The notes under the pieces: model-generated
The model's input: only the letters and a program-made list of their open reading frames with translations
Database searches by the model: none
What the model was told of the DNA's origin: nothing
Made by a program: the position numbers and the translations under genes
Assembly: GCA_021781745.1 (NCBI GenBank)
Contig: JAJXWH010000016.1
Coordinates: 37,464-101,463 of the forward strand
DNA: 64,000 nucleotides
Reading direction: 5' to 3'
From: Bacillota bacterium
GTDB taxonomy: Bacteria > Bacillota > Clostridia > Clostridiales > Clostridiaceae
Shown here: in pieces, positions 1 through 64,000 of the stretch
Position numbering within the stretch: the stretch's first letter is position 1
Layout: each line of letters starts with the position of its first letter

Positions 1-1215
1 GCAGATATGGGGTTTGTGATTATCTCTGCAGCGTTAGTAATGTTAATGGTACCAGGGCTGGCATTATTTTATGGGGGAATGGTAAAGAGTAAAAATGTAT
101 TAAGTATCACAGTACATAGTTATGCAGCACTTATTGTTATATCAATACAATGGATTTTTATTGGTTACACTTTAGCTTTTGGTCCTGATTCACATGGTAT
201 AATTGGTGGATTAGACTGGAGTTTTCTAAAAAATATAGGAATGGCTCCTAACGCGGATTACGCAGGAACAATACCACATTTAGAATTTGTAATATTTCAA
301 TTAATGTTTTCAGCAATCACTGCAGCTGTTATTTCAGGTTCAGTTGCTGAACGTATGAATTTCCCTGCTTTTATAATATTAATTATTTTATGGAGTACAT
401 TAGTTTATGATCCTATAGCACATTGGGTATGGGGAGCAAATGGATGGTTAAAGAATTTAGGTGTACTTGATTTTGCAGGTGGACATCCAGTTGAGATTAA
501 TTCAGGTATTTCGGGACTAGTTGCTGCAATAGTTGTTGGTAAAAGAAAAAGGGCAGTTCCAGAACCTCACCATATACCTATGGCAATATTAGGTGGTGGA
601 CTATTGTGGTTTGGATGGTTTGGATTTAATGCAGGAAGTGCACTTGCTATGAATTATGTAGCAGTTAATGCATTCTTCACTACAAATACTTCAGCTGCAG
701 CAGGGGCTATTGCATGGGTAATATGTGAATGGTTAATTTTCAAAAAACCTACAGCTTTAGGAACAGTGAGTGGAGCTATAGCTGGATTAGTTGCAATAAC
801 TCAAGGTGCAGGATATGTAAGTCCAATGTCAGCTGTATTTATTGGACTAGTTGGAGGAACATTAAGTTTCTTTGCAATATCTATAATGAAGAAAAAATTA
901 GGATATGATGATGCCTTAGATGCTTTTGGATGTCACGGAGTAGCAGGTATATGGGGATCTATAGCCACAGCTATTTTTGCATCAAAGGCTATTAACCCAG
1001 CAGGTGTTGATGGAGCTATATACGGTAATTTCGCTCTATTAAAAGTTCATTTAATATCAACTTTATCCACAGCATTATATGCTGCTCTTGCAACATTTAT
1101 TATATTAAAGGTTATGGGCTTAGTTATGAATTTAAGAGCAACTTCAGAACAAGAATCAGAAGGATTAGATATTTCACTTCATGGAGAAGAAGCTTATTCA
1201 GGATTAAATATGTAA
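1..1215 (+). CDS. amt: Ammonium channel Amt, 5' end cut by window
   Basis: Integral membrane channel of the Amt/Mep/Rh family that conducts ammonium for nitrogen assimilation. The frame is open from base 1, and the residues before the first Met (Ala-Asp) match the usual start of helix 1 in the family, so the true start lies upstream. The roughly 402 visible residues are strongly hydrophobic with about ten membrane segments. Family landmarks are present: FYGGMV near the start, DFAGG near residue 155, and GCHGVAGIWG around residue 310 carrying the second pore histidine. The first of the two pore histidines (in the usual VVHI motif) is a glutamate here (PVEI, codon 493-495), as in some fungal Mep proteins. 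No glnK follows; the next gene is unrelated and lies about 530 bp downstream. Confidence 0.95.
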   Translation, partial: ADMGFVIISAALVMLMVPGLALFYGGMVKSKNVLSITVHSYAALIVISIQWIFIGYTLAFGPDSHGIIGGLDWSFLKNIGMAPNADYAGTIPHLEFVIFQLMFSAITAAVISGSVAERMNFPAFIILIILWSTLVYDPIAHWVWGANGWLKNLGVLDFAGGHPVEINSGISGLVAAIVVGKRKRAVPEPHHIPMAILGGGLLWFGWFGFNAGSALAMNYVAVNAFFTTNTSAAAGAIAWVICEWLIFKKPTALGTVSGAIAGLVAITQGAGYVSPMSAVFIGLVGGTLSFFAISIMKKKLGYDDALDAFGCHGVAGIWGSIATAIFASKAINPAGVDGAIYGNFALLKVHLISTLSTALYAALATFIILKVMGLVMNLRATSEQESEGLDISLHGEEAYSGLNM

Positions 1216-1228
1216 GAGAATTATTTAT

Positions 1229-1481
1229 AAACATTTACTACACTTAAGCGTGTATCAATCGAAATTAGGTACATGTGTGTTCCATAGAACTGTGAAAATG
1301 TCGCTGGAGTGTTCTAAATAGATGTTTGCACCATTTCTACTTGCTCCAACTATTCGTTGGACAAGTAAATAATGGAACAAACATCTATTAAGAACAATCA
1401 GCAGCTTATTTTCAAATGTCTATTTCACACACATGTACCTAATTTCTTTGTTTTGATAAACGTATAAGATTAGTAAAAGTT
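1229..1481. repeat. Long palindromic element PAL1
   Basis: An imperfect palindrome of about 250 bp. The left arm (about 1229-1346) aligns with the reverse complement of the right arm (about 1370-1481) along its whole length, including GAAATTAGGTACATGTGTG against its complement at 1427-1445. The centre is CTTGCTCCAA...TTGGACAAG. It lies between amt and the metallophosphatase gene and would form a very long hairpin in RNA. The framework (GAAATTAG, GAAAAT, TTCTAA, CTTGCTCCAA) recurs in the element at 19979-20244, while other stem segments differ between the two copies. Confidence 0.8.
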
Positions 1482-1490
1482 ATAACTTTT

Positions 1491-1677
1491 AACATTATAA
1501 TTTGACTTGTTATACGAATATATTTACATATTTACTAAATCTTCATGTGGATATCTTAAATAGAAATAATAAATATTTTCATAGTTTTTCGTAATATTAT
1601 GACCCTTGCGGTTACAAAAATATTTATTATTTCGATAAGCTACCACATAAGTCTAGTTTACATGTTGTTTATCTATA
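1491..1677 (+). repeat. 187-bp dispersed repeat A, copy 1
   Basis: This 187-bp segment recurs at 13754-13940 at the same length with nine substitutions that I counted (about 95% identity) and no indel. Inside it CTTCATGTGG...AATAATAAATATTTT is complementary to AAAATATTTATTATT...CCACATAAG, flanking a conserved GACCCTTGCGGTTAC loop region. No coding potential is visible. It could be a non-autonomous mobile element (MITE) or a conserved structured RNA. Confidence 0.8.
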
Positions 1678-1744
1678 TACGGAAGAGTAGCAATTAAAGG
1701 GAAGGCCCATATAATGTACTATAAAAATTGCTAGGAGTTTATTC

Positions 1745-2644
1745 ATGAAACCTAATCTCAAATTTGATGCTAATGGAAGTTTTAAAATTGTTCAGTTTAC
1801 GGATTTACATGAAGGGCCAGATAGGGATAAAGGCATAGAACTTATGAATAAAATATTAAAATATGAGAGACCTAATCTTGTTGTTTTAACTGGGGATAAC
1901 ATTGATGGTAAATGTAAAAGTGTGGATGATATAAAAAAGGCTATTAACAATATAGCAAGGCCCATGGAAATTAGGAATATTCCGTGGGCTATAGTATTTG
2001 GTAACCATGATGATGAACATAAGGTTATGACAAAAAAAGAAATGATGCAATTATATATGACTTATGAACATAATATTAGTCAAATAGGATACAAGACTTT
2101 TAATCGAATCGGGAATTATAATTTACTGATAAAAAGTTCAAAGGATAATATTCCTAAATTAAATATTTTTATGATGGATTCAGGAAAATATGCTCCTTTT
2201 TTTATAGGGGGATACGATTGGATTAGGTTCACACAGATATGTTGGTATGAAAGAACCGTTTTAAAGTTAAAGCGGAGATATAAGAAGACAATACCATCTC
2301 TTATGTTTTTTCATATACCATTGAAAAAATCCAAGGAAGCATGGAAAATAGGAGTAATAGACGGAGAAAGACATGAAGATGAATGCTGCGCTAAGATAAA
2401 TCTAGGCTTCTTTAATAAGTTAGTTAAAACTGGTGATGTAAAAGGTGTGTTTGTAGGTCATGATCACTTAAATAATTATTGTGCAGAATTAAAAGGAATC
2501 AAGCTCGGATATGCGGGGTATACGGGATATGGAGGTTATGGACAAGATGACATTCCACGGGGTGCAAGAGTTTTTCTTATTAATGAATCCAATCCAGCTA
2601 ATTTTAAAACATGGTTAAGGAGAGAGGGAGATAAGGAATTGTGA
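1745..2644 (+). CDS. Calcineurin-like metallophosphoesterase
   Basis: Predicted cytosolic metal-dependent phosphatase or phosphodiesterase of 299 aa. The family motifs appear in order: FTDLH (residues 18-22), LTGDN (about 48), FGNHDDE (about 83), FFHIP (about 190) and GHDH (about 237). Together they supply the Asp, His and Asn ligands of a two-metal centre. No signal peptide or membrane segment is seen, unlike YkuE-type relatives. The start ATG is preceded by AGGAG at a good distance. It is monocistronic, with a strong hairpin after the stop. The substrate cannot be told from sequence. Confidence 0.85.
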   Translation: MKPNLKFDANGSFKIVQFTDLHEGPDRDKGIELMNKILKYERPNLVVLTGDNIDGKCKSVDDIKKAINNIARPMEIRNIPWAIVFGNHDDEHKVMTKKEMMQLYMTYEHNISQIGYKTFNRIGNYNLLIKSSKDNIPKLNIFMMDSGKYAPFFIGGYDWIRFTQICWYERTVLKLKRRYKKTIPSLMFFHIPLKKSKEAWKIGVIDGERHEDECCAKINLGFFNKLVKTGDVKGVFVGHDHLNNYCAELKGIKLGYAGYTGYGGYGQDDIPRGARVFLINESNPANFKTWLRREGDKEL

Positions 2645-2686
2645 TCTCGAAAATCTTAGGGTAATTATAATATAAATTATTATTAA

Positions 2687-2731
2687 AAGTCCATGCATAA
2701 ATGGAGTGAATTCCTATTTATGCATGGACTT
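2687..2731 (+). terminator. Hairpin after metallophosphoesterase gene
   Basis: A perfect 16-bp inverted repeat (AAGTCCATGCATAAAT and its complement) around a 13-nt loop, followed by an AT-rich tract without a clean T run. Probably the terminator of the upstream gene. Confidence 0.6.
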
Positions 2732-2771
2732 AATTTTAACTTAAATTTTGTACTATCTTAATTATTATCAG

Positions 2772-2938
2772 TTAAGGCACATGAAAATAAATAACAAGTC
2801 CAAAGTTGCCATGGATATTTTTTCATCAGGCAAGGAGGCGAATTGCCCTCATAGCGAGCCTATTAGGTCAATTTGCCGACGCAGTATGATGGAAAATAGG
2901 CTGGCAAATGGACTTGTTATTTATTTGATTGTGCCTAA
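2772..2938. repeat. Long palindromic element PAL2 at putP 3' end
   Basis: A palindrome of about 165 bp. The left arm TAAGGCAC...ATAAATAACAAGTCCA aligns with the reverse complement of TGGACTTGTTATTTAT...GTGCCTAA, and an inner stem is built on GGCGAATTGCC...GGTCAATTTGCC. The right arm overlaps the last codons and stop of putP, so the element may also end putP transcription. Confidence 0.7.
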
Positions 2939-4396
2939 TACCTTTTTCATTTCGGCAAACTGTTCATCAACGGAGTCATCAGGTTTGTTAGTTAAAAGAC
3001 TAACAACAATAACTGATGCAAGTGATAGGAAGAAACCAGGGATCATTTCATATAAGAAGCCAGATAAACCTGATACAATCCATAGGATAACAGTTAATCC
3101 GCCAACGATCATACCTGATAGTGCTCCCCACTTAGTCATTCTCTTCCAATAAAGACTTAGTAAAAGTACTGGACCAAAAGATGAACCAAAACCTGCCCAT
3201 GCCTGTCCAACTATATTAAGAATAGTTTTATTCGGCATATATGCAAGAACTGTTGCAATAGCTGCAACTACTAATACAGCTAATCTACCTATAACCATTT
3301 GCTGTTTTTCGGAAGCTTTCTTATTAAAGAATACAAGGTAAAAATCTTTTGTAATTGAGCTTGAGCAAACTAAAAGCTGAGATGAAATTGTACTCATAAT
3401 AGCAGCAAGTACTGCAGATAAAATTATTCCTGTAATAAATGGGTGGAATAATATATCACCAAGTCTAAGGAAAACTGTTTCTGGATCAGCTAATGGACTA
3501 TTGTGATCAGTAAAATATACAAGCCCTATAATACCACTTACAACTGCTCCTAAAAGGCCTATAGCCATCCAGCCAATTCCGATTCTTCTTGCTGACTTTA
3601 ATTCTTTAGCTGACTTGATTGCCATAAAACGAACAATAATATGTGGTTGACCAAAATATCCAAGCCCCCAAGCTAAAAGGCTGATAATACTTGCTATACT
3701 AGTCCCTCTAAATAGATCAAATAATGCAGGATCTATATTTTTTACTTTATTTACAAATGTACCTGGATCAACACCTATATTCATATAGGCCACAACAGGA
3801 ACAGTAATTAAACAAATAAACATTAAAGTTCCTTGGAAAAAGTCTGTTAAACTTACCGCTAAAAATCCACCAAAGTATGTATAAAGAACAACAACAGACA
3901 ATGTTACAACTATTCCCATTGTATAAGTTAATTTAAAAGTGTCAACAAATAGTTTTCCACCAGCTACAAGGCCTGAAGAAACATAAAGAACAAAGAAAAC
4001 AAGTATCACTATACCTGATACAAGTCTAAGCATATTAGATTTATCTTTAAAACGATTTTCTAAATAATCTGGAATTGTCATAGAATCATTTGCAACTTCT
4101 GTATAAACTCTAAATCTTGGAGCTAATAATAGGTAGTTTAGATAAGCACCAACTGTAAGCCCAATTCCTATCCAAAGATTACAAATTCCTGTTGCATAAA
4201 CAGCACCCGGTAATCCCATAAGCATCCAGCCGCTCATATCACTAGCTCCAGCAGAAAGTGCAGTAACTAGAGGACCAAGACCTCTGCCTCCTATCATATA
4301 ATCAGATAAATTTGATGTTTTTCTATAAGAATAATAGCCTATAATAAGTAAAATAAGTAAATATACTGCAATAGCAGCAAGAGACCAAAGTTTCAT
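2921..4396 (-). CDS. putP: Sodium/proline symporter PutP
   Basis: Sodium:solute symporter (SSF family) of 491 aa, about 13 membrane helices, importing proline with Na+. The helix-2 signature SAGASDMSGWMLMG (around residues 48-61), involved in Na+ and proline binding, is intact, as is the AFGSSFGP stretch near residue 400. Length is typical for PutP (about 490-500 aa). The start ATG is preceded by AAAGGAG on the minus strand. It is a single gene facing away from the response regulator gene. Its 3' end runs into palindrome PAL2. Confidence 0.93.
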   Translation of the reverse strand: MKLWSLAAIAVYLLILLIIGYYSYRKTSNLSDYMIGGRGLGPLVTALSAGASDMSGWMLMGLPGAVYATGICNLWIGIGLTVGAYLNYLLLAPRFRVYTEVANDSMTIPDYLENRFKDKSNMLRLVSGIVILVFFVLYVSSGLVAGGKLFVDTFKLTYTMGIVVTLSVVVLYTYFGGFLAVSLTDFFQGTLMFICLITVPVVAYMNIGVDPGTFVNKVKNIDPALFDLFRGTSIASIISLLAWGLGYFGQPHIIVRFMAIKSAKELKSARRIGIGWMAIGLLGAVVSGIIGLVYFTDHNSPLADPETVFLRLGDILFHPFITGIILSAVLAAIMSTISSQLLVCSSSITKDFYLVFFNKKASEKQQMVIGRLAVLVVAAIATVLAYMPNKTILNIVGQAWAGFGSSFGPVLLLSLYWKRMTKWGALSGMIVGGLTVILWIVSGLSGFLYEMIPGFFLSLASVIVVSLLTNKPDDSVDEQFAEMKKVLGTIK

Positions 4397-4712
4397 ATTA
4401 TTTTCTCCTTTCGATAGTTAATTTTATAAATATCATCATAAATAACAGTAAATAAAATACCTTTTTTATAAAAATGACGTTAATATTTTAACATATTATT
4501 GAAAAATCGACAATTGAATTTAAAAATTTATAAAAAATATTAATATCTAAATATGGATAAAAGGTGTATAATAATTAATATTTTAGATAAAGTTTTAAAA
4601 AGGCTAGTAGATCAGTGTTTAATTAATATAATATAGATTTAATGAAAAATAGAAATAATTAAACGAATAAAATTAGATGGACAGCTTGGGTATAGAGAGG
4701 GAGAGGATAATC
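4397..4712. other. Intergenic region between divergent genes
   Basis: AT-rich gap of about 315 bp that must hold the promoters of putP (minus) and the response regulator (plus). I see no clear operator, hairpin or small gene. Confidence 0.5.
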
Positions 4713-5837
4713 ATGTTTCGTGCTTTTGTTGTAGATAATCAACCAGCAATAGCAAATTTAATAGGGAAGTTTTTAGAGGATACGGGAAAAGTAAAGGTAG
4801 AAAAGATTTTTTATAATCCATTAGAGGTTATAAACGAAGTACAAATTTTAAATCCAGATGTAATTTTTATGGACATGGAAATGCCAGAAATTACTGGCAT
4901 AAGGTTAGCGGAACAGATAAAGTTGTTCAAAAAAGATATAGAAATAGTATTCATCACTGCTTATAGTAATTATGCTTTGCAGGCATTTAAAGTCGATGCT
5001 TTAGACTATGTTATGAAACCAATATATCCTCATGAAATTGAAAGAGTAGTTAAAAAAATAATTCTAAGAAACCCTAATTTTATACACAAAAAAACTTTTC
5101 ATATAAATGCTCTTGGTAGTTTTACTGTGTATATAAAATCAAAGAATGAAGCTATTAAATGGAGTACTTCAAAGTGCGAGGAACTTTTAGCATATATGAT
5201 TTTCAGTAAAGACAGCTTGAGTGTATCAAAATGGAAGTTGATTGATACTTTATGGCCTGGAAAAAATATTCAAAAGAGTGAGATAAATTTAAGGAGTACT
5301 ATATCCCGTCTAAATAAAACTTTAAGGGAGTATGGTTCGGATTGTCGCATTACAGCTAATAATAATTATTATAGAATTGAGTTTGAAAAGTTAGAGGTAG
5401 ATGCATTTGTGTTTGAAAAAATAGCAGAAGAAGCTATGAAAAATAAAGTAAACATTAACTTAACGTTACAAGAATTCTATAAATTATATCCAGGCCAGCT
5501 TTTTGCAGATAAAGATTATTATTGGGCTGAAAGGCTTCAAGCTTATTATTCCAGGCTATTTATAAATTTTGCAAAAACTTTAGTACAGAGGAGAATTATA
5601 GAGGGAAAAGAGATGGCCATAACTTATCAAATGCTTGAATATGCAATTGAATTCGATCCTTATAATGAAGAACTGAGAGAATTAGCAATTGAAATTCTAC
5701 ATAAAACAGAGGGAAAGAAAGCCGTGTTTGAATATTATCAAGAATTTGAAAGACAGCTTATGCTGCAAATTGGAGTCAAGCCTAGACAGAGTATTCAGGA
5801 ATTATATATGAAGTTAGTCAAGAAAAAAGAAAAATAA
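4713..5837 (+). CDS. Response regulator with BTAD (SARP-like) output domain
   Basis: 374-aa transcription regulator. Residues 1-120 form a receiver domain: acidic pocket with VVDN near residue 8, phosphoacceptor Asp54 in FMDMEMP, ITAY near 82, and Lys102 in VMKP. A winged-helix DNA-binding segment (about 135-235) and a helical bacterial transcriptional activation domain (about 240-365) follow. I chose ATG 4713 because GGGAGAGGA lies just upstream and the fold starts there; an in-frame ATG at 4677 has no ribosome site. It sits directly upstream of the ABC importer operon in the same direction, so it plausibly controls it (inference). No partner kinase is adjacent. Confidence 0.85.
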   Translation: MFRAFVVDNQPAIANLIGKFLEDTGKVKVEKIFYNPLEVINEVQILNPDVIFMDMEMPEITGIRLAEQIKLFKKDIEIVFITAYSNYALQAFKVDALDYVMKPIYPHEIERVVKKIILRNPNFIHKKTFHINALGSFTVYIKSKNEAIKWSTSKCEELLAYMIFSKDSLSVSKWKLIDTLWPGKNIQKSEINLRSTISRLNKTLREYGSDCRITANNNYYRIEFEKLEVDAFVFEKIAEEAMKNKVNINLTLQEFYKLYPGQLFADKDYYWAERLQAYYSRLFINFAKTLVQRRIIEGKEMAITYQMLEYAIEFDPYNEELRELAIEILHKTEGKKAVFEYYQEFERQLMLQIGVKPRQSIQELYMKLVKKKEK

Positions 5838-5847
5838 TACAGGAGAG

Positions 5848-5883
5848 AAAAAGGAATTATTCATTATGGATAGCTCCTTTTTT
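5848..5883 (+). terminator. Possible terminator after response regulator
   Basis: AAAAAGGA pairs with TCCTTTTT, followed by a T-rich end. The stem is short and AT-rich, so the call is weak. Confidence 0.4.
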
Positions 5884-6017
5884 GCTTGGATAAAATATTT
5901 TGAAGTAAATCATTACTTAAACTTCGTAGGCCTTTATTTGCACAAATCATATATTAGAACAATCTTATATTAAGTATCATATTATAAATCATAAATACTA
6001 TTAGGAGAGATTTTCTC

Positions 6018-6248
6018 GTGAAAAAGAAATTCAAAATGTTAACTGCTTTATTAATTTCCAGTGTAACAGCTATATCTATGTTTGGTTGTAGTAATAATAG
6101 TAGTAAAACTACTGAAGGAAAGGTGACTGTACGTTTAAATGAAGTAACACGTTCTGTTTTTTATGCACCAATGTATATTGCAATGAAGGAGGGGTTTTTC
6201 GCTGACAATGGAATTGAGATTGATCTACAAACAGGTCATGCTCTCTGA
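6018..6248 (+). pseudogene. ABC importer substrate-binding lipoprotein, 5' fragment
   Basis: Start of a NitT/TauT-family (SsuA/ThiY-like) periplasmic-type binding lipoprotein. GTG start with AGGAGA 9 bp upstream; signal peptide followed by lipobox SMFGC (Cys at about residue 23). The family pattern runs VFYAPMYIAMKEGFFADNGIEIDL, after which the frame enters the inserted element and stops after 76 codons. The natural continuation is at 9872-10670. Joining 6018-6238 to 9872-10670 gives an uninterrupted 1,020-nt gene (339 aa), the normal size for the family. As it stands the fragment would give a useless secreted stub. Confidence 0.9.
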
Positions 6249-6260
6249 ACTCACTTGCGA
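6226..6260 (+). other. attL junction of the serine-recombinase element
   Basis: Core TACAAACAGGTCA at 6226-6238 is repeated exactly at 9859-9871. Eleven bases inside the element begins CTCACTTGCGA (6250-6260), an inverted copy of the motif at the other end. If the two ends are joined, the inverted motifs sit symmetrically around a central CA dinucleotide (6237-6238), as expected for a large serine recombinase attP site. Confidence 0.85.
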
Positions 6261-6293
6261 ATATTTCGTGAATGTTTATAGTGAGATTATTTT

Positions 6294-7925
6294 TTATATT
6301 TTGCTTCCAATGAAATTTAGTTTTAAGTCGTAAGTTACGCCATTCCAGGTTATGCTTGTAACTAATCCTTTAATTAATGCTTTTATTTCATCGTGAGACA
6401 AGGTATCTATTATAGAACATTTTTCAAGCAGGCATTTTATGAATGATAGGCTTAATTCTTCCATATTTATTTGCTCGATTTTATCATTAGAAATATTTAA
6501 ATCTTTATTTAGCTGTTCTAATTCAACTTTAAGTTCTTTAATTTTAGGAATGATGATATCGACCAGATCAGGATCTAGGGATACTTTATTTAGGAGATTA
6601 TCTATTTGGTCTTTCTTTTGTTTAATTAGTAAATTTAAGTTGTTTTCTAAATTATCTTTAACAACTACTTTTCTAGTTTCTTTATTTTTCCCTATGAGGT
6701 CTCTTACGAAGGCTTCTTTATTTTTCCCTAAGTCCTTTATTACATTTATAATAATTGGATCTATTTGGTCTACTTTTCCATTCGGATTTTCACATCTACT
6801 TCCTTTTGAATTTTTCTTCAGTGTGCAAGTGTAATAATATAATCTTGTTCCAGTTTTTTTACTAACAGGACCATGCATTATTCTCATAGGTGAACCACAC
6901 TTCGCACATTTAATTATACCAGTTAACAAAGCGTTATGACTTCGTGCTGATACTGTGAATTTATCACTATTTCCTGAATATATTTTTTGAACCTCAAGCC
7001 AATCATGGGATTCGATTATTCCTTTATGCACACTTACTGCAACAATCCAATCTGAGGTATTTCTAAATTCACGGCCATGATTACCATCTGCTCTATAAAT
7101 AGTTTTAAGTTTATTATAAGTTAAGAAACCATGTATATTATCAGGTTTTCCACATAAAGTCATACCTTGTGAGCTAAGATAATCAAATATTTCTTCACTA
7201 GCTTTTGCATAAACAGGGTTAGTTAATATTGATCTTAAAGTTGATTTTCTAAAATTAGATCCTGTTCTTGTCTTATAATAATTTTCCAAAAAGTAAGCTT
7301 CAAGAGCACTTAATGATTTTAATTCTAGATATTTATCATATATCAGCTTAACTATTTCCAATTCTTCATTATCAATAGATAGTTTTGCCATTGAATGCTC
7401 AGCCATATTTTCATCATAATAAGTTACTGGACTAGACTTATAACCAAGTGGAGGGGTTCCACCAAGCCACCTGCCGCATTTTGCAAGTTCAAGCATATTA
7501 TCTCGTACTCGTTCCGCTATAGTTTCTCGTTCTAATTGCGCAAATACTGAAGCTATGTATATCATTGCTCTCCCCATTGGTGAGCTTGTATCAAATTGTT
7601 CCCTTATACTTACAAAATCAATATTATACTTTTGAAGGGTTTCAAGGGTAGAAGAGAAATCAGCTACATTTCTTGATATACGGTCTAGTCTATAGCATAT
7701 TAATATATCAAATTTATTTAAAGTAACATCCTTCATAAGTCTTTGAAATTCAGGCCTGTTAATATTACCACCAGAGAAACCTTCATCTTCATATATTAAA
7801 AATTCATAGGTTTCATTAGTTCTGTTTTGATTTATTAAGTATTCTTTACACATTTGAACTTGATTTTCTATACTTTCGCCTTTTCCAGTGAATTTAGATT
7901 TTCTACTATATATTGCAACGTTCAT
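6294..7925 (-). CDS. Large serine recombinase (site-specific integrase)
   Basis: 543-aa recombinase of the large serine (TnpX/phiC31-like) class that would integrate and excise the element. The resolvase catalytic domain spans about residues 1-145, with candidate nucleophile Ser10 in YSRKS and the RLDRISR and GRAMIYIASVFAQLERE stretches. A recombinase domain (about 165-280) follows, then a zinc ribbon near 335-375 (CAKCGSPM ... YYYTC ... RCENP), then a coiled-coil-rich C-terminus. The start ATG has GGAGG on the minus strand. It is full length with no frameshift. Its 3' end lies about 45 bp from the left junction. Confidence 0.95.
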   Translation of the reverse strand: MNVAIYSRKSKFTGKGESIENQVQMCKEYLINQNRTNETYEFLIYEDEGFSGGNINRPEFQRLMKDVTLNKFDILICYRLDRISRNVADFSSTLETLQKYNIDFVSIREQFDTSSPMGRAMIYIASVFAQLERETIAERVRDNMLELAKCGRWLGGTPPLGYKSSPVTYYDENMAEHSMAKLSIDNEELEIVKLIYDKYLELKSLSALEAYFLENYYKTRTGSNFRKSTLRSILTNPVYAKASEEIFDYLSSQGMTLCGKPDNIHGFLTYNKLKTIYRADGNHGREFRNTSDWIVAVSVHKGIIESHDWLEVQKIYSGNSDKFTVSARSHNALLTGIIKCAKCGSPMRIMHGPVSKKTGTRLYYYTCTLKKNSKGSRCENPNGKVDQIDPIIINVIKDLGKNKEAFVRDLIGKNKETRKVVVKDNLENNLNLLIKQKKDQIDNLLNKVSLDPDLVDIIIPKIKELKVELEQLNKDLNISNDKIEQINMEELSLSFIKCLLEKCSIIDTLSHDEIKALIKGLVTSITWNGVTYDLKLNFIGSKI

Positions 7926-7964
7926 ATGAAAACCTCCACTTGAAATTTAGATGTTAAAACACAT

Positions 7965-8004
7965 AAAAAAAATAATACACTAACATACTGGCTATTATTT
8001 TTTT
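7965..8004. terminator. AT-rich hairpin between divergent element genes
   Basis: AAAAAAATAATA pairs with TATTATTTTTTT around a loop of about 15 nt. It lies upstream of the recombinase start, so a regulatory hairpin is as likely as a terminator. Confidence 0.3.
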
Positions 8005-8151
8005 ATTTACATCTTAATGAATAGGTCTTATATAATATAAAAAATATAAAATAAAAATATGACTATACTTAATGGTTTTATTGGAGATTAATTTAAATCT
8101 TAGGCATTGCATAATATAAATTTAGATAGAGTTTAATGGAGGGCAATTTTT

Positions 8152-8313
8152 TTGAAAATAAATCTTCATATTAATTATCCAGATGATATGGAAGCATTGG
8201 AGAAGAAAGCCTCGGACTTATTATCCTCAATACTTATTGAGAAGCTTAATTCTAAAGAAATTGATAAGTTAATAAAGATACTTAAGAGCAATTCAAAAAA
8301 AATCAACTGGTAA
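8152..8313 (+). CDS. Small element-encoded protein, 53 aa
   Basis: Short gene with TTG start preceded by ATGGAGGG 8-9 bp upstream. It encodes a 53-aa, Lys- and Glu-rich protein beginning MKINLHINYPDDMEALEKK, probably one or two helices and no membrane segment. It is divergent from the recombinase gene and upstream of the nucleotidyltransferase gene. Its position and size would suit a regulator or a recombination directionality factor, but I do not recognise the family and this is only a guess. Confidence 0.6.
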   Translation: MKINLHINYPDDMEALEKKASDLLSSILIEKLNSKEIDKLIKILKSNSKKINW

Positions 8314-8402
8314 GTTTTAGACTGTTCTTTTTTCAATATTCATAGAATAATAATTTGAATTTGGCTATAATATAATTAACATTGTATTTAAGGGGAAATT
8401 TT

Positions 8403-8837
8403 ATGTTTAATGAAGATAAAATGGATTGTTCAAAAGATAAAACTCTTATTTTAAGTATTGTTAATAGCCAAGATTTTAAAGACTTATTTATAAATAGAGG
8501 TATAACGAATGTTATTATTTTTGGTAGTTTAGCAAATGGAAATTTTACGTCAGAATCTGATGTGGATATCGCAATTATTTCAAATGCGCCTATCTCCTTT
8601 AACGATGAATTAATCTTAACCCAAAAGTTAGAAGAACTCTTAGATAGAAATATAGATTTAATTGATATAAATGATGAAAATATAAATAATCTTATAAAGA
8701 TTAGTGCATTAAATAGTAAATTTATTGTTTTAAAAGACAACCTTTTAAATGATGCCATAGCTTTTTACGATAATTTGTATAAAGATAATGAAGAGTTTTG
8801 GAGAATACTAGATAGGGAGGTACTTGGAATTGAATAA
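8403..8837 (+). CDS. MNT-type nucleotidyltransferase (antitoxin-like)
   Basis: 144-aa minimal nucleotidyltransferase. The catalytic motif GS-X10-DXD is exact: Gly41-Ser42 and Asp53/Asp55 (FGSLANG...SDVDIAII). Proteins of this type often pair with HEPN toxins and act by transferring AMP to them. ATG 8403 has AGGGG at a good distance; an in-frame ATG 21 bp earlier lacks one. The stop overlaps the start of the next small gene, as in a toxin-antitoxin operon. An acidic C-terminal helix follows the fold. Confidence 0.8.
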   Translation: MFNEDKMDCSKDKTLILSIVNSQDFKDLFINRGITNVIIFGSLANGNFTSESDVDIAIISNAPISFNDELILTQKLEELLDRNIDLIDINDENINNLIKISALNSKFIVLKDNLLNDAIAFYDNLYKDNEEFWRILDREVLGIE

Positions 8838-8967
8838 AGAACGGTTGAAAAAATTATTATATGATTTAGATACAACTACAAAAGATTTAAATAAATCGTT
8901 AGAACTCGTTAAAAAGTATAGTGATAATGCAGAGTTAAAATCAGAATTCTCAAATAGTCTAAAATAG
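8830..8967 (+). CDS. Small helical protein overlapping the MNT gene
   Basis: TTG start with GGGAGG 9 bp upstream, overlapping the preceding gene by 8 bp. The 45-aa product (MNKERLKKLLYDLD...) is one amphipathic helix and lacks the R-X4-6-H motif of HEPN toxins. It resembles the first helix of a HEPN protein, so it may be a truncated toxin remnant or a small partner of the nucleotidyltransferase. There is no obvious frameshifted continuation before 9003. Confidence 0.55.
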   Translation: MNKERLKKLLYDLDTTTKDLNKSLELVKKYSDNAELKSEFSNSLK

Positions 8968-9002
8968 AAAATTTAAAGAGTAGAACTTAAAGGGGTGAAT
9001 CT

Positions 9003-9431
9003 ATGATTAATATTGATACGAAACTAGATGATTTAAAGGATTATTTTAAAAGTAACAATAATATATCAGCGGCATGGTTTATAGGCTCATATGGAACGGA
9101 AAATCAGACTGAAGACAGTGACATCGATATTGCATTGTTATTTGAAAAGCCAATTGGAATTATGGATGAGATGGATATATCATGTAGGATTAGTGAAATC
9201 GTTAAGTTTGATAATATTGATACAATTAACTTATTAAATGCGCCTATAACATTACAATTTAAAGTTATAGATGAAGGTAGAAGCATTTATGAAAAAGATT
9301 ATTATAAAGTTTGTGATTTTATGGAAGGAGTTTTCAATATATATACGGATGAAAAGTATTATTTAGATAAATTTATGAATGATTTTTATGAAAGTTATGG
9401 GGTTAGGAGTAGAGATATTAATGGAATTTGA
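9003..9431 (+). CDS. mntA: MntA-like adenylyltransferase antitoxin
   Basis: 142-aa nucleotidyltransferase with exact GS-X10-DXD: Gly28-Ser29 and Asp40/Asp42 (GSYGTENQTEDSDIDIALLF). In characterised MntA/HepT (type VII) systems the antitoxin AMPylates a tyrosine in the toxin's RX4HXY motif. The gene overlaps the toxin gene by 11 bp, implying translational coupling, and has AAGGGGTGA before ATG 9003. It is only distantly similar to the other nucleotidyltransferase at 8403. Confidence 0.85.
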   Translation: MINIDTKLDDLKDYFKSNNNISAAWFIGSYGTENQTEDSDIDIALLFEKPIGIMDEMDISCRISEIVKFDNIDTINLLNAPITLQFKVIDEGRSIYEKDYYKVCDFMEGVFNIYTDEKYYLDKFMNDFYESYGVRSRDINGI

Positions 9432-9840
9432 TAAAAATAAAATAGATCAAAAATTATTATTTATGAATACATGCCTAAATAAATTAAAAAAATTAAAAGC
9501 ACTTGATAAAAATACGTTTTTAGAGGATTTTACAAAAGTTGATAGTGCTAAATATTTATTACAAGTAAGTATAGAAGCAATGCTAGATATATCTAGTCAC
9601 TTAATAGCTAGGAACAGATGGGGAAAGCCAAAAGATAACAAGGAACATTTTCAAATATTATCTGATAATGCAATAATAGATATTAAAGATGTATCAATAT
9701 ATTTTAACATGGCTAAATTTAGAAATAGGATAGTTCATATGTACTTTAATATTAGTGATGAAATGATATATGATATTGTTCAAAATAACATTGGTGATTT
9801 TGAAAGATTTATTGCTAATATTGCTAGAGTAATTATATGA
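9421..9840 (+). CDS. hepT: HepT-like HEPN toxin
   Basis: 139-aa all-helical HEPN RNase. The catalytic RX4HXY motif is complete: Arg101, His106, Tyr108 (RNRIVHMY). An upstream conserved Ser-His patch (DISSHLIAR, about 56-64) is also typical of the family. ATG 9421 is chosen because it starts the family fold and a weak TAGGAG lies upstream. The stop is only 19 bp before the attR core, so transcription could run into the truncated transporter operon. Confidence 0.85.
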   Translation: MEFDKNKIDQKLLFMNTCLNKLKKLKALDKNTFLEDFTKVDSAKYLLQVSIEAMLDISSHLIARNRWGKPKDNKEHFQILSDNAIIDIKDVSIYFNMAKFRNRIVHMYFNISDEMIYDIVQNNIGDFERFIANIARVII

Positions 9841-9843
9841 TTT

Positions 9844-9871
9844 AATATCGCAAGTGAGTACAAACAGGTCA
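9844..9871 (+). other. attR junction of the serine-recombinase element
   Basis: TCGCAAGTGAG (part of 9844-9858) directly abuts the core TACAAACAGGTCA (9859-9871), after which the host gene resumes in frame at 9872. The motif is the inverted counterpart of the left-end motif at 6250-6260. Confidence 0.85.
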
Positions 9872-10670
9872 AGGTGCTGATAAGACTATGCAGGCAGTTT
9901 TAAGTAAATCTGCAGATATTGGTTTTTGCGGTCCAGAGCAAACTATTTACATCAATAATCAAGGAAGAGAAGATTACCCAGTGCTTTTTGCACAACTTAC
10001 TCAAAAGGATGGTTCTTTCTTGGTTGGAAGAACTAAGGAAGATAATTTTAAGTGGGAGAATCTTAAAGGAAAAAATATTATAGGTGGAAGACCAGGTGGT
10101 GTCCCTGAAATGGCTTTTGAATACGCTATGAAGCATAATAATATTAATCCTAAAACTGATGTAAACATGGTTACTAATATAGATTTTGCAGCAACTGCTG
10201 GAGCATTTAAAGGTGGTACTGGTGACTATGTAGCACTTTTTGAGCCAACAGCATCAGTGCTTCAAAAAGAAGGAAGCGGAACTATTTTAGCATCAGTTGG
10301 TGAAGAGTCTGGCCTTATTCCATATACTTGTTATTTTACTACAAAATCTTATATGGATAAGAACACAAGGGTTATTCAAGGCTTTACAAATGCAATTTAT
10401 AAAGGACAAGAGTGGTTCTTCAGCCATAGTACAGAAGAAGTCGCTGACAGTATAATTGATTACTTCCCTGGTACAGATAAAGAAATAATCATGTCAGTTA
10501 TAGATAATTATAAAAAGATTGATGCCATAGCACATACTCCAGAAATAAAGGAAGAAAACTTAAACAGACTTATGGATATAATTACAGACTACGATGCAAG
10601 CTTAATGCCACAAAGACCACAATTTAGCAAGATAGTAGATAATTCTTATGCTGAAAAAGCAGCTAAATAG
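9872..10670 (+). pseudogene. ABC importer substrate-binding lipoprotein, 3' fragment
   Basis: Remaining three quarters of the binding protein begun at 6018. The frame continues as QGADKTMQAVLSKSADIGFCGPEQ, the ligand-binding region of NMT1/SsuA-like proteins, to a normal C-terminus. An ATG at 9888 could start a 260-aa product, and AAGGTGCTGA just upstream resembles a ribosome site. That product would lack the signal peptide and first strand, so it would be cytosolic and probably inactive. Excision of the 6239-9871 element restores the full gene. Confidence 0.88.
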
Positions 10671-10704
10671 CAATAACATAAAGATGAGAAGGTGGTGATT
10701 GTAT

Positions 10705-11472
10705 TTGAGTTTATTAAAAATATCAAATATATCCATGAATTATCATTCCATTAAAGGTGAAACACAGGCGTTAAATAATGTGAGTTTTGAAGTGAATGAT
10801 AGCGACTTTATTTCTATTTTAGGTCCTTCAGGATGTGGAAAATCTACTTTGCTAAATATTATGAATGGACTATTAGAGCCTTCAAATGGATATGTGTTAT
10901 ACAAAGGTGAAGATATAAAAAAGAACTTAGATAAAATAGGATATATGTTTCAAAAAGATCATCTTTTTGAATGGAATACTGTTTGGGAAAATGTAATCCT
11001 AGGTTTAAAAATAAAAAAGCAACTAAATAATGAATCGAAGAATAAAGTAAATGAACTACTAGATGCATATGGATTATTAAGATTTAAAAATCATTATCCA
11101 AGGGAACTTTCTGGAGGAATGAGGCAAAGAGTTGCTCTTATAAGAACATTAGCGCTAGATCCTGAAATACTTTTTTTAGATGAACCATTTTCAGCACTAG
11201 ACTATCAATCACGACTTTTAGTGTGTGATGATGTTTATAAGATAATAAAATCAGAAAAAAAGACAGCGATAATGGTAACTCATGATATTGCAGAAGCCAT
11301 TTCAATGTCAGAAAAGGTAATAGTTTTGTCAAAAAGACCATCAAAAGTGAAAGTAGAAGTTCCTATAAATTTTAAAAATGATGATTTGACTCCATTTCAA
11401 AAAAGAAGGGATCAGGAATTTTCTGATTATTTTAATAGGTTATGGAAGGAGTTGAATGAAGGAAATGAATAG
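10705..11472 (+). CDS. ABC importer ATP-binding protein (NitT/TauT family)
   Basis: 255-aa ATPase energising the importer. Walker A GPSGCGKST (near residue 42), Q-loop MFQKDHLFEW, signature LSGGMRQR (near 133), Walker B LFLDEPFSALD, switch His in MVTHD. I place the start at TTG 10705: AAGGTGGTGA ends 6-7 bp before it, whereas TTG 10699 directly abuts the ribosome site. It overlaps the permease gene by 17 bp. Substrate is probably a sulfonate-, nitrate-, thiamine-precursor- or aromatic-like small molecule; sequence alone does not decide. Confidence 0.93.
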   Translation: MSLLKISNISMNYHSIKGETQALNNVSFEVNDSDFISILGPSGCGKSTLLNIMNGLLEPSNGYVLYKGEDIKKNLDKIGYMFQKDHLFEWNTVWENVILGLKIKKQLNNESKNKVNELLDAYGLLRFKNHYPRELSGGMRQRVALIRTLALDPEILFLDEPFSALDYQSRLLVCDDVYKIIKSEKKTAIMVTHDIAEAISMSEKVIVLSKRPSKVKVEVPINFKNDDLTPFQKRRDQEFSDYFNRLWKELNEGNE

Positions 11473-12268
11473 TGAAATTTCAAAGGAACATGAAATATAC
11501 TTAAGCAAAGTAAAAAGAACTAAAAGAAGAATAGTAATAATTAGAATCCTTATACTCGTTATTTTTATTGCTTTATGGCAAATAGCAGCTAATCAAAAAT
11601 GGATTGATCCATTTTTGACTTCAAGCCCAGCAAGAGTAATTCAGTCATTTGTGTCATTATATGAAAGTGGTAGTTTATTTAAGCATATAGGCATTACCTG
11701 CTATGAAACTATTTTAGGCTTCTCATTAGGCACGATTTTAGGAGGATTAATTGCAGTAATATTATGGTGGTCTCCATTTGTATCTAAAATATTAGATCCA
11801 TATCTAGTAGTTTTAAATGCACTTCCTAAAGTTGCTTTAGCACCAATTATAATTTTTTGGATTGGTAATGGAATGCCAGCAATAATTGTTATTGCACTAT
11901 TAATATCAATTATTACAACAATTATTAGTATTTTAACTGGGTTTAACGAAATTGATCAAGAAAAAATTATGCTTATGAACACCTTTAGAGCATCAAAGAT
12001 ACAAATATTGCGATATTTAATATTTCCATACTCTATTCCAATTTTTATTTCAGCTCTAAAGATAAATGTTGGGCTTTCCTGGGTCGGCGTAATTATGGGA
12101 GAGTTTTTGGTAGCTAAAAGTGGATTAGGATTTTTAATAGTATATGGTGGACAAGTTGCTCAGTTAGATATGGTAATGATGAGTATTGTAATTCTTTCCA
12201 TGATTGCTTTTGTTATGTACGAAGCTGTTGCAATTATAGAAAGGAGACTTATAAAGGACAAGAATTAA
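11456..12268 (+). CDS. ABC importer permease (NitT/TauT family)
   Basis: 270-aa membrane subunit, about six helices, of the BPD_transp_1 family. The EAA-type cytoplasmic loop contacting the ATPase lies near residues 160-185 (TGFNEIDQEKIMLMNTF). Last gene of the importer operon, translationally coupled to the ATPase gene (17-bp overlap), with AAGGAG just before ATG 11456. With the binding protein disrupted upstream, this permease/ATPase pair probably has no dedicated binding protein in this strain. Confidence 0.92.
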   Translation: MKEMNSEISKEHEIYLSKVKRTKRRIVIIRILILVIFIALWQIAANQKWIDPFLTSSPARVIQSFVSLYESGSLFKHIGITCYETILGFSLGTILGGLIAVILWWSPFVSKILDPYLVVLNALPKVALAPIIIFWIGNGMPAIIVIALLISIITTIISILTGFNEIDQEKIMLMNTFRASKIQILRYLIFPYSIPIFISALKINVGLSWVGVIMGEFLVAKSGLGFLIVYGGQVAQLDMVMMSIVILSMIAFVMYEAVAIIERRLIKDKN

Positions 12269-12301
12269 AAGTAGTATAAAAAGATATGAATAATACTTTC
12301 A

Positions 12302-12393
12302 GAACTAGGGATATCTAAAAATAAAAAATAATACAATAGTGAGATTCTTAGAAGTATTGTATTAAAATTTATTTATAGATAAGCCCTAGTTTC
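12302..12393. repeat. Long inverted repeat after importer operon
   Basis: AACTAGGGATATCTA...AATACAATA aligns with the reverse complement of TATTGTATTAAAAT...AGCCCTAGTT: about 36-bp arms with a few mismatches around a 20-nt loop. It may end the importer operon or be a small palindromic element. Confidence 0.6.
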
Positions 12394-12562
12394 ATATTTT
12401 CGTTTTAAATAAGGCTAAATATACCAAAGAGGACAGGTTTCATCTAAAAGGTAACCTTTACTTAAAGTGAAGAGTAGTTTTACTTATTGCACTAATAGTG
12501 GTAAATTAAATTATATGAAAAGATTTAGAGAATATACTTAAGAAAAATGGAGGATGGCAAAA

Positions 12563-12916
12563 TTGAAATTATTTAGAGAAGCGTTAATTATACTTGGAAT
12601 CTATTTGCTTGGAGAATTGTTATCATCATTACTCCATTTGCCAATACCAGGCAATATTTTAGGAATGGTAATATTATTTATTTTATTATTAACTAATGTA
12701 ATTAAAGTAGAGAATATTTCCACCGTAACAAATTTTTTATTAGACCATTTAGCATTCTTTTTTATTCCGGCAGGAGTTGGACTAATGACCTCAATTGGAA
12801 TAATAAAATCAACATGGTGGCAATTACTAGTAGTATGTTTGTCTACTACTATAATAATTATTGGAACAACTGGAGTTATTGTTCAAGTAATTTCTAAAAA
12901 GAAAGAGCAGAAGTGA
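12563..12916 (+). CDS. lrgA: Holin-like protein LrgA/CidA
   Basis: 117-aa membrane protein with four hydrophobic segments, LrgA/CidA family. The pattern LPIPGNILGM (about residues 26-35) and the HLAFFFIPAGVG stretch are diagnostic. Members modulate murein hydrolase activity or transport small acids such as pyruvate, working with LrgB. I chose TTG 12563 because GGAGG (12549-12553) is 9 bp upstream; ATG 12554 overlaps that ribosome site. It ends 10 bp before lrgB. Confidence 0.9.
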   Translation: MKLFREALIILGIYLLGELLSSLLHLPIPGNILGMVILFILLLTNVIKVENISTVTNFLLDHLAFFFIPAGVGLMTSIGIIKSTWWQLLVVCLSTTIIIIGTTGVIVQVISKKKEQK

Positions 12917-12926
12917 GGTGAATTAT

Positions 12927-13640
12927 ATGGATGTATTAGTGAATAATGTTTTATTTGGTTTAGTGATTTCCCTAGCAGCTTTTGAAATAGGTATATTTAT
13001 CAATAGATATACAAGGATACCAGTTCTGAATCCATTATTAGTTGCAATAATAATTGTAATATGTTTTTTATCAGCATTTCATATTGATTTTGATACATAT
13101 AATAAGGGTGGCCAATTTATAAATATGTTTCTTGGACCATCAACTGTAGTTCTTGCAGTACCTTTATATAAACAACTTGATTTACTTAAAAAAAATGCGA
13201 AGGCCATATTAACTGGAATATTAGTGGGCAGCATAGTAGGGATTTTTTCAATAATCGGAATATCATATTTAGTTGGACTAGATACGAGCATAATAAGATC
13301 ATTGATTCCTAAATCAGTAACAACTCCTATTGGAATATCAATAAGCAGTCAATTAGGAGGACTAGTTCCAATTACTGTACTTGCTATAATAATTACAGGA
13401 ATAATAGGAGCAGTTTTTGGGCCAACTGTTTGTAAAATATTAAGAATAAAAGATAAAGTGGCAATAGGAGTTTCTATGGGAACAGCTGCTCACGCAGTTG
13501 GAACAAGCAAGGCACTTGAACTAGGAGAAGTAGAAGGGGCCATGAGCAGCCTATCAATTGGAATAGCCGGAATAATGACCGTAATTCTCGGACCAGCTGC
13601 ATATCATTTAGCGGCTATAGTGTATCATATGATTAAATAA
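12927..13640 (+). CDS. lrgB: LrgB family membrane protein
   Basis: 237-aa protein with about seven membrane segments. The LrgB signature PKSVTTPIGISIS (about residues 128-140) and AAHAVGTSKALELGE (near 190) are intact. ATG 12927 follows GAGGTG by 6 bp. It forms a two-gene operon with lrgA and ends in a strong terminator. No LytTR or LysR regulator gene lies next to it, unlike many lrgAB loci. Confidence 0.93.
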   Translation: MDVLVNNVLFGLVISLAAFEIGIFINRYTRIPVLNPLLVAIIIVICFLSAFHIDFDTYNKGGQFINMFLGPSTVVLAVPLYKQLDLLKKNAKAILTGILVGSIVGIFSIIGISYLVGLDTSIIRSLIPKSVTTPIGISISSQLGGLVPITVLAIIITGIIGAVFGPTVCKILRIKDKVAIGVSMGTAAHAVGTSKALELGEVEGAMSSLSIGIAGIMTVILGPAAYHLAAIVYHMIK

Positions 13641-13672
13641 GTCTATATTATAGGTAGGTAACAAGTATTGGA

Positions 13673-13703
13673 GACCACTGAAAAATGGAATTTTTCAGTG
13701 GTC
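13673..13703 (+). terminator. Terminator of lrgAB
   Basis: Perfect 13-bp stem GACCACTGAAAAA / TTTTTCAGTGGTC with a short 5-nt loop, followed by TTCATCTATTTTA. Confidence 0.8.
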
Positions 13704-13753
13704 TTCATCTATTTTAAGATCAATTAAGTTAATTTTTTAATATACAGATATCC

Positions 13754-13940
13754 AACATTATAATTGGACTTATTATATGAATATACTTACATATTTACTA
13801 AATCTTCATGTGGATATCTTAACTAGAAATAATGGATATTTTCATAGTTTTTCGTAATATTATGACCCTTGCGGTTACAAAAATATTTATTATTTCGGTA
13901 AGCTACCACATAAGTCTAGTTTACATGTTGTTTATTTATA
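13754..13940 (+). repeat. 187-bp dispersed repeat A, copy 2
   Basis: Second copy of the 187-bp element at 1491-1677, same strand, nine substitutions, no gaps. It occupies most of the 486-bp gap between lrgB and the unknown gene at 14127. The remainder of the gap is AT-rich with no recognised feature. Confidence 0.8.
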
Positions 13941-14126
13941 GTTTGGTATATTTACAATAAATATGATACATACATAAATCTTATTGTAATGGCACTATAC
14001 AAGAGCTTTAGTAATATTTACTTGTTGATTATACTATTAAGTGCAAATTATAATTTATATAGGTATGAAATTATACGGAATTAATGATGAATAAAAACTA
14101 TAAAGAGATGCGGGAGACGGATAAAT

Positions 14127-15269
14127 ATGGCTTACGAAGATGAATTGCTTATTACTTATGGATTAGGGTATGCCTTTGAGAAAAGTAAATTACTAATTGT
14201 TTCAGAACTTGAGGAAAAAACTGTTTTAAAAAAAGAATTAGATATTATGAAAGAGATAAATATAATCAACGAATTTAAGGAAAAATTGCATTCTGAAAGT
14301 GATTTAAGATTCCCTAAGAGCTATATTACAAATGTAGAAGAAGCTTTAGAGGAGAAGTTATCAAAGACTATACCCATAATTACATCAATAAAAGCCAAGA
14401 ATATGACAAAACAAGATCATCTCATGGACGAATATATAAAAAAAGATTTGAGCTTAGTAAGATTAAGAAAAGAAGGCTACATACAAAAGGATTTAACTTT
14501 AATAAAAGAGTATCTAGATAAGTGCACTGAAAATTTAGATATAAGTATAGAAAACAAAGAACAGAAAGCATTGAAATTTGATAAAATTGTTTTAAAAATT
14601 ATTTTAACTTCAAGTTTTGGAAATGATTTTAGTTCCTTCTTGAGTCAACAAGGACAAGCTGGAAGTATAAACAAGTTAGACAAAGCTATGGAGAAACATT
14701 TAGAAGATGCCCTTAAGAATAAGTATTTAGTAATAAAGAAGTATAATGAATTAGATTTTTTAAATTTACTTTTATTTCTTGAGGAATGGCAAGGAAAGCA
14801 TTTTGAATGGGACGAAAAATATACAAGCTTATTGTTTTCTGTAAATAAGGACGGGCAAAAATATAAAGGTCCACAGTCAGAAATAAAAGATTATGTAATA
14901 TCTTTTATTAAGGAAAAAAGGTATTTGTATTTTCCCTTTGGCAAATACAATGAGGAAAATATATTTATAACTTTAAACGATGAAAAGTATTGTAATAAAG
15001 CCGAAAATCAAGAAAATACTACTAAACCTAAATATATGGTTTTAGAAAAAAAAGAAGGAAACCTATATCAAATTACTTCAAATGACTATAAAGAAATTGA
15101 TTTAAGTTATAACTATGAATTAGGCTATTTACTTTCCTATGAAAATGATAATGTCAATATTTCTTTCGTTACATATGATAAAATCAATGATAAAGTAAAT
15201 CATATAAATAAATACGACGACTTAAAAACAGAAATGATTAAGGCACTAGAAGAGCATTTTATAATATAA
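14127..15269 (+). CDS. Protein of unknown function, 380 aa
   Basis: Starts at ATG with GGGAG upstream; no signal peptide or membrane segment. The protein is rich in Lys, Glu, Leu and Asn, with helical stretches near residues 25-60 and 95-150 and a more beta-like C-terminal third containing aromatic residues (YLYFPFGKY near 272-280). I recognise no family motif and no catalytic pattern. It stands alone between repeat A copy 2 and a terminator plus palindrome PAL3, which suggests an isolated, possibly acquired gene. Confidence 0.75.
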   Translation: MAYEDELLITYGLGYAFEKSKLLIVSELEEKTVLKKELDIMKEINIINEFKEKLHSESDLRFPKSYITNVEEALEEKLSKTIPIITSIKAKNMTKQDHLMDEYIKKDLSLVRLRKEGYIQKDLTLIKEYLDKCTENLDISIENKEQKALKFDKIVLKIILTSSFGNDFSSFLSQQGQAGSINKLDKAMEKHLEDALKNKYLVIKKYNELDFLNLLLFLEEWQGKHFEWDEKYTSLLFSVNKDGQKYKGPQSEIKDYVISFIKEKRYLYFPFGKYNEENIFITLNDEKYCNKAENQENTTKPKYMVLEKKEGNLYQITSNDYKEIDLSYNYELGYLLSYENDNVNISFVTYDKINDKVNHINKYDDLKTEMIKALEEHFII

Positions 15270-15283
15270 AAATACTGACGAAG

Positions 15284-15350
15284 GAAAGACTAACTATGTT
15301 GCTCAATTCTATTCTCAACGCAACACTGCACAAAATAGTTAGTCTTTCTT
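15284..15350 (+). terminator. Terminator of the 380-aa protein gene
   Basis: 14-bp stem GAAAGACTAACTAT / ATAGTTAGTCTTTC enclosing about 37 nt, ending in TT. It lies directly after the stop codon. Confidence 0.6.
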
Positions 15351-15371
15351 GTGGTATTTATATATTTCTAA

Positions 15372-15538
15372 ATATAAAGATTTTGAACTTAACTTATACG
15401 TTTAAATATACTCAACTAGAAATGAGGCACATACTTTTGTGGAATGTTTCATTAAAATTCCTTAGAAACTGGAACAAAAGTATGTGCTTCATTTCGGTGA
15501 GTTATATTTAAATTAAAGTTAAGTTCGATCTTGTATAT
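15372..15538. repeat. Long palindromic element PAL3
   Basis: Palindrome of about 165 bp. GAACTTAACTT...TTTAAATATACTCA...GGCACATACTTTTGT pairs with ACAAAAGTATGTGC...GAGTTATATTTAAA...AAGTTAAGTTC. The inner part holds the GAAAT motif seen in PAL1 and PAL4. It separates convergent genes and contains no plausible gene. Confidence 0.75.
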
Positions 15539-15557
15539 CTAAAAATGTTATGTACCT

Positions 15558-16166
15558 TTATTTAGTTGAAGATTTTTCAAGGCGTCTGCGTTTTTTGGTT
15601 TTCTTTTTCATAACTGAAAAACCAAAGGAACCAATTGGTTTTTTAACTAGTGGAAAGTATTCACCATGACAGTAAGACATCATATTTGCATTTTCAAAAT
15701 GAATCTTACCTTTGTCGTCAAATAAATCTTCATTAACATGAGAACCAAGAACTTCAGCTATGAACATATCGTGGGTTCCAAGAGGAATTATGTTTTTTAC
15801 TTTACATTCAATATTTACTGGACATTCTTCTATGTAAGGTACTGAAATATTAAGACTATCTTTTAAAGTAAAGTTCATTTCAGCAATTTTATCATTTTTC
15901 TTTCCAGTTTTAACGCCGCAGTAATCTACTTTCTTTACTAAATCTGAGCTAGGCAAATTTACTACAAACTCCATAGTTTCTTTTATATATTCATAAGATA
16001 ATCTTTCAGGTCTTATTGAAATATAAAGCATAGGAGGTTTTGTATTAATTGTACCAGTCCATCCAACCGTAAAAACATTAGTTTTACCTTCTTTATTTTT
16101 AGAGGTGATTAAAACCACAGGTACGGGATTTAAAATTACACTTCCTTTGAAATTCCTCTTATTCAT
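15558..16166 (-). CDS. Flavin reductase-like FMN-binding protein
   Basis: 202-aa split-barrel flavoprotein of the flavin reductase-like family (COG1853 type). The N-terminal pattern PVPVVLITSKNKEGKTNVFT and VGWTGTINTKPPMLYISIRP fit FMN binding; residues 75-170 contain the usual CEVKN-like strand (IECKVKNIIPLGTHDMFIAEV). I chose the internal ATG (16166) because AAAGGAG precedes it. The electron partner is unknown; related proteins reduce free flavin or act in small redox chains. A basic tail (KKKTKKRRR) ends the protein. Confidence 0.87.
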   Translation of the reverse strand: MNKRNFKGSVILNPVPVVLITSKNKEGKTNVFTVGWTGTINTKPPMLYISIRPERLSYEYIKETMEFVVNLPSSDLVKKVDYCGVKTGKKNDKIAEMNFTLKDSLNISVPYIEECPVNIECKVKNIIPLGTHDMFIAEVLGSHVNEDLFDDKGKIHFENANMMSYCHGEYFPLVKKPIGSFGFSVMKKKTKKRRRLEKSSTK

Positions 16167-16187
16167 ATTAAATACTCCTTTAAATAA

Positions 16188-16223
16188 AGGCATCTTCAAA
16201 AATAATTTTATTTGAAGATGCCT
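16188..16223 (-). terminator. Terminator of the carboxypeptidase gene
   Basis: Perfect 13-bp stem AGGCATCTTCAAA / TTTGAAGATGCCT; on the minus strand it is followed by TTTATTT. It lies just after the dacF stop and before the flavin reductase ribosome site. Confidence 0.75.
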
Positions 16224-16256
16224 AAATGAAATTTTAATTATATCTAGGTAAATGAA

Positions 16257-17579
16257 TTATCTTCTTCGACCTGAACGGCCGTAATAACTTCTTTTTTTTC
16301 TGCGCTTTGAATTAACAGCCATATTTCTAATTAGTGCAAGTAAAGTGATGATAATAGCTATACCTACTATGGTTGCTATATAAATAATTATGTTATCTTT
16401 AATAAGATCACCAAAAGAAATATCTACTGCACCTGTAACTTCTTCAGAGTGATTTCTTGTACTGTATGTTAACTTAACATCTTTCTTGAAAAGTAAATTC
16501 CATGCACTAGTATCCGTTCCGTTAAAAGTGATTTTAGATTCAGCATCATTAATATCATTTTTATAATAGGTTACATCTTGAGTTAATTTAACTGGTACAG
16601 AAATAGTTTTTGTAGGACCAAATACAACAAAAGGTTTATATTTTACTTCAGCATTTCCAACGCTCTCGCCGTTAGCTTTGTATACTTCTTTAGTTGCAGC
16701 ATAACTATAATCCATTATAGCATCCATATCGTTAAACTTTGTCATATCTGCATTATCTATTTGTCTGCTCTTAAAGACAATACCTAGCATTTGTCTTCCA
16801 TTTCTTTCATAAACAGTAGCAAGGCAACCCCCTGCTTCGCTGGTTGTTCCAGTTTTTCCTGCAATATTACCATTTTTACCAAGAGTTAAATTTCTATTTT
16901 CTAAAATTAATCTAGAATTCTTTATGGTTACAGGAGCTTCTTTAAGTTCCATTGTTTGTCTTACCCAATCATTTGCAAAGGCTGCTTTTAAAATTAATGA
17001 AAGGTCATATGCTGTAGTATAATGATTTGGATCATGTAATCCGTTTGGAGTAACAAAATTACTATTATTAGCTCCAAGTTCCTTAGCTTTTTTATTCATC
17101 AATTCAGCAAAGGCTTTAGAGTTACCTGAGATATTATCTGCAATTACATATGCAGTATCATTTCCTGAGAATAGAAGCAAACCTTTCATTATGTCGTCTG
17201 CTGACACTTTATCCCCAGGCTGCATTGTATTATGCATATAATTGAGATTTATAGAATATTCAGGCTGCTCCTTTGCTGATTTAGTATATTCAAGTTGGTC
17301 AGATGGTTGTTTATTTTCAGCTAATAATAAACCAGTTAAAAGTTTAGTCGTACTAGCTGGATATCTTTTGCTATCAGCATCTTTACAATATATTACTTCA
17401 CCAGTCTCTAAATCCATGGTTAAAGCTGATTGAGCCACAATGTTCGGTAAAGCTTGTGCAGATGCTTCAGTTTTAGATTTTGTAGTAGAAGTCTCTGCAG
17501 AATTTGCTATAGCTAGTGGACTAAATAAAGAAAGAGAAAAAGTTAATGCAAGTGCTTTTAAAATTAAATTTTTTTTCAA
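16257..17579 (-). CDS. dacF: D-alanyl-D-alanine carboxypeptidase (DacF/PBP5 type)
   Basis: 440-aa exported enzyme that trims the terminal D-Ala of peptidoglycan stem peptides. Signal peptide at residues 1-25. Active-site motifs in order: SxxK in ASTTKLL (about 77), SGN in LFSGNDTA (about 138), and KTG in GKTGTTSEAGGC (about 240). A membrane anchor helix near residues 395-418 and a very basic tail (KRRKKRS...RRR) follow. TTG 17579 is chosen because TGGAGAG lies 7-8 bp upstream; the GTG 15 bp earlier is part of that ribosome site. Single-gene unit with its own terminator. Confidence 0.92.
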   Translation of the reverse strand: MKKNLILKALALTFSLSLFSPLAIANSAETSTTKSKTEASAQALPNIVAQSALTMDLETGEVIYCKDADSKRYPASTTKLLTGLLLAENKQPSDQLEYTKSAKEQPEYSINLNYMHNTMQPGDKVSADDIMKGLLLFSGNDTAYVIADNISGNSKAFAELMNKKAKELGANNSNFVTPNGLHDPNHYTTAYDLSLILKAAFANDWVRQTMELKEAPVTIKNSRLILENRNLTLGKNGNIAGKTGTTSEAGGCLATVYERNGRQMLGIVFKSRQIDNADMTKFNDMDAIMDYSYAATKEVYKANGESVGNAEVKYKPFVVFGPTKTISVPVKLTQDVTYYKNDINDAESKITFNGTDTSAWNLLFKKDVKLTYSTRNHSEEVTGAVDISFGDLIKDNIIIYIATIVGIAIIITLLALIRNMAVNSKRRKKRSYYGRSGRRR

Positions 17580-17747
17580 GTCAAATCTCTCCACTTCTAT
17601 TTATTTAGGCATATTAAAATTTACTTGTTTTTGGACATGCCTTAGTATATTAAAACATTTTTAGTATAACACTTATGTAACGTTATAACAATAAATGCAA
17701 TGTTAAAACTTACATGCAATATATGACAATTTGCACTATTTTAACAA

Positions 17748-18470
17748 TTATTTTAATCTTTCAATTATAGATTTTTTTGCATTTAATTCAAATTTATCGT
17801 CTAATGAATCAAGTTTTACTTCATCACCATATTTTTTTTGCAAGGCTAAAGTTAAAAGTCTGTCTGCAAATTCAGGATTCTTTGAAAGGAATGACCCATG
17901 AAAATATGAACCAAAGGTATTTTTATATATACATCCTTCATAGCTATCTTCACCATTATTTCCATATCCGTGAATGCATTTTCCAAGTGGAGTATGATTG
18001 TTTATATAGGTTCTTCCTGAGTGATTTTCAAAGCCTACATATGTTTCATTAAATTCTTCATTATATATTTCTGTATTACCAATAAATCTGGTATCTCCAC
18101 CTTCAGTATAAATATCTAAAATACCAAGACCATCAATTTTCTCACCATTTGGCGCTGTATAATATTTACCTAATAATTGATAACCACCACATATGGCAAG
18201 AAGAACTTTTCCATCTTCAATGTAGTTTGTTAACGCATCTTTCTTTATTTCATTTAAATCTTTTGATACTATAGATTGTTCATAATCTTGTCCGCCACCA
18301 AAAAAGATTATGTCCACATTTTCTTTATCAATGTTATCGCCTAAAGAAGAATTAATTATATTTACATCTATTCCTCTAAGCGCTGCTCTATGTTTTAAAA
18401 TAAGTACGTTACCTAAATCACCATAAACATTTAGCAAATCAGGGTACAAGTGACAAATTGTTAACTCCAT
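17748..18470 (-). CDS. gatD: Lipid II isoglutaminyl synthase glutaminase subunit GatD
   Basis: 240-aa class-I glutamine amidotransferase (CobB/CobQ-like). It releases ammonia from glutamine so that MurT can amidate the D-Glu of lipid II. Catalytic Cys94 lies in LAICGGYQLLG, and the catalytic His is in GSYFHGSFLSKNPEF near 188, matching known GatD positions. It starts 20 bp after murT ends on the same strand, forming the usual murT-gatD operon. Confidence 0.94.
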   Translation of the reverse strand: MELTICHLYPDLLNVYGDLGNVLILKHRAALRGIDVNIINSSLGDNIDKENVDIIFFGGGQDYEQSIVSKDLNEIKKDALTNYIEDGKVLLAICGGYQLLGKYYTAPNGEKIDGLGILDIYTEGGDTRFIGNTEIYNEEFNETYVGFENHSGRTYINNHTPLGKCIHGYGNNGEDSYEGCIYKNTFGSYFHGSFLSKNPEFADRLLTLALQKKYGDEVKLDSLDDKFELNAKKSIIERLK

Positions 18471-18489
18471 GATTTTCTCCCTCCTAGCA

Positions 18490-19848
18490 TTACCATAACT
18501 TTTTAATATAGCCCTTTGAATGAAGATATTTTCTGTAATTAATCATCGCAGTGTAAGTTGCAAGTATGTATACTTTTTTTGAAACAGATTCTTTAATTTT
18601 ATCTGTCAATTCTTCATAATCTTCTTTTAGAATAAATTTATCAACATTTAAACCAGCAACCTTTAATCTAACTGCCATATCATACATTCTAAGTCCTGAA
18701 ACAAAAATATCTTCTATTTTAAGAGTGGATATTCTTTCAAAATCTACATCCCATATCCAAGAAACATCACGTCCATCAGCATAATTATCATTTAACATAA
18801 ATACAGCTGAAAATTCATTTTGGTTAAGTGCAAGGGTATCTAAAGCTTGATTATATCCTGCAGGGTTTTTCACTAATATAATTTGGATATCCTTATTTCC
18901 TATAGTTATTTGTTCCTGTCTGCCAAAACTTGAACTTTGATTTTGAAGAGAAGTTTGTATTACTGAATCTTCTATACCAAGTTCCTTTGAAATAGCAAAG
19001 GCACATAAAGCATTATAAATATTATAGGCACCCGATTGACTTATAAAAACTTCAGTATCATTAATTAACACAGACGAATTCTCTGGATTTAAATCAAAGA
19101 TTTTATTAACAGCATAATGCAATTCAGAACGCTTGTAACCACAGCTCGGGCAATAATAACTTCCTAAGTGATTATAAGTTACTAAATCATATGAATAAGG
19201 TGATTTACAAAACTTACAGAACTTTGCATCTGCATTTAAATCTAAAGAAGTATCTTCTTTAATAGGCGTATTGAAGCCATAAAATACAACTTCATTTTTT
19301 ACATCTAATTTTCCAAGTAAAGATTCATCGCCATTTAAAACTAATTTAGTTTCTGGAACCTTTTCTACACCTTCTAATATTTTAACTAAGGTAGTATAGA
19401 CTTCTCCATATCGATCCAATTGATCTCTAAATAAATTAGTCACTGTTATTATTTCTGGAGTTAGATGTTCAGTAATAAATTTAACATTAGCTTCATCAAC
19501 TTCGATTACTGCATAAGGATTTTCTTTTTTTTTGAAAAAAGAATAATTTGATACAAAACACGCCACAATACCTGGATATAGATTAGCACCGGTATTATTC
19601 GTTATAACATTAAAACCATTTTGCTTTAATATGTTATAAATCATACTTGTAGTTGTAGTTTTTCCATTTGTTCCTGTTACTAGAATTATTTTATATCCTT
19701 TGCTCACTCTTTTTAAAATAGATTTATCAATTTTTAAGGCTATCTTACCAGGAAAATTACTACCACCTTTTAAAATATGTTTTGAAGCAAAAGCAGTAAT
19801 TTTTGATAACAATATGCTTACAATAGACTTAATATTAATTTTACTCAC
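18490..19848 (-). CDS. murT: Lipid II isoglutaminyl synthase subunit MurT
   Basis: 452-aa Mur-ligase-like enzyme that activates the alpha-carboxyl of D-iGlu in lipid II and amidates it with ammonia from GatD. ATP-binding P-loop LVTGTNGKTTT near residue 56. The MurT-specific zinc ribbon is visible as CKFCKSPY and CPSCGYK near 205-228. The C-terminal DUF1727 region follows. Start GTG 19848 is used because GGCGGTGAG-type sequence surrounds it and the protein begins normally (MSKIN...). First gene of the operon. Confidence 0.93.
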   Translation of the reverse strand: MSKINIKSIVSILLSKITAFASKHILKGGSNFPGKIALKIDKSILKRVSKGYKIILVTGTNGKTTTTSMIYNILKQNGFNVITNNTGANLYPGIVACFVSNYSFFKKKENPYAVIEVDEANVKFITEHLTPEIITVTNLFRDQLDRYGEVYTTLVKILEGVEKVPETKLVLNGDESLLGKLDVKNEVVFYGFNTPIKEDTSLDLNADAKFCKFCKSPYSYDLVTYNHLGSYYCPSCGYKRSELHYAVNKIFDLNPENSSVLINDTEVFISQSGAYNIYNALCAFAISKELGIEDSVIQTSLQNQSSSFGRQEQITIGNKDIQIILVKNPAGYNQALDTLALNQNEFSAVFMLNDNYADGRDVSWIWDVDFERISTLKIEDIFVSGLRMYDMAVRLKVAGLNVDKFILKEDYEELTDKIKESVSKKVYILATYTAMINYRKYLHSKGYIKKLW

Positions 19849-19978
19849 CGCCCAATTCTAGTTATATATAAGAATGATTAACATAATAAGGTAATATTAA
19901 ACATTTTTATAGTACTAATTAAAAAATAATCAAAATAAGTATAGCACAAAAATCTTAAACAACGAAAATATTTTTAAT

Positions 19979-20244
19979 ATATCTTCAACATCTAACCAAG
20001 ACTTATGTGCAATCAACCGAAATTAGAAACATTGTTGCTTCGTCTGACTATGAAAATTTCACAGAAAGGTTCTAAATGTCAGGTTGCCACACCTATACTT
20101 GCTCCAAATTTAATTTGGACAAGTATAGGCGTAACAACCAAACATTAAGAACCTTTAACTGCTTATTTTCAAATGCCGACTGCGCAAAAATGTTTCTAAT
20201 TTCTAGTGCAGATGTGCACATAAGTCTGGTGAATGTTGGATATA
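19979..20244. repeat. Long palindromic element PAL4
   Basis: Palindrome of about 265 bp. Left arm ATCTTCAACATC...GACTTATGTGCA...GAAATTAGAAACATT and onward aligns with the reverse complement of the right arm almost end to end; the centre is CTTGCTCCAAATTTAATTTGGACAAG. It shares length, centre and framework with PAL1 while the intervening stem sequences differ between the two. It fills the gap between divergent murT and the ZapA-domain gene. Confidence 0.8.
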
Positions 20245-20425
20245 TATATTTAATTACAAATTAAATATATAGCTTAGGCACCTATAATAAGTACACATGA
20301 TATATATTTGAAGTGAATTTAAGAAAAAATGCAAGAAAACCCTTCATAGTTGAGTTTACATAATTGTTTTATTAGTGAATATACCATATAATTAGAGGTG
20401 ATAAAGAATTTTACGAGGTGTTATT

Positions 20426-22621
20426 ATGATTAAGGTAACAGTTAACATAAATGGTATGAATTATAACTTAAAGGGAGAAAAAGATGAAAAGTATTTGCTA
20501 GGGGTGGCAAATTTTGTTGATACAAGAATTAAAGAAATAATATCTAAAAAAGCAGGATTTAGTACAACAGCCGCTGCGGTATTGGCAGCTGTAAATATTG
20601 CGGATGAACTTTATGAATGTGATTTAGAATTGGATGAAGCTGTAGAAGCTAAAAAAAATATTGAAAATGAAAATGCCTCATTAAAGCAAAAGATAGAAGA
20701 ACTGAACTTAGAGATGAAGAAAGTTATTGCTGAAAAATCAAATATCAAAGCTGACTTTGAGAAAAAAGAACAGGAGCTGCATTTAAGATATAAAGATGTA
20801 GAAGCTGCTTTTAACTCATTAAATGAGGAAATAAGCAAACTTAAGGTTGAAAACGAAAAAGTTAAAAATGAAAATAAGTTAATCCATGAGGAAGTTAAGA
20901 ACAATAAAAATGCAAATGAAGCTTTAAATAGGGAAGTTAGTGAATCTAGGGAAAAAAATAAGGTTCTATATAAGAAGATAGATGAAGCTAAAAACAGAGA
21001 GCATAGATTAAATAAACAAATACAACAATCTAGCGAACAGATTAATAAATTAACAAATGATATTACTAAGATCAATAAAGAGAAAGATAATATAAATAAA
21101 GAGTTAAATGAATTAAATGCTAAGAATTTAGAATTAAATAAGGAAGTTGAAAAACTTAATGAAGTTAGAAAAGAATTAAATAATGAAATTTTAGTATTAA
21201 AAGAAAAAAATCTCACAGTTGAAACTAACTCTTATGATGTTTTTGAGGATTTCAAAAAAGCAAAGGCAGAGCTGGAAGCTGAAATTAGCAGTAAGGAAGC
21301 TATTGCCAAAGAATATAATATGTGTAAAACAAACTTAGAAAACTTAAGAGAAGAATACTCTAACTGCGGTAAAGAGTTGCAAGAATGCAAGGAAAGCTTA
21401 GAAAAACAAGTTAATGATAATAATGAAATCACATCTAAATTTAATGAGGAAAGAGAAGCGTTAAATAAGAAGGTTGAAGAATTATTACTAACTAAAGAAG
21501 AACTAAGTAACAAAATTAAGGATTTGATGGCTAGAGAACAAGAACTAAATGATTCTTTACAAATTGAAAAAGAAAATATAGTTGAATTAACAAAGCAGAT
21601 AGAAATAAGTAATGGGGAAAGAGCTAAGCTTAAAAAGGAGTTAAATGATTTATTTGAAGAATCAGATAAGGAAATTAACGATTATACAGAAAAGCTAAAT
21701 AATATTAATAAAGAAAATGAAAAGTTAATCAGTCAAATTAATTCATTAAATGAAGAAAAAGATAATTTAGAAAGTAAAATAAATAAATTAACTGCAGAGC
21801 AAGAGAATTTAAATATTGAACTTGATAATGTACGCGATGTTAATGACAGATTATCGCAAGAAATTGAAGAATACGATAGGAAAAAACAAGATCTTGAAGA
21901 AATGGTTAATATGTTAACATTAGTTCAAGATAACTTAAATAGTGAAATAAGTGATATTAGAGATAATAATGTTAGGTTGGAAAAAGAAATAGAAACAATC
22001 TTACTAGAAAAGCAAGCTTTACAGGAAGAGATTAATAAGTTAACTGAGGATGAGAACATCTTAAATAATGAAATAAAGCATTTAAGAAATATTAATGATC
22101 AATTAGCAAAGGAAATAGAAAAATGCAATAGAGAAAAGGACGTCTTACAAGAAGAAGTGGATATTATAAGAAGTAATAACGAAAAAGTTAAAAATGAGGC
22201 TAAAGAAGCTTATGAGACAAGCCAAGAGCAGATTAATATTAAAATTAAAGAAATAGAAGAAATTAATCAAACCTTAGAAACTACAGAAGCTGATTTAAGA
22301 AGAATTAAGGAAGAATTAGGAAGTAAGGAAAGAGCTGTAGCCAGATTAGAAAAAGAATTAGAAGATAAAGAAGATATTTTCTTAAGTCTAAAAAGACAAA
22401 TAGAAGCTAAAGAAATTGAACTAGATACGAGTAAGGATGCTATAAATGAATTAAATGAAAAGGTATCAGCGTTAACTGAGGAAAATAGCAAATTTACGCA
22501 AGAGTCTAGAACATTCAAGCATAGATTATTTGAATTACAATCTGAGATAATAAACAAGGATATAGAAATTACAAAGCTGAGAAAAGAAGAAAAGATAGGT
22601 CCGGTAGTTAAGAAAAGATAA
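20426..22621 (+). CDS. ZapA-domain protein with very long coiled coil
   Basis: 731-aa protein. Residues 1-95 look like ZapA, the FtsZ-ring cross-linker: VTVNINGMNYNLKGE, then YLLGVANFVDTRIKEI and AAAVLAAVNIADELYE. From about residue 65 to 715 the sequence is almost uninterrupted heptad-type coiled coil rich in Glu, Lys, Asn and Leu, ending in a short basic tail (GPVVKKR). Typical ZapA is about 90-130 aa, so the extension is unusually long. GAGGTG precedes ATG 20426. It stands alone with its own terminator. A role in cell division or a cytoskeletal scaffold is inferred from the domain. Confidence 0.8.
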   Translation: MIKVTVNINGMNYNLKGEKDEKYLLGVANFVDTRIKEIISKKAGFSTTAAAVLAAVNIADELYECDLELDEAVEAKKNIENENASLKQKIEELNLEMKKVIAEKSNIKADFEKKEQELHLRYKDVEAAFNSLNEEISKLKVENEKVKNENKLIHEEVKNNKNANEALNREVSESREKNKVLYKKIDEAKNREHRLNKQIQQSSEQINKLTNDITKINKEKDNINKELNELNAKNLELNKEVEKLNEVRKELNNEILVLKEKNLTVETNSYDVFEDFKKAKAELEAEISSKEAIAKEYNMCKTNLENLREEYSNCGKELQECKESLEKQVNDNNEITSKFNEEREALNKKVEELLLTKEELSNKIKDLMAREQELNDSLQIEKENIVELTKQIEISNGERAKLKKELNDLFEESDKEINDYTEKLNNINKENEKLISQINSLNEEKDNLESKINKLTAEQENLNIELDNVRDVNDRLSQEIEEYDRKKQDLEEMVNMLTLVQDNLNSEISDIRDNNVRLEKEIETILLEKQALQEEINKLTEDENILNNEIKHLRNINDQLAKEIEKCNREKDVLQEEVDIIRSNNEKVKNEAKEAYETSQEQINIKIKEIEEINQTLETTEADLRRIKEELGSKERAVARLEKELEDKEDIFLSLKRQIEAKEIELDTSKDAINELNEKVSALTEENSKFTQESRTFKHRLFELQSEIINKDIEITKLRKEEKIGPVVKKR

Positions 22622-22671
22622 GTGTTGATTTTACAATAGTTTTTACTTAAAGATTATTAAATAAAAGTATA

Positions 22672-22728
22672 ATAAGAAGGTTATAATAAAAACTCAAATA
22701 ATAGAGAGTTTTATTATAACCTTCTTAT
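22672..22728 (+). terminator. Terminator of the ZapA-domain gene
   Basis: ATAAGAAGGTTATAATAAAA and its near-perfect complement enclose a loop of about 10 nt: about 23 bp of stem. Long for a terminator, but directly placed after the stop. Confidence 0.65.
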
Positions 22729-22850
22729 AAGTGCATAATATAGATAAAAAAAACTATTTGATATATAAATTTGACTCATCCATATACAATGGTTAAAATC
22801 TAATATGGTATAATAGAATTAATGAGATAAGTTGAAATAGAAAAACTTAC

Positions 22851-22992
22851 AATAAACAATGTACAATTAACGAGGGGAAAAAGCTATAGGCTTTTCAAAA
22901 AATAGATATTAAAGAAATTATGTAAGAATTTCATCCTTAATTGTCAATTGTCCATTTCTAATTGGAAACGTGGCGAAGCCACCTTGTTATTC
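22851..22992 (+). repeat. Dispersed repeat family B, copy 1
   Basis: Arms CAATGTACAATTAACGAGG and CCTTAATTGTCAATTGTCC enclose a GGGAAAAAGC...GGCTTTTC hairpin and an AAGAAATTA...AATTTC hairpin; a GTGGCGAAGCCAC stem follows. The same order recurs at 29026-29182, with a shorter version at 27826-27953. Confidence 0.65.
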
Positions 22993-23016
22993 TCACTTGC
23001 CACTAAGGAGGAAAAT

Positions 23017-25380
23017 ATGAATAAAATCGAATTACTAGCTCCAGCAGGTAGTATGGAGAGTTTAATTGCCGCTATAAACAATGGAGCGGATGCAATATAT
23101 CTTGGAGGAAATAAGTTTTCGGCTAGAGCTTATGCCTCAAATTTTGATAATGAAACTATGATGAAGGCCGTAGATTATGCCCATAGTTATAATGTAAAAG
23201 TTTATGTTACCATGAATACACTTCTAAAACAAAGTGAACTTAAAGATGCTTTAAAATATGTGGGTTATCTTTATGAAATTGGAGTAGATGCATTAATAAT
23301 CCAAGATGTTGGATTAGTTAGTTTAATCAGAGATGTATATCCTAAATTTGAATTACATGCATCAACACAAATGACAATTCATAATGCAGAAGGTGCTTTA
23401 TATTTTAGAGAAAAAGGCCTTGAAAGAATTGTTTTATCAAGAGAGCTTTCTTTAGATGAAATTAAATACATTTCAAAGGATTTGGGCATTGAGACAGAGA
23501 TATTTGTTCACGGTGCCTTATGTGTATGTTATTCAGGCCAATGTTTAATGAGTTCAATGATTGGTGGAAGAAGCGGAAACAGGGGAAGATGTGCACAGCC
23601 TTGTAGAATGCAATATACTTTAATAGGTGAAACTTCAGGAGAAAGAAAAGGGTATTTATTAAGTCCTAAAGATACTTGTCTAATTGAAGATATTGAACCA
23701 ATTATTAAAAGTGGAACTGCGTCTTTAAAGGTTGAAGGAAGAATGAAAAAGCCAGAGTACGTAGCTGGTGTTACAAGGAATTATAGAAAATCTATTGATA
23801 AGGTATTGGTAAATACAAAGTTTGATTTACAAAAGGGAAGAAATGAATTAGCTCAATTATTTAATAGAGAAGGTTTTGCTAAAGCGTACCTTTATAAAAA
23901 TACCGGAAAAGATATGATGAGCTATAATTACCCTAAAAACACTGGAGTATTTATTGGGCAGGTTTTAAATAACGGAGAAGTTAAGTTAGAAGCAGATGTT
24001 GCTTTAGGTGACGGAATAAGATTTGCTGATGATGGTTTCACTTTAAGTAAAATCTTAAAGAATAATAACGAAGTAAAGGAAGCTTTTAAGGGAGAAACTG
24101 TAAAGTTATTTCCTACAGGAGGATATAAAAAGGGATTTAGATTATTTAAGATGTCCGATAAAAAGCTTTATGATGAATTAAATGAAGATTTAAAACCATA
24201 TAAAAAGAAAATAGGTTTAGTAGGGGAAGTAGAATTTAAGGCTAATGCTCCACTTTGTATAAAAACTAAATTTAATAGAAAAGAATACAAGGTTTATGGA
24301 GAAATAGTAGAAGAAGCTACTAATAAACCATTAACAAGAGAAAGAGTAGAAGAATCCTTAAAGAAATCTGGAGAAATTCCATATAAATTTGATAAAATAA
24401 TCTTTGATACTTTTGATGATGGGTTTATAAGAATAGCATCAATAAATAATCTACGAAGAGAGCTATTTGAAAAGATTTTAAAAGAAGGAGTAAGCTCATA
24501 CAGAAGAAAAAGAGTTGAAGAAACTCCTAAAGCAAAAGAACTAAAATCTCAAGAAGATTTAGGATATATTTATAGCTGCATCACAAAAGATCAGTTAAAG
24601 GCATTAATTGAAAATAAAGATGCTAAAAATATAGCACTAGATATATTCTTTAGCAGACAAAAAAATGCTTTGAAAAAAGAAGATTTAAAAAATTTACATG
24701 AACAAAGATCAGAAGATAGAAATATTTACTTAAAAGTTCCAAGTATAATTAAGGGTGAGTTTAATAATATTATTAAAGTTATAGATGAAATGATGCCTTA
24801 CATAAATGGAATAATCACATCTAATGCCGGAATAATAAAGCTCTATAAAGATAAACTATTCATAATAGGGGACTATAAATTAAATATATTCAATAAAGAA
24901 GCAGCAGAATTTTATGCTGAAGACATAGATTTGCCTTTTATAAGCTTAGAGTTAAACAGAAAAGAAATAAAAGAAGTAGCGAAGAATATGAATTCTAAAA
25001 TTGGAATTAATATTTATGGTAAGACTGAGCTTATGGTTAGTGAATATTGTCCTATAGGAAGTACTTTTGGAAATAAGTCTTCTAAAAAAGAATGTAATGG
25101 AGCATGTATGAAGGATACCTTTAGATTAAAGGATAGAATGAATGAAAGCTTTAGTTTGCTTGCAGATAATAGCTGCAGGAGTTATATATTAAATTCTATA
25201 GCAACAAATCTAATTGATGAAGTAGAGGAGCTTAAATCTTTTGGCATTAATAATTTCAGAATAGATTTTAAAGATGAAAGTTATGAAGAAGTTAATGAGA
25301 TTTTAAATCAAATAGTTCATGGAAATAAAAATGAGAATAAACAGTATACAAAAGGTCACTATAGACGTGGAGTAGAATAA
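23017..25380 (+). CDS. U32 family peptidase / RlhA-like protein with DUF3656
   Basis: 787-aa protein. Residues 1-300 are the U32 domain: LLAPAGSMESL at the start, LHASTQMTIHN near 115, and the cluster EIFVHGALCVCYSGQC...GNRGRCAQPCR around 165-200, with cysteines that in RlhA/TrhP relatives may bind an Fe-S cluster. DUF3656-like and C-terminal segments follow. Members act as collagenase-like peptidases or in hydroxylation of rRNA or tRNA bases; the domain order favours the RNA-modification subgroup (inference). ATG 23017 is chosen because AAGGAGG is immediately upstream; a GTG- or ATG-type start further up would fall inside repeat B. Confidence 0.88.
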   Translation: MNKIELLAPAGSMESLIAAINNGADAIYLGGNKFSARAYASNFDNETMMKAVDYAHSYNVKVYVTMNTLLKQSELKDALKYVGYLYEIGVDALIIQDVGLVSLIRDVYPKFELHASTQMTIHNAEGALYFREKGLERIVLSRELSLDEIKYISKDLGIETEIFVHGALCVCYSGQCLMSSMIGGRSGNRGRCAQPCRMQYTLIGETSGERKGYLLSPKDTCLIEDIEPIIKSGTASLKVEGRMKKPEYVAGVTRNYRKSIDKVLVNTKFDLQKGRNELAQLFNREGFAKAYLYKNTGKDMMSYNYPKNTGVFIGQVLNNGEVKLEADVALGDGIRFADDGFTLSKILKNNNEVKEAFKGETVKLFPTGGYKKGFRLFKMSDKKLYDELNEDLKPYKKKIGLVGEVEFKANAPLCIKTKFNRKEYKVYGEIVEEATNKPLTRERVEESLKKSGEIPYKFDKIIFDTFDDGFIRIASINNLRRELFEKILKEGVSSYRRKRVEETPKAKELKSQEDLGYIYSCITKDQLKALIENKDAKNIALDIFFSRQKNALKKEDLKNLHEQRSEDRNIYLKVPSIIKGEFNNIIKVIDEMMPYINGIITSNAGIIKLYKDKLFIIGDYKLNIFNKEAAEFYAEDIDLPFISLELNRKEIKEVAKNMNSKIGINIYGKTELMVSEYCPIGSTFGNKSSKKECNGACMKDTFRLKDRMNESFSLLADNSCRSYILNSIATNLIDEVEELKSFGINNFRIDFKDESYEEVNEILNQIVHGNKNENKQYTKGHYRRGVE

Positions 25381-25383
25381 TAG

Positions 25384-25437
25384 TTCACAATTTACAGTGC
25401 ACAGTTTACTAACTGTAACCTGTTAACTGTTAACTGA
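25384..25437 (+). repeat. Dispersed repeat family B-like, short
   Basis: About 54 bp of ACAATTTACAGTGCACAGTTTACTAACTGTAA... made of overlapping GTTAACTGT/ACAGTTTAC inverted motifs in the gap before mutS2. It resembles the outer arms of family B. Confidence 0.4.
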
Positions 25438-25454
25438 GTTAAGGGTGTGATAAG

Positions 25455-27815
25455 ATGAATGAACGTTCTCTAAGAGTATTAGAGTTTTATAAAATTAAAG
25501 AAAAAATAAAGAAGTATGCAAGAACCAATGCCGGAAAAGCAATGGTTGACAAACTTGAGCCATATGATAATATGTATGAAATAAATAATAAATTAGAAGA
25601 AACAAATGAGGCTCTTGAAATTTTAATTACAAAGGGGAATCCACCTCTTGAAGGACTTGCTGATATACATGAGGGAATTGAAAGAGCTAAAAAAGGTGGT
25701 ACTTTATCTCCGGAACAATTATTAAAGGTTGGCGGAATGCTTGGAGCTGCTAGAACTATGAAGGAATTCTTCAAAAGAGAAGAAGCTGAAAAGGCGTATC
25801 CAAGGCTTGAAGATCTAGCATACATACTAGTTCCAATAAAGGCATTAGAAAGTGAAATAGAAAGAGCGATTGTTTCAGAAGATGAAATTAGCGATAAAGC
25901 CAGTCAGACTTTATATAATATAAGGAGAAGTCTTAAAGAAAAGAATTCTTCAGTAAGAGAAAAAATAGGATCGATAGTTAGAAGTAATTCAAAGTATCTG
26001 CAGGATGATTTATATACTATGAGAGGCGATAGATATGTAATTCCAGTAAAATCTGAGTATAAGAGCCAGGTTCCAGGACTTGTCCATGATCAAAGCTCAA
26101 CTGGAGCAACATTTTTTATTGAGCCTATGAGCTTGGTAAATTTAAATAATGAAATAAGAGAATTAGTTTTAAAAGAAAAAGCGGAAATAGAAAGAATACT
26201 TTCTGAACTTTCTTTAAAAGTAAAAAATAATTCTGATGAATGTTTAAGTAATTTAAAAGTTCTTGTTGAGTTTGATTTTATATTTGCAAAAGGAAGATAT
26301 GCCTCTTCTTTAAATGCAATAAAACCAATTGTAAGAGAAGATGGGATATTTAGCATATTATCAGGAAGACATCCATTAATAGAATCTGACAAGGTTGTGC
26401 CATCAGATGTTTATTTAGGTGAAGAATTTCAAACTTTAATGATTACAGGACCAAATACTGGAGGTAAGACTGTTACAATAAAAACTGTTGGATTACTTCA
26501 TATTATGGGCTTAAGCGGACTTTTAATACCTGCTAAAGATAATTCATCAATAGCTTTCTTTACTGAAATATTTGCAGATATTGGTGATGAGCAAAGTATT
26601 GAACAAAGTTTATCAACATTTTCTTCTCATATGACTAATATAGTTAATATTATGAAGCATGTAGATGATAAGTCATTAGCATTATTCGATGAACTTGGAG
26701 CAGGTACAGATCCAGCGGAAGGAGCTGCTCTTGCAGTATCAATACTCGAAACCTTAAGAAATAGAGGTGCAAAATTAATTGCAACTACTCACTATAGTGA
26801 ATTAAAGGCATATGCGTTAAGGACAGAAGGTGTCGAAAATGCATCTGTAGAATTTGATATAGAAACATTAAAACCAACATATAGATTATTAATTGGTGTA
26901 CCAGGAAAATCTAATGCTTTTGAAATTTCTAAAAGACTAGGCCTGGTTGAAGGAGTAATAAAGAGAGCTAAAGAGTATATGTCTGAAGAAAATCTTCAGT
27001 TTGAAAATTTAATTAGAGATCTCCAAGAAAAGAGCATAATAGCTAAAAAAGAAGCTAGAGAAGCTAAGATGCTTAGAGATCAAGCAGAAGAGCTTAAAAG
27101 AAAATATGAAGAAAAGCTTGAAAAATTAGAACAAACTAGGGAAAAAGCTTATATGGACGCTAGGCGCGAAGCAAAAGAAATAATTGCAAATGCTAAAGAT
27201 GAAGCAGATGATATTCTTAAAGCTATGAGAGAGCTTGAAAAACTGGGAATAGGAAGCGGCGGAAGACAAAGGCTTGAAGAAGAGCGTAAGAAGCTTAAGG
27301 AAAGCTTGGAAGAAAAGGAAAAAGGAATTCATAAAATGAAAGAAAATGAGGGAGAAGTAATTACTAAGGTTACTCTTGGAATGGAAGCATTTTTACCTTC
27401 ATTAAATCAAAAAGTAATTATAACATCTATGCCAGATAACAAAGGAGAAGTTCAAGTTGAAGCAGGCATAATGAAAATAAATGTTAAACTTAAGGACCTT
27501 AGAAAAACTCAAGAGACAAAAGAAGAAAAAGTAAGAAGAAAGCGAGAAGTAAAGCTTAATCTAAGCAGTGTAGAAACAAGGGTGGATTTAAGAGGTATGG
27601 ATGCAGAAGAAGCTTGTTATAAAGCTGATAAGTACCTAGATGATGCCTATAGAGCTAACTTAGGAGAAGTGACAATAGTTCATGGTAAAGGTACAGGGGT
27701 ACTACGTAAAGCAATAAATGATATGCTTAAGAGACATCCTCATGTAAAATCATATAGATTGGGAGCTTATGGTGAAGGTGGCGATGGAGTCACTATGGTT
27801 GAATTGAAAGCTTAA
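25455..27815 (+). CDS. mutS2: MutS2 (RqcU) ATPase/endonuclease
   Basis: 786-aa MutS2. The lever and clamp helices (1-310) precede the MutS ATPase with Walker A GPNTGGKT (about 333), LSTFSSHM and Walker B LALFDELGAGTDP (about 410). A long coiled coil (515-630) and a KOW-like region follow. The C-terminal Smr nuclease domain has VDLRGMDAEEA and VTIVHGKGTGVLR. MutS2 suppresses recombination and, in Bacillus, splits collided ribosomes as RqcU. Full length and intact. It follows the U32 gene by 74 bp, perhaps in one operon. Confidence 0.95.
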   Translation: MNERSLRVLEFYKIKEKIKKYARTNAGKAMVDKLEPYDNMYEINNKLEETNEALEILITKGNPPLEGLADIHEGIERAKKGGTLSPEQLLKVGGMLGAARTMKEFFKREEAEKAYPRLEDLAYILVPIKALESEIERAIVSEDEISDKASQTLYNIRRSLKEKNSSVREKIGSIVRSNSKYLQDDLYTMRGDRYVIPVKSEYKSQVPGLVHDQSSTGATFFIEPMSLVNLNNEIRELVLKEKAEIERILSELSLKVKNNSDECLSNLKVLVEFDFIFAKGRYASSLNAIKPIVREDGIFSILSGRHPLIESDKVVPSDVYLGEEFQTLMITGPNTGGKTVTIKTVGLLHIMGLSGLLIPAKDNSSIAFFTEIFADIGDEQSIEQSLSTFSSHMTNIVNIMKHVDDKSLALFDELGAGTDPAEGAALAVSILETLRNRGAKLIATTHYSELKAYALRTEGVENASVEFDIETLKPTYRLLIGVPGKSNAFEISKRLGLVEGVIKRAKEYMSEENLQFENLIRDLQEKSIIAKKEAREAKMLRDQAEELKRKYEEKLEKLEQTREKAYMDARREAKEIIANAKDEADDILKAMRELEKLGIGSGGRQRLEEERKKLKESLEEKEKGIHKMKENEGEVITKVTLGMEAFLPSLNQKVIITSMPDNKGEVQVEAGIMKINVKLKDLRKTQETKEEKVRRKREVKLNLSSVETRVDLRGMDAEEACYKADKYLDDAYRANLGEVTIVHGKGTGVLRKAINDMLKRHPHVKSYRLGAYGEGGDGVTMVELKA

Positions 27816-27825
27816 TATTAATTTT

Positions 27826-27953
27826 AATGAATGATGAATGATGAATGATGAATGATTAAGGAGGACATTCCTCTGGAATGTCTAAAAAATATTTAAAATC
27901 ACTAGGTGATTTTATTCATTAATTATTCACTATTAATTATTAATCATTCATTT
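27826..27953 (+). repeat. Dispersed repeat family B, copy 3
   Basis: Arms of tandem GAATGATGAAT units ending ATGATTAAGGAGG face TTATTAATCATTCATTT; inside are the hairpins GACATTCC-TCTGGAATGTC and AAATCACTAGGTGATTTT. It separates mutS2 from the next gene. Confidence 0.6.
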
Positions 27954-27970
27954 AGAAAAGGGGTGATAAT

Positions 27971-28696
27971 ATGTACATAATAAGTGCATGCTTATGTGGA
28001 GTTAATTGTAAATACAATGGTAAAAATAATATAAATGAAAGATGCATGAAGTTATTTAGAGAAGGAAAAGCTGTTTTAGTATGCCCGGAGCAGTTAGGAG
28101 GCTTACCAACACCTAGAAATCCAGTTGAACTAAATAATACAGCAAGTGAAGTGATTGAAGGTAATGGAAAGGCATTAAGCAACATAGGCGAAGATGTAAC
28201 TGAGGAATTCCTAAATGGAGCTTATGAAACGTTAAAAATTGCTAAAGAGCTTGGTGCAACTAAGGCTATATTAAAAGAAGGAAGTCCTTCATGTGGAGCT
28301 AATTATGTGTATGATGGTACTTTTTCAGGGAACAAAATTAAAGGTAAAGGAATAACAGTGCAGTTATTAGAAAATGAAGGTATAACTGTATTTTCAGATG
28401 AAGACTTAGAGGTAAATAATGAAAAGTTGGTATACCTTAGTGAGTTTGATAGAGAAAAGGCTAAAAAGAGAAGACTTTTTGAGCAAGGAGAAGAAGAGGA
28501 ATACGAAGAAGAATACTTTGATTTAACTGAAAACTTAACTGATATGTCAGAATTACCTCCAAGCGTTGAAGAAAATGTGAAAAAACTTATGATTTCATTG
28601 GCACGTGATTTAATGGGCTTCGAAGATATAGATGAAATTGCTGAAGCCACTGGTTTGAGTATCGAGGAAGTAGAAGAAATACTCGATGAGGAATAG
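27971..28696 (+). CDS. DUF523 domain protein
   Basis: 241-aa protein. Residues 1-150 are a DUF523 domain with conserved cysteines (ISACLCGVNCKYNG, VLVCPEQLGGL, EGSPSCG) that look metal- or cluster-binding. Residues 150-241 are very acidic and end in an HTH-like helix pair (DLMGFEDIDEIAEATGLS...EEILDEE). GGGGTGA precedes ATG 27971. Function is unknown; the gene has its own unit between two family-B repeats. Confidence 0.82.
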   Translation: MYIISACLCGVNCKYNGKNNINERCMKLFREGKAVLVCPEQLGGLPTPRNPVELNNTASEVIEGNGKALSNIGEDVTEEFLNGAYETLKIAKELGATKAILKEGSPSCGANYVYDGTFSGNKIKGKGITVQLLENEGITVFSDEDLEVNNEKLVYLSEFDREKAKKRRLFEQGEEEEYEEEYFDLTENLTDMSELPPSVEENVKKLMISLARDLMGFEDIDEIAEATGLSIEEVEEILDEE

Positions 28697-28720
28697 AGTG
28701 TAATTAAATTATGGTAATAA

Positions 28721-28776
28721 TTCTAATATTATTCTAATGGCATTTTAATCTAATTTTAATGTTTAAATGCAACAAT
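28721..28776 (+). promoter_or_regulatory. Four 11-bp-spaced boxes plus -10 (OmpR/PhoP-type)
   Basis: Four heptamers recur at exact 11-bp steps: TTCTAAT (28721), TTCTAAT (28732), TTTTAAT (28743), TTTTAAT (28754). Ten bases after the last lies AACAAT (28771-28776), a candidate -10. This is the layout of PhoP/PhoB-family activated promoters. The nearest OmpR-type regulator is encoded at 29338. Confidence 0.55.
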
Positions 28777-28782
28777 AGCATT

Positions 28783-28947
28783 GTAGGAAGATTGAGTATT
28801 TTAAATACGGAAAAATATTCTTCATCATCAAATATTTTTTCGAAGCTTAAGATTTCTGGAGTCGTCGTCAGAAATTTAATATTAAATCTTTTTATGGTTT
28901 TTATTCATATTTACAAAAGGAGTTGTACTTAAAAGCAACTCTTTTTT
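28783..28947 (+). ncRNA. Candidate small RNA with own terminator
   Basis: Segment between a regulated-promoter-like array and a free-standing terminator (GAGTTG / CAACTC, flanked by AAAA and TTTTTT, 28915-28947). A hairpin around GATTTCTG...CAGAAATT (28848-28876) lies inside. A 47-codon frame is open from TTG 28792, but its ribosome site would be only 1 bp away, so I favour an untranslated RNA of about 165 nt. Existence is inferred, not shown. Confidence 0.35.
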
Positions 28948-29025
28948 GATGTCTAGGAAATTATAGAAATTCTAATTGTTGAAATTGAGTTATATTAAGG
29001 ATTGTGAGATTTTTGAGTGGTGAAA

Positions 29026-29182
29026 AATGAACAATGAATGATGAATGATTAAGGAAGAAAAGCCTTTGGCTTTTCAAAAATAAAATGTTTAAGAAATTAC
29101 GAAGTAATTTCAACCTTAATCATTAATTATTCATCATTCGTTATTCATTACTAATAAAACGTGGCGCAGCCACTTTGTTCTT
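29026..29182 (+). repeat. Dispersed repeat family B, copy 4
   Basis: ACAATGAATGATGAATGATTAAGG faces CCTTAATCATTAATTATTCATCATTCG; inside are AAAAGCCTTTGGCTTTT and GAAATTACGAAGTAATTTC hairpins, and GTGGCGCAGCCAC follows. Same order as the copy at 22851. The remaining 150 bp up to the regulator gene at 29338 show nothing distinct. Confidence 0.65.
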
Positions 29183-29337
29183 ATAAAAAATACTATCTAA
29201 AGCTTTGTTCACAACAAATACATATTAAATAAAGCTACATGTATGCATACTATTGAATTACAAAATGCTGTATAATATTTTATTATTAGCTGAAGCTTAT
29301 TAATAATAAAATAATTTTAAGATGGGAGCTTGCAGAT

Positions 29338-30018
29338 TTGAATAATTTTAAAATTCTTTTAGTAGAAGACGAAAAACAGATGGCAATGTTTATTGAAATG
29401 GAACTTACTCATGAAGGATATAAGGTTGATATAATTCATGATGGAAGAGACGTTATAGAAAAAGTTAAAGATGTTGATTATAATTTAATACTTCTTGATA
29501 TTATGATACCAAATTTAAATGGAATTGAAGTATGCAGGAGAATTAGAAAATTCTCTATTGTGCCAATAATAATGCTGACAGCTAAAGGAGATGTATCAGA
29601 TAAAGTCATAGGTCTTGACGCTGGGGCCAACGATTACTTAACTAAGCCATTTGCAATTGAGGAGCTGCTTGCGAGAATCCGAGTATATACAAGGGAGAAT
29701 GTATTGGAAAATGAAAGCAGTGAAATTAGGGTAAAGGATATAATTATGGATGATAAAACACATCAGGTATGGAGAGATGGAGTGGAAATTGAATTAACCA
29801 AGAAAGAGTATGATCTTTTAAAGATGCTATTAGTTAATAAGAATATTGTTCTTACAAGAGATCAATTAATTGAATCTGTATGGGGGTATGAGTATTATGG
29901 AGATACTAATGTAGTAGATGTTTTTATAAGATATCTAAGAAGTAAAATTGATGACAGTTTCGAGGAGAAAATTATAACTACTGTAAGAGGGGTAGGATAC
30001 GTCATTAAAGGAGAATAA
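29338..30018 (+). CDS. OmpR-family response regulator
   Basis: 226-aa regulator. Receiver domain 1-115: acidic pair in LLVEDE, phosphoacceptor Asp54 (LLDIMIP), Thr in MLTAK, Lys103 in LTKPF. The winged-helix DNA-binding domain (about 128-224) has TKKEYDLLKMLL and the recognition helix VVDVFIRYLRSKID. TTG start with GGGAG about 12 bp upstream. It ends 3 bp before the kinase gene, so the pair is co-translated. Repeats of about TTTTAAT at 11-bp steps nearby are candidate targets. Exact signal unknown. Confidence 0.92.
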   Translation: MNNFKILLVEDEKQMAMFIEMELTHEGYKVDIIHDGRDVIEKVKDVDYNLILLDIMIPNLNGIEVCRRIRKFSIVPIIMLTAKGDVSDKVIGLDAGANDYLTKPFAIEELLARIRVYTRENVLENESSEIRVKDIIMDDKTHQVWRDGVEIELTKKEYDLLKMLLVNKNIVLTRDQLIESVWGYEYYGDTNVVDVFIRYLRSKIDDSFEEKIITTVRGVGYVIKGE

Positions 30019-30021
30019 AAT

Positions 30022-31425
30022 ATGAATTTTAGAATTCTTAATAATGCAAGGATTTCAATAAAGCTGACAATAATTTATGCTTTTATGTTCTCATTAATTT
30101 TGTTATTAATAAATGCTGCAGTTTTGTTTGGAATAGAACATTATTTATATCGTGAAGCAGATAGGGATATTGAAGATACAAAAGGTATAATATTAAATAT
30201 GTTCATTTCTCCAAATGTGCAGTTAAATTTAGCTGACAAAGAAGTTTTTTCTAATTTATCATCTACAGATGATATCTATATAAGAATTATAAAAGAAAAT
30301 GGAGAATTAATAAAAGCCTCTGATGGTTTTCCATTTAACATAAATAAACTTAACTCTAATATAAAATATGCAGGAGATAAGGAAGAGCATTTAGAAGACA
30401 AAGGCAGGCATTTAGAATATAAAAGTATTGAATATAACAGTCAAGAATACGGATTAATATATTTTCAAATAGTAAAAGACATGGAAAGTGAATATAATTT
30501 CATGAAAATAGCATTTGTATTAATGGCAGCAGCTGATTCCATAGGGATTATTGCTTCCATCATAGTGGGATATATAGTGAGTAAGAAAATGCTGAAACCA
30601 ATTGATTACATAACTAAAACTGCTAATAATATAAGTATAAATAATCTAAAAGAAAGAATAGATATAACAGGTGCTGATGATGAGCTAAAAAGACTTGCAG
30701 ATACTTTTAATAAAATGATAGACAGACTTCAAAGCTCCTTTAATAGACAGACACAATTTGTTTCAGATGCATCCCATGAACTTAGGACGCCAATTGCCGT
30801 TGTAAAAGGATATGCTAATTTGCTAGACAGATGGGGAAAGAATGACAAAGATGCATTAGAAAAATCTATATATGCAATTAAATTAGAAGCTGATAGTATG
30901 GCAAACTTAGTTGAAAAATTATTGTTTCTAGCAAAAGGTGATAGCGGAACACAGGTAATAGAAAAAACAGAATTTTGGATTAATAACCTAGTTGACGAAG
31001 TAATTGATGAAAGTAATGTTATTGATGAGAAGCACGAGATATATAGTAAAAGAAATGATATTGGAAAAATTACAGCAGACTATGAGATGATAAAGCAGAT
31101 GCTTAGGATATTTATCAGTAATAGTATTAAATTTACTCCAGAAGGTGGAAGAATAGAAATAAATTCGGAAATATATAAAGAATTTATAAAAATAATTGTT
31201 AGTGATACTGGGATTGGAATTCCTAAAGATGAAATTGATAATATTTTTGAGAGATTTTATATTGTAGATAAATCAAGGTCTAAAGAAAAAGCAGGTTCCG
31301 GGCTTGGATTATCTATTGCTAAATGGATTGTCGATATTCATCACGGGACTATAGATGTAGATAGTGAAGAGGGGAAGGGAACGAGTATAATCGTTAAGTT
31401 ATACTTTAATAAGAATTCTAATTAA
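30022..31425 (+). CDS. Sensor histidine kinase (ArlS/CpxA-like)
   Basis: 467-aa membrane kinase. First membrane helix about 15-38, extracytoplasmic sensor loop about 40-165, second helix about 168-190, HAMP linker about 190-245. HisKA with phosphorylated His252 in SDASHELRTP; ATPase domain with N box IFISNSIKFTPEGG, G1 DTGIGIP and G2 GSGLGLSIA. All catalytic boxes are intact. Partner of the regulator just upstream. The sensor loop has no recognised ligand fold. Confidence 0.92.
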   Translation: MNFRILNNARISIKLTIIYAFMFSLILLLINAAVLFGIEHYLYREADRDIEDTKGIILNMFISPNVQLNLADKEVFSNLSSTDDIYIRIIKENGELIKASDGFPFNINKLNSNIKYAGDKEEHLEDKGRHLEYKSIEYNSQEYGLIYFQIVKDMESEYNFMKIAFVLMAAADSIGIIASIIVGYIVSKKMLKPIDYITKTANNISINNLKERIDITGADDELKRLADTFNKMIDRLQSSFNRQTQFVSDASHELRTPIAVVKGYANLLDRWGKNDKDALEKSIYAIKLEADSMANLVEKLLFLAKGDSGTQVIEKTEFWINNLVDEVIDESNVIDEKHEIYSKRNDIGKITADYEMIKQMLRIFISNSIKFTPEGGRIEINSEIYKEFIKIIVSDTGIGIPKDEIDNIFERFYIVDKSRSKEKAGSGLGLSIAKWIVDIHHGTIDVDSEEGKGTSIIVKLYFNKNSN

Positions 31426-31467
31426 ATTTATATTTAATATTGATTTAGTATTAAGTATTTACGTTGT

Positions 31468-31503
31468 AGCTTAGGATAGTAACATATCTTAGGCTGTTTT
31501 TTT
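31468..31503 (+). terminator. Terminator of the two-component operon
   Basis: AGCTTAGGATA pairs with TATCTTAGGCT (one wobble) around a 6-nt loop, followed by GTTTTTTT. Confidence 0.8.
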
Positions 31504-31561
31504 CATGTATTAGTATAAAAAGGTGCTATACGAGTAGAAAGTAAAAAATTTCATATGATAA

Positions 31562-31605
31562 TTTAAGGAATTTTTAATGTGATTTTAATCTATCGGGTTC
31601 ATAAT
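31562..31605 (+). promoter_or_regulatory. 11-bp-spaced boxes upstream of PAP2 gene
   Basis: TTTAAG (31562), TTTAAT (31573) and TTTAAT (31584) recur at exact 11-bp steps. CATAAT (31600-31605) follows the last after 10 bp, the same geometry as the array at 28721-28776. This suggests a promoter activated by the neighbouring OmpR-type regulator. Confidence 0.45.
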
Positions 31606-31686
31606 GGCGAAGCAAGGTGATTGGCATTATGGATTATTAAGTTTTAATGCTTTGCCTTAATATATTATTAGGAAGGATAGATAAAA

Positions 31687-32268
31687 ATGAATATGGAACT
31701 TTTTAGAGTAATAAATGATTTAGCAAATAAAAGCGCAGTCTTAGATAAGATTATGATTTTCTTTTCAGAAGATGTGCCTTATATATTTATGGCTATTATT
31801 GCAATAGTATTTATTTTAGGAATGGTAAAAAAGAATTGCAGTTACAGAAAAGCTGCTGTTGATACTTTTATAATAACAGTTATTAATTTAATTTTGGGCT
31901 TTATTATTGGAGGAGTATATTATGTAGACAGACCTTTCGTTCATAATAAAGTAAACTTGTTATTTCCCCATGTGCAAGATGCTTCATTTCCAAGTGATCA
32001 TGCGACAGGAACTATGAGTATAGCTCTAGGCCTTAAAAAGTATAATAAGATACTTAGTACAATATTAACTATAACATCAATAATCGTAGGATTCTCAAGG
32101 GTATACGTCGGGCACCACTATCCTATGGATGTTATTGGAGCATATATAATGGTTTGGACAACAAGTTATATTTATAATTTGAAATTAAGAAGTAAGGTAG
32201 ATTATTTATATGAATTAATTGAGAATAAATTTGCAGCTAAGTTTGAACTTGAAAAATTATTTAACTAG
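31687..32268 (+). CDS. PAP2-family membrane phosphatase
   Basis: 193-aa membrane protein with about five helices. Phosphatase motifs: YYVDRPF (about 77-83), SFPSDHATGTMS (about 99-110), and SRVYVGHHYPMDVIGAY (about 137-153). The invariant Arg/Pro, Ser-His and Arg-His residues are present. Relatives (BcrC/PgpB) dephosphorylate undecaprenyl pyrophosphate or other lipid phosphates at the membrane surface. AGGAAG precedes ATG 31687. Its promoter carries 11-bp boxes, linking it to the adjacent two-component system and so perhaps to envelope stress (inference). Confidence 0.88.
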   Translation: MNMELFRVINDLANKSAVLDKIMIFFSEDVPYIFMAIIAIVFILGMVKKNCSYRKAAVDTFIITVINLILGFIIGGVYYVDRPFVHNKVNLLFPHVQDASFPSDHATGTMSIALGLKKYNKILSTILTITSIIVGFSRVYVGHHYPMDVIGAYIMVWTTSYIYNLKLRSKVDYLYELIENKFAAKFELEKLFN

Positions 32269-32355
32269 ATTGTTTTATCATGTATGAAAGTGTTATAATA
32301 AATTTGAAAATAAATAGAAAAATTTATTTCTTTGTCGCCGGATAAAGAAAATAAT

Positions 32356-32415
32356 AAGCGTTTAAATATCACGCCGCAGGCCTTTGAAAGTGTGATGTTT
32401 AGACGCTTTTGTTTT
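32356..32415 (+). promoter_or_regulatory. Hairpin with T run before GNAT gene
   Basis: AGCGTTTAAATATCAC pairs with GTGTGATGTTTAGACGCT (near complete), then TTTTGTTTT. It has the shape of an intrinsic terminator and sits only 13 bp before the start at 32428, so it may end the PAP2 transcript or attenuate the next gene. Confidence 0.5.
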
Positions 32416-32427
32416 AGGAGGATTGTT

Positions 32428-32679
32428 ATGTTAGAAGAAAATAATAGTATCTTTATTATAGGTAGAGTAGCTGTATTAGAGAAATATAGAAAGCTACAGC
32501 TTGGAAGTAAGATTATAAGTGAGTTAGAAAGCATAGCTAAAACATTAGGGGGAATAACTATCGAATTATCAGCTCAATGCAAAGCACAAGGCTTTTATGA
32601 AAAATTAGGATATGTTGCAAGTGGAGAAATATATTTAGATGAATTCTGTGAACATATTCACATGGAAAAGCAATTATAA
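32428..32679 (+). pseudogene. GNAT acetyltransferase, N-terminally truncated
   Basis: 83-aa product from ATG 32428 (AGGAGG upstream). It matches only the C-terminal half of ElaA-like GNAT acetyltransferases: IGRVAVLEKYRKLQLGSKII is the acetyl-CoA binding region (motif A, slightly altered from R-G-x-G-I-G), followed by IELSAQCKAQGFYEKLGY (motif B). The roughly 60 N-terminal residues of the fold are missing, replaced by the terminator-like hairpin. Translation signals remain, so it may still be expressed; enzymatic activity is doubtful. Confidence 0.65.
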
Positions 32680-32840
32680 TGCGAGGGGATTAATTTAATT
32701 ATTTATATAAAAATAATTGTTTATTTTTTATTTAAAATTGATAGAATATAATTAAGATTATTAATCTGTGATTTAGTTAATTGAACTTCACACAGTGAAA
32801 GTATGTAGTTGGAAAATACAAAATAGGGAGATGTGTAGTT

Positions 32841-33092
32841 ATGCTATGGAGTGAAGTAAGAAAAACATATCCTAATAAGTGGATTGTATTTGATAGTTTA
32901 AAGCAACATGAAGAAGAGAATAAATTAATTATTGAAGATGTAGCAATAATAGAAGTTTTTGATGACATTAATGATGCTTTTAGATGTTATCGTACACTTC
33001 ATAGGAAAAATAAAACACGTGAATTAAGTTTCGGCAATACAAAAGATGAATTGTTAGTTTATGAAAATGAGAGGATTGGATTAATTAGATGA
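32841..33092 (+). CDS. Small protein paired with retropepsin-like gene
   Basis: 83-aa soluble protein (MLWSEVRKTYPNKWIVFDSL...) with GGGAG upstream of ATG. Unknown family; an alpha/beta pattern with an acidic middle (HEEENKLIIEDVAIIEVFDD). Its stop overlaps the next start by 4 bp (ATGA), so the two genes are translated together and the products probably act together. Confidence 0.75.
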   Translation: MLWSEVRKTYPNKWIVFDSLKQHEEENKLIIEDVAIIEVFDDINDAFRCYRTLHRKNKTRELSFGNTKDELLVYENERIGLIR

Positions 33093-33487
33093 TTAAATTA
33101 AGATATCAAAATTATTTATTATTTTGTTCGCTAGATTTAAACATTAATAGCCAAAACTTGAATTTGAAAAATGTTCTAATTGATACAGGTTCAGCTACCA
33201 CATTAATTAATGCTGATTATATTTTATTAGATGGAAATGAAAAGATAAAAAATGCCCAAGGAATAGGTGGTTACGAAAGAATTCTTGTTAAGAAATTTGA
33301 ATCATTAAGATTAAATGATATTACACTAAAAAATGTTTCATTATCAATAGGAGATATGGATTATGGAATAGATATTGATTTACTTATAGGTTTAGATATG
33401 TTAAAGATACTTAATGCTAATATAAATATTAAAAATATGACATTAGAACTAAATGGTTGTAATGTTATAAACGATTTTTCAAAATAA
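33089..33487 (+). CDS. Retropepsin-like aspartic protease domain protein
   Basis: 132-aa protein with the aspartyl protease signature VLIDTGSATTLIN (Asp at about residue 31) and the second conserved stretch IDIDLLIGLDMLK (about 93-105), as in bacterial retropepsin-like folds. It is the size of one protease monomer, so an active enzyme would be a homodimer. No signal peptide. Coupled to the 83-aa gene upstream, which may be substrate or partner (inference). Confidence 0.8.
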   Translation: MIKLRYQNYLLFCSLDLNINSQNLNLKNVLIDTGSATTLINADYILLDGNEKIKNAQGIGGYERILVKKFESLRLNDITLKNVSLSIGDMDYGIDIDLLIGLDMLKILNANINIKNMTLELNGCNVINDFSK

Positions 33488-33507
33488 ATTGAATTAGACA
33501 TATAAAT

Positions 33508-33666
33508 ATGAATGATAATTTAATAATGTACTTAAGTAATGAAAGAGAACCAAGCCCAGATGGAGGAGGTTCTCCTTTTTTCTGTTGTTTCAGGGAGAAT
33601 GTTGATGATAAATCCTGTGAATATAAAAATATGTATACAATAACAAAGAAGATTATTGATTGCTAA
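33508..33666 (+). other. Possible 52-aa ORF over a terminator-like hairpin
   Basis: ATG 33508 opens 52 codons (MNDNLIMYLSNEREPSPDGG...) with four cysteines, but no ribosome site precedes it. Inside lies GAGAACC...GGTTCTC followed by CTTTTTT (33545-33581), a plausible terminator for the retropepsin operon. I favour the terminator reading; the ORF is weak. Confidence 0.3.
33545..33581 (+). terminator. Terminator of the retropepsin pair
   Basis: 7-bp stem GAGAACC / GGTTCTC around a 16-nt loop followed by C and six T. Confidence 0.5.
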
Positions 33667-33775
33667 ATATTTAGTATAAAATAGGTGTATACATATTCAT
33701 ATTTTAAACGTCATAATAACAGAAGTACTTCAGAACTAATGCTGGAATTAACTTACTTTATGATAGGGGGAAATG

Positions 33776-34291
33776 ATGAAAAATGAATTAATTAATGAGA
33801 TGTTTGAGAAAAAAATGAATCTCATATATAAGTATTTGGTCAAGCTTGGCTGCAGTCAAGATAATGCTGAAGATATAGTTCAAGATACATTCTATAAGGC
33901 ACTAAAGTACATTGATGGTATAAAAGCTGATAAGATTTCAGCATGGCTTTTTAAGGTAGCAATTAACAAATATTATGATTTATGTAGAAAAAATAATAAA
34001 CGTATTTATTTAAATATTGATGAAGGAGTTTTTAAAGATAACTTAACTGATAGAAAGCTAGTTGAAGATTTTATATTAGATCTAGAAAAAAAAGATGAAA
34101 TTCTTCAAATTTTAAATTCCATTAGTGATATTCAAAAGAATCTGCTGCTCCTTAAATATGACATGGGCTTATCTTACAAAGAGATAGCAGAATTTTTAGG
34201 CATAAATGAGAATACAGTTAAAACTTATCTTTTTAGAGCTAGAGAACAATTTAAAAATTGGGGGTGTAATTATGAAAAGACAAAATATTAG
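33776..34291 (+). CDS. ECF-type RNA polymerase sigma factor
   Basis: 171-aa sigma-70 family factor of the ECF group. Region 2 spans about 10-75 (IYKYLVKLGCSQDNAEDIVQDTFYKAL and the KISAWLFKVAINKYYDLCRKNN core-binding/-10 part). Region 4 (about 110-165) has LLLLKYDMGLSYKEIAEFLG and NENTVKTYLFRAREQ. GGGGG is 5 bp before ATG 33776; an ATG 3 bp earlier is possible. No anti-sigma gene of the usual kind follows. Instead the gene overlaps a membrane iron-sulfur protein gene by 20 bp, which could act as its sensor (inference). Confidence 0.88.
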   Translation: MKNELINEMFEKKMNLIYKYLVKLGCSQDNAEDIVQDTFYKALKYIDGIKADKISAWLFKVAINKYYDLCRKNNKRIYLNIDEGVFKDNLTDRKLVEDFILDLEKKDEILQILNSISDIQKNLLLLKYDMGLSYKEIAEFLGINENTVKTYLFRAREQFKNWGCNYEKTKY

Positions 34292-35012
34292 AAAATTGTT
34301 TTTAATAAGTGCAATGTTATTGTTTCCGATAACAATATATTATTTTTCACCATATTTAATTATTCAAGGGGCAATAGAAGGGATAATTAATGGTAGTTTC
34401 ATTGTATTTCTTGCAATGTTAGTAAGTTCTGTTTTTTTAGGAAGAGTGTTTTGTGGGTATTTATGTCCAGCAGGTGGAATTCAAGAATGTGCAATGATTA
34501 TTAATGGTAAAAATCCTAAGCAGGGTTGGAAAAATAATATAAAGTATGTGATTTGGATGGTATGGATAATAGGTGTAATTACTTGTTTTATATTTGGAAA
34601 ACAAGAATTAACAGTAGATTTTTTCTATATGACTGAACACGGAATATCAATATCTAATATACAGGATTATATTATATATTATGGAATAGTACTTTTATTT
34701 TTTATTCCGTCTGTAGCATTTGGTAAAAGAATCTTTTGTCACTATTTTTGCTGGATGGCACCATTTATGGTGATAGGAAGTAAATTGGGAAATCTGTTTC
34801 ATATTAAAGTTCTTAGACTAGATGCCAACAAAGATGCATGTATAAACTGCCATGTGTGCGATAAGAGCTGTCCGATGAGCCTTAATGTGGCAGAGAAAGT
34901 TCAAATTGAGATAATGGATGATAAAGAGTGTATATTATGTGGAGCATGTGTTGATAATTGCCCTAAAAAGGTAATTACTTATAAAGTGAAGAAAAGGGGA
35001 AAACATAAGTGA
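34272..35012 (+). CDS. NapH/MauN-like membrane 4Fe-4S protein
   Basis: 246-aa protein with four to five membrane helices. Two CX3CP motifs near the membrane (GRVFCGYLCPAGG about 54-66 and FCHYFCWMAP about 156-165) and two ferredoxin-type clusters near the C-terminus (CINCHVCDKSCP about 195-206 and CILCGACVDNCP about 223-234). It would move electrons at the membrane. ATG 34272 follows GGGGTG and gives the normal family start. Translationally coupled to the sigma gene upstream and the PadR gene downstream (ATAAGTG overlap). Confidence 0.88.
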   Translation: MKRQNIRKLFLISAMLLFPITIYYFSPYLIIQGAIEGIINGSFIVFLAMLVSSVFLGRVFCGYLCPAGGIQECAMIINGKNPKQGWKNNIKYVIWMVWIIGVITCFIFGKQELTVDFFYMTEHGISISNIQDYIIYYGIVLLFFIPSVAFGKRIFCHYFCWMAPFMVIGSKLGNLFHIKVLRLDANKDACINCHVCDKSCPMSLNVAEKVQIEIMDDKECILCGACVDNCPKKVITYKVKKRGKHK

Positions 35013-35551
35013 AAAAAACAAGGTTTGTATTACTTGGACTTCTTCAGGAAGAAGAATTAAGTGGATATGAAATGAAAAGAATTATAGATATGCGAATGTC
35101 ATTCTTCTGGCAGGAAAGTTTTGGACAAATATATCCAGAACTTGGTAAGATGATGAAAGAAGGATTAATTGATTTTTCTAATGAAGAATCAACAGGAAAA
35201 ATGAAACGTGAAAAAATAAGATATAAAATAACTCTAAAAGGAAAAAAAGAGTTAAAGCAATGGATGGAAGCAGAAAATGAAAAAGATACTACTAGAAGCG
35301 AATTACTTTTGAAAATGTATTTATCAACTGATAAAAATGTGGAGGAAATGAGAAAACATATCATTCAGTTTAAAAAAGAATCAGAGCAAAAATTGGAATT
35401 ATTTAATTTATTTGATGCAGATTTAAATCAAAATATACAATTGCATAATAATCATAGGCAGATATTGTGTGTATTAAATCTAGGCATACGTCAGACGAAG
35501 TTATATATTGATTGGAGTAAGGAAATGTTAGATCTTTTGGATAATGAGTGA
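35009..35551 (+). CDS. PadR family transcriptional regulator
   Basis: 180-aa PadR protein. Winged helix at residues 1-80 (FVLLGLLQEEELSGYEMKRIID, then IYPELGKMMKEGLI and the beta wing KIRYKITLKGKKEL) followed by a Vir-act-alpha-C helical dimerisation region (about 90-178). GTG start overlaps the NapH-like gene by 4 bp. Third gene of the sigma-NapH-PadR operon; ligand unknown. Confidence 0.88.
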   Translation: MKKTRFVLLGLLQEEELSGYEMKRIIDMRMSFFWQESFGQIYPELGKMMKEGLIDFSNEESTGKMKREKIRYKITLKGKKELKQWMEAENEKDTTRSELLLKMYLSTDKNVEEMRKHIIQFKKESEQKLELFNLFDADLNQNIQLHNNHRQILCVLNLGIRQTKLYIDWSKEMLDLLDNE

Positions 35552-35555
35552 TTTT

Positions 35556-35588
35556 TAGCCACACTTTATAATTGCTAAGGTGTGGCTA
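35556..35588. terminator. Bidirectional terminator
   Basis: TAGCCACACTT pairs with AAGGTGTGGCTA with T-rich DNA on both sides, between the convergent PadR gene and the 75-aa gene. Confidence 0.75.
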
Positions 35589-35609
35589 TTTCTATATAAG
35601 AAATTTAGA

Positions 35610-35837
35610 TTACTCCCAATCTACAATATTATCAAAACCATCCATTTCATTTATTGCCCATTCAACAGCTTCTCTGCTGCTGCCAAATTCCTCATTAGTA
35701 CTACTTACATATGAATAACCCTCTTTATCATCTACAGATTGAATAAATAATTCTTTTACACCATCAGTCATGCTTATTTCACCATTTGCTTCAAGAGTAT
35801 CTATTAATTCCTTTGGTATTGTTAAACTTGCTTCCAT
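35610..35837 (-). CDS. Small acidic protein, 75 aa
   Basis: 75-aa acidic protein (MEASLTIPKELIDTLEANGE...) with AAGGTGG before ATG on the minus strand. No membrane segment or known motif; ends in a Trp-rich acidic tail (VEWAINEMDGFDNIVDWE). The first part has the strand-helix look of a short DNA- or partner-binding protein, but I do not recognise it. Confidence 0.65.
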   Translation of the reverse strand: MEASLTIPKELIDTLEANGEISMTDGVKELFIQSVDDKEGYSYVSSTNEEFGSSREAVEWAINEMDGFDNIVDWE

Positions 35838-36055
35838 GTGATAACCACCTTTCTATAATATATTTCAAAATTATGATTCTACAAATAGCATTCTTTTATA
35901 ACTTATTTTTATATTTTGTACAAAATAACGATAATATATAATAAGTTTTTTGCTATGCAAAATTGTAAAATAACATGAGTAAGGAAAGATGGTTGGCAAC
36001 AAAGTCAATGTAAAAGATTTGTAAATTAAATAAATTATATATCGAGTTCATACAT

Positions 36056-36106
36056 TTGTAATAAAGTTGTGATAAAACTGTTAAATTACTGTTGTAATAT
36101 TATATT
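36056..36106 (+). promoter_or_regulatory. Four 11-bp-spaced repeats before lipoprotein gene
   Basis: TTGTAAT (36056), TTGTGAT (36067), CTGTTAA (36078), CTGTTGT (36089) are spaced exactly 11 bp, like PhoB/PhoP boxes, and TATATT follows at 36101-36106. They lie in the 310-bp gap before the lipoprotein gene; the rest of that gap is AT-rich and featureless. Confidence 0.4.
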
Positions 36107-36147
36107 AGCAAGAAGCTCACATAATATATTGCAATGGAGGAATTAGA

Positions 36148-36714
36148 ATGAAAAAGATAATTTATGCACTAACTGGAATAGTAATTACAACAACATTAAT
36201 GGTTGGATGCAGTAAAACTAGCACTGGAACTACTCAAGCGGCTCAAGGTAGTCAAAATGCTTCAACTGAAGATGGAACAGCTCCTCAAAAGAACTTTCAA
36301 GCAGCAGATTTACAAGGAGAGGTATCAAGCATAGACGGAAATAAGATAACACTGAAACTTATTAAGGCACCAGAAAGACCTCAAGGCGGAGATAAGAAAA
36401 ATGCAAATCAAAATGGTGACCAAAAGACTTCACAAGATAATAATACAGATGGTCAGGCATCTATGAGAAAAGGTAACAGACAAGTAGAGTATACAGGTGA
36501 AACTAAAGATATTACAGTCAGTGACGGAATACAAATAGCTGCAATGAACAGAGGAAAACAAAATACAGATGCTAAGACACTTACAGCTAGTGATATAAAA
36601 GTTGGTGATATACTTTCAATAACATATTCAGATAAAGAAAAAGAAACAATTTCAAAAATTGTTGTTAGACAGGCTGCAGATCAAAATGCAAAGGCTGATG
36701 CCAATAGTAAGTAA
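36148..36714 (+). CDS. Predicted lipoprotein of unknown function
   Basis: 188-aa lipoprotein: signal peptide with lipobox TLMVGC (Cys about residue 20), a low-complexity Gln/Ser/Thr linker, then a beta-rich part (LQGEVSSIDGNKITLKLIKAP about 54-74; TASDIKVGDILSITYSD about 148-164). This pattern resembles extracytoplasmic OB-like domains that occur with efflux or biofilm genes. GGAGG precedes ATG. Preceded by an array of 11-bp repeats, so probably controlled by an OmpR-type regulator. Confidence 0.8.
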   Translation: MKKIIYALTGIVITTTLMVGCSKTSTGTTQAAQGSQNASTEDGTAPQKNFQAADLQGEVSSIDGNKITLKLIKAPERPQGGDKKNANQNGDQKTSQDNNTDGQASMRKGNRQVEYTGETKDITVSDGIQIAAMNRGKQNTDAKTLTASDIKVGDILSITYSDKEKETISKIVVRQAADQNAKADANSK

Positions 36715-36729
36715 ATAAATAATGATAAT

Positions 36730-36784
36730 GCTCTATATTGAGTTATAGAATCTTAAAGATTTTATAATTTAATATGGAGCTTTT
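36730..36784 (+). terminator. Terminator of the lipoprotein gene
   Basis: GCTCTATATT pairs with AATATGGAGC (one wobble) around an AT-rich inner part and is followed by TTTTGTT. Confidence 0.6.
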
Positions 36785-36859
36785 GTTATTTAAGAGTGTT
36801 TATAACAGACATTTTAATGATGTTATATACATTTATATAAATTAAAATCGTCATACTGA

Positions 36860-36913
36860 TTGTTAACTTATAAATATAATAAAGTTGACAATAATCAATA
36901 AAAGGTATATATT
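36860..36913 (+). promoter_or_regulatory. BirA operator and promoter of the biotin operon
   Basis: TTGTTAAC (36860-36867), 16 bp, then GTTGACAA (36884-36891): the BirA/biotin repressor operator with one mismatch. TTGACA (36885-36890) inside the right half is a consensus -35; TATATT (36908-36913) follows after exactly 17 bp. Biotinylated BirA would block this promoter. Confidence 0.85.
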
Positions 36914-36933
36914 GGGTTTGGAGGTGGGGAACA

Positions 36934-37530
36934 ATGGAAAATGAAAAAATAAACATAATACAAAATAATATAAAAATATCAACACATCAATTAGTCTTTT
37001 GTGCAATCTTTACAGCATTAATTGCATTAGGTGCATTTATTAAGGTACCAATACCAGTATTACCTTTTACCCTTCAATTTTTATTTACTACTATGGCAGG
37101 TCTTATTCTTGGAGGGAGAATAGGAGCTTATAGTGTTTTAATGTATATCTTGCTTGGGCTTATGGGATTACCGATCTTTTCTGAAGGAGGAGGAATTGGT
37201 TATATATTTAAACCGAGTTTTGGATATTTGATTGGATTTTATATTGCAAGTTATGTTACAGGAAAAATTGTAAATAGAAAATTAAATCCTACTTTTACAG
37301 AGATTTTAAGTGGTAACTTTATTGGACTAGCTATTGTTTATGGAATAGGGATGATTTACTACTATATAATTTGTAACTATGTAATCAATACTCCAATTGG
37401 ATTATGGCCACTGTTTTTATATTGTTTTATTTTAGCTGTACCAGGAGATATTTTACTTTGCATACTGTGTGCACATCTTTATAAACGTCTTACTCCAGCA
37501 ATTAAAAAACTTTCATATGGGGGAGTTTAA
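36934..37530 (+). CDS. bioY: Biotin transporter BioY
   Basis: 198-aa membrane S-component of a biotin ECF-type importer, about six helices. Family marks: IKVPIPVLPFTLQFLFTTMAGLILGGRIG (about 36-64), GGGIGYIFKPSFGYLIGF (about 88-105). GGAGGTG before ATG 36934. First gene of a BirA-controlled operon; bioD follows after 1 bp. No ecfA/ecfT genes nearby, so a shared energising module elsewhere is assumed. Confidence 0.94.
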   Translation: MENEKINIIQNNIKISTHQLVFCAIFTALIALGAFIKVPIPVLPFTLQFLFTTMAGLILGGRIGAYSVLMYILLGLMGLPIFSEGGGIGYIFKPSFGYLIGFYIASYVTGKIVNRKLNPTFTEILSGNFIGLAIVYGIGMIYYYIICNYVINTPIGLWPLFLYCFILAVPGDILLCILCAHLYKRLTPAIKKLSYGGV

Positions 37531-37531
37531 T

Positions 37532-38212
37532 ATGAACAAGAAGATTTTTATTACTGCAACAGGTACAGATATAGGGAAAACATTTGTGGCAGCGCTTATA
37601 GTAAAAAAACTAAGAGATGATAGGATTAATGCAGGTTACTATAAAGCAGCACTAAGTGGAGCAGAGGTTACAAAAAATGGATTAATCCCAGGTGATGCAT
37701 GTTATGTAAAAAGAATTGCAAATATAAATGAAAATACAGATAATCTTGTATCATATGTATATAAAGAGGCTGTGTCACCGCACTTGGCAGCCCAAATAGA
37801 AGGAAATCCAGTTGAAATGAGAAAAGTTGAAGAAGACTTTAATAACGCTTTATTAAAATATGATTATTTGGTTATGGAGGGCAGTGGGGGAATAGTATGT
37901 CCTATAAGATATGACCATAAAAAAATTCTACTTGAAGACATAATAAAAGAATTAGGCCTTTCAACTTTAATTATTGCAGATGCAGGACTTGGAACAATTA
38001 ATCATGTGGTTCTTACTGCAGAATATTTAAAAAATAGGAATATATCAATAAAAGGAATTATATTAAATCATTATATTGAAGGTAATATGCTTCATGAAGA
38101 CAATAAAAAAATGATAGAGGCAATTACTAGAATTCCAGTAATTGCAACGGTAAAAGAGAATGAGGAAGTTTTAAACATTAGTACTGAAAAATTGTTAGAA
38201 ATCTTTGAGTAA
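37532..38212 (+). CDS. bioD: Dethiobiotin synthetase BioD
   Basis: 226-aa ATP-dependent carboxylase-type enzyme that closes the ureido ring of dethiobiotin from DAPA and CO2. P-loop ATGTDIGKT (about residues 8-16), Lys in YYKAALSGA (about 37), and EGSGGIVCPI (about 112). ATG 37532 with GGGGGAG upstream; an in-frame ATG inside bioY lacks a ribosome site. Sits directly after bioY. Confidence 0.93.
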   Translation: MNKKIFITATGTDIGKTFVAALIVKKLRDDRINAGYYKAALSGAEVTKNGLIPGDACYVKRIANINENTDNLVSYVYKEAVSPHLAAQIEGNPVEMRKVEEDFNNALLKYDYLVMEGSGGIVCPIRYDHKKILLEDIIKELGLSTLIIADAGLGTINHVVLTAEYLKNRNISIKGIILNHYIEGNMLHEDNKKMIEAITRIPVIATVKENEEVLNISTEKLLEIFE

Positions 38213-38232
38213 ATTTTAAAATAGGAAAGAGA

Positions 38233-39582
38233 ATGAAAATGAATTTAGTAGAAAAAGATTTAAAATATATATGGCATCCATGTTCACAGATGAAAGATTA
38301 TGAAAAATTAAAACCAATTATAATTGATCATGGAAAAGGTATTTATTTATATGATAAGAACGGCAAAGAGTATATAGATATTGTAAGTTCATGGTGGTGC
38401 AATTTGCTTGGGCATTGTAATCCAACAATAAATGAATATATCAAAAATCAGCTTGATAATTTGGAACATGTTATTTTTGCTAACTTTTCTCATGAACCAG
38501 CAATAAAACTTTGTGAAGAGTTAATTGAAATTATTCCTAAAGGACTTACAAAATTTAATTTTTCAGATAATGGTTCTGCATCTGTTGAGTGTGCCCTAAA
38601 AATGAGTTTTCAGTATCAATATCAAACTGGAAATAGAAAGAAAACAAAATTTATGTGTTTAAGTGAAGGGTATCATGGTGAGACAATTGGAGCATTATCT
38701 GTTGGAAGTATGGATTTATATGCTAAGATTTATAAACCTATGTTAATGGATACAATTCATGTGGAAGCTCCAGATTGTTATAGATGTCCTTATGGTAAAA
38801 CTAGAGGTTGTTGCAGCGCAGAATGTTTTGAGCATGCAGAAAAATCTTTTAATGAATATGGGGAGGAGACTTGTGCAATAATTGTTGAACCACTATTGCA
38901 GGGAAGTGCAGGAATGAGAATATATCCACCTATATATTTAAAAAAATTAAGGAAACTATGTGATGAGTATAAAGTGCTTCTTATTGCAGATGAAATTGCC
39001 ACAGGTTTTGGCAGGACAGGAAAAATGTTTGCTTTTAACCATGAAGATGTCAGCCCAGATATTATGTGTGTTTCAAAAGGATTAACAGGAGGATACATGC
39101 CTATGGCAATAACAATCACAACAGAGGAAATCTACAATGCATTCTATGATGATTACAATAAAGGAAAAGCATTTATGCATAGCCACACATACAGTGGAAA
39201 TCCTTTAGGATGTTCCGCAGCTCTAGCAGTTCAAAAGATATTAAGGGAAGAAGCTATATTGGAAAAGGCAAAGTTAAGAGCAGATTATTTAAATAATAAG
39301 TTAAAAGATGCATTACTAGAACATCGAAACATAGGTGAAATAAGAAGCATTGGACTTATTAATGCAATGGAGCTTGTAAAAGATAAGAAGACAAAAGAAG
39401 GCTATGATCCTAAGCTTAGGATAGGATACGAGATATATAAAAGGGCATTAAATAAAGGCTTGATTCTTAGACCTTTAGGAAATGTATTATATTTTAATCC
39501 ACCACTAATTATCAATGAAGAAGAAATAGATAAAGCAGTTTCAATCTGCAAGGAGTCTATAGAAGAAGTATTAAGATATTGA
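38233..39582 (+). CDS. bioA: Adenosylmethionine-8-amino-7-oxononanoate aminotransferase BioA
   Basis: 449-aa PLP enzyme converting 7-keto-8-aminopelargonate to DAPA with SAM as amino donor. Class-III aminotransferase motifs: DIVSSWWCNLLGH (about 50-62), SDNGSASVE (about 113), LLIADEIATGFGRTGK (about 247), and the PLP lysine in MCVSKGLTGG (about 282). ATG 38233 follows AGGAAAG; ATG 38239 is an alternative. Third gene of the bio operon. bioB and bioF do not follow, so they must lie elsewhere or be absent. Confidence 0.94.
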   Translation: MKMNLVEKDLKYIWHPCSQMKDYEKLKPIIIDHGKGIYLYDKNGKEYIDIVSSWWCNLLGHCNPTINEYIKNQLDNLEHVIFANFSHEPAIKLCEELIEIIPKGLTKFNFSDNGSASVECALKMSFQYQYQTGNRKKTKFMCLSEGYHGETIGALSVGSMDLYAKIYKPMLMDTIHVEAPDCYRCPYGKTRGCCSAECFEHAEKSFNEYGEETCAIIVEPLLQGSAGMRIYPPIYLKKLRKLCDEYKVLLIADEIATGFGRTGKMFAFNHEDVSPDIMCVSKGLTGGYMPMAITITTEEIYNAFYDDYNKGKAFMHSHTYSGNPLGCSAALAVQKILREEAILEKAKLRADYLNNKLKDALLEHRNIGEIRSIGLINAMELVKDKKTKEGYDPKLRIGYEIYKRALNKGLILRPLGNVLYFNPPLIINEEEIDKAVSICKESIEEVLRY

Positions 39583-39706
39583 TCACTATTAATTAGCTTA
39601 TCAGAGCATTTAATAGTCAAGTTGATTAATAATATAGTTATGTATTACAATACTATTAGTAAATTATTTATAGAAATCCATATACTGATTAGAGGATGAT
39701 TAAACG

Positions 39707-40465
39707 ATGAAGGTTGATTTAAGTAAGATAGTTAATAATAAAAAGATTACACCTATAGAAGAACAGGTACTAGAATATATAATTAACAATATTGATAGTG
39801 TTATGGAGATTGGAGTTAGAGGAATTGCTTCAGCAAACTATACATCTACCTCAACAATTATGAGACTTTCGAAAAAATTAGGTTTTACAGGATTTATTGA
39901 TATGATTTATAATATAACTCCTCTAATAGATGGTAGTAATACTGGAATTGTAGAAAAATCAGAAGCATTAATAGGCACGGATATTAATTTTTTGTCTAAA
40001 TATATAGATGAGGAACATGTAAAAAGATTTATTGAAATATTAGCAAGGGGAACTCGGAAGTATATTTTTATTTATGCAAGAGGCTACTCTGAAATTGCGG
40101 GGGAATACTTTAATAAAAAAATGCTTGGTATAGGGGTAAAGAGCATATTGATAGATTCTAAGGGCAGCTTTGAAAATAATTTAGAAGATATGGAAACACT
40201 AATAGTAATATCTAAATCTGGAGAGACTAAAGAAGTATTAGATAAGGTTCAAGTGGCGAAGAAGAAAAATAAAGTAGTGGTTTCATTTACAAAGGAAGTC
40301 GAGAACAGTATTTCAGCTCTTTCGGATATTTCCTTTAAGATATTTGATATGCATAAATTAGATGACAGCAATGTACTGCCTAACTCGTTTTTTGCAAATA
40401 TGCTCATGTTTATGGAGTACTTAATTTATAGATATTATGAAGAAACAAAAAAAGAACGTAAATAG
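39707..40465 (+). CDS. RpiR-family regulator of the alpha-glucoside PTS operon
   Basis: 252-aa regulator. N-terminal HTH_6 domain (1-77) with IRGIASANYTSTSTIMRLSKKLGF; C-terminal SIS sugar-isomerase-fold domain (about 110-240) with YIFIYARGYSEIAGEYF and IVISKSGETKEVLDKV, which binds a phosphosugar. It sits immediately upstream of the EIICB and 6-phospho-alpha-glucosidase genes on the same strand, behind its own terminator, so it is their likely GlvR-type regulator. Confidence 0.88.
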   Translation: MKVDLSKIVNNKKITPIEEQVLEYIINNIDSVMEIGVRGIASANYTSTSTIMRLSKKLGFTGFIDMIYNITPLIDGSNTGIVEKSEALIGTDINFLSKYIDEEHVKRFIEILARGTRKYIFIYARGYSEIAGEYFNKKMLGIGVKSILIDSKGSFENNLEDMETLIVISKSGETKEVLDKVQVAKKKNKVVVSFTKEVENSISALSDISFKIFDMHKLDDSNVLPNSFFANMLMFMEYLIYRYYEETKKERK

Positions 40466-40473
40466 TTCGTTTT

Positions 40474-40507
40474 AGAAACCTGTTATCTTTTATGCTAACA
40501 GGTTTCT
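40474..40507 (+). terminator. Terminator after RpiR-family gene
   Basis: Perfect 12-bp stem AGAAACCTGTTA / TAACAGGTTTCT with a 10-nt loop, followed by TAATGTCT; separates the regulator from the PTS genes. Confidence 0.75.
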
Positions 40508-40523
40508 TAATGTCTAAAATCTA

Positions 40524-40552
40524 TTTCAATTAAATGAAAACGTATATATAAT
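40524..40552 (+). promoter_or_regulatory. Promoter and operator of the PTS genes
   Basis: TTTCA-N6-TGAAA (40524-40539) forms an inverted repeat over the -35 region (TTTCAA 40524-40529), with TATAAT 17 bp on at 40547-40552. TGAAAACGTATATA (40535-40548) also matches a CcpA cre site at all but two positions. Candidate RpiR operator and carbon-catabolite site. Confidence 0.5.
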
Positions 40553-40594
40553 GAGCCTATGAACGACACAATAATTTAATAAGAGGTGGAAATT

Positions 40595-42184
40595 ATGAAG
40601 GATAAAATTATGAATGCCATGCAAAGATTTTCTAAAGCTATGTTTATTCCAGTATTAATACTTCCAATTGTAGGTATACTAATAGCCTTTGGAAATATCT
40701 TCACAAATGCCAAGTTAGCAGAATATGCACCGTTTCTAAAAAACGATATAATATTTGGATTTGGTAAAATACTATCTGGTTCTTTAGTACCTATACTATC
40801 AAACCTTGGGATAATATTCTGTGTTGGGTTAGCAGTAGGACTTGCAAAAGAGAAAAAAGCAGAATCAGGTTTCACATCAGTTTTAGTTTATCTAATATTT
40901 AATAATGCTATGAATATTTTTCTTAGCTTATCAGGGAAATTAGTTCCAGCAGACCAGTTAAGTGGGTCTGGTCAAGCAGTTGTACTTGGAACTCAAGTTT
41001 TAGACATGGGAGTTTTTTTAGGAATAATTTTAGGAATAGTTGTAGCTTATGTCCATAACAAGTATTGCAAAAAAGAATTTAATGGAGCATTTCAAATATA
41101 TGGTGGTTCAAGATTAGTATTTTTAATATTAATCCCAGTAGTAGTTATACTAGCAGTTATTCTTTCTTATGTTTGGCCATCAGTACAATGGGGAATATCA
41201 AGTTTAGGATACTATATACAAAAGAGCGGTAACTTCGGAATATTCATATACGGAATGTTAGAAAGACTTCTAATTCCAACAGGCTTACATCACTTAGTAT
41301 ATACTCCATTCTTATATAGTCAGCTTGGGGGAATAGAAACTATAGGAGGTAAAACAATTGAAGGAGCAAGAAATATTTACTTTGCACAAATTGCAGATCC
41401 TTCAGTTAAAGTTTTATCTAGTACAGTTATATGGGATGCTAGAGGATTATCAAAAATGTTTGGTTTAGTAGGGGCTTGTTTAGCACTTTATCACACAGCT
41501 GATCCTGATAAGAAAAAGAAAGCTAGAGCAATACTTATACCTGCAGCAATTACATCAATAATAGCTGGTGTTACAGAGCCTATTGAATTTTCTTTCTTGT
41601 TTACAGCACCAATATTATTTGGAGTGCACGCAGTATTAAGCGGGCTTGGAATGGTAGCTTTAAACATGCTAAACGTAAGAGCTATAGCACCTAATGGATT
41701 TATAGATTTCTTGCTTTATAACTTACCATTGGGTATAGAAAAAACGGGCTGGCCAATGTTCATTTTAGTAGGTATAGTACAATTTGCAGTTTACTACGTA
41801 ATATTTAGATTCCTAATAGTCAAGCTTAACTTAAAGACTACTGGAAGAGAAGATAATACCGAGGAAGTTAAACTTTATACTAAGCAAGACTATAAGGAAA
41901 AAGTAGCAGGGGAACAAGGTACAGGAGATAAAGCTTCAGGAAATGAAGCACTTGTAATAATAGAGGCCCTAGGAGGAAAAGAAAATATTAAAAAAGTAGA
42001 TAATTGTTTCACAAGATTAAGATTAATTCTCGATGACACATCAAAGGTAAATGAAGCTATGTTAAAAGGAACAGGGGCTACTGGCGTAGTTAAAAAAGGA
42101 GAAAATGTTCAAGTAGTATACGGATTACATGTAACTAGAATTAGATCTATAGTAGATGAAGCACTAGGAATCATAGGAGAATAA
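40595..42184 (+). CDS. PTS alpha-glucoside transporter subunit EIICB
   Basis: 529-aa sugar transporter. EIIC membrane domain about 1-415 (ten or so helices; ERLLIPTGLHHLVYTPF near 225 and GVTEPIEFSFLF near 330 are the glucose-superfamily signatures). EIIB domain about 455-529 with phosphorylated Cys in KKVDNCFTRLRL. It imports and phosphorylates an alpha-glucoside such as maltose. ATG 40595 follows GAGGTGG; the upstream GTG is part of that ribosome site. Needs an EIIA, and the adjacent EIIA gene is broken. Confidence 0.92.
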   Translation: MKDKIMNAMQRFSKAMFIPVLILPIVGILIAFGNIFTNAKLAEYAPFLKNDIIFGFGKILSGSLVPILSNLGIIFCVGLAVGLAKEKKAESGFTSVLVYLIFNNAMNIFLSLSGKLVPADQLSGSGQAVVLGTQVLDMGVFLGIILGIVVAYVHNKYCKKEFNGAFQIYGGSRLVFLILIPVVVILAVILSYVWPSVQWGISSLGYYIQKSGNFGIFIYGMLERLLIPTGLHHLVYTPFLYSQLGGIETIGGKTIEGARNIYFAQIADPSVKVLSSTVIWDARGLSKMFGLVGACLALYHTADPDKKKKARAILIPAAITSIIAGVTEPIEFSFLFTAPILFGVHAVLSGLGMVALNMLNVRAIAPNGFIDFLLYNLPLGIEKTGWPMFILVGIVQFAVYYVIFRFLIVKLNLKTTGREDNTEEVKLYTKQDYKEKVAGEQGTGDKASGNEALVIIEALGGKENIKKVDNCFTRLRLILDDTSKVNEAMLKGTGATGVVKKGENVQVVYGLHVTRIRSIVDEALGIIGE

Positions 42185-42223
42185 TACAATTCACAGAAAT
42201 AGTTGAATAATAATATAAATTAA

Positions 42224-43938
<1,715 letters not shown>

Positions 43939-43942
43939 GAGA

Positions 43943-43970
43943 AGCTTAGTGTTACAGCACTAGGCTTTTC
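43943..43970 (+). terminator. Terminator of the alpha-glucoside operon
   Basis: AGCTTAGTG pairs with CACTAGGCT (one wobble) around a 6-nt loop, followed by TTTTCTT. The next 170 bp up to the first small peptide are AT-rich with nothing distinct. Confidence 0.7.
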
Positions 43971-44140
43971 TTAATTACTTTACAAAAAATATATCAAGAA
44001 AATTACTTTCTATTAAAATAAAACCTAGCTATATATTTTCAAGAATTTATTAAAAAATTTATAAATATATTGTTATTTTATAAAGTAAACCATATATCCT
44101 AATTGTAAAGAATATAGAAATAAAAATTTTAAGGGGAATG

Positions 44141-44224
44141 ATGAAGATGAGAGAAAGAAAGTACGCACATTTAAAAAGAGCAGCTATGCTGCATATAAGA
44201 ACATTTTATGGATTAACTTATTAG
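44141..44224 (+). CDS. Short peptide resembling start of downstream protein (1)
   Basis: AAGGGG precedes ATG 44141; 27 codons, MKMRERKYAHLKRAAMLHIR... The MRERxYxxLxR start matches the N-terminus of the protein at 44429 (MRERRYVRLRVDM). May be a partial duplication of that gene's 5' end, a leader peptide or a true microprotein. Confidence 0.45.
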   Translation: MKMRERKYAHLKRAAMLHIRTFYGLTY

Positions 44225-44246
44225 TATATAAATTTGAGGGGAAATG

Positions 44247-44315
44247 ATGAATATGAGAGAGAGAAGATATGCACCTTTAAAAAGAGCAGCTATGCTGCAG
44301 TTGAGATCATTTTAA
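44247..44315 (+). CDS. Short peptide resembling start of downstream protein (2)
   Basis: GAGGGG precedes two ATGs (44244 and 44247); about 22 codons, MNMRERRYAPLKRAAMLQLRSF. Same N-terminal pattern as the peptide at 44141 and the protein at 44429, and its 3' half is the first unit of a 35-bp tandem repeat. Confidence 0.45.
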   Translation: MNMRERRYAPLKRAAMLQLRSF

Positions 44316-44383
44316 AAAGAGCAGCTATGCTGCAGTTGAGATCATTTTAAAAAGAGCAGCTATGCTGCAGTTGAGATCATTTG
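44279..44383 (+). repeat. 35-bp tandem repeat, three units
   Basis: AAAAAGAGCAGCTATGCTGC... units start at 44279, 44314 and 44349 and are identical except for the last base of the third. Each unit contains the self-complementary GCAGC-TAT-GCTGC. A diverged single unit also occurs at 44174. Confidence 0.9.
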
Positions 44384-44428
44384 TGGATTAACTTGCTAGT
44401 ATATAAATTATGAAAGGAAATGATAAAA

Positions 44429-45172
44429 GTGAGAGAAAGAAGATATGTTAGATTAAGAGTTGATATGTACGAGGATACAAAATTTAAAATAATAGATAGA
44501 ATGCCTGAAAGAGATCTTATTCATTATATATGGACTAGACTTGTAGTATTAGCTGGGAAGGTAAATTTAGAAGGTAATTTATATATGTCAAAAAACATTC
44601 CATATACATTAGAGACTTTGGCTATAGAATTTAATAGAGATGTAAATCAAGTGAAATTAGCATTGGATACATTTATAAAATTAGAAATGGTGGAAGTTAC
44701 TGAAGAGAATATTTATAAAGTAAAGAATTTTGCAAAACACCAAAATATTAAAGTTAAAGCAAAGGACAAAGAAGAAGAGATAAAGAAAGAAGAGAGTCAT
44801 TTAAAAAGTGAAGAACCTAATAAAGTTAATATGAATATTGATAATCAAAAATTAGAAAATAAAGAAAAAGAGATTGATAATAATTCAAGCGAGAAACAAG
44901 ATGAGAAGGGAGAAAAAAATAACATTAATTATGGAAAGATAGATTTAGAATTTGTCAACACAGATGTTAATGTGGATAATAACAGCCTGCAAAGTACTCC
45001 TATACTTTTAGAAATGAAAAAGAGTAAGAAATCAAATAAACGGAGAAGAAAAGATATGGATATTAAAATTACCGATGAGGAAGTTAATGATGATAGTATA
45101 ATTAGTATGTACGAAGGAGATGCAAGGCCCTTAGGAGAAGGTGAAAGTGTAGTCAGTGAGTGGGCTTTTTAA
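44429..45172 (+). CDS. Phage replisome organiser-like (DnaD-type) protein
   Basis: 247-aa protein. The N-terminal 110 residues (RERRYVRLRVDMYEDTKFK, RMPERDLIHYIWTRLVVLAGKV, then NIPYTLETLAIEF...) match the winged-helix domain of phage replisome organiser / DnaD-like proteins. The remainder is charged, low-complexity and has no DnaD C-terminal domain. I prefer GTG 44429 because the ribosome site AAAGGA is then about 10 bp upstream; ATG 44420 is too close to it. Possibly a domesticated phage gene now acting in gene control or replication. Confidence 0.7.
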   Translation: MRERRYVRLRVDMYEDTKFKIIDRMPERDLIHYIWTRLVVLAGKVNLEGNLYMSKNIPYTLETLAIEFNRDVNQVKLALDTFIKLEMVEVTEENIYKVKNFAKHQNIKVKAKDKEEEIKKEESHLKSEEPNKVNMNIDNQKLENKEKEIDNNSSEKQDEKGEKNNINYGKIDLEFVNTDVNVDNNSLQSTPILLEMKKSKKSNKRRRKDMDIKITDEEVNDDSIISMYEGDARPLGEGESVVSEWAF

Positions 45173-45335
45173 GTAATTTGTGCAGTTAAACGGTTGGAAG
45201 TTTCTATGTTATAATATTATCTATGGAAAACGTGATTGTTTTTATAAATGGGCGAGATGGTCTAAGCGATCATAAAAAAGTAGATTAAAAGAGCATATAA
45301 AATCACATAGCCTCACGGCTGAAAGGAGTGATTCT

Positions 45336-48278
45336 TTGAAACTGAATGAATTAAAAGCAATAGTATTTAAATCTGCCACGAGTGTTATGAAAAAAGAAGG
45401 GGAAGAGGCTTTTAATAATGGCTTAGTCACTTATTTTAAAGGTAAGAAGATAGAGAATATATATCATATTTATGGCAGAGTGAAAGATAAAAGTAAATTC
45501 AAAGAGTTTAACACTCACATTAAAATTAATCTACAGAAGAAAAAGTTAGATGGAGCAAAATGCTCTTGTGATGAGTTCAAGGAATTTGCTTCAAACGGAT
45601 ATAACTTCATTTGTAGCCACATAACTGCAACTAGCTATAAATTTTTTAGTTTACTATCAAAAGGGAATAGTGAGACAAGAGAGGATTCAGAAAATAATAT
45701 TCTAGAAAAGTATAAAATATGGGGGAATAGTGAAACCACTCGGCTTATTAGAAAAACAGAAAAAGAATCTGAATATTATGAAGTGCTGACAGCATCAAGA
45801 AGTGAAAAACTTATACTTAAGCCTAATGACTTAAGAGGATTTTTAGAAGTAATAGATAATAGAAAGATCAAATTTAAGTTTGAGCATATAGAATTTACGG
45901 TACCAATTTTGCATAGGGATATGCCTATAACTTTTAACTTAAAAGAAGATAATGAGAAAATGCTTTTATCAACTCATAAGCAGCTTCCTATACCGCTAAA
46001 TTCCAATAATGATGTTTATTACTTTAAAAATGAACTTTATCTGCCTTCAAAAAAACAAAGTGATAATTATGTATCTTTACATGAAAAACTTAAGGCTCAT
46101 GGAGAAATTGTTTATAGGAAGGATATACACAACTATGTTAAACTCATTTTAATTCTAAGCAATATTACAGAAAATATTAATATTGGAGAGAGTCTAAGGT
46201 GTTTAGTATCACATTCTTTAAAACCTGAATTTTTGGTATTTGAGGAGGATGGAAAAGTTTATTGTGATGTAATAGTAAATTATGGTGGCAGAAAAGTTAA
46301 TATACTAAATAAGAATAGTAGAGAGGATAATTTTATAAGAGATCGTAAAAAAGAAGAGAAACTTCTCTTAGAAATGGAAAAAAGAAACTTTATAAAGCTG
46401 AAAAATAGATTTATGTTCACAGGTGAAGATGAGGAACTGTTTAATCTGTTAAAGGGCATAGAAGATAGCATTCAAGCACTGGGAAAGATTACTTTAGGTA
46501 AGGGGCTTAATGATAAAAAAATATACACATTAGAACATATAAAAGCAGATTTATTTGAGGCAGATGGAGAATATAATTTTTCTTATAGTATAGGAAATTT
46601 AGGATTAAAGGAGCTAAACAGTGCATTTGAGGCTTATAGAAATAAGAATAAGTTGTACAAAACAAGGAACAATGACTTTTTAGATTTTGAAGACGACAAT
46701 GTAAGAGGATTCTTCAATCTTTTTGAAGTCTTAAATATTGGCGAGAACCTAGTAGATGGAAGAGTTAAAGTAGAAAAAGCCAAAGCATTATATTTATATG
46801 AAAATATAACTAATAAGAGATTGGGGATTATTAAAAGTTCTGAAGAGTTAAAGGAAATAGAAAATAAGTTATCTAACATAAATAATAGAAAAATAGGTTT
46901 ACCTAATAAGTTTGTTGGGGAACTTAGAGACTATCAGATGAAGGGCTTTAAATGGTTTAAAACGCTAAGTGAATTGGGTTTTGGTGGAATATTAGCAGAT
47001 GAAATGGGATTAGGGAAGACGATTCAAACCATTGTATTTTTGCTTTCAGAAAAAAGTAAAAGAACTCTCATTGTTTGTCCTACTTCCTTAATTTATAACT
47101 GGAAAGAAGAATTTGAGAAGTTTGCTCCAAGTCTAAAGGTGTTAATTGTACACGGAACACAAAGAATTGAAACAATAAATAATACTCGTGATTATGATGT
47201 AATCTTAACCACCTACGGAACTTTGAGATTGGATATAAACTACTATGAAGATATTATCTTTGATTACTGTATCATTGATGAAGGACAAAACATAAAGAAT
47301 GCTTCAGCTCAGAACACAAAAGTTATAAAAGAAATTAAAGCTAAAACAAGGTTTGCTTTAACTGGGACACCTATTGAAAACAACTTAACAGAGCTTTGGT
47401 CTATCTTTGATTTTATAATGCCAGGATACTTGTACTCTAAAGAAGTATTTGTAGAGAAATTCATTTCAAAAGGAAAAGATAATTTAGAAAGCCTTAAACT
47501 TTTAATAAAGCCGTTTATTTTAAGGCGGACTAAAAAAGAGGTAATGAAGGAACTTCCAGATAAAGTAGAAAAGAAGATTTTAGTTGAAATGACAGCTTCC
47601 CAAAAGGCTTTATATAGTAATTATATTAAAAGAGTAAAGAATGTAATGAAGAATAATAAAGATGGGAAGATTGAGATCCTTTCATATTTAACTAAACTTA
47701 GACAAATATGCTTAGATCCTTCACTTATAGTGGAAGACTATAATGGTGGAAGCGGGAAATTAGAAGTAGCAGTTGAGCTTATTAAAGAACATGTTGATTC
47801 TGGCAATAAAGTTCTCTTATTTTCACAGTTTACTTCAGCCTTAGATAAAATTGGAGAACGCTTAAATAAAGAGGAAATTAACTTCTTTCACTTACAAGGA
47901 AAGACAAGACCCAAAGATAGAATTAAACTTGTGAAAGACTTTAACAGCAGTGAATCTGTAAAGGTATTTTTAATTTCATTGAAAGCTGGGGGAACTGGCC
48001 TTAATTTAACTTCAGCAAATTTAGTTATTCACTTTGATCCATGGTGGAATCCAGCAGTTGAAGATCAGGCAACGGATAGAGCTCATCGAATTGGTCAAGA
48101 GAATATAGTAGAGGTGATTAGGTTAGTTGCTAAGGGGACTATAGAAGAAAAGATTATTTTATTACAGGAAGATAAAAAAGAACTAATTAACGATATTCTA
48201 ACAGGAGAACTTCAAAATAGCAGCTTGCTTAGCAGCTTATCGAAGGAAGATTTGATTCAGTTGTTTGATAGGGAGTGA
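45336..48278 (+). CDS. SWIM zinc-finger SNF2-family helicase
   Basis: 980-aa DNA translocase. SWIM finger near residues 68-95 (CSCDEF...FICSHITA); bacterial SNF2-associated region 150-500; ATPase lobe 1 with Walker A ILADEMGLGKT (about 552), DEGQNIKNA (about 648) and LTGTPIENN (about 676); lobe 2 with LFSQFTSALDKIGERL, GGTGLNLTSANLVIHFDPWWNP and ATDRAHRIGQ (about 912). All helicase motifs look intact. TTG 45336 follows AAAGGAG. Single gene; the role (chromatin-like remodelling or transcription recycling) is not known. Confidence 0.93.
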   Translation: MKLNELKAIVFKSATSVMKKEGEEAFNNGLVTYFKGKKIENIYHIYGRVKDKSKFKEFNTHIKINLQKKKLDGAKCSCDEFKEFASNGYNFICSHITATSYKFFSLLSKGNSETREDSENNILEKYKIWGNSETTRLIRKTEKESEYYEVLTASRSEKLILKPNDLRGFLEVIDNRKIKFKFEHIEFTVPILHRDMPITFNLKEDNEKMLLSTHKQLPIPLNSNNDVYYFKNELYLPSKKQSDNYVSLHEKLKAHGEIVYRKDIHNYVKLILILSNITENINIGESLRCLVSHSLKPEFLVFEEDGKVYCDVIVNYGGRKVNILNKNSREDNFIRDRKKEEKLLLEMEKRNFIKLKNRFMFTGEDEELFNLLKGIEDSIQALGKITLGKGLNDKKIYTLEHIKADLFEADGEYNFSYSIGNLGLKELNSAFEAYRNKNKLYKTRNNDFLDFEDDNVRGFFNLFEVLNIGENLVDGRVKVEKAKALYLYENITNKRLGIIKSSEELKEIENKLSNINNRKIGLPNKFVGELRDYQMKGFKWFKTLSELGFGGILADEMGLGKTIQTIVFLLSEKSKRTLIVCPTSLIYNWKEEFEKFAPSLKVLIVHGTQRIETINNTRDYDVILTTYGTLRLDINYYEDIIFDYCIIDEGQNIKNASAQNTKVIKEIKAKTRFALTGTPIENNLTELWSIFDFIMPGYLYSKEVFVEKFISKGKDNLESLKLLIKPFILRRTKKEVMKELPDKVEKKILVEMTASQKALYSNYIKRVKNVMKNNKDGKIEILSYLTKLRQICLDPSLIVEDYNGGSGKLEVAVELIKEHVDSGNKVLLFSQFTSALDKIGERLNKEEINFFHLQGKTRPKDRIKLVKDFNSSESVKVFLISLKAGGTGLNLTSANLVIHFDPWWNPAVEDQATDRAHRIGQENIVEVIRLVAKGTIEEKIILLQEDKKELINDILTGELQNSSLLSSLSKEDLIQLFDRE

Positions 48279-48310
48279 AATTTGATTTATTAAAGCAACA
48301 TAAATATTGG

Positions 48311-48383
48311 TGTATGGAGGTTATATGCGCCTAGCCTTCACTGTGAAACCTATAAAAATCTAAAATAGGATTTTTATGGGTTA
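48311..48383 (+). repeat. Dispersed repeat family C, diverged copy
   Basis: AAACCTATAAAAATC / GATTTTTATGGGTT hairpin (48346-48382) followed by ATTTTAGTTAG, matching the second hairpin of family C at 52830-52866; the first part is diverged. It can serve as the helicase gene terminator. Confidence 0.5.
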
Positions 48384-48573
48384 TTTTAGTTAGTATGGAT
48401 TTAGAAAAAACACTTTATTTGCGTAGAAAGATTGAAAAATAAAAGTAGAAGGGGTAGTTACAAAGATATATATGTTTTTAGATTTTAATTATATAATAAT
48501 TAACAAAATTAGAAAAAGTAGATTGAAAATTATTCAATAAAATGTTGAAATAGGTAAGTATAGGGGGGATAAG

Positions 48574-49152
48574 ATGAAAAAAGTATCAATAGTACTGTTA
48601 ACTATTACAATTATATTTAGCCTAGTTTCATGTGGAAATCGTAGTACAAAAACAAATAGCGGGCAAGTAGAAGAAAAAACTTCACAATCAGATAAAGATA
48701 AGGAAAAAGCGAAAGAAGAAGTAAAAACTGTAACGATAGGAAGTACAATTAGTGGAAAATCAGCAGATATAACCGTAAATAAAATTGAATTTTCATACGA
48801 TGTTTTACCGGATAAAACAGATGGTTTTTATAATCATTATCCAGCAGAGCAAGGAAAAGTCTATATTAATATAGATGTAGATGTAAAAAATACTCAAAAG
48901 CAAGAATTAAGATGTGGTAAAGTAATGAAAGTCGAAGCAAATTATAATGATGGTTACAAGTATAATAGTCAAGCAATAGTAGAAGATAAAAACTTGGGAT
49001 TTACATATGCTAATATTACAAGTATTACTCCACTAGAAACAAAAGGAATGAGATTAATTATTGATTGTCCACAAGAAGTTGAAAAGAGTGCTAATACATT
49101 AACACTTACATTTGATATTGATGGAGAAAAGTATAATTACACAATGAGATAA
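48574..49152 (+). CDS. DUF4352-like lipoprotein
   Basis: 192-aa lipoprotein: signal peptide with lipobox SLVSC (Cys about residue 20), Lys/Glu/Ser-rich linker to about 50, then an immunoglobulin-like beta domain of DUF4352 type (GSTISGKSADITVNKIEF; KVYINIDVDVKNTQKQEL). GGGGG precedes ATG. Such proteins sit on the outer face of the membrane; function unknown. Next gene is a small membrane protein. Confidence 0.8.
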   Translation: MKKVSIVLLTITIIFSLVSCGNRSTKTNSGQVEEKTSQSDKDKEKAKEEVKTVTIGSTISGKSADITVNKIEFSYDVLPDKTDGFYNHYPAEQGKVYINIDVDVKNTQKQELRCGKVMKVEANYNDGYKYNSQAIVEDKNLGFTYANITSITPLETKGMRLIIDCPQEVEKSANTLTLTFDIDGEKYNYTMR

Positions 49153-49272
49153 TTAATTTTGAAAGTACTTATAAAATTAGGAATTTTTATTATTAATAAT
49201 TAGATTAATTTTTACAAAATGTTATTAAAAAGTAAAGAGAGGTTTTTAATTAAATTTTAGGGGGAAATAAAA

Positions 49273-49653
49273 ATGAAATTAAAGCATTCAAAAGCATTAT
49301 TAGTAGCAGGAATTTTAGGAGCGCTATATTCTATATATTTAATAATTTACTTTAGTGGAACAATGACAAAAGGCTCTGGTGCAGAACAGGTTGGTGCAGC
49401 AATTGCAACTGTATTAGTTACACCTCATATGATTTTAGTTGTGTTAGCAACAATTTTTAATTGGGTCGCATATTTCACAAATAAAAGAGGATTTGCATTA
49501 ACAGCAGGTATACTATATTCTGTTGGCGGAGTTATATTTATATTATATATAATATTTGTTGTTCCATCGCTAGTATTAAGTTTTATAGGGTATTCAAAGC
49601 TTAAAAAAATAAACGAAATAAACAGTCAAAATTTAAATACGCCAGTACAATAA
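49273..49653 (+). CDS. Small membrane protein, four helices (DUF4064-like)
   Basis: 126-aa protein with four hydrophobic helices (about 8-28, 42-62, 73-98, 95-112) and a polar tail. The layout resembles DUF4064-type proteins; the short sequence gives no catalytic hint. GGGGG before ATG 49273. Follows the lipoprotein by 120 bp and ends in a strong terminator. Confidence 0.75.
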   Translation: MKLKHSKALLVAGILGALYSIYLIIYFSGTMTKGSGAEQVGAAIATVLVTPHMILVVLATIFNWVAYFTNKRGFALTAGILYSVGGVIFILYIIFVVPSLVLSFIGYSKLKKINEINSQNLNTPVQ

Positions 49654-49688
49654 AAGTCGGCTAGGAGTAAATTTCCTAGCCGACTTTT
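49652..49688 (+). terminator. Strong terminator
   Basis: Perfect AAAAGTCGGCTAGGA / TCCTAGCCGACTTTT hairpin with a short loop, overlapping the stop of the membrane protein gene. Confidence 0.9.
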
Positions 49689-49822
49689 ATGCGAAGAAAA
49701 TTGAAATGATGCAATAATAAATAAGTTAGCAATTGTTTCGGTTGCAGGATTTTTTTATAAGAATTTTTCAATAGTTCGATTCTATTTGAATTTATAGGAA
49801 ATATATGTGAAAAAATATTTTT

Positions 49823-49917
49823 GGTGGATTTCAAAAGTCACGCTTCGTCTCCACCATAAAACTCACGACTATTTGTATGTGGCTTGAATAGCAGCTAACA
49901 GATGGTCGTGGGTTTTT
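49823..49917 (+). repeat. Dispersed repeat family C, copy 1
   Basis: First hairpin GGTGGA...CACGCTTCGTC-TCCACC (49823-49855), then CTCACGACTAT...ATGGTCGTGGGTTTTT (49861-49917). Same two-hairpin order at 52794 and 58178. It occupies the gap between the membrane protein and MarR genes. Confidence 0.7.
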
Positions 49918-50040
49918 ATTGTTAAGGGGTAGCTCCTATCAATTATTATTTTTAATTAGATGATAAGGCAATAAGCTACATAGAAAAAGAAGTTGATAAA
50001 GCAATCATACAATATTTTTTACACAAGATTTTGTTTAATT

Positions 50041-50595
50041 TCATGAAAATGATTTCCTAATTTGCTCCAAAAACCTCTCCATATCGTTTAAATCTTTCCC
50101 TATATCAATTTTGACTTTTTTTTCGAAATGTCTTTCAGTTGTGTAATCATAACCAGACAGTTTTTCAAGAGACTTACGAAACGATTTAAGTTCTGTCCTC
50201 GTAAAATTCTTAAAAAGATTAAGAAAATATTTGTTTGAATTGATTGTATTTTTCTGCATAACTGATAAGCCTTTATCGGTTATACTAATATTTACATTTC
50301 TCTTATCAGTCTGACTAGGCTTACTAGAAATATATCCTGATTTTACCATATGATTCACAAGGCGGTTTACATTTTGTTTACTTGTGCCGAGGGTACTGGC
50401 AATATTTACGATAGTTGCTTCTTGTGGATCTAAATGGGCTACTGCAATAAGTAACATTAATTGCCTTAATGTAAGGTCTTCTAAACCAGAATCTGCTTCT
50501 GCCTGTATTTTATTTAAGGCTATAAATAAGAGACTATACGCTTGGTGCATATCATCTAAAATCTCAAGTTCATTTTTATAATTATCTATATCCAT
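50041..50595 (-). CDS. MarR family transcriptional regulator
   Basis: 184-aa winged-helix regulator. HTH core about 55-115: ATIVNIASTLGTSKQNVNRLVNHMVKSGYI then the basic wing SQTDKRNVNISITDKG. N- and C-terminal helices form the dimer. GGAGG-type site before ATG on the minus strand. Transcribed away from the ketopantoate-reductase-like gene; a perfect palindrome in the gap is its likely operator. Ligand unknown. Confidence 0.9.
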   Translation of the reverse strand: MDIDNYKNELEILDDMHQAYSLLFIALNKIQAEADSGLEDLTLRQLMLLIAVAHLDPQEATIVNIASTLGTSKQNVNRLVNHMVKSGYISSKPSQTDKRNVNISITDKGLSVMQKNTINSNKYFLNLFKNFTRTELKSFRKSLEKLSGYDYTTERHFEKKVKIDIGKDLNDMERFLEQIRKSFS

Positions 50596-50682
50596 TTTGA
50601 CCTCCAGATTAAATTTTAGTCACATCTAACTCGATTGTTGGTAAAGTTAAATATATCATAAAATTTTAAATCCGTAAACATA

Positions 50683-50725
50683 TTGACTAATAAAATTATG
50701 AGTGATATAGTAAACATGTTTACTA
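50683..50725 (+). promoter_or_regulatory. Promoter with 18-bp palindromic operator
   Basis: TTGACT (50683-50688), 17 bp, TATAGT (50706-50711). The perfect 18-bp palindrome TAGTAAACATGTTTACTA (50708-50725) overlaps the -10. Best reading: operator of the divergent MarR regulator controlling the gene at 50875. Confidence 0.75.
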
Positions 50726-50874
50726 AATGAGGATTATTCAAATAATTTTTGGATTTTTTTCTAGAATATATTTAAGATAGAGAACACAGTCGTGAATTGT
50801 AATCTGTGAAATGTTTATATTAGAAAATTAAATATATTATCTTTATATTATGGAGAAAGAAGGAATTGATTCAG

Positions 50875-51825
50875 ATGAGAATTTTAGTTTATGGTGCGGG
50901 AGTTATTGGATGTGAACTGGCACACGAATTGTGCAAAGGTGAAAATTACGTAACAATTTTAGCTAGAGGAAATTGGAAGCGAAGCATAGATAAAAATGGT
51001 ATGGTTATCCGTCACTATGGTCAACTACGAACAACAACAGATCATATTAAGACAATTGAAACTTTAGAAGCGGATGACAATTATGATTTGATTTTTGTGG
51101 TAATGCAGTACAATCAGGTATTAGATATAATACCGCAACTTTCAGAAAACATAAGTCGCTATATTGTATTTGTGGGCAATAATATGAATCCATCACATTG
51201 CCGAGAACAGATTTGTAGTCAATCCGCTACAGAAAAAGAGATTGCATTTGGATTCCAGGGTACTGGTGGACGCAGGGAAAATGGAAAAGTTATAAGTATG
51301 CATTTTATTAAAGTTCCGATGACGGTAGGTGGATTAATCGAACATTTGACTGCAGAATTTACAAAAAGAATTATAACGACATTTGAAAAAACAGGATACC
51401 AATTAACATGGGAAGAGCATATGGAAGGATGGCTAATATCCCATGTGGCTCATATTTTACCAACTGCTTATATTTGTTATAGCTTAGATTGTAATTTGAA
51501 ACGTGCGAGTAAAGAAAAAATCAATCTAGTAATAGATGCAATAGTAGAAGCTCACAAAATGCTGAAGAAACTAGGGTATCCAATTCGACCAGATGGAGAG
51601 GAAGAAGCTTTTATTAAAAATCGTAAGAAAAAACAGATAATGCTATATTTGATGGTAAAAACTCCTGCTGGTAAATTTGTCATCAGCAACCATTGTGCAA
51701 ATGCAGTTGGTGAAATGATTGCATTAGATCGAGAATTTGAGAAGTTGCAAATAAAGGCAGATATGCATATGCCGGCTTGGGATAAGCTTCGTAAAGATGC
51801 AATGATGGTTCTTAATAATAAATGA
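50875..51825 (+). CDS. Ketopantoate reductase-like (ApbA/PanE) protein
   Basis: 316-aa NAD(P)-dependent reductase-like protein. Rossmann start RILVYGAGVIGCELAHEL (2-19), VVMQYNQVLDI (about 79) and GNNM (about 106); C-terminal helical domain to 316. The usual catalytic Lys of PanE is not clear in the helical domain, so it may reduce another keto acid. ATG 50875 with AAGGAA 9 bp upstream; TTG 50866 rejected. Probably repressed by the divergent MarR protein. Confidence 0.82.
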   Translation: MRILVYGAGVIGCELAHELCKGENYVTILARGNWKRSIDKNGMVIRHYGQLRTTTDHIKTIETLEADDNYDLIFVVMQYNQVLDIIPQLSENISRYIVFVGNNMNPSHCREQICSQSATEKEIAFGFQGTGGRRENGKVISMHFIKVPMTVGGLIEHLTAEFTKRIITTFEKTGYQLTWEEHMEGWLISHVAHILPTAYICYSLDCNLKRASKEKINLVIDAIVEAHKMLKKLGYPIRPDGEEEAFIKNRKKKQIMLYLMVKTPAGKFVISNHCANAVGEMIALDREFEKLQIKADMHMPAWDKLRKDAMMVLNNK

Positions 51826-51928
51826 AGATCCGTTATCAAGATTTACAATGGAAAATAGAGACGCTAATAAATTACTTAAAAATGTTTAACTTTACTAAAT
51901 ACTTGGATATAATAATATATATTATAAC

Positions 51929-52564
51929 TTGAAGAAAGTGGTGATATATATTAGTTTCCAATTTTATGGGATAACAGAAGAATTATTGCAGAATTTAAGT
52001 TATGAAAGCAAGTTAGGCAAAAGTTTAAAGAATACATTAAGAAAATTTGAAAAAGATGATATAATTAATGAAATATTAGATTTAAAAGAATTTTACGAAA
52101 GTACTGATTTGCTTAAAGGTGTTAAATTTAGTTATAGAATCAAGTCACTACATTCATGTATTTTAAAATATAATAAATATTATCCAAGCACAGAACTTAA
52201 TAAGTGCTATAATGATTTATTAGGAATTAGGATAATTATTTCAGAGTATAAAGAAATTTTAGAGCAGAATTTAGAAATCTTTAAAGTCGCAGATATGAGA
52301 AATGGAAAAGTTAATGATGATGGATATAGGGGGATACATCTATATTATCAAAACAGTAATAAGCATTATCCGATTGAAATACAAGTAAATACTAAATGCG
52401 ATAGAATGATAAATGATTGGCTTCATATACATTTATATAAACATATTAAAGATAATAATATTGGAAAATTATTAAGAGAAAAATATGATAATGGCGAGAT
52501 TAAAGATGAAGAAGATTTTAAGGAGGTGCTAGAACATGTGTTATCTAATAGCAAAGAAATTTAA
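51929..52564 (+). CDS. RelA/SpoT-like nucleotidyltransferase domain protein
   Basis: About 205-211 aa, synthetase-type fold only, no hydrolase domain. Motifs align with (p)ppGpp synthetases: FSYRIKSLHSCILK (ATP-binding), CYNDLLGIRIII (DxxGxR-like), DDGYRGIHLYY, and IEIQVNT. It overlaps a 74-aa gene by 29 bp. Single-domain synthetases paired with a small neighbour can be toxSAS toxins; alternatively a small alarmone synthetase. Start uncertain: TTG 51929 has no ribosome site, while AAGTGGTGAT at 51936-51945 would suit a rare ATT start at 51950. Confidence 0.7.
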   Translation: MKKVVIYISFQFYGITEELLQNLSYESKLGKSLKNTLRKFEKDDIINEILDLKEFYESTDLLKGVKFSYRIKSLHSCILKYNKYYPSTELNKCYNDLLGIRIIISEYKEILEQNLEIFKVADMRNGKVNDDGYRGIHLYYQNSNKHYPIEIQVNTKCDRMINDWLHIHLYKHIKDNNIGKLLREKYDNGEIKDEEDFKEVLEHVLSNSKEI

Positions 52565-52760
52565 TGAAGAAGGTAGTTTAGTATTAGAAGCTGAACAAGG
52601 ACAAAGATTAGCATCATTATCTAAGTATTTAACATTAACAACATTAGAACGTGGTGTTCAAATAGTAACATTAAATGATTTAGAAAGTTATAAGGAATAT
52701 TCACCATATACATTGATAAATAATGAGGTTGATTTTATAAGTAAAGTCGTTAATATGTAG
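52536..52760 (+). CDS. Small protein overlapping the RelA-like gene
   Basis: 74-aa soluble protein MCYLIAKKFNEEGSLVLEAE..., with AAGGAGGTG before ATG 52536 inside the end of the RelA-like gene (29-bp overlap in another frame). An alpha/beta pattern, no DNA-binding motif. The overlap implies coupled translation and a joint function, for example as antitoxin of a toxSAS-like pair; that is inference. Confidence 0.7.
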   Translation: MCYLIAKKFNEEGSLVLEAEQGQRLASLSKYLTLTTLERGVQIVTLNDLESYKEYSPYTLINNEVDFISKVVNM

Positions 52761-52793
52761 TATATTTTGTATTAAAATAAGATACGATTTTTT

Positions 52794-52870
52794 GGTGGAT
52801 TTTAAAAATCACGCTTCGCCTCCACCATGAAACCCACGAAAATCTAATTTGGATTTTTGTGGGTTATTTT
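52794..52870 (+). repeat. Dispersed repeat family C, copy 2
   Basis: GGTGGA...CACGCTTCGCC-TCCACC hairpin (52794-52826) followed by AACCCACGAAAATC / GATTTTTGTGGGTT (to 52866). It lies between convergent genes. Confidence 0.75.
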
Positions 52871-52938
52871 AGTTTAGAGAAAGGTTTTTTGTGATTCAAA
52901 ATGCATTATAAATATTATTGCATTATTAATATTAAATG

Positions 52939-53523
52939 TTAGCTGGTAATAATTGAGTTAATTCCTTTAAATGCAATATTACTAGCTGCCTTTGCTAAAT
53001 CTTCCAAAGGAATATTTGAGTCCAGATTAAACCATTCAATATACATAGACATAATTCCAGAAGCAGTGAATTCAGCATAAAAGTTTAACACTTCTTTATT
53101 GGTATTAAGAGTTTTATAAAATCTTTCAATCAGGGTATCTTTTAATATTTTTTTTACTTTAATCAAAAGAAAATTATAAGAATTGGCATGGATTAGTTTT
53201 TGATAAAAATCAAAATCTTCATTAATCACATCATTTAAACTAGTGAAAAAAGCATACTCATTAAATTGATCATTGAAAAAGTTACATTTATCTAAAATAA
53301 GTAAAAATTTATCAATAATTTCATTTTCTATTTTATCGAAGATGTCATCAATACTTGCATAGTGCATATAGAACGTCTTACGATTTATGTTTGCATTCTC
53401 TGCTAGTTCCTTTATAGTAATTTGTGAAACGTCCTTTTCTTTTAAAAGATTAATTAATGCATCTCTGATACTTTTCTGAGTTTTTCCGATACGACGATCT
53501 GTTTTTTCTAGGTGTTTATTCAT
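52939..53523 (-). CDS. TetR/AcrR family regulator of the RND pump
   Basis: 194-aa regulator. TetR HTH at residues 10-60 (KSIRDALINLLKEKDVSQITIKELAENANINRKTFYMHY). The C-terminal ligand domain (70-194) resembles the TetR_C_8 group. AGGAGG before ATG on the minus strand. It is divergent from the membrane-fusion/RND genes; two copies of a conserved 24-bp sequence in the gap are its probable operators. Likely an efflux repressor. Confidence 0.9.
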   Translation of the reverse strand: MNKHLEKTDRRIGKTQKSIRDALINLLKEKDVSQITIKELAENANINRKTFYMHYASIDDIFDKIENEIIDKFLLILDKCNFFNDQFNEYAFFTSLNDVINEDFDFYQKLIHANSYNFLLIKVKKILKDTLIERFYKTLNTNKEVLNFYAEFTASGIMSMYIEWFNLDSNIPLEDLAKAASNIAFKGINSIITS

Positions 53524-53556
53524 AATATCCTCCTAAAGGTAACACTTTTTTCAAAT

Positions 53557-53651
53557 ATGAGTATTAAACAACAAGTGCTTGGTTTTTGACCATTGTTAAT
53601 TGAGTATAGAGTAATTATAATACAACTATGAGTGTTAATCAACATGTGTTA
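53557..53651 (+). promoter_or_regulatory. RND pump promoter with two operator copies
   Basis: ATGAGTATTAAACAACAAGTGCTT (53557-53580) recurs as a close copy at 53628-53651 (ATGAGTGTTAATCAACATG...). Between them lie TTGTTA (53593-53598), 17 bp, TATAAT (53616-53621). The second copy covers the transcription start, as expected for TetR-type repression. Confidence 0.7.
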
Positions 53652-53703
53652 CATTTGTGTTTTAAATATTGATTTTATCTAGTTATTTGTGGAGGAATAA
53701 TAT

Positions 53704-54942
53704 ATGATTTATAAAAAATTATGCTTAATTGTTTTAATAGGAGCAATATTTACATTACCAATTGGGTGTAGTAAATCAACAACTACAGCACAAAACAATT
53801 TATCGCAAATAAAACAAATAAAAGTTCAAAATGCTAAAAGTGAAAGCATTAATAATATATCAGAATTATCTGGTACGTTGCAGCCATTTGAAGAAACAAC
53901 AGTATCTTTTGAAGTTTCAGGAACAATAAATTCTTTAAATGTACAAGAAGGCAGTAATGTAAATAAGGATGATATTTTAGCAACTGTAGATAGTAGAAAT
54001 TATGAATTGCAGGTAAGTCAAGCTCAAGCAAATGTTGACAAGGCATCAGCAGCAGTTAGACAAACTGAAAAGGGAGCTAGAGAACAGCAAATTCTGCAAG
54101 CAAAATTAAAACTTGAACAAGCAGAAACAGCATACAATCAAGCAGTAGTTGATTTTGGCAGAAATAAAACTTTATTTGAAGCTGGAGCGATAACCCAAAG
54201 TGATTATGAAAAATTTCAAAACAGTGAAAGTGCAGCTCAAAAGGATTTAGAAGCTGCAAAGCAGTCATATTCTTTAATTACTGAAGGGGCGACAGAAGAA
54301 GAAAAAGAGCAAGTAACTGCAGCTTATGATGCAGCAAATTCAACTAAAGAACAAGCAGAACTTACACTTTCAAAAACTTCTCTTAAATCGCCAATAAACG
54401 GAGTTGTAATATCTAAATCTATTTCTCAAGGACAGTTAATATCAGCAGGAATTCCAGCTTATAAAATAGGAAATATAGATAAACTCAAAGTATTGTTGTC
54501 AGTTCCAGATTATGAAGTTTCTTCATGGAAAATTGGAGATAATGTATCAGTAAAATTATACGATGATTCAATGGATGGAACAGTAACTAATATATTTGCA
54601 GCAACAAATGAAAATACTGGCAGCATAAATGTAGAAGTTATAATAGATAATATAGATCATAAATGGCATTCTGGACAGGTAGTTACATGTAGCCATAATT
54701 CAGAGGATAGACAAGGTCTCTTTTTGCCTAAAGAGGCTGTTATAAGTACCGGGGGTTCATCGCCTTATGTTTTTATTTTAAAAGATAATAAGGCAATAAA
54801 AACAAAGGTTGAAATTGGGGTGTTAAAAAATAATGAATTAGAAATTAAAGCTGGTGTAAATCAGGGTGATAGTGTAATCATTGAGGGGATGGATAGACTT
54901 TCAGATAATGATGACGTAAAAGTATTAGGGAGTGATGAATAG
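53704..54942 (+). CDS. RND efflux membrane-fusion lipoprotein
   Basis: 412-aa adaptor of the HlyD/AcrA family, anchored as a lipoprotein (LPIGCSK, Cys about residue 22). Lipoyl half-motifs about 60-100 and 225-260 flank a coiled coil (about 105-210); a beta-barrel and membrane-proximal domain follow to 412. GGAGG before ATG. Its stop overlaps the start of the RND pump gene (TAGTG), so they form one unit. No outer-membrane partner, as expected in a single-membrane cell. Confidence 0.92.
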   Translation: MIYKKLCLIVLIGAIFTLPIGCSKSTTTAQNNLSQIKQIKVQNAKSESINNISELSGTLQPFEETTVSFEVSGTINSLNVQEGSNVNKDDILATVDSRNYELQVSQAQANVDKASAAVRQTEKGAREQQILQAKLKLEQAETAYNQAVVDFGRNKTLFEAGAITQSDYEKFQNSESAAQKDLEAAKQSYSLITEGATEEEKEQVTAAYDAANSTKEQAELTLSKTSLKSPINGVVISKSISQGQLISAGIPAYKIGNIDKLKVLLSVPDYEVSSWKIGDNVSVKLYDDSMDGTVTNIFAATNENTGSINVEVIIDNIDHKWHSGQVVTCSHNSEDRQGLFLPKEAVISTGGSSPYVFILKDNKAIKTKVEIGVLKNNELEIKAGVNQGDSVIIEGMDRLSDNDDVKVLGSDE

Positions 54943-57900
54943 TGATTGACTTTGTAGTTAGGAAAAAGAAAATAACAATATTGATTTTTGTAATAGCTGT
55001 AATAGGTGGATTATATAGCTTTATTACATTAACAAGACAAGAATCGCCGGATATTACAAGTCATACTGCTATAGTCACAACTATATTACCAGGTGCAACG
55101 CCTGAAAGTGTAGAAAATGGTGTAACCAAAAAATTAGAAAATAAAATAAAAGAAATGAAGGGAATAAAATCAATTACTTCTGAATCTCAAGAAAATGTAT
55201 CTGTTATTACTGTAGAGTTAGACAAGTATCAAAAGCCAAAGGAAAAGTGGGATGAGTTAAGAAAAAAAGTAAAAGATGTAGAAGTGGATCTTCCTGATAA
55301 TGCAAAAACACCACAAGTAAATGATGAGTTATCAAAAACTTTTATTCAGACCTTAAACATAACTGGTGATTCTTTTGATAATCTGTATAATGCAAGAGAG
55401 TCAATAGAAAGATGGAAAAATCAAATTAAAACTGTACAAGGAGTAACTGATGTTACAATAGTAGGAATGCCTGAAAAACAAGTAAGGGTAGATTTGGATA
55501 CACAAAAAATGTATAATTACGGAATATCCTGGAAACAGGTATCAGCAGCAATCAAGGGGGATAGAGATAAAACGCAACTTGGAAATTTGGATAATGAAAA
55601 TCATAGATATCAGCTAAAATTAGATGAATCATATGATCCAGAAAGTTTAAATAAAATAATTATTTCAACAACTAAAGAAGGAAATCCAATTTATTTAAGA
55701 GATATAGGAAAGGCATACATGTCTACTGAAAAAATTGATCGTTTTGTGTATTATAATGGTAAACCAGCAGTAAGCATAACTATTAATTCTGGAAATGGAA
55801 CGGACCTGCCATCGACGCAAAAAAATATCACTGAAAAAATAGAGAATTTTAAAAATTCTTTACCATCAGGAATTCAATTTGAAAATGTATATTCGGCAAA
55901 TGAACGATTAGAGGAATTATTTAGTAATCTTGCACATGAAATGATAGTAGCTATTATTTCAGTTTTGCTTATATGTTCTTTAGGATTAAGTCTTATTGAT
56001 TCACTTATAGTTGCATTTGCTATACCAATATCCATGTCAGCAGGCTTAATGATGGCACCAGTATTTGGAGTTACGTTTAATCAAATAACTATATATGGAT
56101 TAATCGTAGTTCTAGGGATTCTTGTAGATGATGCAGTAGTTGTAAATGACAATATTGATAGGCATATGCTTGAATTAAATGAATCTATCAATGAAGCTGT
56201 AATCAATGGTCCTAAGGAAGTGTTTACTTCTATTTTAACAGCTACCTTAGCAACAATATGTACTTTTATTCCTATAGCTTTCTTACCAGGAATGACAGGA
56301 GAATTTGCACGTCCATTACCTGTAGTTGTTACTTTTGCAATGATAGCTTCCATGTTTATGTCGCTTACTATTATACCAATTTTTCGTCAATGGCATGGTA
56401 AAAAGCACAGAATTAAAGATGAAGATAAAAACAAACCTGCTGGACTTTTAGGAAGGCATATTAAGAGGATTACCAATATATATGCAAATAAGTTTATGCC
56501 AAAAATTCTAAAGAGTCCGTTAAAATTTGTTATTATAGCAATACTAATTACAGGAGTATCTTATTCTTTACTGCTTTTCATACCAATACAGCTTTTTCCA
56601 AAAGCAGATAGGTCTGAATTTCTTATTAATATAACAAATCAAACTGGAAGCAGCATAAAAGACACTAAAGAAGTTGTAGAAGATGTATCTAAATGGGTGA
56701 GCTCACAGCCAAATGTAAAATTAGTATCAGCTTATGCAGGAGGGCCTGCTCCAGCTATGTTTGTAGCAGATGAAAGCATCGGGGATGGTGAAGAATATGG
56801 GCAAATTCTAGTTAAAGTTGATACAAAAAAAGTTTCTTCGGAAAGTCTTATAAAAGAATGGAATAAGGAATTAAAAGAGATTTTCCCGCAGGCGGAAGTT
56901 ATACCAAAGCAATTAGAACTTGGATTGCCAGTAGGAAAACCTGTAGTAATAAGAATTTATGGACAGGACATTGAAAAATTACGAACTATTGCACAAGAAG
57001 TAAAGGGGAAATTAAAATCTATTAATGGAGTTGCAAATATCAAAGATAATATAGGTATCGATAATTATAGTTACAAGGTAGAAGTAAATAAGTCAGTAAT
57101 GGATAAAATGAGTGTAAACTATTCAGATATAACTAGCACTATTCGTTTGGTAAACGATGGAATAACAGTAGATAAATTTGATGATAAAAAGGATTTATCA
57201 GATATAGTAATATATGAAAGTAAATCAAATGAAGATCCTATGGTTGATTTTCAGAAATTAAGTGTTCCAAACGCAATGGGAGAACAAGTGCCTTTGATGC
57301 AGCTTGTTAAGATTACTCCATCTTTTGCAATAAATTCTATAACTCACCGTAACCTAGAAAGGTATGTTGAAATATCTGCTGATGTTACGGGTAATATCAC
57401 AGCTGATGCGGCTATGAAGCAAATCAAACAAGAGATGAAAAAAATAGATCTGCCAGATGGGTATACATGGGAAGGCGGAGGAGAAACTGTTGAATCAGTA
57501 GATATTTTTGCTGATCTAATTAAACTTTTAGCAGTGGCAGCTATTTTAATTATGGTGCTTATAATTTTACAATTCTATTCATTCAGTATACCTGCAATAA
57601 TTGCAAGTACATTTCTTTTAGCTTTTGGAGGTAGCATGATCGGATTATTTATTACAGGAAAGCAGCTTGGTTTTATGGCAATGCTTGGAGTTATTACATT
57701 AATAGGAATTGTTGCGAGAAATGGTATTGTACTTATTGAATTTATAGAAGATGAACGGAAAAATGGTGTTGAATTAAATCAAGCTGTTATTAAGGCTGGT
57801 GAAGCAAGACTTCGTCCAGTTATGTTGACAGCACTTACTGCAGTAGTAGGGCTTATACCTATGGCAATAACAGGGGAAGTACTTTTTAAACCTATGGCAA

Positions 57901-58040
57901 TATCTATTATTTTTGGCTTGATGTACGCTACGATACTCACACTTGTAGTTGTTCCAGCTTTTTATGTTATTATCGCTAAATGGAAAAATAAATTTTTTAA
58001 TACAAAATTTAAGACAGACAGCATGAATGAAAATATTTAA
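54942..58040 (+). CDS. RND multidrug efflux transporter (AcrB-like)
   Basis: 1032-aa proton-driven exporter. Twelve membrane helices in the RND pattern with two large outer loops (about 35-330 and 560-860). Helix-4 proton relay LGILVDDAVVVNDNIDRHMLE (about 391-411) keeps the double Asp; helix 10 region GIVARNGIVLIEFIEDER near 925-942. Starts at GTG 54942 overlapping the adaptor's stop. Substrate unknown; the TetR gene upstream suggests toxic compounds. Confidence 0.93.
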   Translation: MIDFVVRKKKITILIFVIAVIGGLYSFITLTRQESPDITSHTAIVTTILPGATPESVENGVTKKLENKIKEMKGIKSITSESQENVSVITVELDKYQKPKEKWDELRKKVKDVEVDLPDNAKTPQVNDELSKTFIQTLNITGDSFDNLYNARESIERWKNQIKTVQGVTDVTIVGMPEKQVRVDLDTQKMYNYGISWKQVSAAIKGDRDKTQLGNLDNENHRYQLKLDESYDPESLNKIIISTTKEGNPIYLRDIGKAYMSTEKIDRFVYYNGKPAVSITINSGNGTDLPSTQKNITEKIENFKNSLPSGIQFENVYSANERLEELFSNLAHEMIVAIISVLLICSLGLSLIDSLIVAFAIPISMSAGLMMAPVFGVTFNQITIYGLIVVLGILVDDAVVVNDNIDRHMLELNESINEAVINGPKEVFTSILTATLATICTFIPIAFLPGMTGEFARPLPVVVTFAMIASMFMSLTIIPIFRQWHGKKHRIKDEDKNKPAGLLGRHIKRITNIYANKFMPKILKSPLKFVIIAILITGVSYSLLLFIPIQLFPKADRSEFLINITNQTGSSIKDTKEVVEDVSKWVSSQPNVKLVSAYAGGPAPAMFVADESIGDGEEYGQILVKVDTKKVSSESLIKEWNKELKEIFPQAEVIPKQLELGLPVGKPVVIRIYGQDIEKLRTIAQEVKGKLKSINGVANIKDNIGIDNYSYKVEVNKSVMDKMSVNYSDITSTIRLVNDGITVDKFDDKKDLSDIVIYESKSNEDPMVDFQKLSVPNAMGEQVPLMQLVKITPSFAINSITHRNLERYVEISADVTGNITADAAMKQIKQEMKKIDLPDGYTWEGGGETVESVDIFADLIKLLAVAAILIMVLIILQFYSFSIPAIIASTFLLAFGGSMIGLFITGKQLGFMAMLGVITLIGIVARNGIVLIEFIEDERKNGVELNQAVIKAGEARLRPVMLTALTAVVGLIPMAITGEVLFKPMAISIIFGLMYATILTLVVVPAFYVIIAKWKNKFFNTKFKTDSMNENI

Positions 58041-58177
58041 ATAAACAATTGAAAATACTTCGTTAAGGCAGCTAATTAATACTTATAATAACTTAAAAGA
58101 TAGTGTTCGATAATCATGGACACTTAACAATAATTAAATAGTTGATGTTCTATATTAATAAATATATTAGCAAGAAT

Positions 58178-58270
58178 GGTGGGTTTCAAAGGTCGTGCTT
58201 CGCCTCCACCATGAAACCCACGACCATTTGCATATACCTTAAACAGCTATTTATAGGTGCCGTGTTTTTT
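58178..58270 (+). repeat. Dispersed repeat family C, copy 3
   Basis: GGTGGG...GTGCTTCGCC-TCCACC hairpin (58178-58210), then ATGAAACCCACGACCAT...GTGCCGTGTTTTTTT (to 58270). Acts as terminator-like structure after the RND operon. Confidence 0.7.
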
Positions 58271-58275
58271 TGGTA

Positions 58276-58460
58276 GTGGTGGCTTAAGCCTATACATTTT
58301 GCAAAAGATGTTCAACGGCATAAGCCTTTTTTCTTCCACTTGCTTAACAAGTGGTTTACTTTGTTACGCAGAAATGAGCTGTGCGCTAATTATTTAGTGC
58401 GACAGCAACTATTTTTTAAGAAATTAAGGGAGTTTTTCCCTAAAAAATTCTCTTATGAGT
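58276..58460. other. Hairpin-rich intergenic segment
   Basis: Three small stems in a row: GGCTTA...TAAGCC followed by TTTTTTC (58281-58333), CCACTTG-CTTAA-CAAGTGG (58336-58354), and CTGTGCGCTAA-TTAT-TTAGTGCGACAG (58379-58405). It lies between convergent genes. Could hold terminators of both, or the remains of a structured RNA. No gene seen. Confidence 0.4.
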
Positions 58461-59300
58461 TTAAGTTTTTTTGAATTTTCCAGGTGAGGTTCCTTCGAGT
58501 TTTGTGAAACTGCGTATAAAATTTGCATAATCATTGAAGCCTGATTGATAACAGGCTTCTGTTACATTACATCCGCTTAGAAGAAGTGATTTTGCACGTG
58601 CAATTCTGCGATCTAGTAAATAGTGACGCAGTGTCATTCCAGTATGTTTCTTGAATTGCTGGCTAAGATAATTTCTATCTTGATGAAATCTGTTTCCAAG
58701 TAGCTGTAAAGAAATAGTTTCACTTAAGTGATTTTCTATGTATTGCATTGTTTCAATAAGGTAGTTAGGCATGATACTGATACTATTGCTTGTATTTTTT
58801 TCAAAAATTGAATTAACTAATACAAGCAGTAGAGACAGGTAAGCATCTTTCTGTATGCTGTGTCCATAATTAGTAGATGAAATTGCGTTGTCGAGCAAGT
58901 TACATAAATTAAATAAATTCTCTGATTGTTTTGGGGTAAGACTTAAGATATTACCTGTTCCAATGGGGCGATGATAGAAACAGGCAGATAAATCAGTTGC
59001 TGAATTAGATAATTTATCCATGTAGGATTTTTTTATGTTAATGGTGATACGCTCGTACAGTGAATCATCAGCACAGACAATTCGGTGCATTTCTTCAGGA
59101 TTCATTATTATCAGGTCATAGGGAGACAACTGGTAACAGGCATATTCTAGATAAAATTTAACATTGCCCTTCAGAAATAAATATATTTCGCAGTTATTAT
59201 GACGATGATAAGGAAAAGTAGCATCACCGATTGTTGATTTATATTCATAGGTTAAATCTCTGTCTGTAAAATCCAAATATGGGTTGTTAGATATAAACAT
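58461..59300 (-). CDS. AraC family regulator of the glycosidase genes
   Basis: 279-aa regulator. Cupin-like sugar-sensing domain about 25-110 (FPYHRHNNCEIYLFLKGNV; LSPYDLIIMNPEEMHRI). Two HTH motifs at the C-terminus (ISLQLLGNRFHQDRNYLSQQFKKHTGM and VTEACYQSGFNDYANFIRSFTK, about 195-270). Divergent from the GH39/GH28 operon, which it probably activates in response to a pectin- or xylan-derived sugar. Confidence 0.9.
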   Translation of the reverse strand: MFISNNPYLDFTDRDLTYEYKSTIGDATFPYHRHNNCEIYLFLKGNVKFYLEYACYQLSPYDLIIMNPEEMHRIVCADDSLYERITINIKKSYMDKLSNSATDLSACFYHRPIGTGNILSLTPKQSENLFNLCNLLDNAISSTNYGHSIQKDAYLSLLLVLVNSIFEKNTSNSISIMPNYLIETMQYIENHLSETISLQLLGNRFHQDRNYLSQQFKKHTGMTLRHYLLDRRIARAKSLLLSGCNVTEACYQSGFNDYANFIRSFTKLEGTSPGKFKKT

Positions 59301-59323
59301 ATAATCAGTTCACCTCAATTTCG

Positions 59324-59353
59324 CGCAATAAAATACTTTCAAAACGCAATAAA
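59324..59353 (+). promoter_or_regulatory. Direct repeats 21 bp apart, candidate AraC sites
   Basis: CGCAATAAA occurs at 59324 and at 59345, exactly 21 bp (two helical turns) apart, in the 183-bp gap between the AraC gene and the GH39 gene. This is the spacing AraC-type dimers use. Confidence 0.55.
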
Positions 59354-59483
59354 TATTGCATATTATTATGATATCATTCGAGTATAGAGGTGTCAATTAA
59401 GTGTTTAATAGCTCCAAATTTTAAAGTTTAGTTGGAGTATAAGATGCTGGCATTTCAGACTAAAAGAAATGGAGGATGTATAT

Positions 59484-61001
59484 ATGAGTAAAGCAAAGAG
59501 CATTTTGGTTGAACATGGAATTGAGATACCTTTTCACAACCGAATGGATTTCTGTGTTGGTACTGGGCGGATGGGGCTTGCACTACATAAGGAGTATTAT
59601 GAGCAATTAAAGTTTGTGCAAGATGTAATTGATTTCAAATATATACGTGGTCATGGTTTATTCTGCGACGATATGGCGATTTGCCAGAGCTATGAGGATG
59701 AATCAGGAAAGCAAGTATTTGAGTATAACTTTACCTATCTGGACAGAGTTATGGATAGTTATATAAGTCTTGGACTGCGACCATTCTTGGAGCTGGGTTT
59801 CATGCCAGAGAAAATGGCTTCTGGAAATCAGAAAGTATTTTACTGGAAAGGCAATGTGACTCCACCAAAAAACTATAATGACTGGACAGCAATGGTTCAA
59901 GCGTTGTTACGTCATTTAATTGAACGCTATGGTAAAGAAGATGTTTTACAGTGGCCTATTGAAGTATGGAATGAACCAAATCTTAAGAGCTTTTGGAAAG
60001 ATAGCGACATGAAGGAATACTTCAAACTGTATGAATATACAGCATTAGCAGTAAAAGAAGTAAATCCGGCTTTTAAGATTGGGGGACCTGCGGTTTGTGG
60101 TGGAACAGATAAAATTTGGATTCGTTCTTTTCTTGAATATGTTCGAGAGAAGAAACTTCCTTTGGATTTTATTACTAGACATCATTATGCAACATACCTT
60201 CCTGAAAAAGCAGGGCACTATGAGTATACAAAACTTCATGATCTTAATGAATCATTCCAGTTATTAGAGACAACTCGAGAAATTGTTGACAGTTTTGAGG
60301 AATTTAGTGGTATGGATATACATATAACAGAGTTTAACACATCATATGTACCTGATTGCCCACTTCATGATACGAACTTGAATGCTGCTTATGTTGCGGC
60401 AATGCTGTCACGCTTGGGAGACAAACATGCTTCATACTCCTACTGGACATTTGGAGATGTTTTTGAGGAAAAAGGGGTTCCGTTTACTCCGTTTCATGGT
60501 GGATTTGGAATGGTAGCAAATGGTTGTATACCAAAACCAACATTTTGGACATTTGCTTTCTATAAGCAGTTGCAAGGAAATTGCATTCATCGTTCAGAGG
60601 AAGCAATTATAGCACAGTTGCCGGATGGAAGCTATCGTGGAATTTTGTGGAACATGGATGTCAATTATACTGGCGAAACACTGGAGCTTGAAATTAAATT
60701 ACCAAGTAAGAATGCTGATTATTGTTTGATATCTAAAACAGTGGATGAGGAATGTTGTAATCCACTTAAACTATGGCATGATATTGGAGAACCAGCGAAC
60801 TTGTCAAAAGAACAGATAGTTTTGTTGAAGGAACATGCAGTACCACTTATAAAATCAGAAAGTATCATTTCAACAGAATTGGGAATAGATATAAGTTTTA
60901 AGCTAAAATCAAATGCAGTTATTTATCTTGAACTGAAAAAAGTAGAAAGAAAAAGTGATCGTGGATATTCTTATGAGCGAATTTTGAAAGGAGAAAAATA
61001 A
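59484..61001 (+). CDS. GH39-family glycosidase (beta-xylosidase-like)
   Basis: 505-aa glycoside hydrolase of the GH39 type. Acid/base Glu lies in IEVWNEPNLKSFW (about residue 160) and the nucleophile Glu in IHITEFNTSY (about 280). No signal peptide, so it acts on imported oligosaccharides. ATG 59484 follows GGAGG by 8 bp; an in-frame ATG 15 bp upstream is part of that site. Two bases separate it from the GH28 gene, so the pair works together. Confidence 0.88.
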   Translation: MSKAKSILVEHGIEIPFHNRMDFCVGTGRMGLALHKEYYEQLKFVQDVIDFKYIRGHGLFCDDMAICQSYEDESGKQVFEYNFTYLDRVMDSYISLGLRPFLELGFMPEKMASGNQKVFYWKGNVTPPKNYNDWTAMVQALLRHLIERYGKEDVLQWPIEVWNEPNLKSFWKDSDMKEYFKLYEYTALAVKEVNPAFKIGGPAVCGGTDKIWIRSFLEYVREKKLPLDFITRHHYATYLPEKAGHYEYTKLHDLNESFQLLETTREIVDSFEEFSGMDIHITEFNTSYVPDCPLHDTNLNAAYVAAMLSRLGDKHASYSYWTFGDVFEEKGVPFTPFHGGFGMVANGCIPKPTFWTFAFYKQLQGNCIHRSEEAIIAQLPDGSYRGILWNMDVNYTGETLELEIKLPSKNADYCLISKTVDEECCNPLKLWHDIGEPANLSKEQIVLLKEHAVPLIKSESIISTELGIDISFKLKSNAVIYLELKKVERKSDRGYSYERILKGEK

Positions 61002-61003
61002 TA

Positions 61004-62761
61004 ATGAAGAAAGATAAAATTGATGTGCGAAAATTTTCTGACATTAAATATTCATTAGCTGTAATGGATACAGTTTTACTTGAAAGTGAGGAAAATAAAA
61101 AATATGCATTCGAGTCTATTAGCGGAAAAGTGATTGCGTCTACCATGTTTCGTTTTTGTGCAACAGGTCGTGGAAAAAACATCATGACATTGTATGATGA
61201 AAATGGAAAGCCTGCCATATCAATGTGGTGTGAGGGCATGTGCATTCTTGCTTATGATGGCAATGTTAGAAAAAAAATATACAGATATAAAGACGAATTT
61301 TGGTTTAGTGTATGGGTGTCCCTTGATACTAATAGTAAAACCTATGATGTTTGTGTCGATGGTGAAAAATGCTTGAGTGGTGCACTATTCATGAATCCTG
61401 TTAGTGAAATTGCTTCGTACGAAACAGGTTCACGAATGGGAAGTTTTATGGAAAAACAGATTTTTGTATATAAGAACCCTGTCCAATCAATAGAAGAAGC
61501 AGCTGGTAAAAGAAAAATTTATAATGTGGCACATTTTGGTGCTGTAGCAGATGGCGTGACAGTTGTGACAGATAATATACAAAAAGCTATTGATGAGTGT
61601 TCAAAAAACGGTGGCGGAGTAGTATATTTGCAAGGAGGAACATATCTTTCTGGAATGATAGAACTTAAGACTGGAGTTGAATTGTATTTAGAAACCGATG
61701 CAACGCTTAAGGGAGTTACTGATACTGAGGCTTATCCAACTATGACTTCTAAAAATAATCCTAATTGGAATATGATAAAGCAAGGACCTCAAAAAGCGTT
61801 GATATATGCTGATGGAGTGAATGATGTAATTATTCAAGGAGGAGGAACAATTGATGGAGGTGGTAATTTCCCAGGTGATTATGGCTCAGAAAGCAGCAGG
61901 CCAAGTGCAATTTTGTTAGTAGGCTGCAATAATTCCAAAATACAAAATATTGCAGTAAATAATGCAGGTATGTGGACTATACCGTTAGTAGAGTGCGACA
62001 GTTTCTATATGAGAGATGTGAATATTTGTTCATATTGGTTCCCAAACAGAGATGGAATCGACTTATGTGACTGTCATGATGTTTTGGTTGAAAATAGTTA
62101 TTTTACTGCAGATGATGATACTGTATGTTTTAAGAGTGGTCATGAAAGAGGTTGCGACAATATTTTAGTACGCCAGATGATGATTGTAAGCACTATGGCA
62201 AATGCAATTAAGTTTGGAACCTTCAGCTATGGCGGATTTACTAATTGTACAATTTGTGATTGTGTAGTTAAAGATACAAGATTTTGTGCGATGTGTGTAG
62301 AAGTTGTTGACGGTGGAATTGCAGAAAATATACATTTTGAGCGTATAGAAGTTAAGGATGCTGGTTCTGCATTTTTTATTGTGCTGGGTGATAGAGCTAA
62401 TATTCCACCATGGGGAACTCATCGCATGGGAAGCATTAAAGATATTTATTTTGAAGATATTTATGTTGAAAATCAGCTTAAAAATTATGGAAGCTATATA
62501 TCTGGGCTTGAAAAAGATGGAGAGATACACAATATCAAAAATATATTTTTCAAAAATGTGAAAGCAGAATTCCGTGGTGGATTAGCAGAACAACCAAATG
62601 ATCCACCTGAGTATTCAGAAAAAGTATATCCAGAAAGCGATATGTATAAGCAGCTTCCTGCATCAGCATATTATTTACGACATACTGAAAATGTAGTTTT
62701 TGACAGTTGCGAGACAATTGTTACTGAAGAAGATGTACGAAAGAAAACAGTAGAAGTGTAG
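61004..62761 (+). CDS. GH28-family polygalacturonase-like enzyme
   Basis: 585-aa protein. Residues 1-165 form a separate N-terminal beta domain of unknown type; from about 170 a right-handed beta helix of GH28 begins (NVAHFGAVADGVTVVTDNIQ). Catalytic region: NRDGIDLCD (about 349), TADDDTVCFKSG (about 367) with the paired aspartates, and SGHERG. No signal peptide: it hydrolyses galacturonides inside the cell. Coupled to the GH39 gene. Confidence 0.88.
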   Translation: MKKDKIDVRKFSDIKYSLAVMDTVLLESEENKKYAFESISGKVIASTMFRFCATGRGKNIMTLYDENGKPAISMWCEGMCILAYDGNVRKKIYRYKDEFWFSVWVSLDTNSKTYDVCVDGEKCLSGALFMNPVSEIASYETGSRMGSFMEKQIFVYKNPVQSIEEAAGKRKIYNVAHFGAVADGVTVVTDNIQKAIDECSKNGGGVVYLQGGTYLSGMIELKTGVELYLETDATLKGVTDTEAYPTMTSKNNPNWNMIKQGPQKALIYADGVNDVIIQGGGTIDGGGNFPGDYGSESSRPSAILLVGCNNSKIQNIAVNNAGMWTIPLVECDSFYMRDVNICSYWFPNRDGIDLCDCHDVLVENSYFTADDDTVCFKSGHERGCDNILVRQMMIVSTMANAIKFGTFSYGGFTNCTICDCVVKDTRFCAMCVEVVDGGIAENIHFERIEVKDAGSAFFIVLGDRANIPPWGTHRMGSIKDIYFEDIYVENQLKNYGSYISGLEKDGEIHNIKNIFFKNVKAEFRGGLAEQPNDPPEYSEKVYPESDMYKQLPASAYYLRHTENVVFDSCETIVTEEDVRKKTVEV

Positions 62762-62777
62762 ATTATTTCTTTAGATT

Positions 62778-62815
62778 TGGAGTGAATTTTAAAGGTCACG
62801 CTTCGCCTCCACCAA
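62778..62815 (+). repeat. Dispersed repeat family C, partial copy 4
   Basis: GGAGTGAATTTTAAAGGTCACGC then TTCGCCTCCACC: only the first hairpin of family C, directly after the GH28 gene. Confidence 0.6.
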
Positions 62816-62940
62816 ATAAGAACTGAAATTTTGATACAATGCAAAGCCACTGATTTCAGTGGCTTTCAGTATTTATTTAGGTAAACTGTGGTAGAAAAGA
62901 TTGATTTTTTAGCTTTGATTTATGGATTTTTGTGTTGGAC

Positions 62941-62983
62941 ATGCACACCCCTAATGTTTTTGGAATTATGGGTGTGCATTTTT
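62941..62983 (+). terminator. Hairpin with T run
   Basis: ATGCACACCCCTAAT pairs with ATTATGGGTGTGCAT, followed by TTTTTAA; probably the terminator of the GH39/GH28 operon. The rest of 62816-63180 is AT-rich; ATAAAGTGAAT (63073) and its complement near 63150 form one further weak stem. Confidence 0.7.
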
Positions 62984-63182
62984 AAGTTGGGGTGTGCGCT
63001 TTTTGGCGGAAATAGGATTTAGCATGTGAAACTAGAAAAAGAGGATATTCTATATTATTCAGCATTATTATGACATAAAGTGAATTTTAATCAAACTGTT
63101 GCACTGTATGATTGGAGAGTAGTTCTGATTAATTACAGGTCTTTCTGATATTCACTTTATTTATAATTAAGAATGATTATAT

Positions 63183-63227
63183 AAATAGCCAGTTAAGAAT
63201 GAAAGAGTCATTTTTAACTGGCTATTT
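63183..63227. terminator. Hairpin, likely bidirectional terminator
   Basis: AAATAGCCAGTTAA pairs with TTAACTGGCTATTT around about 17 nt, with T-rich ends on both strands. It sits after the stop of the dehydrogenase remnant (minus strand). Confidence 0.65.
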
Positions 63228-63272
63228 TTGCTTTTAGAGCATGAGGATGTCCTATTACCTCAGTATAGAAAC

Positions 63273-63626
63273 CTATGGGACAATAACTATCCTTTTTCCA
63301 TGTTCCTCCATGTTCCAAACTTTTTCAATGTCTTTAAGGGGATATTTTACAATGTCCATGCTTAATTTACCTTGTTTTATCATATCCAATACAAGCTTGG
63401 TACCCTCAATAAGAGCATCAGGTGGGGTCTGTGCACCTATCATTCCATAAATCTCAAGGCCTGAAGTCAACAGACTTTGACCTGGGATTTGTGCGGTCCA
63501 TCCTGCTAATCCTCCGACGAGAACGAAACGAGTTCTTTTACTTGGGGCAGCGAGTACATTTGGAGTAAAGGAGTTTATTATAACTTCTGCAGGGTGGCCC
63601 CCTGACTTACGGACAGTAAAAAGGGT
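63273..63626 (-). pseudogene. Zinc-type/quinone-type alcohol dehydrogenase, 3' fragment
   Basis: On the minus strand the frame is open from about 63626 (stop codon just before) to the stop at 63273: roughly 117 codons reading ...SGGHPAEVIINSF..., TRFVLVGGLAGW..., SGLEIYGMIGAQTPPDALIEG and ending GKRIVIVP. This matches the C-terminal part of a medium-chain dehydrogenase/quinone oxidoreductase. The N-terminal two thirds and a start codon are missing; transposon sequence follows. Remnant. Confidence 0.7.
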
Positions 63627-63734
63627 AAGTTAGCCAAGGATTAAATTACCAAAAATAAAGCATAGAAAAAAACATAGCCGTGCCTTATTATATAAGTCTA
63701 TCACCAAAAACTTATAAAAAGGGGGCAAACGGCT

Positions 63735-64000
63735 ATGCTAAACAATCAAGAATATATTACAACACAATTAGAAAAAGTGCTATATGAGATTCTACCCATT
63801 ACATCCAAAAGATTGAAAAATTTAGTTTCTATAATCATAGGAATAATATTATCAAAGTCTGTTGAGATTTCAGATATTTCAGAAAGGTTAAAAGATAATT
63901 TTTCAGAGGGTACTGAAAATAGCAAAATGAAAAGAATATATAGATTTTTTTCATCCGAACCAGTCAACGCAGATTATATATATAGCTTTTTTATAGAAGA
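63735..64000 (+). CDS. IS4-like transposase, 3' end cut by window
   Basis: ATG 63735 opens a frame that continues past the window end (at least 88 codons): MLNNQEYITTQLEKVLYEIL..., LKNLVSIIIGIILSKSVE, KMKRIYRFFSSEPVNAD. The pattern (helical N-terminal domain ending in R-x-Y-R-F-F) is that of IS4-family DDE transposases; the catalytic part lies beyond the window. Preceded by GGGGG about 10 bp upstream. The element's left end should lie between about 63600 and 63700, beside the dehydrogenase remnant. Confidence 0.75.
   Translation, partial: MLNNQEYITTQLEKVLYEILPITSKRLKNLVSIIIGIILSKSVEISDISERLKDNFSEGTENSKMKRIYRFFSSEPVNADYIYSFFIE

Follow-up and report, generated by a model that had tools for sequence, protein, structure and literature searches.

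σK drives late mother-cell genes. Excisable elements in mother-cell genes have been published as the pairs skin/sigK, SPβ/spsM, gin/gerE and yin/yabG (PMC6957869, PMC10747680, PMC4191935, PMC5595907), and the hosts of such elements named in these accounts are sigK, spsM, gerE, spoVFB, spoVR, kamA and yabG. As described, skin, a large prophage remnant, occupies the sigma-factor gene sigK in B. subtilis and in C. difficile; the gene is rejoined by the element's own large serine recombinase (LSR) together with a small directionality factor, and the element is lost from the mother cell and retained in the spore (PMC5025042, PMC6957869). SPβ in spsM and φ3T in kamA of B. subtilis are LSR elements that leave mother-cell genes during sporulation, and are reported as active prophages, in single genes and one species group (PMC4191935, PMC6957869). 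The gin element in gerE of B. cereus ATCC10987 is non-phage, spans 28.6 kb with three serine recombinases and also excises on sporulation (PMC5595907). In C. botulinum V73, the prophage-like yin, reported as unique to one strain, interrupts yabG, with short direct repeats, an LSR adjoining the 5′ half and a small candidate directionality factor; PCR showed both the excised circle and the rejoined gene (PMC10747680). The comK prophage of Listeria monocytogenes splits its target into two ORFs, which is restored when the insert leaves, and is not tied to sporulation (PMC8987985).

Here we describe a 3,633-bp element (6239–9871) that splits the gene of a substrate-binding lipoprotein, within a window that comprises the whole 64,000-nt stretch of DNA analysed. 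Like yin, it is an LSR element in a clostridial, probably late mother-cell, gene, bounded by short direct repeats, with the LSR next to the 5′ half and a small candidate directionality factor; unlike yin, it is a 3.6-kb toxin-antitoxin cassette in a different gene, which is split in 36 genomes, and its excision is predicted from sequence. Loss from the mother cell and retention in the spore are predicted as for skin, here for an importer gene entered at about four positions by different LSR groups. Sporulation excision is likewise a prediction where it is reported for gin, and one recombinase stands in place of three. The small cassette also differs from the comK prophage and from the active prophages SPβ and φ3T. 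The host gene and its neighbours are:

5959–5986, + strand: σK-type promoter motif AC-N17-CATATTATA, ending 31 bp 5′ of the start codon at 6018
6018–6238, + strand: 5′ half of the gene for the substrate-binding lipoprotein, with a GTG start; over the 73 residues before the junction it is identical to the intact gene of G031
9872–10670, + strand: 3′ half of the lipoprotein gene, matching NMT1 families (Pfam)
10699–11472, + strand: ABC transporter ATPase of the same importer (profile matches)
11456–12268, + strand: ABC transporter permease of the same importer (profile matches)

Joining 6018–6238 to 9872–10670 by script gave a 1,020-nt frame of 339 codons followed by a stop, the seamless frame claimed in the preliminary description of this DNA. 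Its length equals the 339 aa of the uninterrupted gene in the near relative G031, which provides the intact version that had been sought in related genomes; dN/dS between the two genes was 0.053. With flanks that join in frame and relatives that are intact, the insert is a putative gene-intervening element. The importer consists of three consecutive genes, for binding protein, ATPase and permease, whose NCBIfam naming is loose (sulfonate/nitrate-type). It is likely of the YtlA-YtlC-YtlD type by presumed orthology, and ytlA, ytlC and ytlD are reported to be under σK control in B. subtilis (PMC3416734). Riboswitch control of the split gene was rejected: across the 64-kb window, no Rfam family reached the gathering threshold. 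An ATG at 9888 starts a 260-aa frame in the 3′ half, and separate 260-aa proteins occur in public sets (P0070, P0079, P0091), as would be expected if the 3′ fragment worked alone as a shortened protein and rejoining were needless. We find this hardly credible: both the lipoprotein signal and the beginning of the domain are missing from the 260-aa piece, and the break falls at about four differing positions among species, so no common fragment is preserved.

The attachment sites are as follows:

6226–6238, + strand: attL core repeat TACAAACAGGTCA, predicted crossover CA at 6237–6238
9859–9871, + strand: attR core repeat TACAAACAGGTCA, second copy, 3,633 bp from the first
6250–6260, + strand: attP right arm CTCACTTGCGA, like the arms in G004 and G012
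9848–9858, + strand: attP left arm TCGCAAGTGAG, complement of CTCACTTGCGA

The 13-bp direct repeats reported earlier at both junctions are thus present. In the predicted circle the arms would lie 24 bp apart with CA as the two central bases, in agreement with the proposed attP layout: inverted arms symmetric about a central dinucleotide, with a short core common to attB. The insertions of G004 and G012 show the same arms and CA crossover, and those of G007 and G033 part of this arrangement. Because it recurs elsewhere, and because 35 of the 39 insertions in this gene come with a full-length LSR ORF, the arrangement is beyond chance. Just 4 bp (CAAG) are common at the crossover in G004; the repeat in this genome extends to 13 bp because its left attP arm, which reads TACAAACAGGT, matches attB, where relatives have TTCTTGCAGCA or similar. 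The 5.73-Mb assembly contains one more exact copy of TACAAACAGGTCA, whose location is unrelated; it was rejected as a meaningful site and taken as chance.

Within the element, the following features were annotated:

6294–7925, − strand: LSR, 543 aa; PF00239, PF07508 and PF13408 over cut-off; phrog_95 integrase
8110–8118, + strand: CATAATATA box 5′ of the small ORF, lacking AC at −35
8152–8313, + strand: 53-aa ORF, TTG start, candidate recombination directionality factor (family profile)
8403–8837, + strand: MNT-type nucleotidyltransferase-domain protein; NCBIfam MntA 58 bits, just below the cut-off of 60
8824–8967, + strand: 47-aa ORF that matches the beginning of a 149-aa ORF in the C. chromiireducens element
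9003–9431, + strand: MntA-family antitoxin; NF047752 79.8 bits, cut-off 60
9424–9840, + strand: HepT-family RNase toxin; NF047751 125.7 bits, cut-off 60; also Pfam

The assignment to serine recombinases was borne out: the LSR ORF, convergent with the 5′ half of the lipoprotein gene, is intact and carries resolvase catalytic, recombinase and zinc-ribbon domains. The last two genes are adjacent and above curated cut-offs, which predicts a type VII toxin-antitoxin pair, MntA-HepT. The 47-aa ORF looks like a truncated partner gene of the first MNT protein. Among the five element proteins searched, the LSR alone matches PHROGs, and no phage structural gene was seen; in this the element resembles the non-phage gin. 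An immobile element, with the lipoprotein gene lost for good, would fit the truncated-looking partner ORF, a left attP arm unlike that of relatives and the fact that excision is predicted only; we regard it as highly improbable against an intact recombinase with three domains, arms symmetric about CA, two open gene halves and the low dN/dS relative to G031.

The 53-aa ORF is a candidate recombination directionality factor. A profile search placed its family near the LSR in 19 of the 39 insertions, and searches of Pfam, PHROGs and NCBIfam with it gave no match. Its predicted model comprises two helices (mean pLDDT 79, pTM 0.44) and is too simple to make a fold search informative. Hits among solved structures were to coiled coils and to unrelated proteins, none better than E 0.024. 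A full σK-type motif precedes only 6 of the 23 small ORFs checked; in this genome the CATA box is there and AC is lacking.

Judging from its promoter region, the lipoprotein gene is probably part of the late (σK) sporulation programme. The σK-type motif in this window (3 matches against 3.4 expected) is not significant alone. With a spacer of 16–18, it lies 5′ of the gene in 66 of the 86 genomes examined, against 1.4–1.8 expected, and among other ORFs it was found at 12 of 546, and at none of 20 paralogues; the exact motif is absent from 11 of the 36 interrupted genes. In this genome the late-sporulation gene yabG is also split, by an element with an LSR and the same small-ORF family. Co-occurrence with SpoIVA was set aside as a weak indication of a spore link: the gene is present in 166/194 SpoIVA-positive and 1/12 SpoIVA-negative genomes, with the negatives clustering in few genera. 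The lone SpoIVA-negative carrier, G032, is 78% complete, and at the limit used the gene is absent from 28 SpoIVA-positive genomes.

The lipoprotein gene is a family-wide insertion hotspot. It is split in 36 of the 167 carrier genomes of the family (this genome and 35 related ones), with 39 insertions in 11 genera at about four attB positions; three genomes carry two inserts in it, and the adjacent permease gene is unsplit in 55/55 genomes of the genus. LSRs cluster according to insertion site. An ordinary family of site-specific mobile elements or prophages, using a conserved attB in a dispensable gene and leaving only on moving, would silence the importer with no developmental excision. LSR clusters have been described as mostly site-specific for few target genes (PMC10083194), both LSR orientations are represented here, and some large insertions contain phage structural genes. 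LSR dS is also below gene dS in several pairs (0.14 versus 0.65 for G006/G028; also G003/G023, G104/G105 and G012/G021), so several insertions look recent or horizontally acquired. Against this account, the target has a conserved σK-type motif and would belong to a gene class in which developmental excision is the rule among the published cases, and the matched halves of all 36 interrupted genes are free of in-frame stops. Insertions can be recent, and open halves therefore prove little. dN/dS ranged from 0 to 0.154 among the closest 32 interrupted pairs listed and from 0 to 0.256 among the closest 20 intact pairs listed, and is not decisive as proof of function while split because LSR and gene divergence conflict in several pairs. 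Overall we judge the ordinary-element account unlikely, though clearly the strongest of the alternatives.

We favour, with a probability of roughly 65%, a sporulation gene-intervening element whose predicted precise excision in the mother cell would rejoin a gene likely of the σK programme. The basis computed here comprises the insertion and its att sites, intact relatives, repeated insertion, the conserved motif and the recurrent small ORF. Points against it are an attP scan of viral contigs with 0 matches, the 11 interrupted genes that lack the exact motif, the incomplete motif at most small ORFs checked, and the pairs whose LSR is younger than the host gene. The product of the 53-aa ORF would act as directionality factor, made in the mother cell; with it, the LSR would recombine attL with attR at CA, and the rejoined gene would be transcribed with those of the ATPase and permease from a σK promoter. 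As the mother cell dies, the element would persist in the chromosome of the spore, and each generation would begin with the switch reset. The MntA-HepT module would help to retain the element at its site.

Viral contigs were scanned for exact matches to the attP form of relatives, as a sign of the excised junction, with 0 hits; the pattern used the relatives' arm, and the left arm of this element (GAGTAC versus GAGTTC) would escape it. The phage collection yielded one record with an LSR at 44% identity (E ≤ 1e-50). The 5′ half has relatives in six unannotated human-faecal 'phage' records, which were rejected as phage carriage of the gene: they look like bacterial sequence, since in five of the six the 3′ half follows within ~20 bp and the gene is intact. 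At the limit used, the sixth showed no 3′ half. The preliminary description had suggested a regulated switch rather than damage. The conserved σK-type motif, stop-free halves, recurrent small ORF and split yabG lend this strong, if indirect, support, and the several recent or horizontal-looking insertions speak against it, which leaves the live switch a prediction. Mother-cell development as the probable trigger, and the family-wide hotspot, go beyond that earlier reading.

More tentatively, at slightly less than even odds, a whole mother-cell import operon of Clostridiaceae may be under DNA-excision control, with LSR elements, from 3-kb cassettes to ~100 kb, repeatedly settling in one σK gene (about four positions, both orientations) and leaving only in the doomed mother cell; the double inserts would need two excisions. 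If the elements are of this kind, the transporter gene is an unusually widely used target. This suggests a rule: an element that settles in a late mother-cell gene is in a safe harbour, since it loses nothing by being excised there. An uncharacterised importer of late sporulation is another lead from the locus, whose unit of a small LSR and a small ORF offers a system for studying directionality.

The lipoprotein gene of the window is interrupted by a large serine recombinase (LSR) element, and the architecture proposed for it in the preliminary description was confirmed. Direct repeats (TACAAACAGGTCA) lie at 6226-6238 and 9859-9871, 3,633 bp apart, inverted arms (CTCACTTGCGA) are found at 6250-6260 and, as the complement, at 9848-9858, and the joined flanks yield a seamless 1,020-nt frame. 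In a circular form the arms would be separated by 24 bp centred on CA, the layout expected of an LSR attP (the joined element ends).

Features of the interrupted locus (window positions)
5959-5986: σK-type motif upstream of the host gene
6018-6238: 5′ half of the host gene
6239-9871: LSR element
9872-10670: 3′ half of the host gene, with ATPase and permease genes downstream

The LSR has the three expected Pfam domains. Also encoded in the element are a 53-aa ORF, an MNT-domain protein with a 47-aa ORF behind it, and a MntA-HepT toxin-antitoxin pair, both members of which score above curated cut-offs. The 47-aa ORF (8824-8967) aligns with the first part of a 149-aa ORF of the C. chromiireducens element; the first MNT gene appears to have a truncated partner. 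A 50-bp stretch at 8336-8385 recurs with 96% identity elsewhere in the genome (G000:C1:8643-8692, locus L006), downstream of what we read as a Uma2-like ORF. At 9859-9869 the left attP arm equals attB, the uninterrupted site, over 11 bp (TACAAACAGGT), a stretch at which G004, G007, G012 and G033 differ; such a match would suggest conversion, or an earlier excision that was imprecise. Since the LSR was the only PHROGs match among five element proteins tested, we do not label this element a prophage.

An uninterrupted gene, the comparison suggested in the preliminary description, is present in the closest relative (G031), which encodes an intact 339-aa protein, 98% identical to the window protein over 260 C-terminal residues, and carries the attB sequence at the position matching the junction. 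The host gene was found in 55 of 68 genomes of the genus (at the limit used) and is split in 15: the window's genome, G003, G004, G006, G007, G009, G012, G018, G021, G023, G027, G028, G029, G033 and G059. G001, whose copy is cut by a contig end, was left out of this count. As a control, the adjoining permease gene gave a single near-full-length match in all 55 genus genomes having it. A further 21 genomes, spread over 10 other genera, carry split copies. Across the family, the host gene was found in 167 of 206 genomes and is split in 36 of these by 39 insertions, G007, G012 and G033 having two each. Nine of these 36 genomes have the two halves on separate contigs (G007 at its first site, G009, G027, G059, G106, G107, G130, G131 and G163). 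Comparison of 11 insertions with intact relatives defined about four positions.

Insertion positions in the host gene
Position 1: CA/CAAG, near codon 72
Position 2: some 10 bp beyond position 1, near codons 73-78
Position 3: near codon 149 (G018)
Position 4: near codon 184

Among same-contig, same-direction cases, the gap between halves is about 2.9 kb at its shortest (G029) and about 119 kb at its longest (G126). Prophages account for some of the large insertions: tape-measure and portal families occur both among 28 large ORFs taken from four large insertions and among 28 taken from five others, and terminase occurs in the first set. The smallest insertion (G029, locus L063) holds little beyond an LSR, a 67-aa ORF and a 111-aa ORF and is possibly a minimal excision unit; a relative of the 67-aa ORF sits near the LSR in G021. 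The codon-72 insertion of G033 (locus L068, about 16545-19280) carries sporulation genes as cargo, namely SpoVAD, two SpoVAC/SpoVAEB-family genes and a YetF-DUF1657 protein. In G134 (locus L090, G134:C1:697500-708500) each strand carries one half, with about 6 kb between the two, as an inversion of the element or of a flank would leave them, and in G178 (locus L083) a second N-terminal fragment precedes the 5′ half by about 0.9 kb.

A full-length LSR (512 aa or more) was identified for 35 of the 39 insertions, no more than about 130 bp from a junction in 31 and at 0.5-4 kb in four (G028, G104, G105 and G108); the DNA fetched for G106, G107, G134 and G163 contained no complete LSR. Both orientations relative to the host gene occur. 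In a tree of the 35 LSRs, the window element's type (five sequences) and the codon-184 type (seven) are each recovered as a single group (both 100/100); the program warns of long branches here, which makes a grouping of the two types with each other uncertain.

The matched halves lack in-frame stops in all 36 interrupted genes. The 3′ part in G097 (locus L091) has a frame break near codons 99-104 and partly overlaps the N-terminal region, possibly marking a decayed copy. The dN/dS of the host gene is low, which is indecisive because a recent insertion would yield the same value. In G006/G028 the LSR dS is 0.14 vs 0.65 for the host gene, and G003/G023, G104/G105 and G012/G021 likewise lean towards a less diverged LSR; in G128/G129 and G004/G012 divergence is greater in the LSR than in the host gene. 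Shared descent would be compatible with the G125/G126 values (0.15 vs 0.11).

Upstream of the host gene, the σK-type promoter motif AC-N16-18-CATANNNTA occurs no farther than 150 bp from the start codon in 66 of the 86 carrying genomes with upstream DNA available (of 167), against 1.4 expected from shuffles and 1.8 from a first-order Markov model; the spacer is 17 bp in 62 of the 66. Allowing G at the last position raises the count to 77/86. Among 546 ORFs from fetched loci at least 5 kb long, 12 have the motif, and none was found within about 500 bp upstream of 20 paralogous binding-protein genes of the same genomes. The window match alone is non-significant (3 matches in 64 kb vs 3.4 expected), so the weight of this evidence rests on conservation. 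By state, 41/50 intact and 25/36 interrupted genes have the motif; its exact form is missing in 11 of the latter, which counts against a sporulation reading. The B. subtilis σK consensus is GCATANNNTA (PMC3416734), and in C. difficile AC at -35 sets σK promoters apart from those of σE, the -10 boxes being similar (PMC3789822). B. subtilis ytlA, ytlC and ytlD are σK genes for an ABC importer (PMC3416734), of which we infer the binding protein-ATPase-permease cluster to be a putative Clostridiaceae counterpart. The host gene is present in 166/194 SpoIVA-positive vs 1/12 SpoIVA-negative genomes, consistent with, though no proof of, a spore role.

A profile search found relatives of the 53-aa ORF in 19 of the 39 insertions. 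In 18 the relative sits upstream of a full-length LSR, at most about 1.2 kb away; the nineteenth (G106) is on a contig that showed no LSR. Matches in G006 and G028 were weak. The skin directionality factor and the predicted yin factor are likewise small, element-encoded proteins (PMC10747680 for yin). The full σK-type motif precedes 6 of 23 small ORFs checked (G012, G033, G079, G139 and related loci L040 and L050); that of the window has a CATAATATA box without AC. The window's genome also has a split yabG (PF05582), outside the window at G000:C53:36881-37078 and 74545-75201 (partly in L050). Its halves are about 37.5 kb apart, an LSR-family ORF of 551 aa adjoins the N-terminal one, and a member of the 53-aa ORF family is present as well. 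This is a yin-like case: yin, for which PCR demonstrated excision, inserts into yabG (PMC10747680).

Our literature search returned no report of this host gene as an insertion target; the supplements of an LSR survey (PMC10083194) may hold cases. The kind of element is already known; new are its target gene, a hotspot with several positions, the stacking of insertions and the 3-kb cassette form. Weighing against excision, a scan of viral contigs found no joined attP in the relatives' form. Mother-cell genes repeatedly host excisable elements, because this cell is doomed whereas the element persists in the spore (PMC6957869). This precedent, together with the small-ORF family and the split yabG, leads us to predict excision in the mother cell: the small ORF, expressed there, would drive attL x attR recombination at CA, which would rejoin the host gene and bring the importer operon under the control of its σK promoter.
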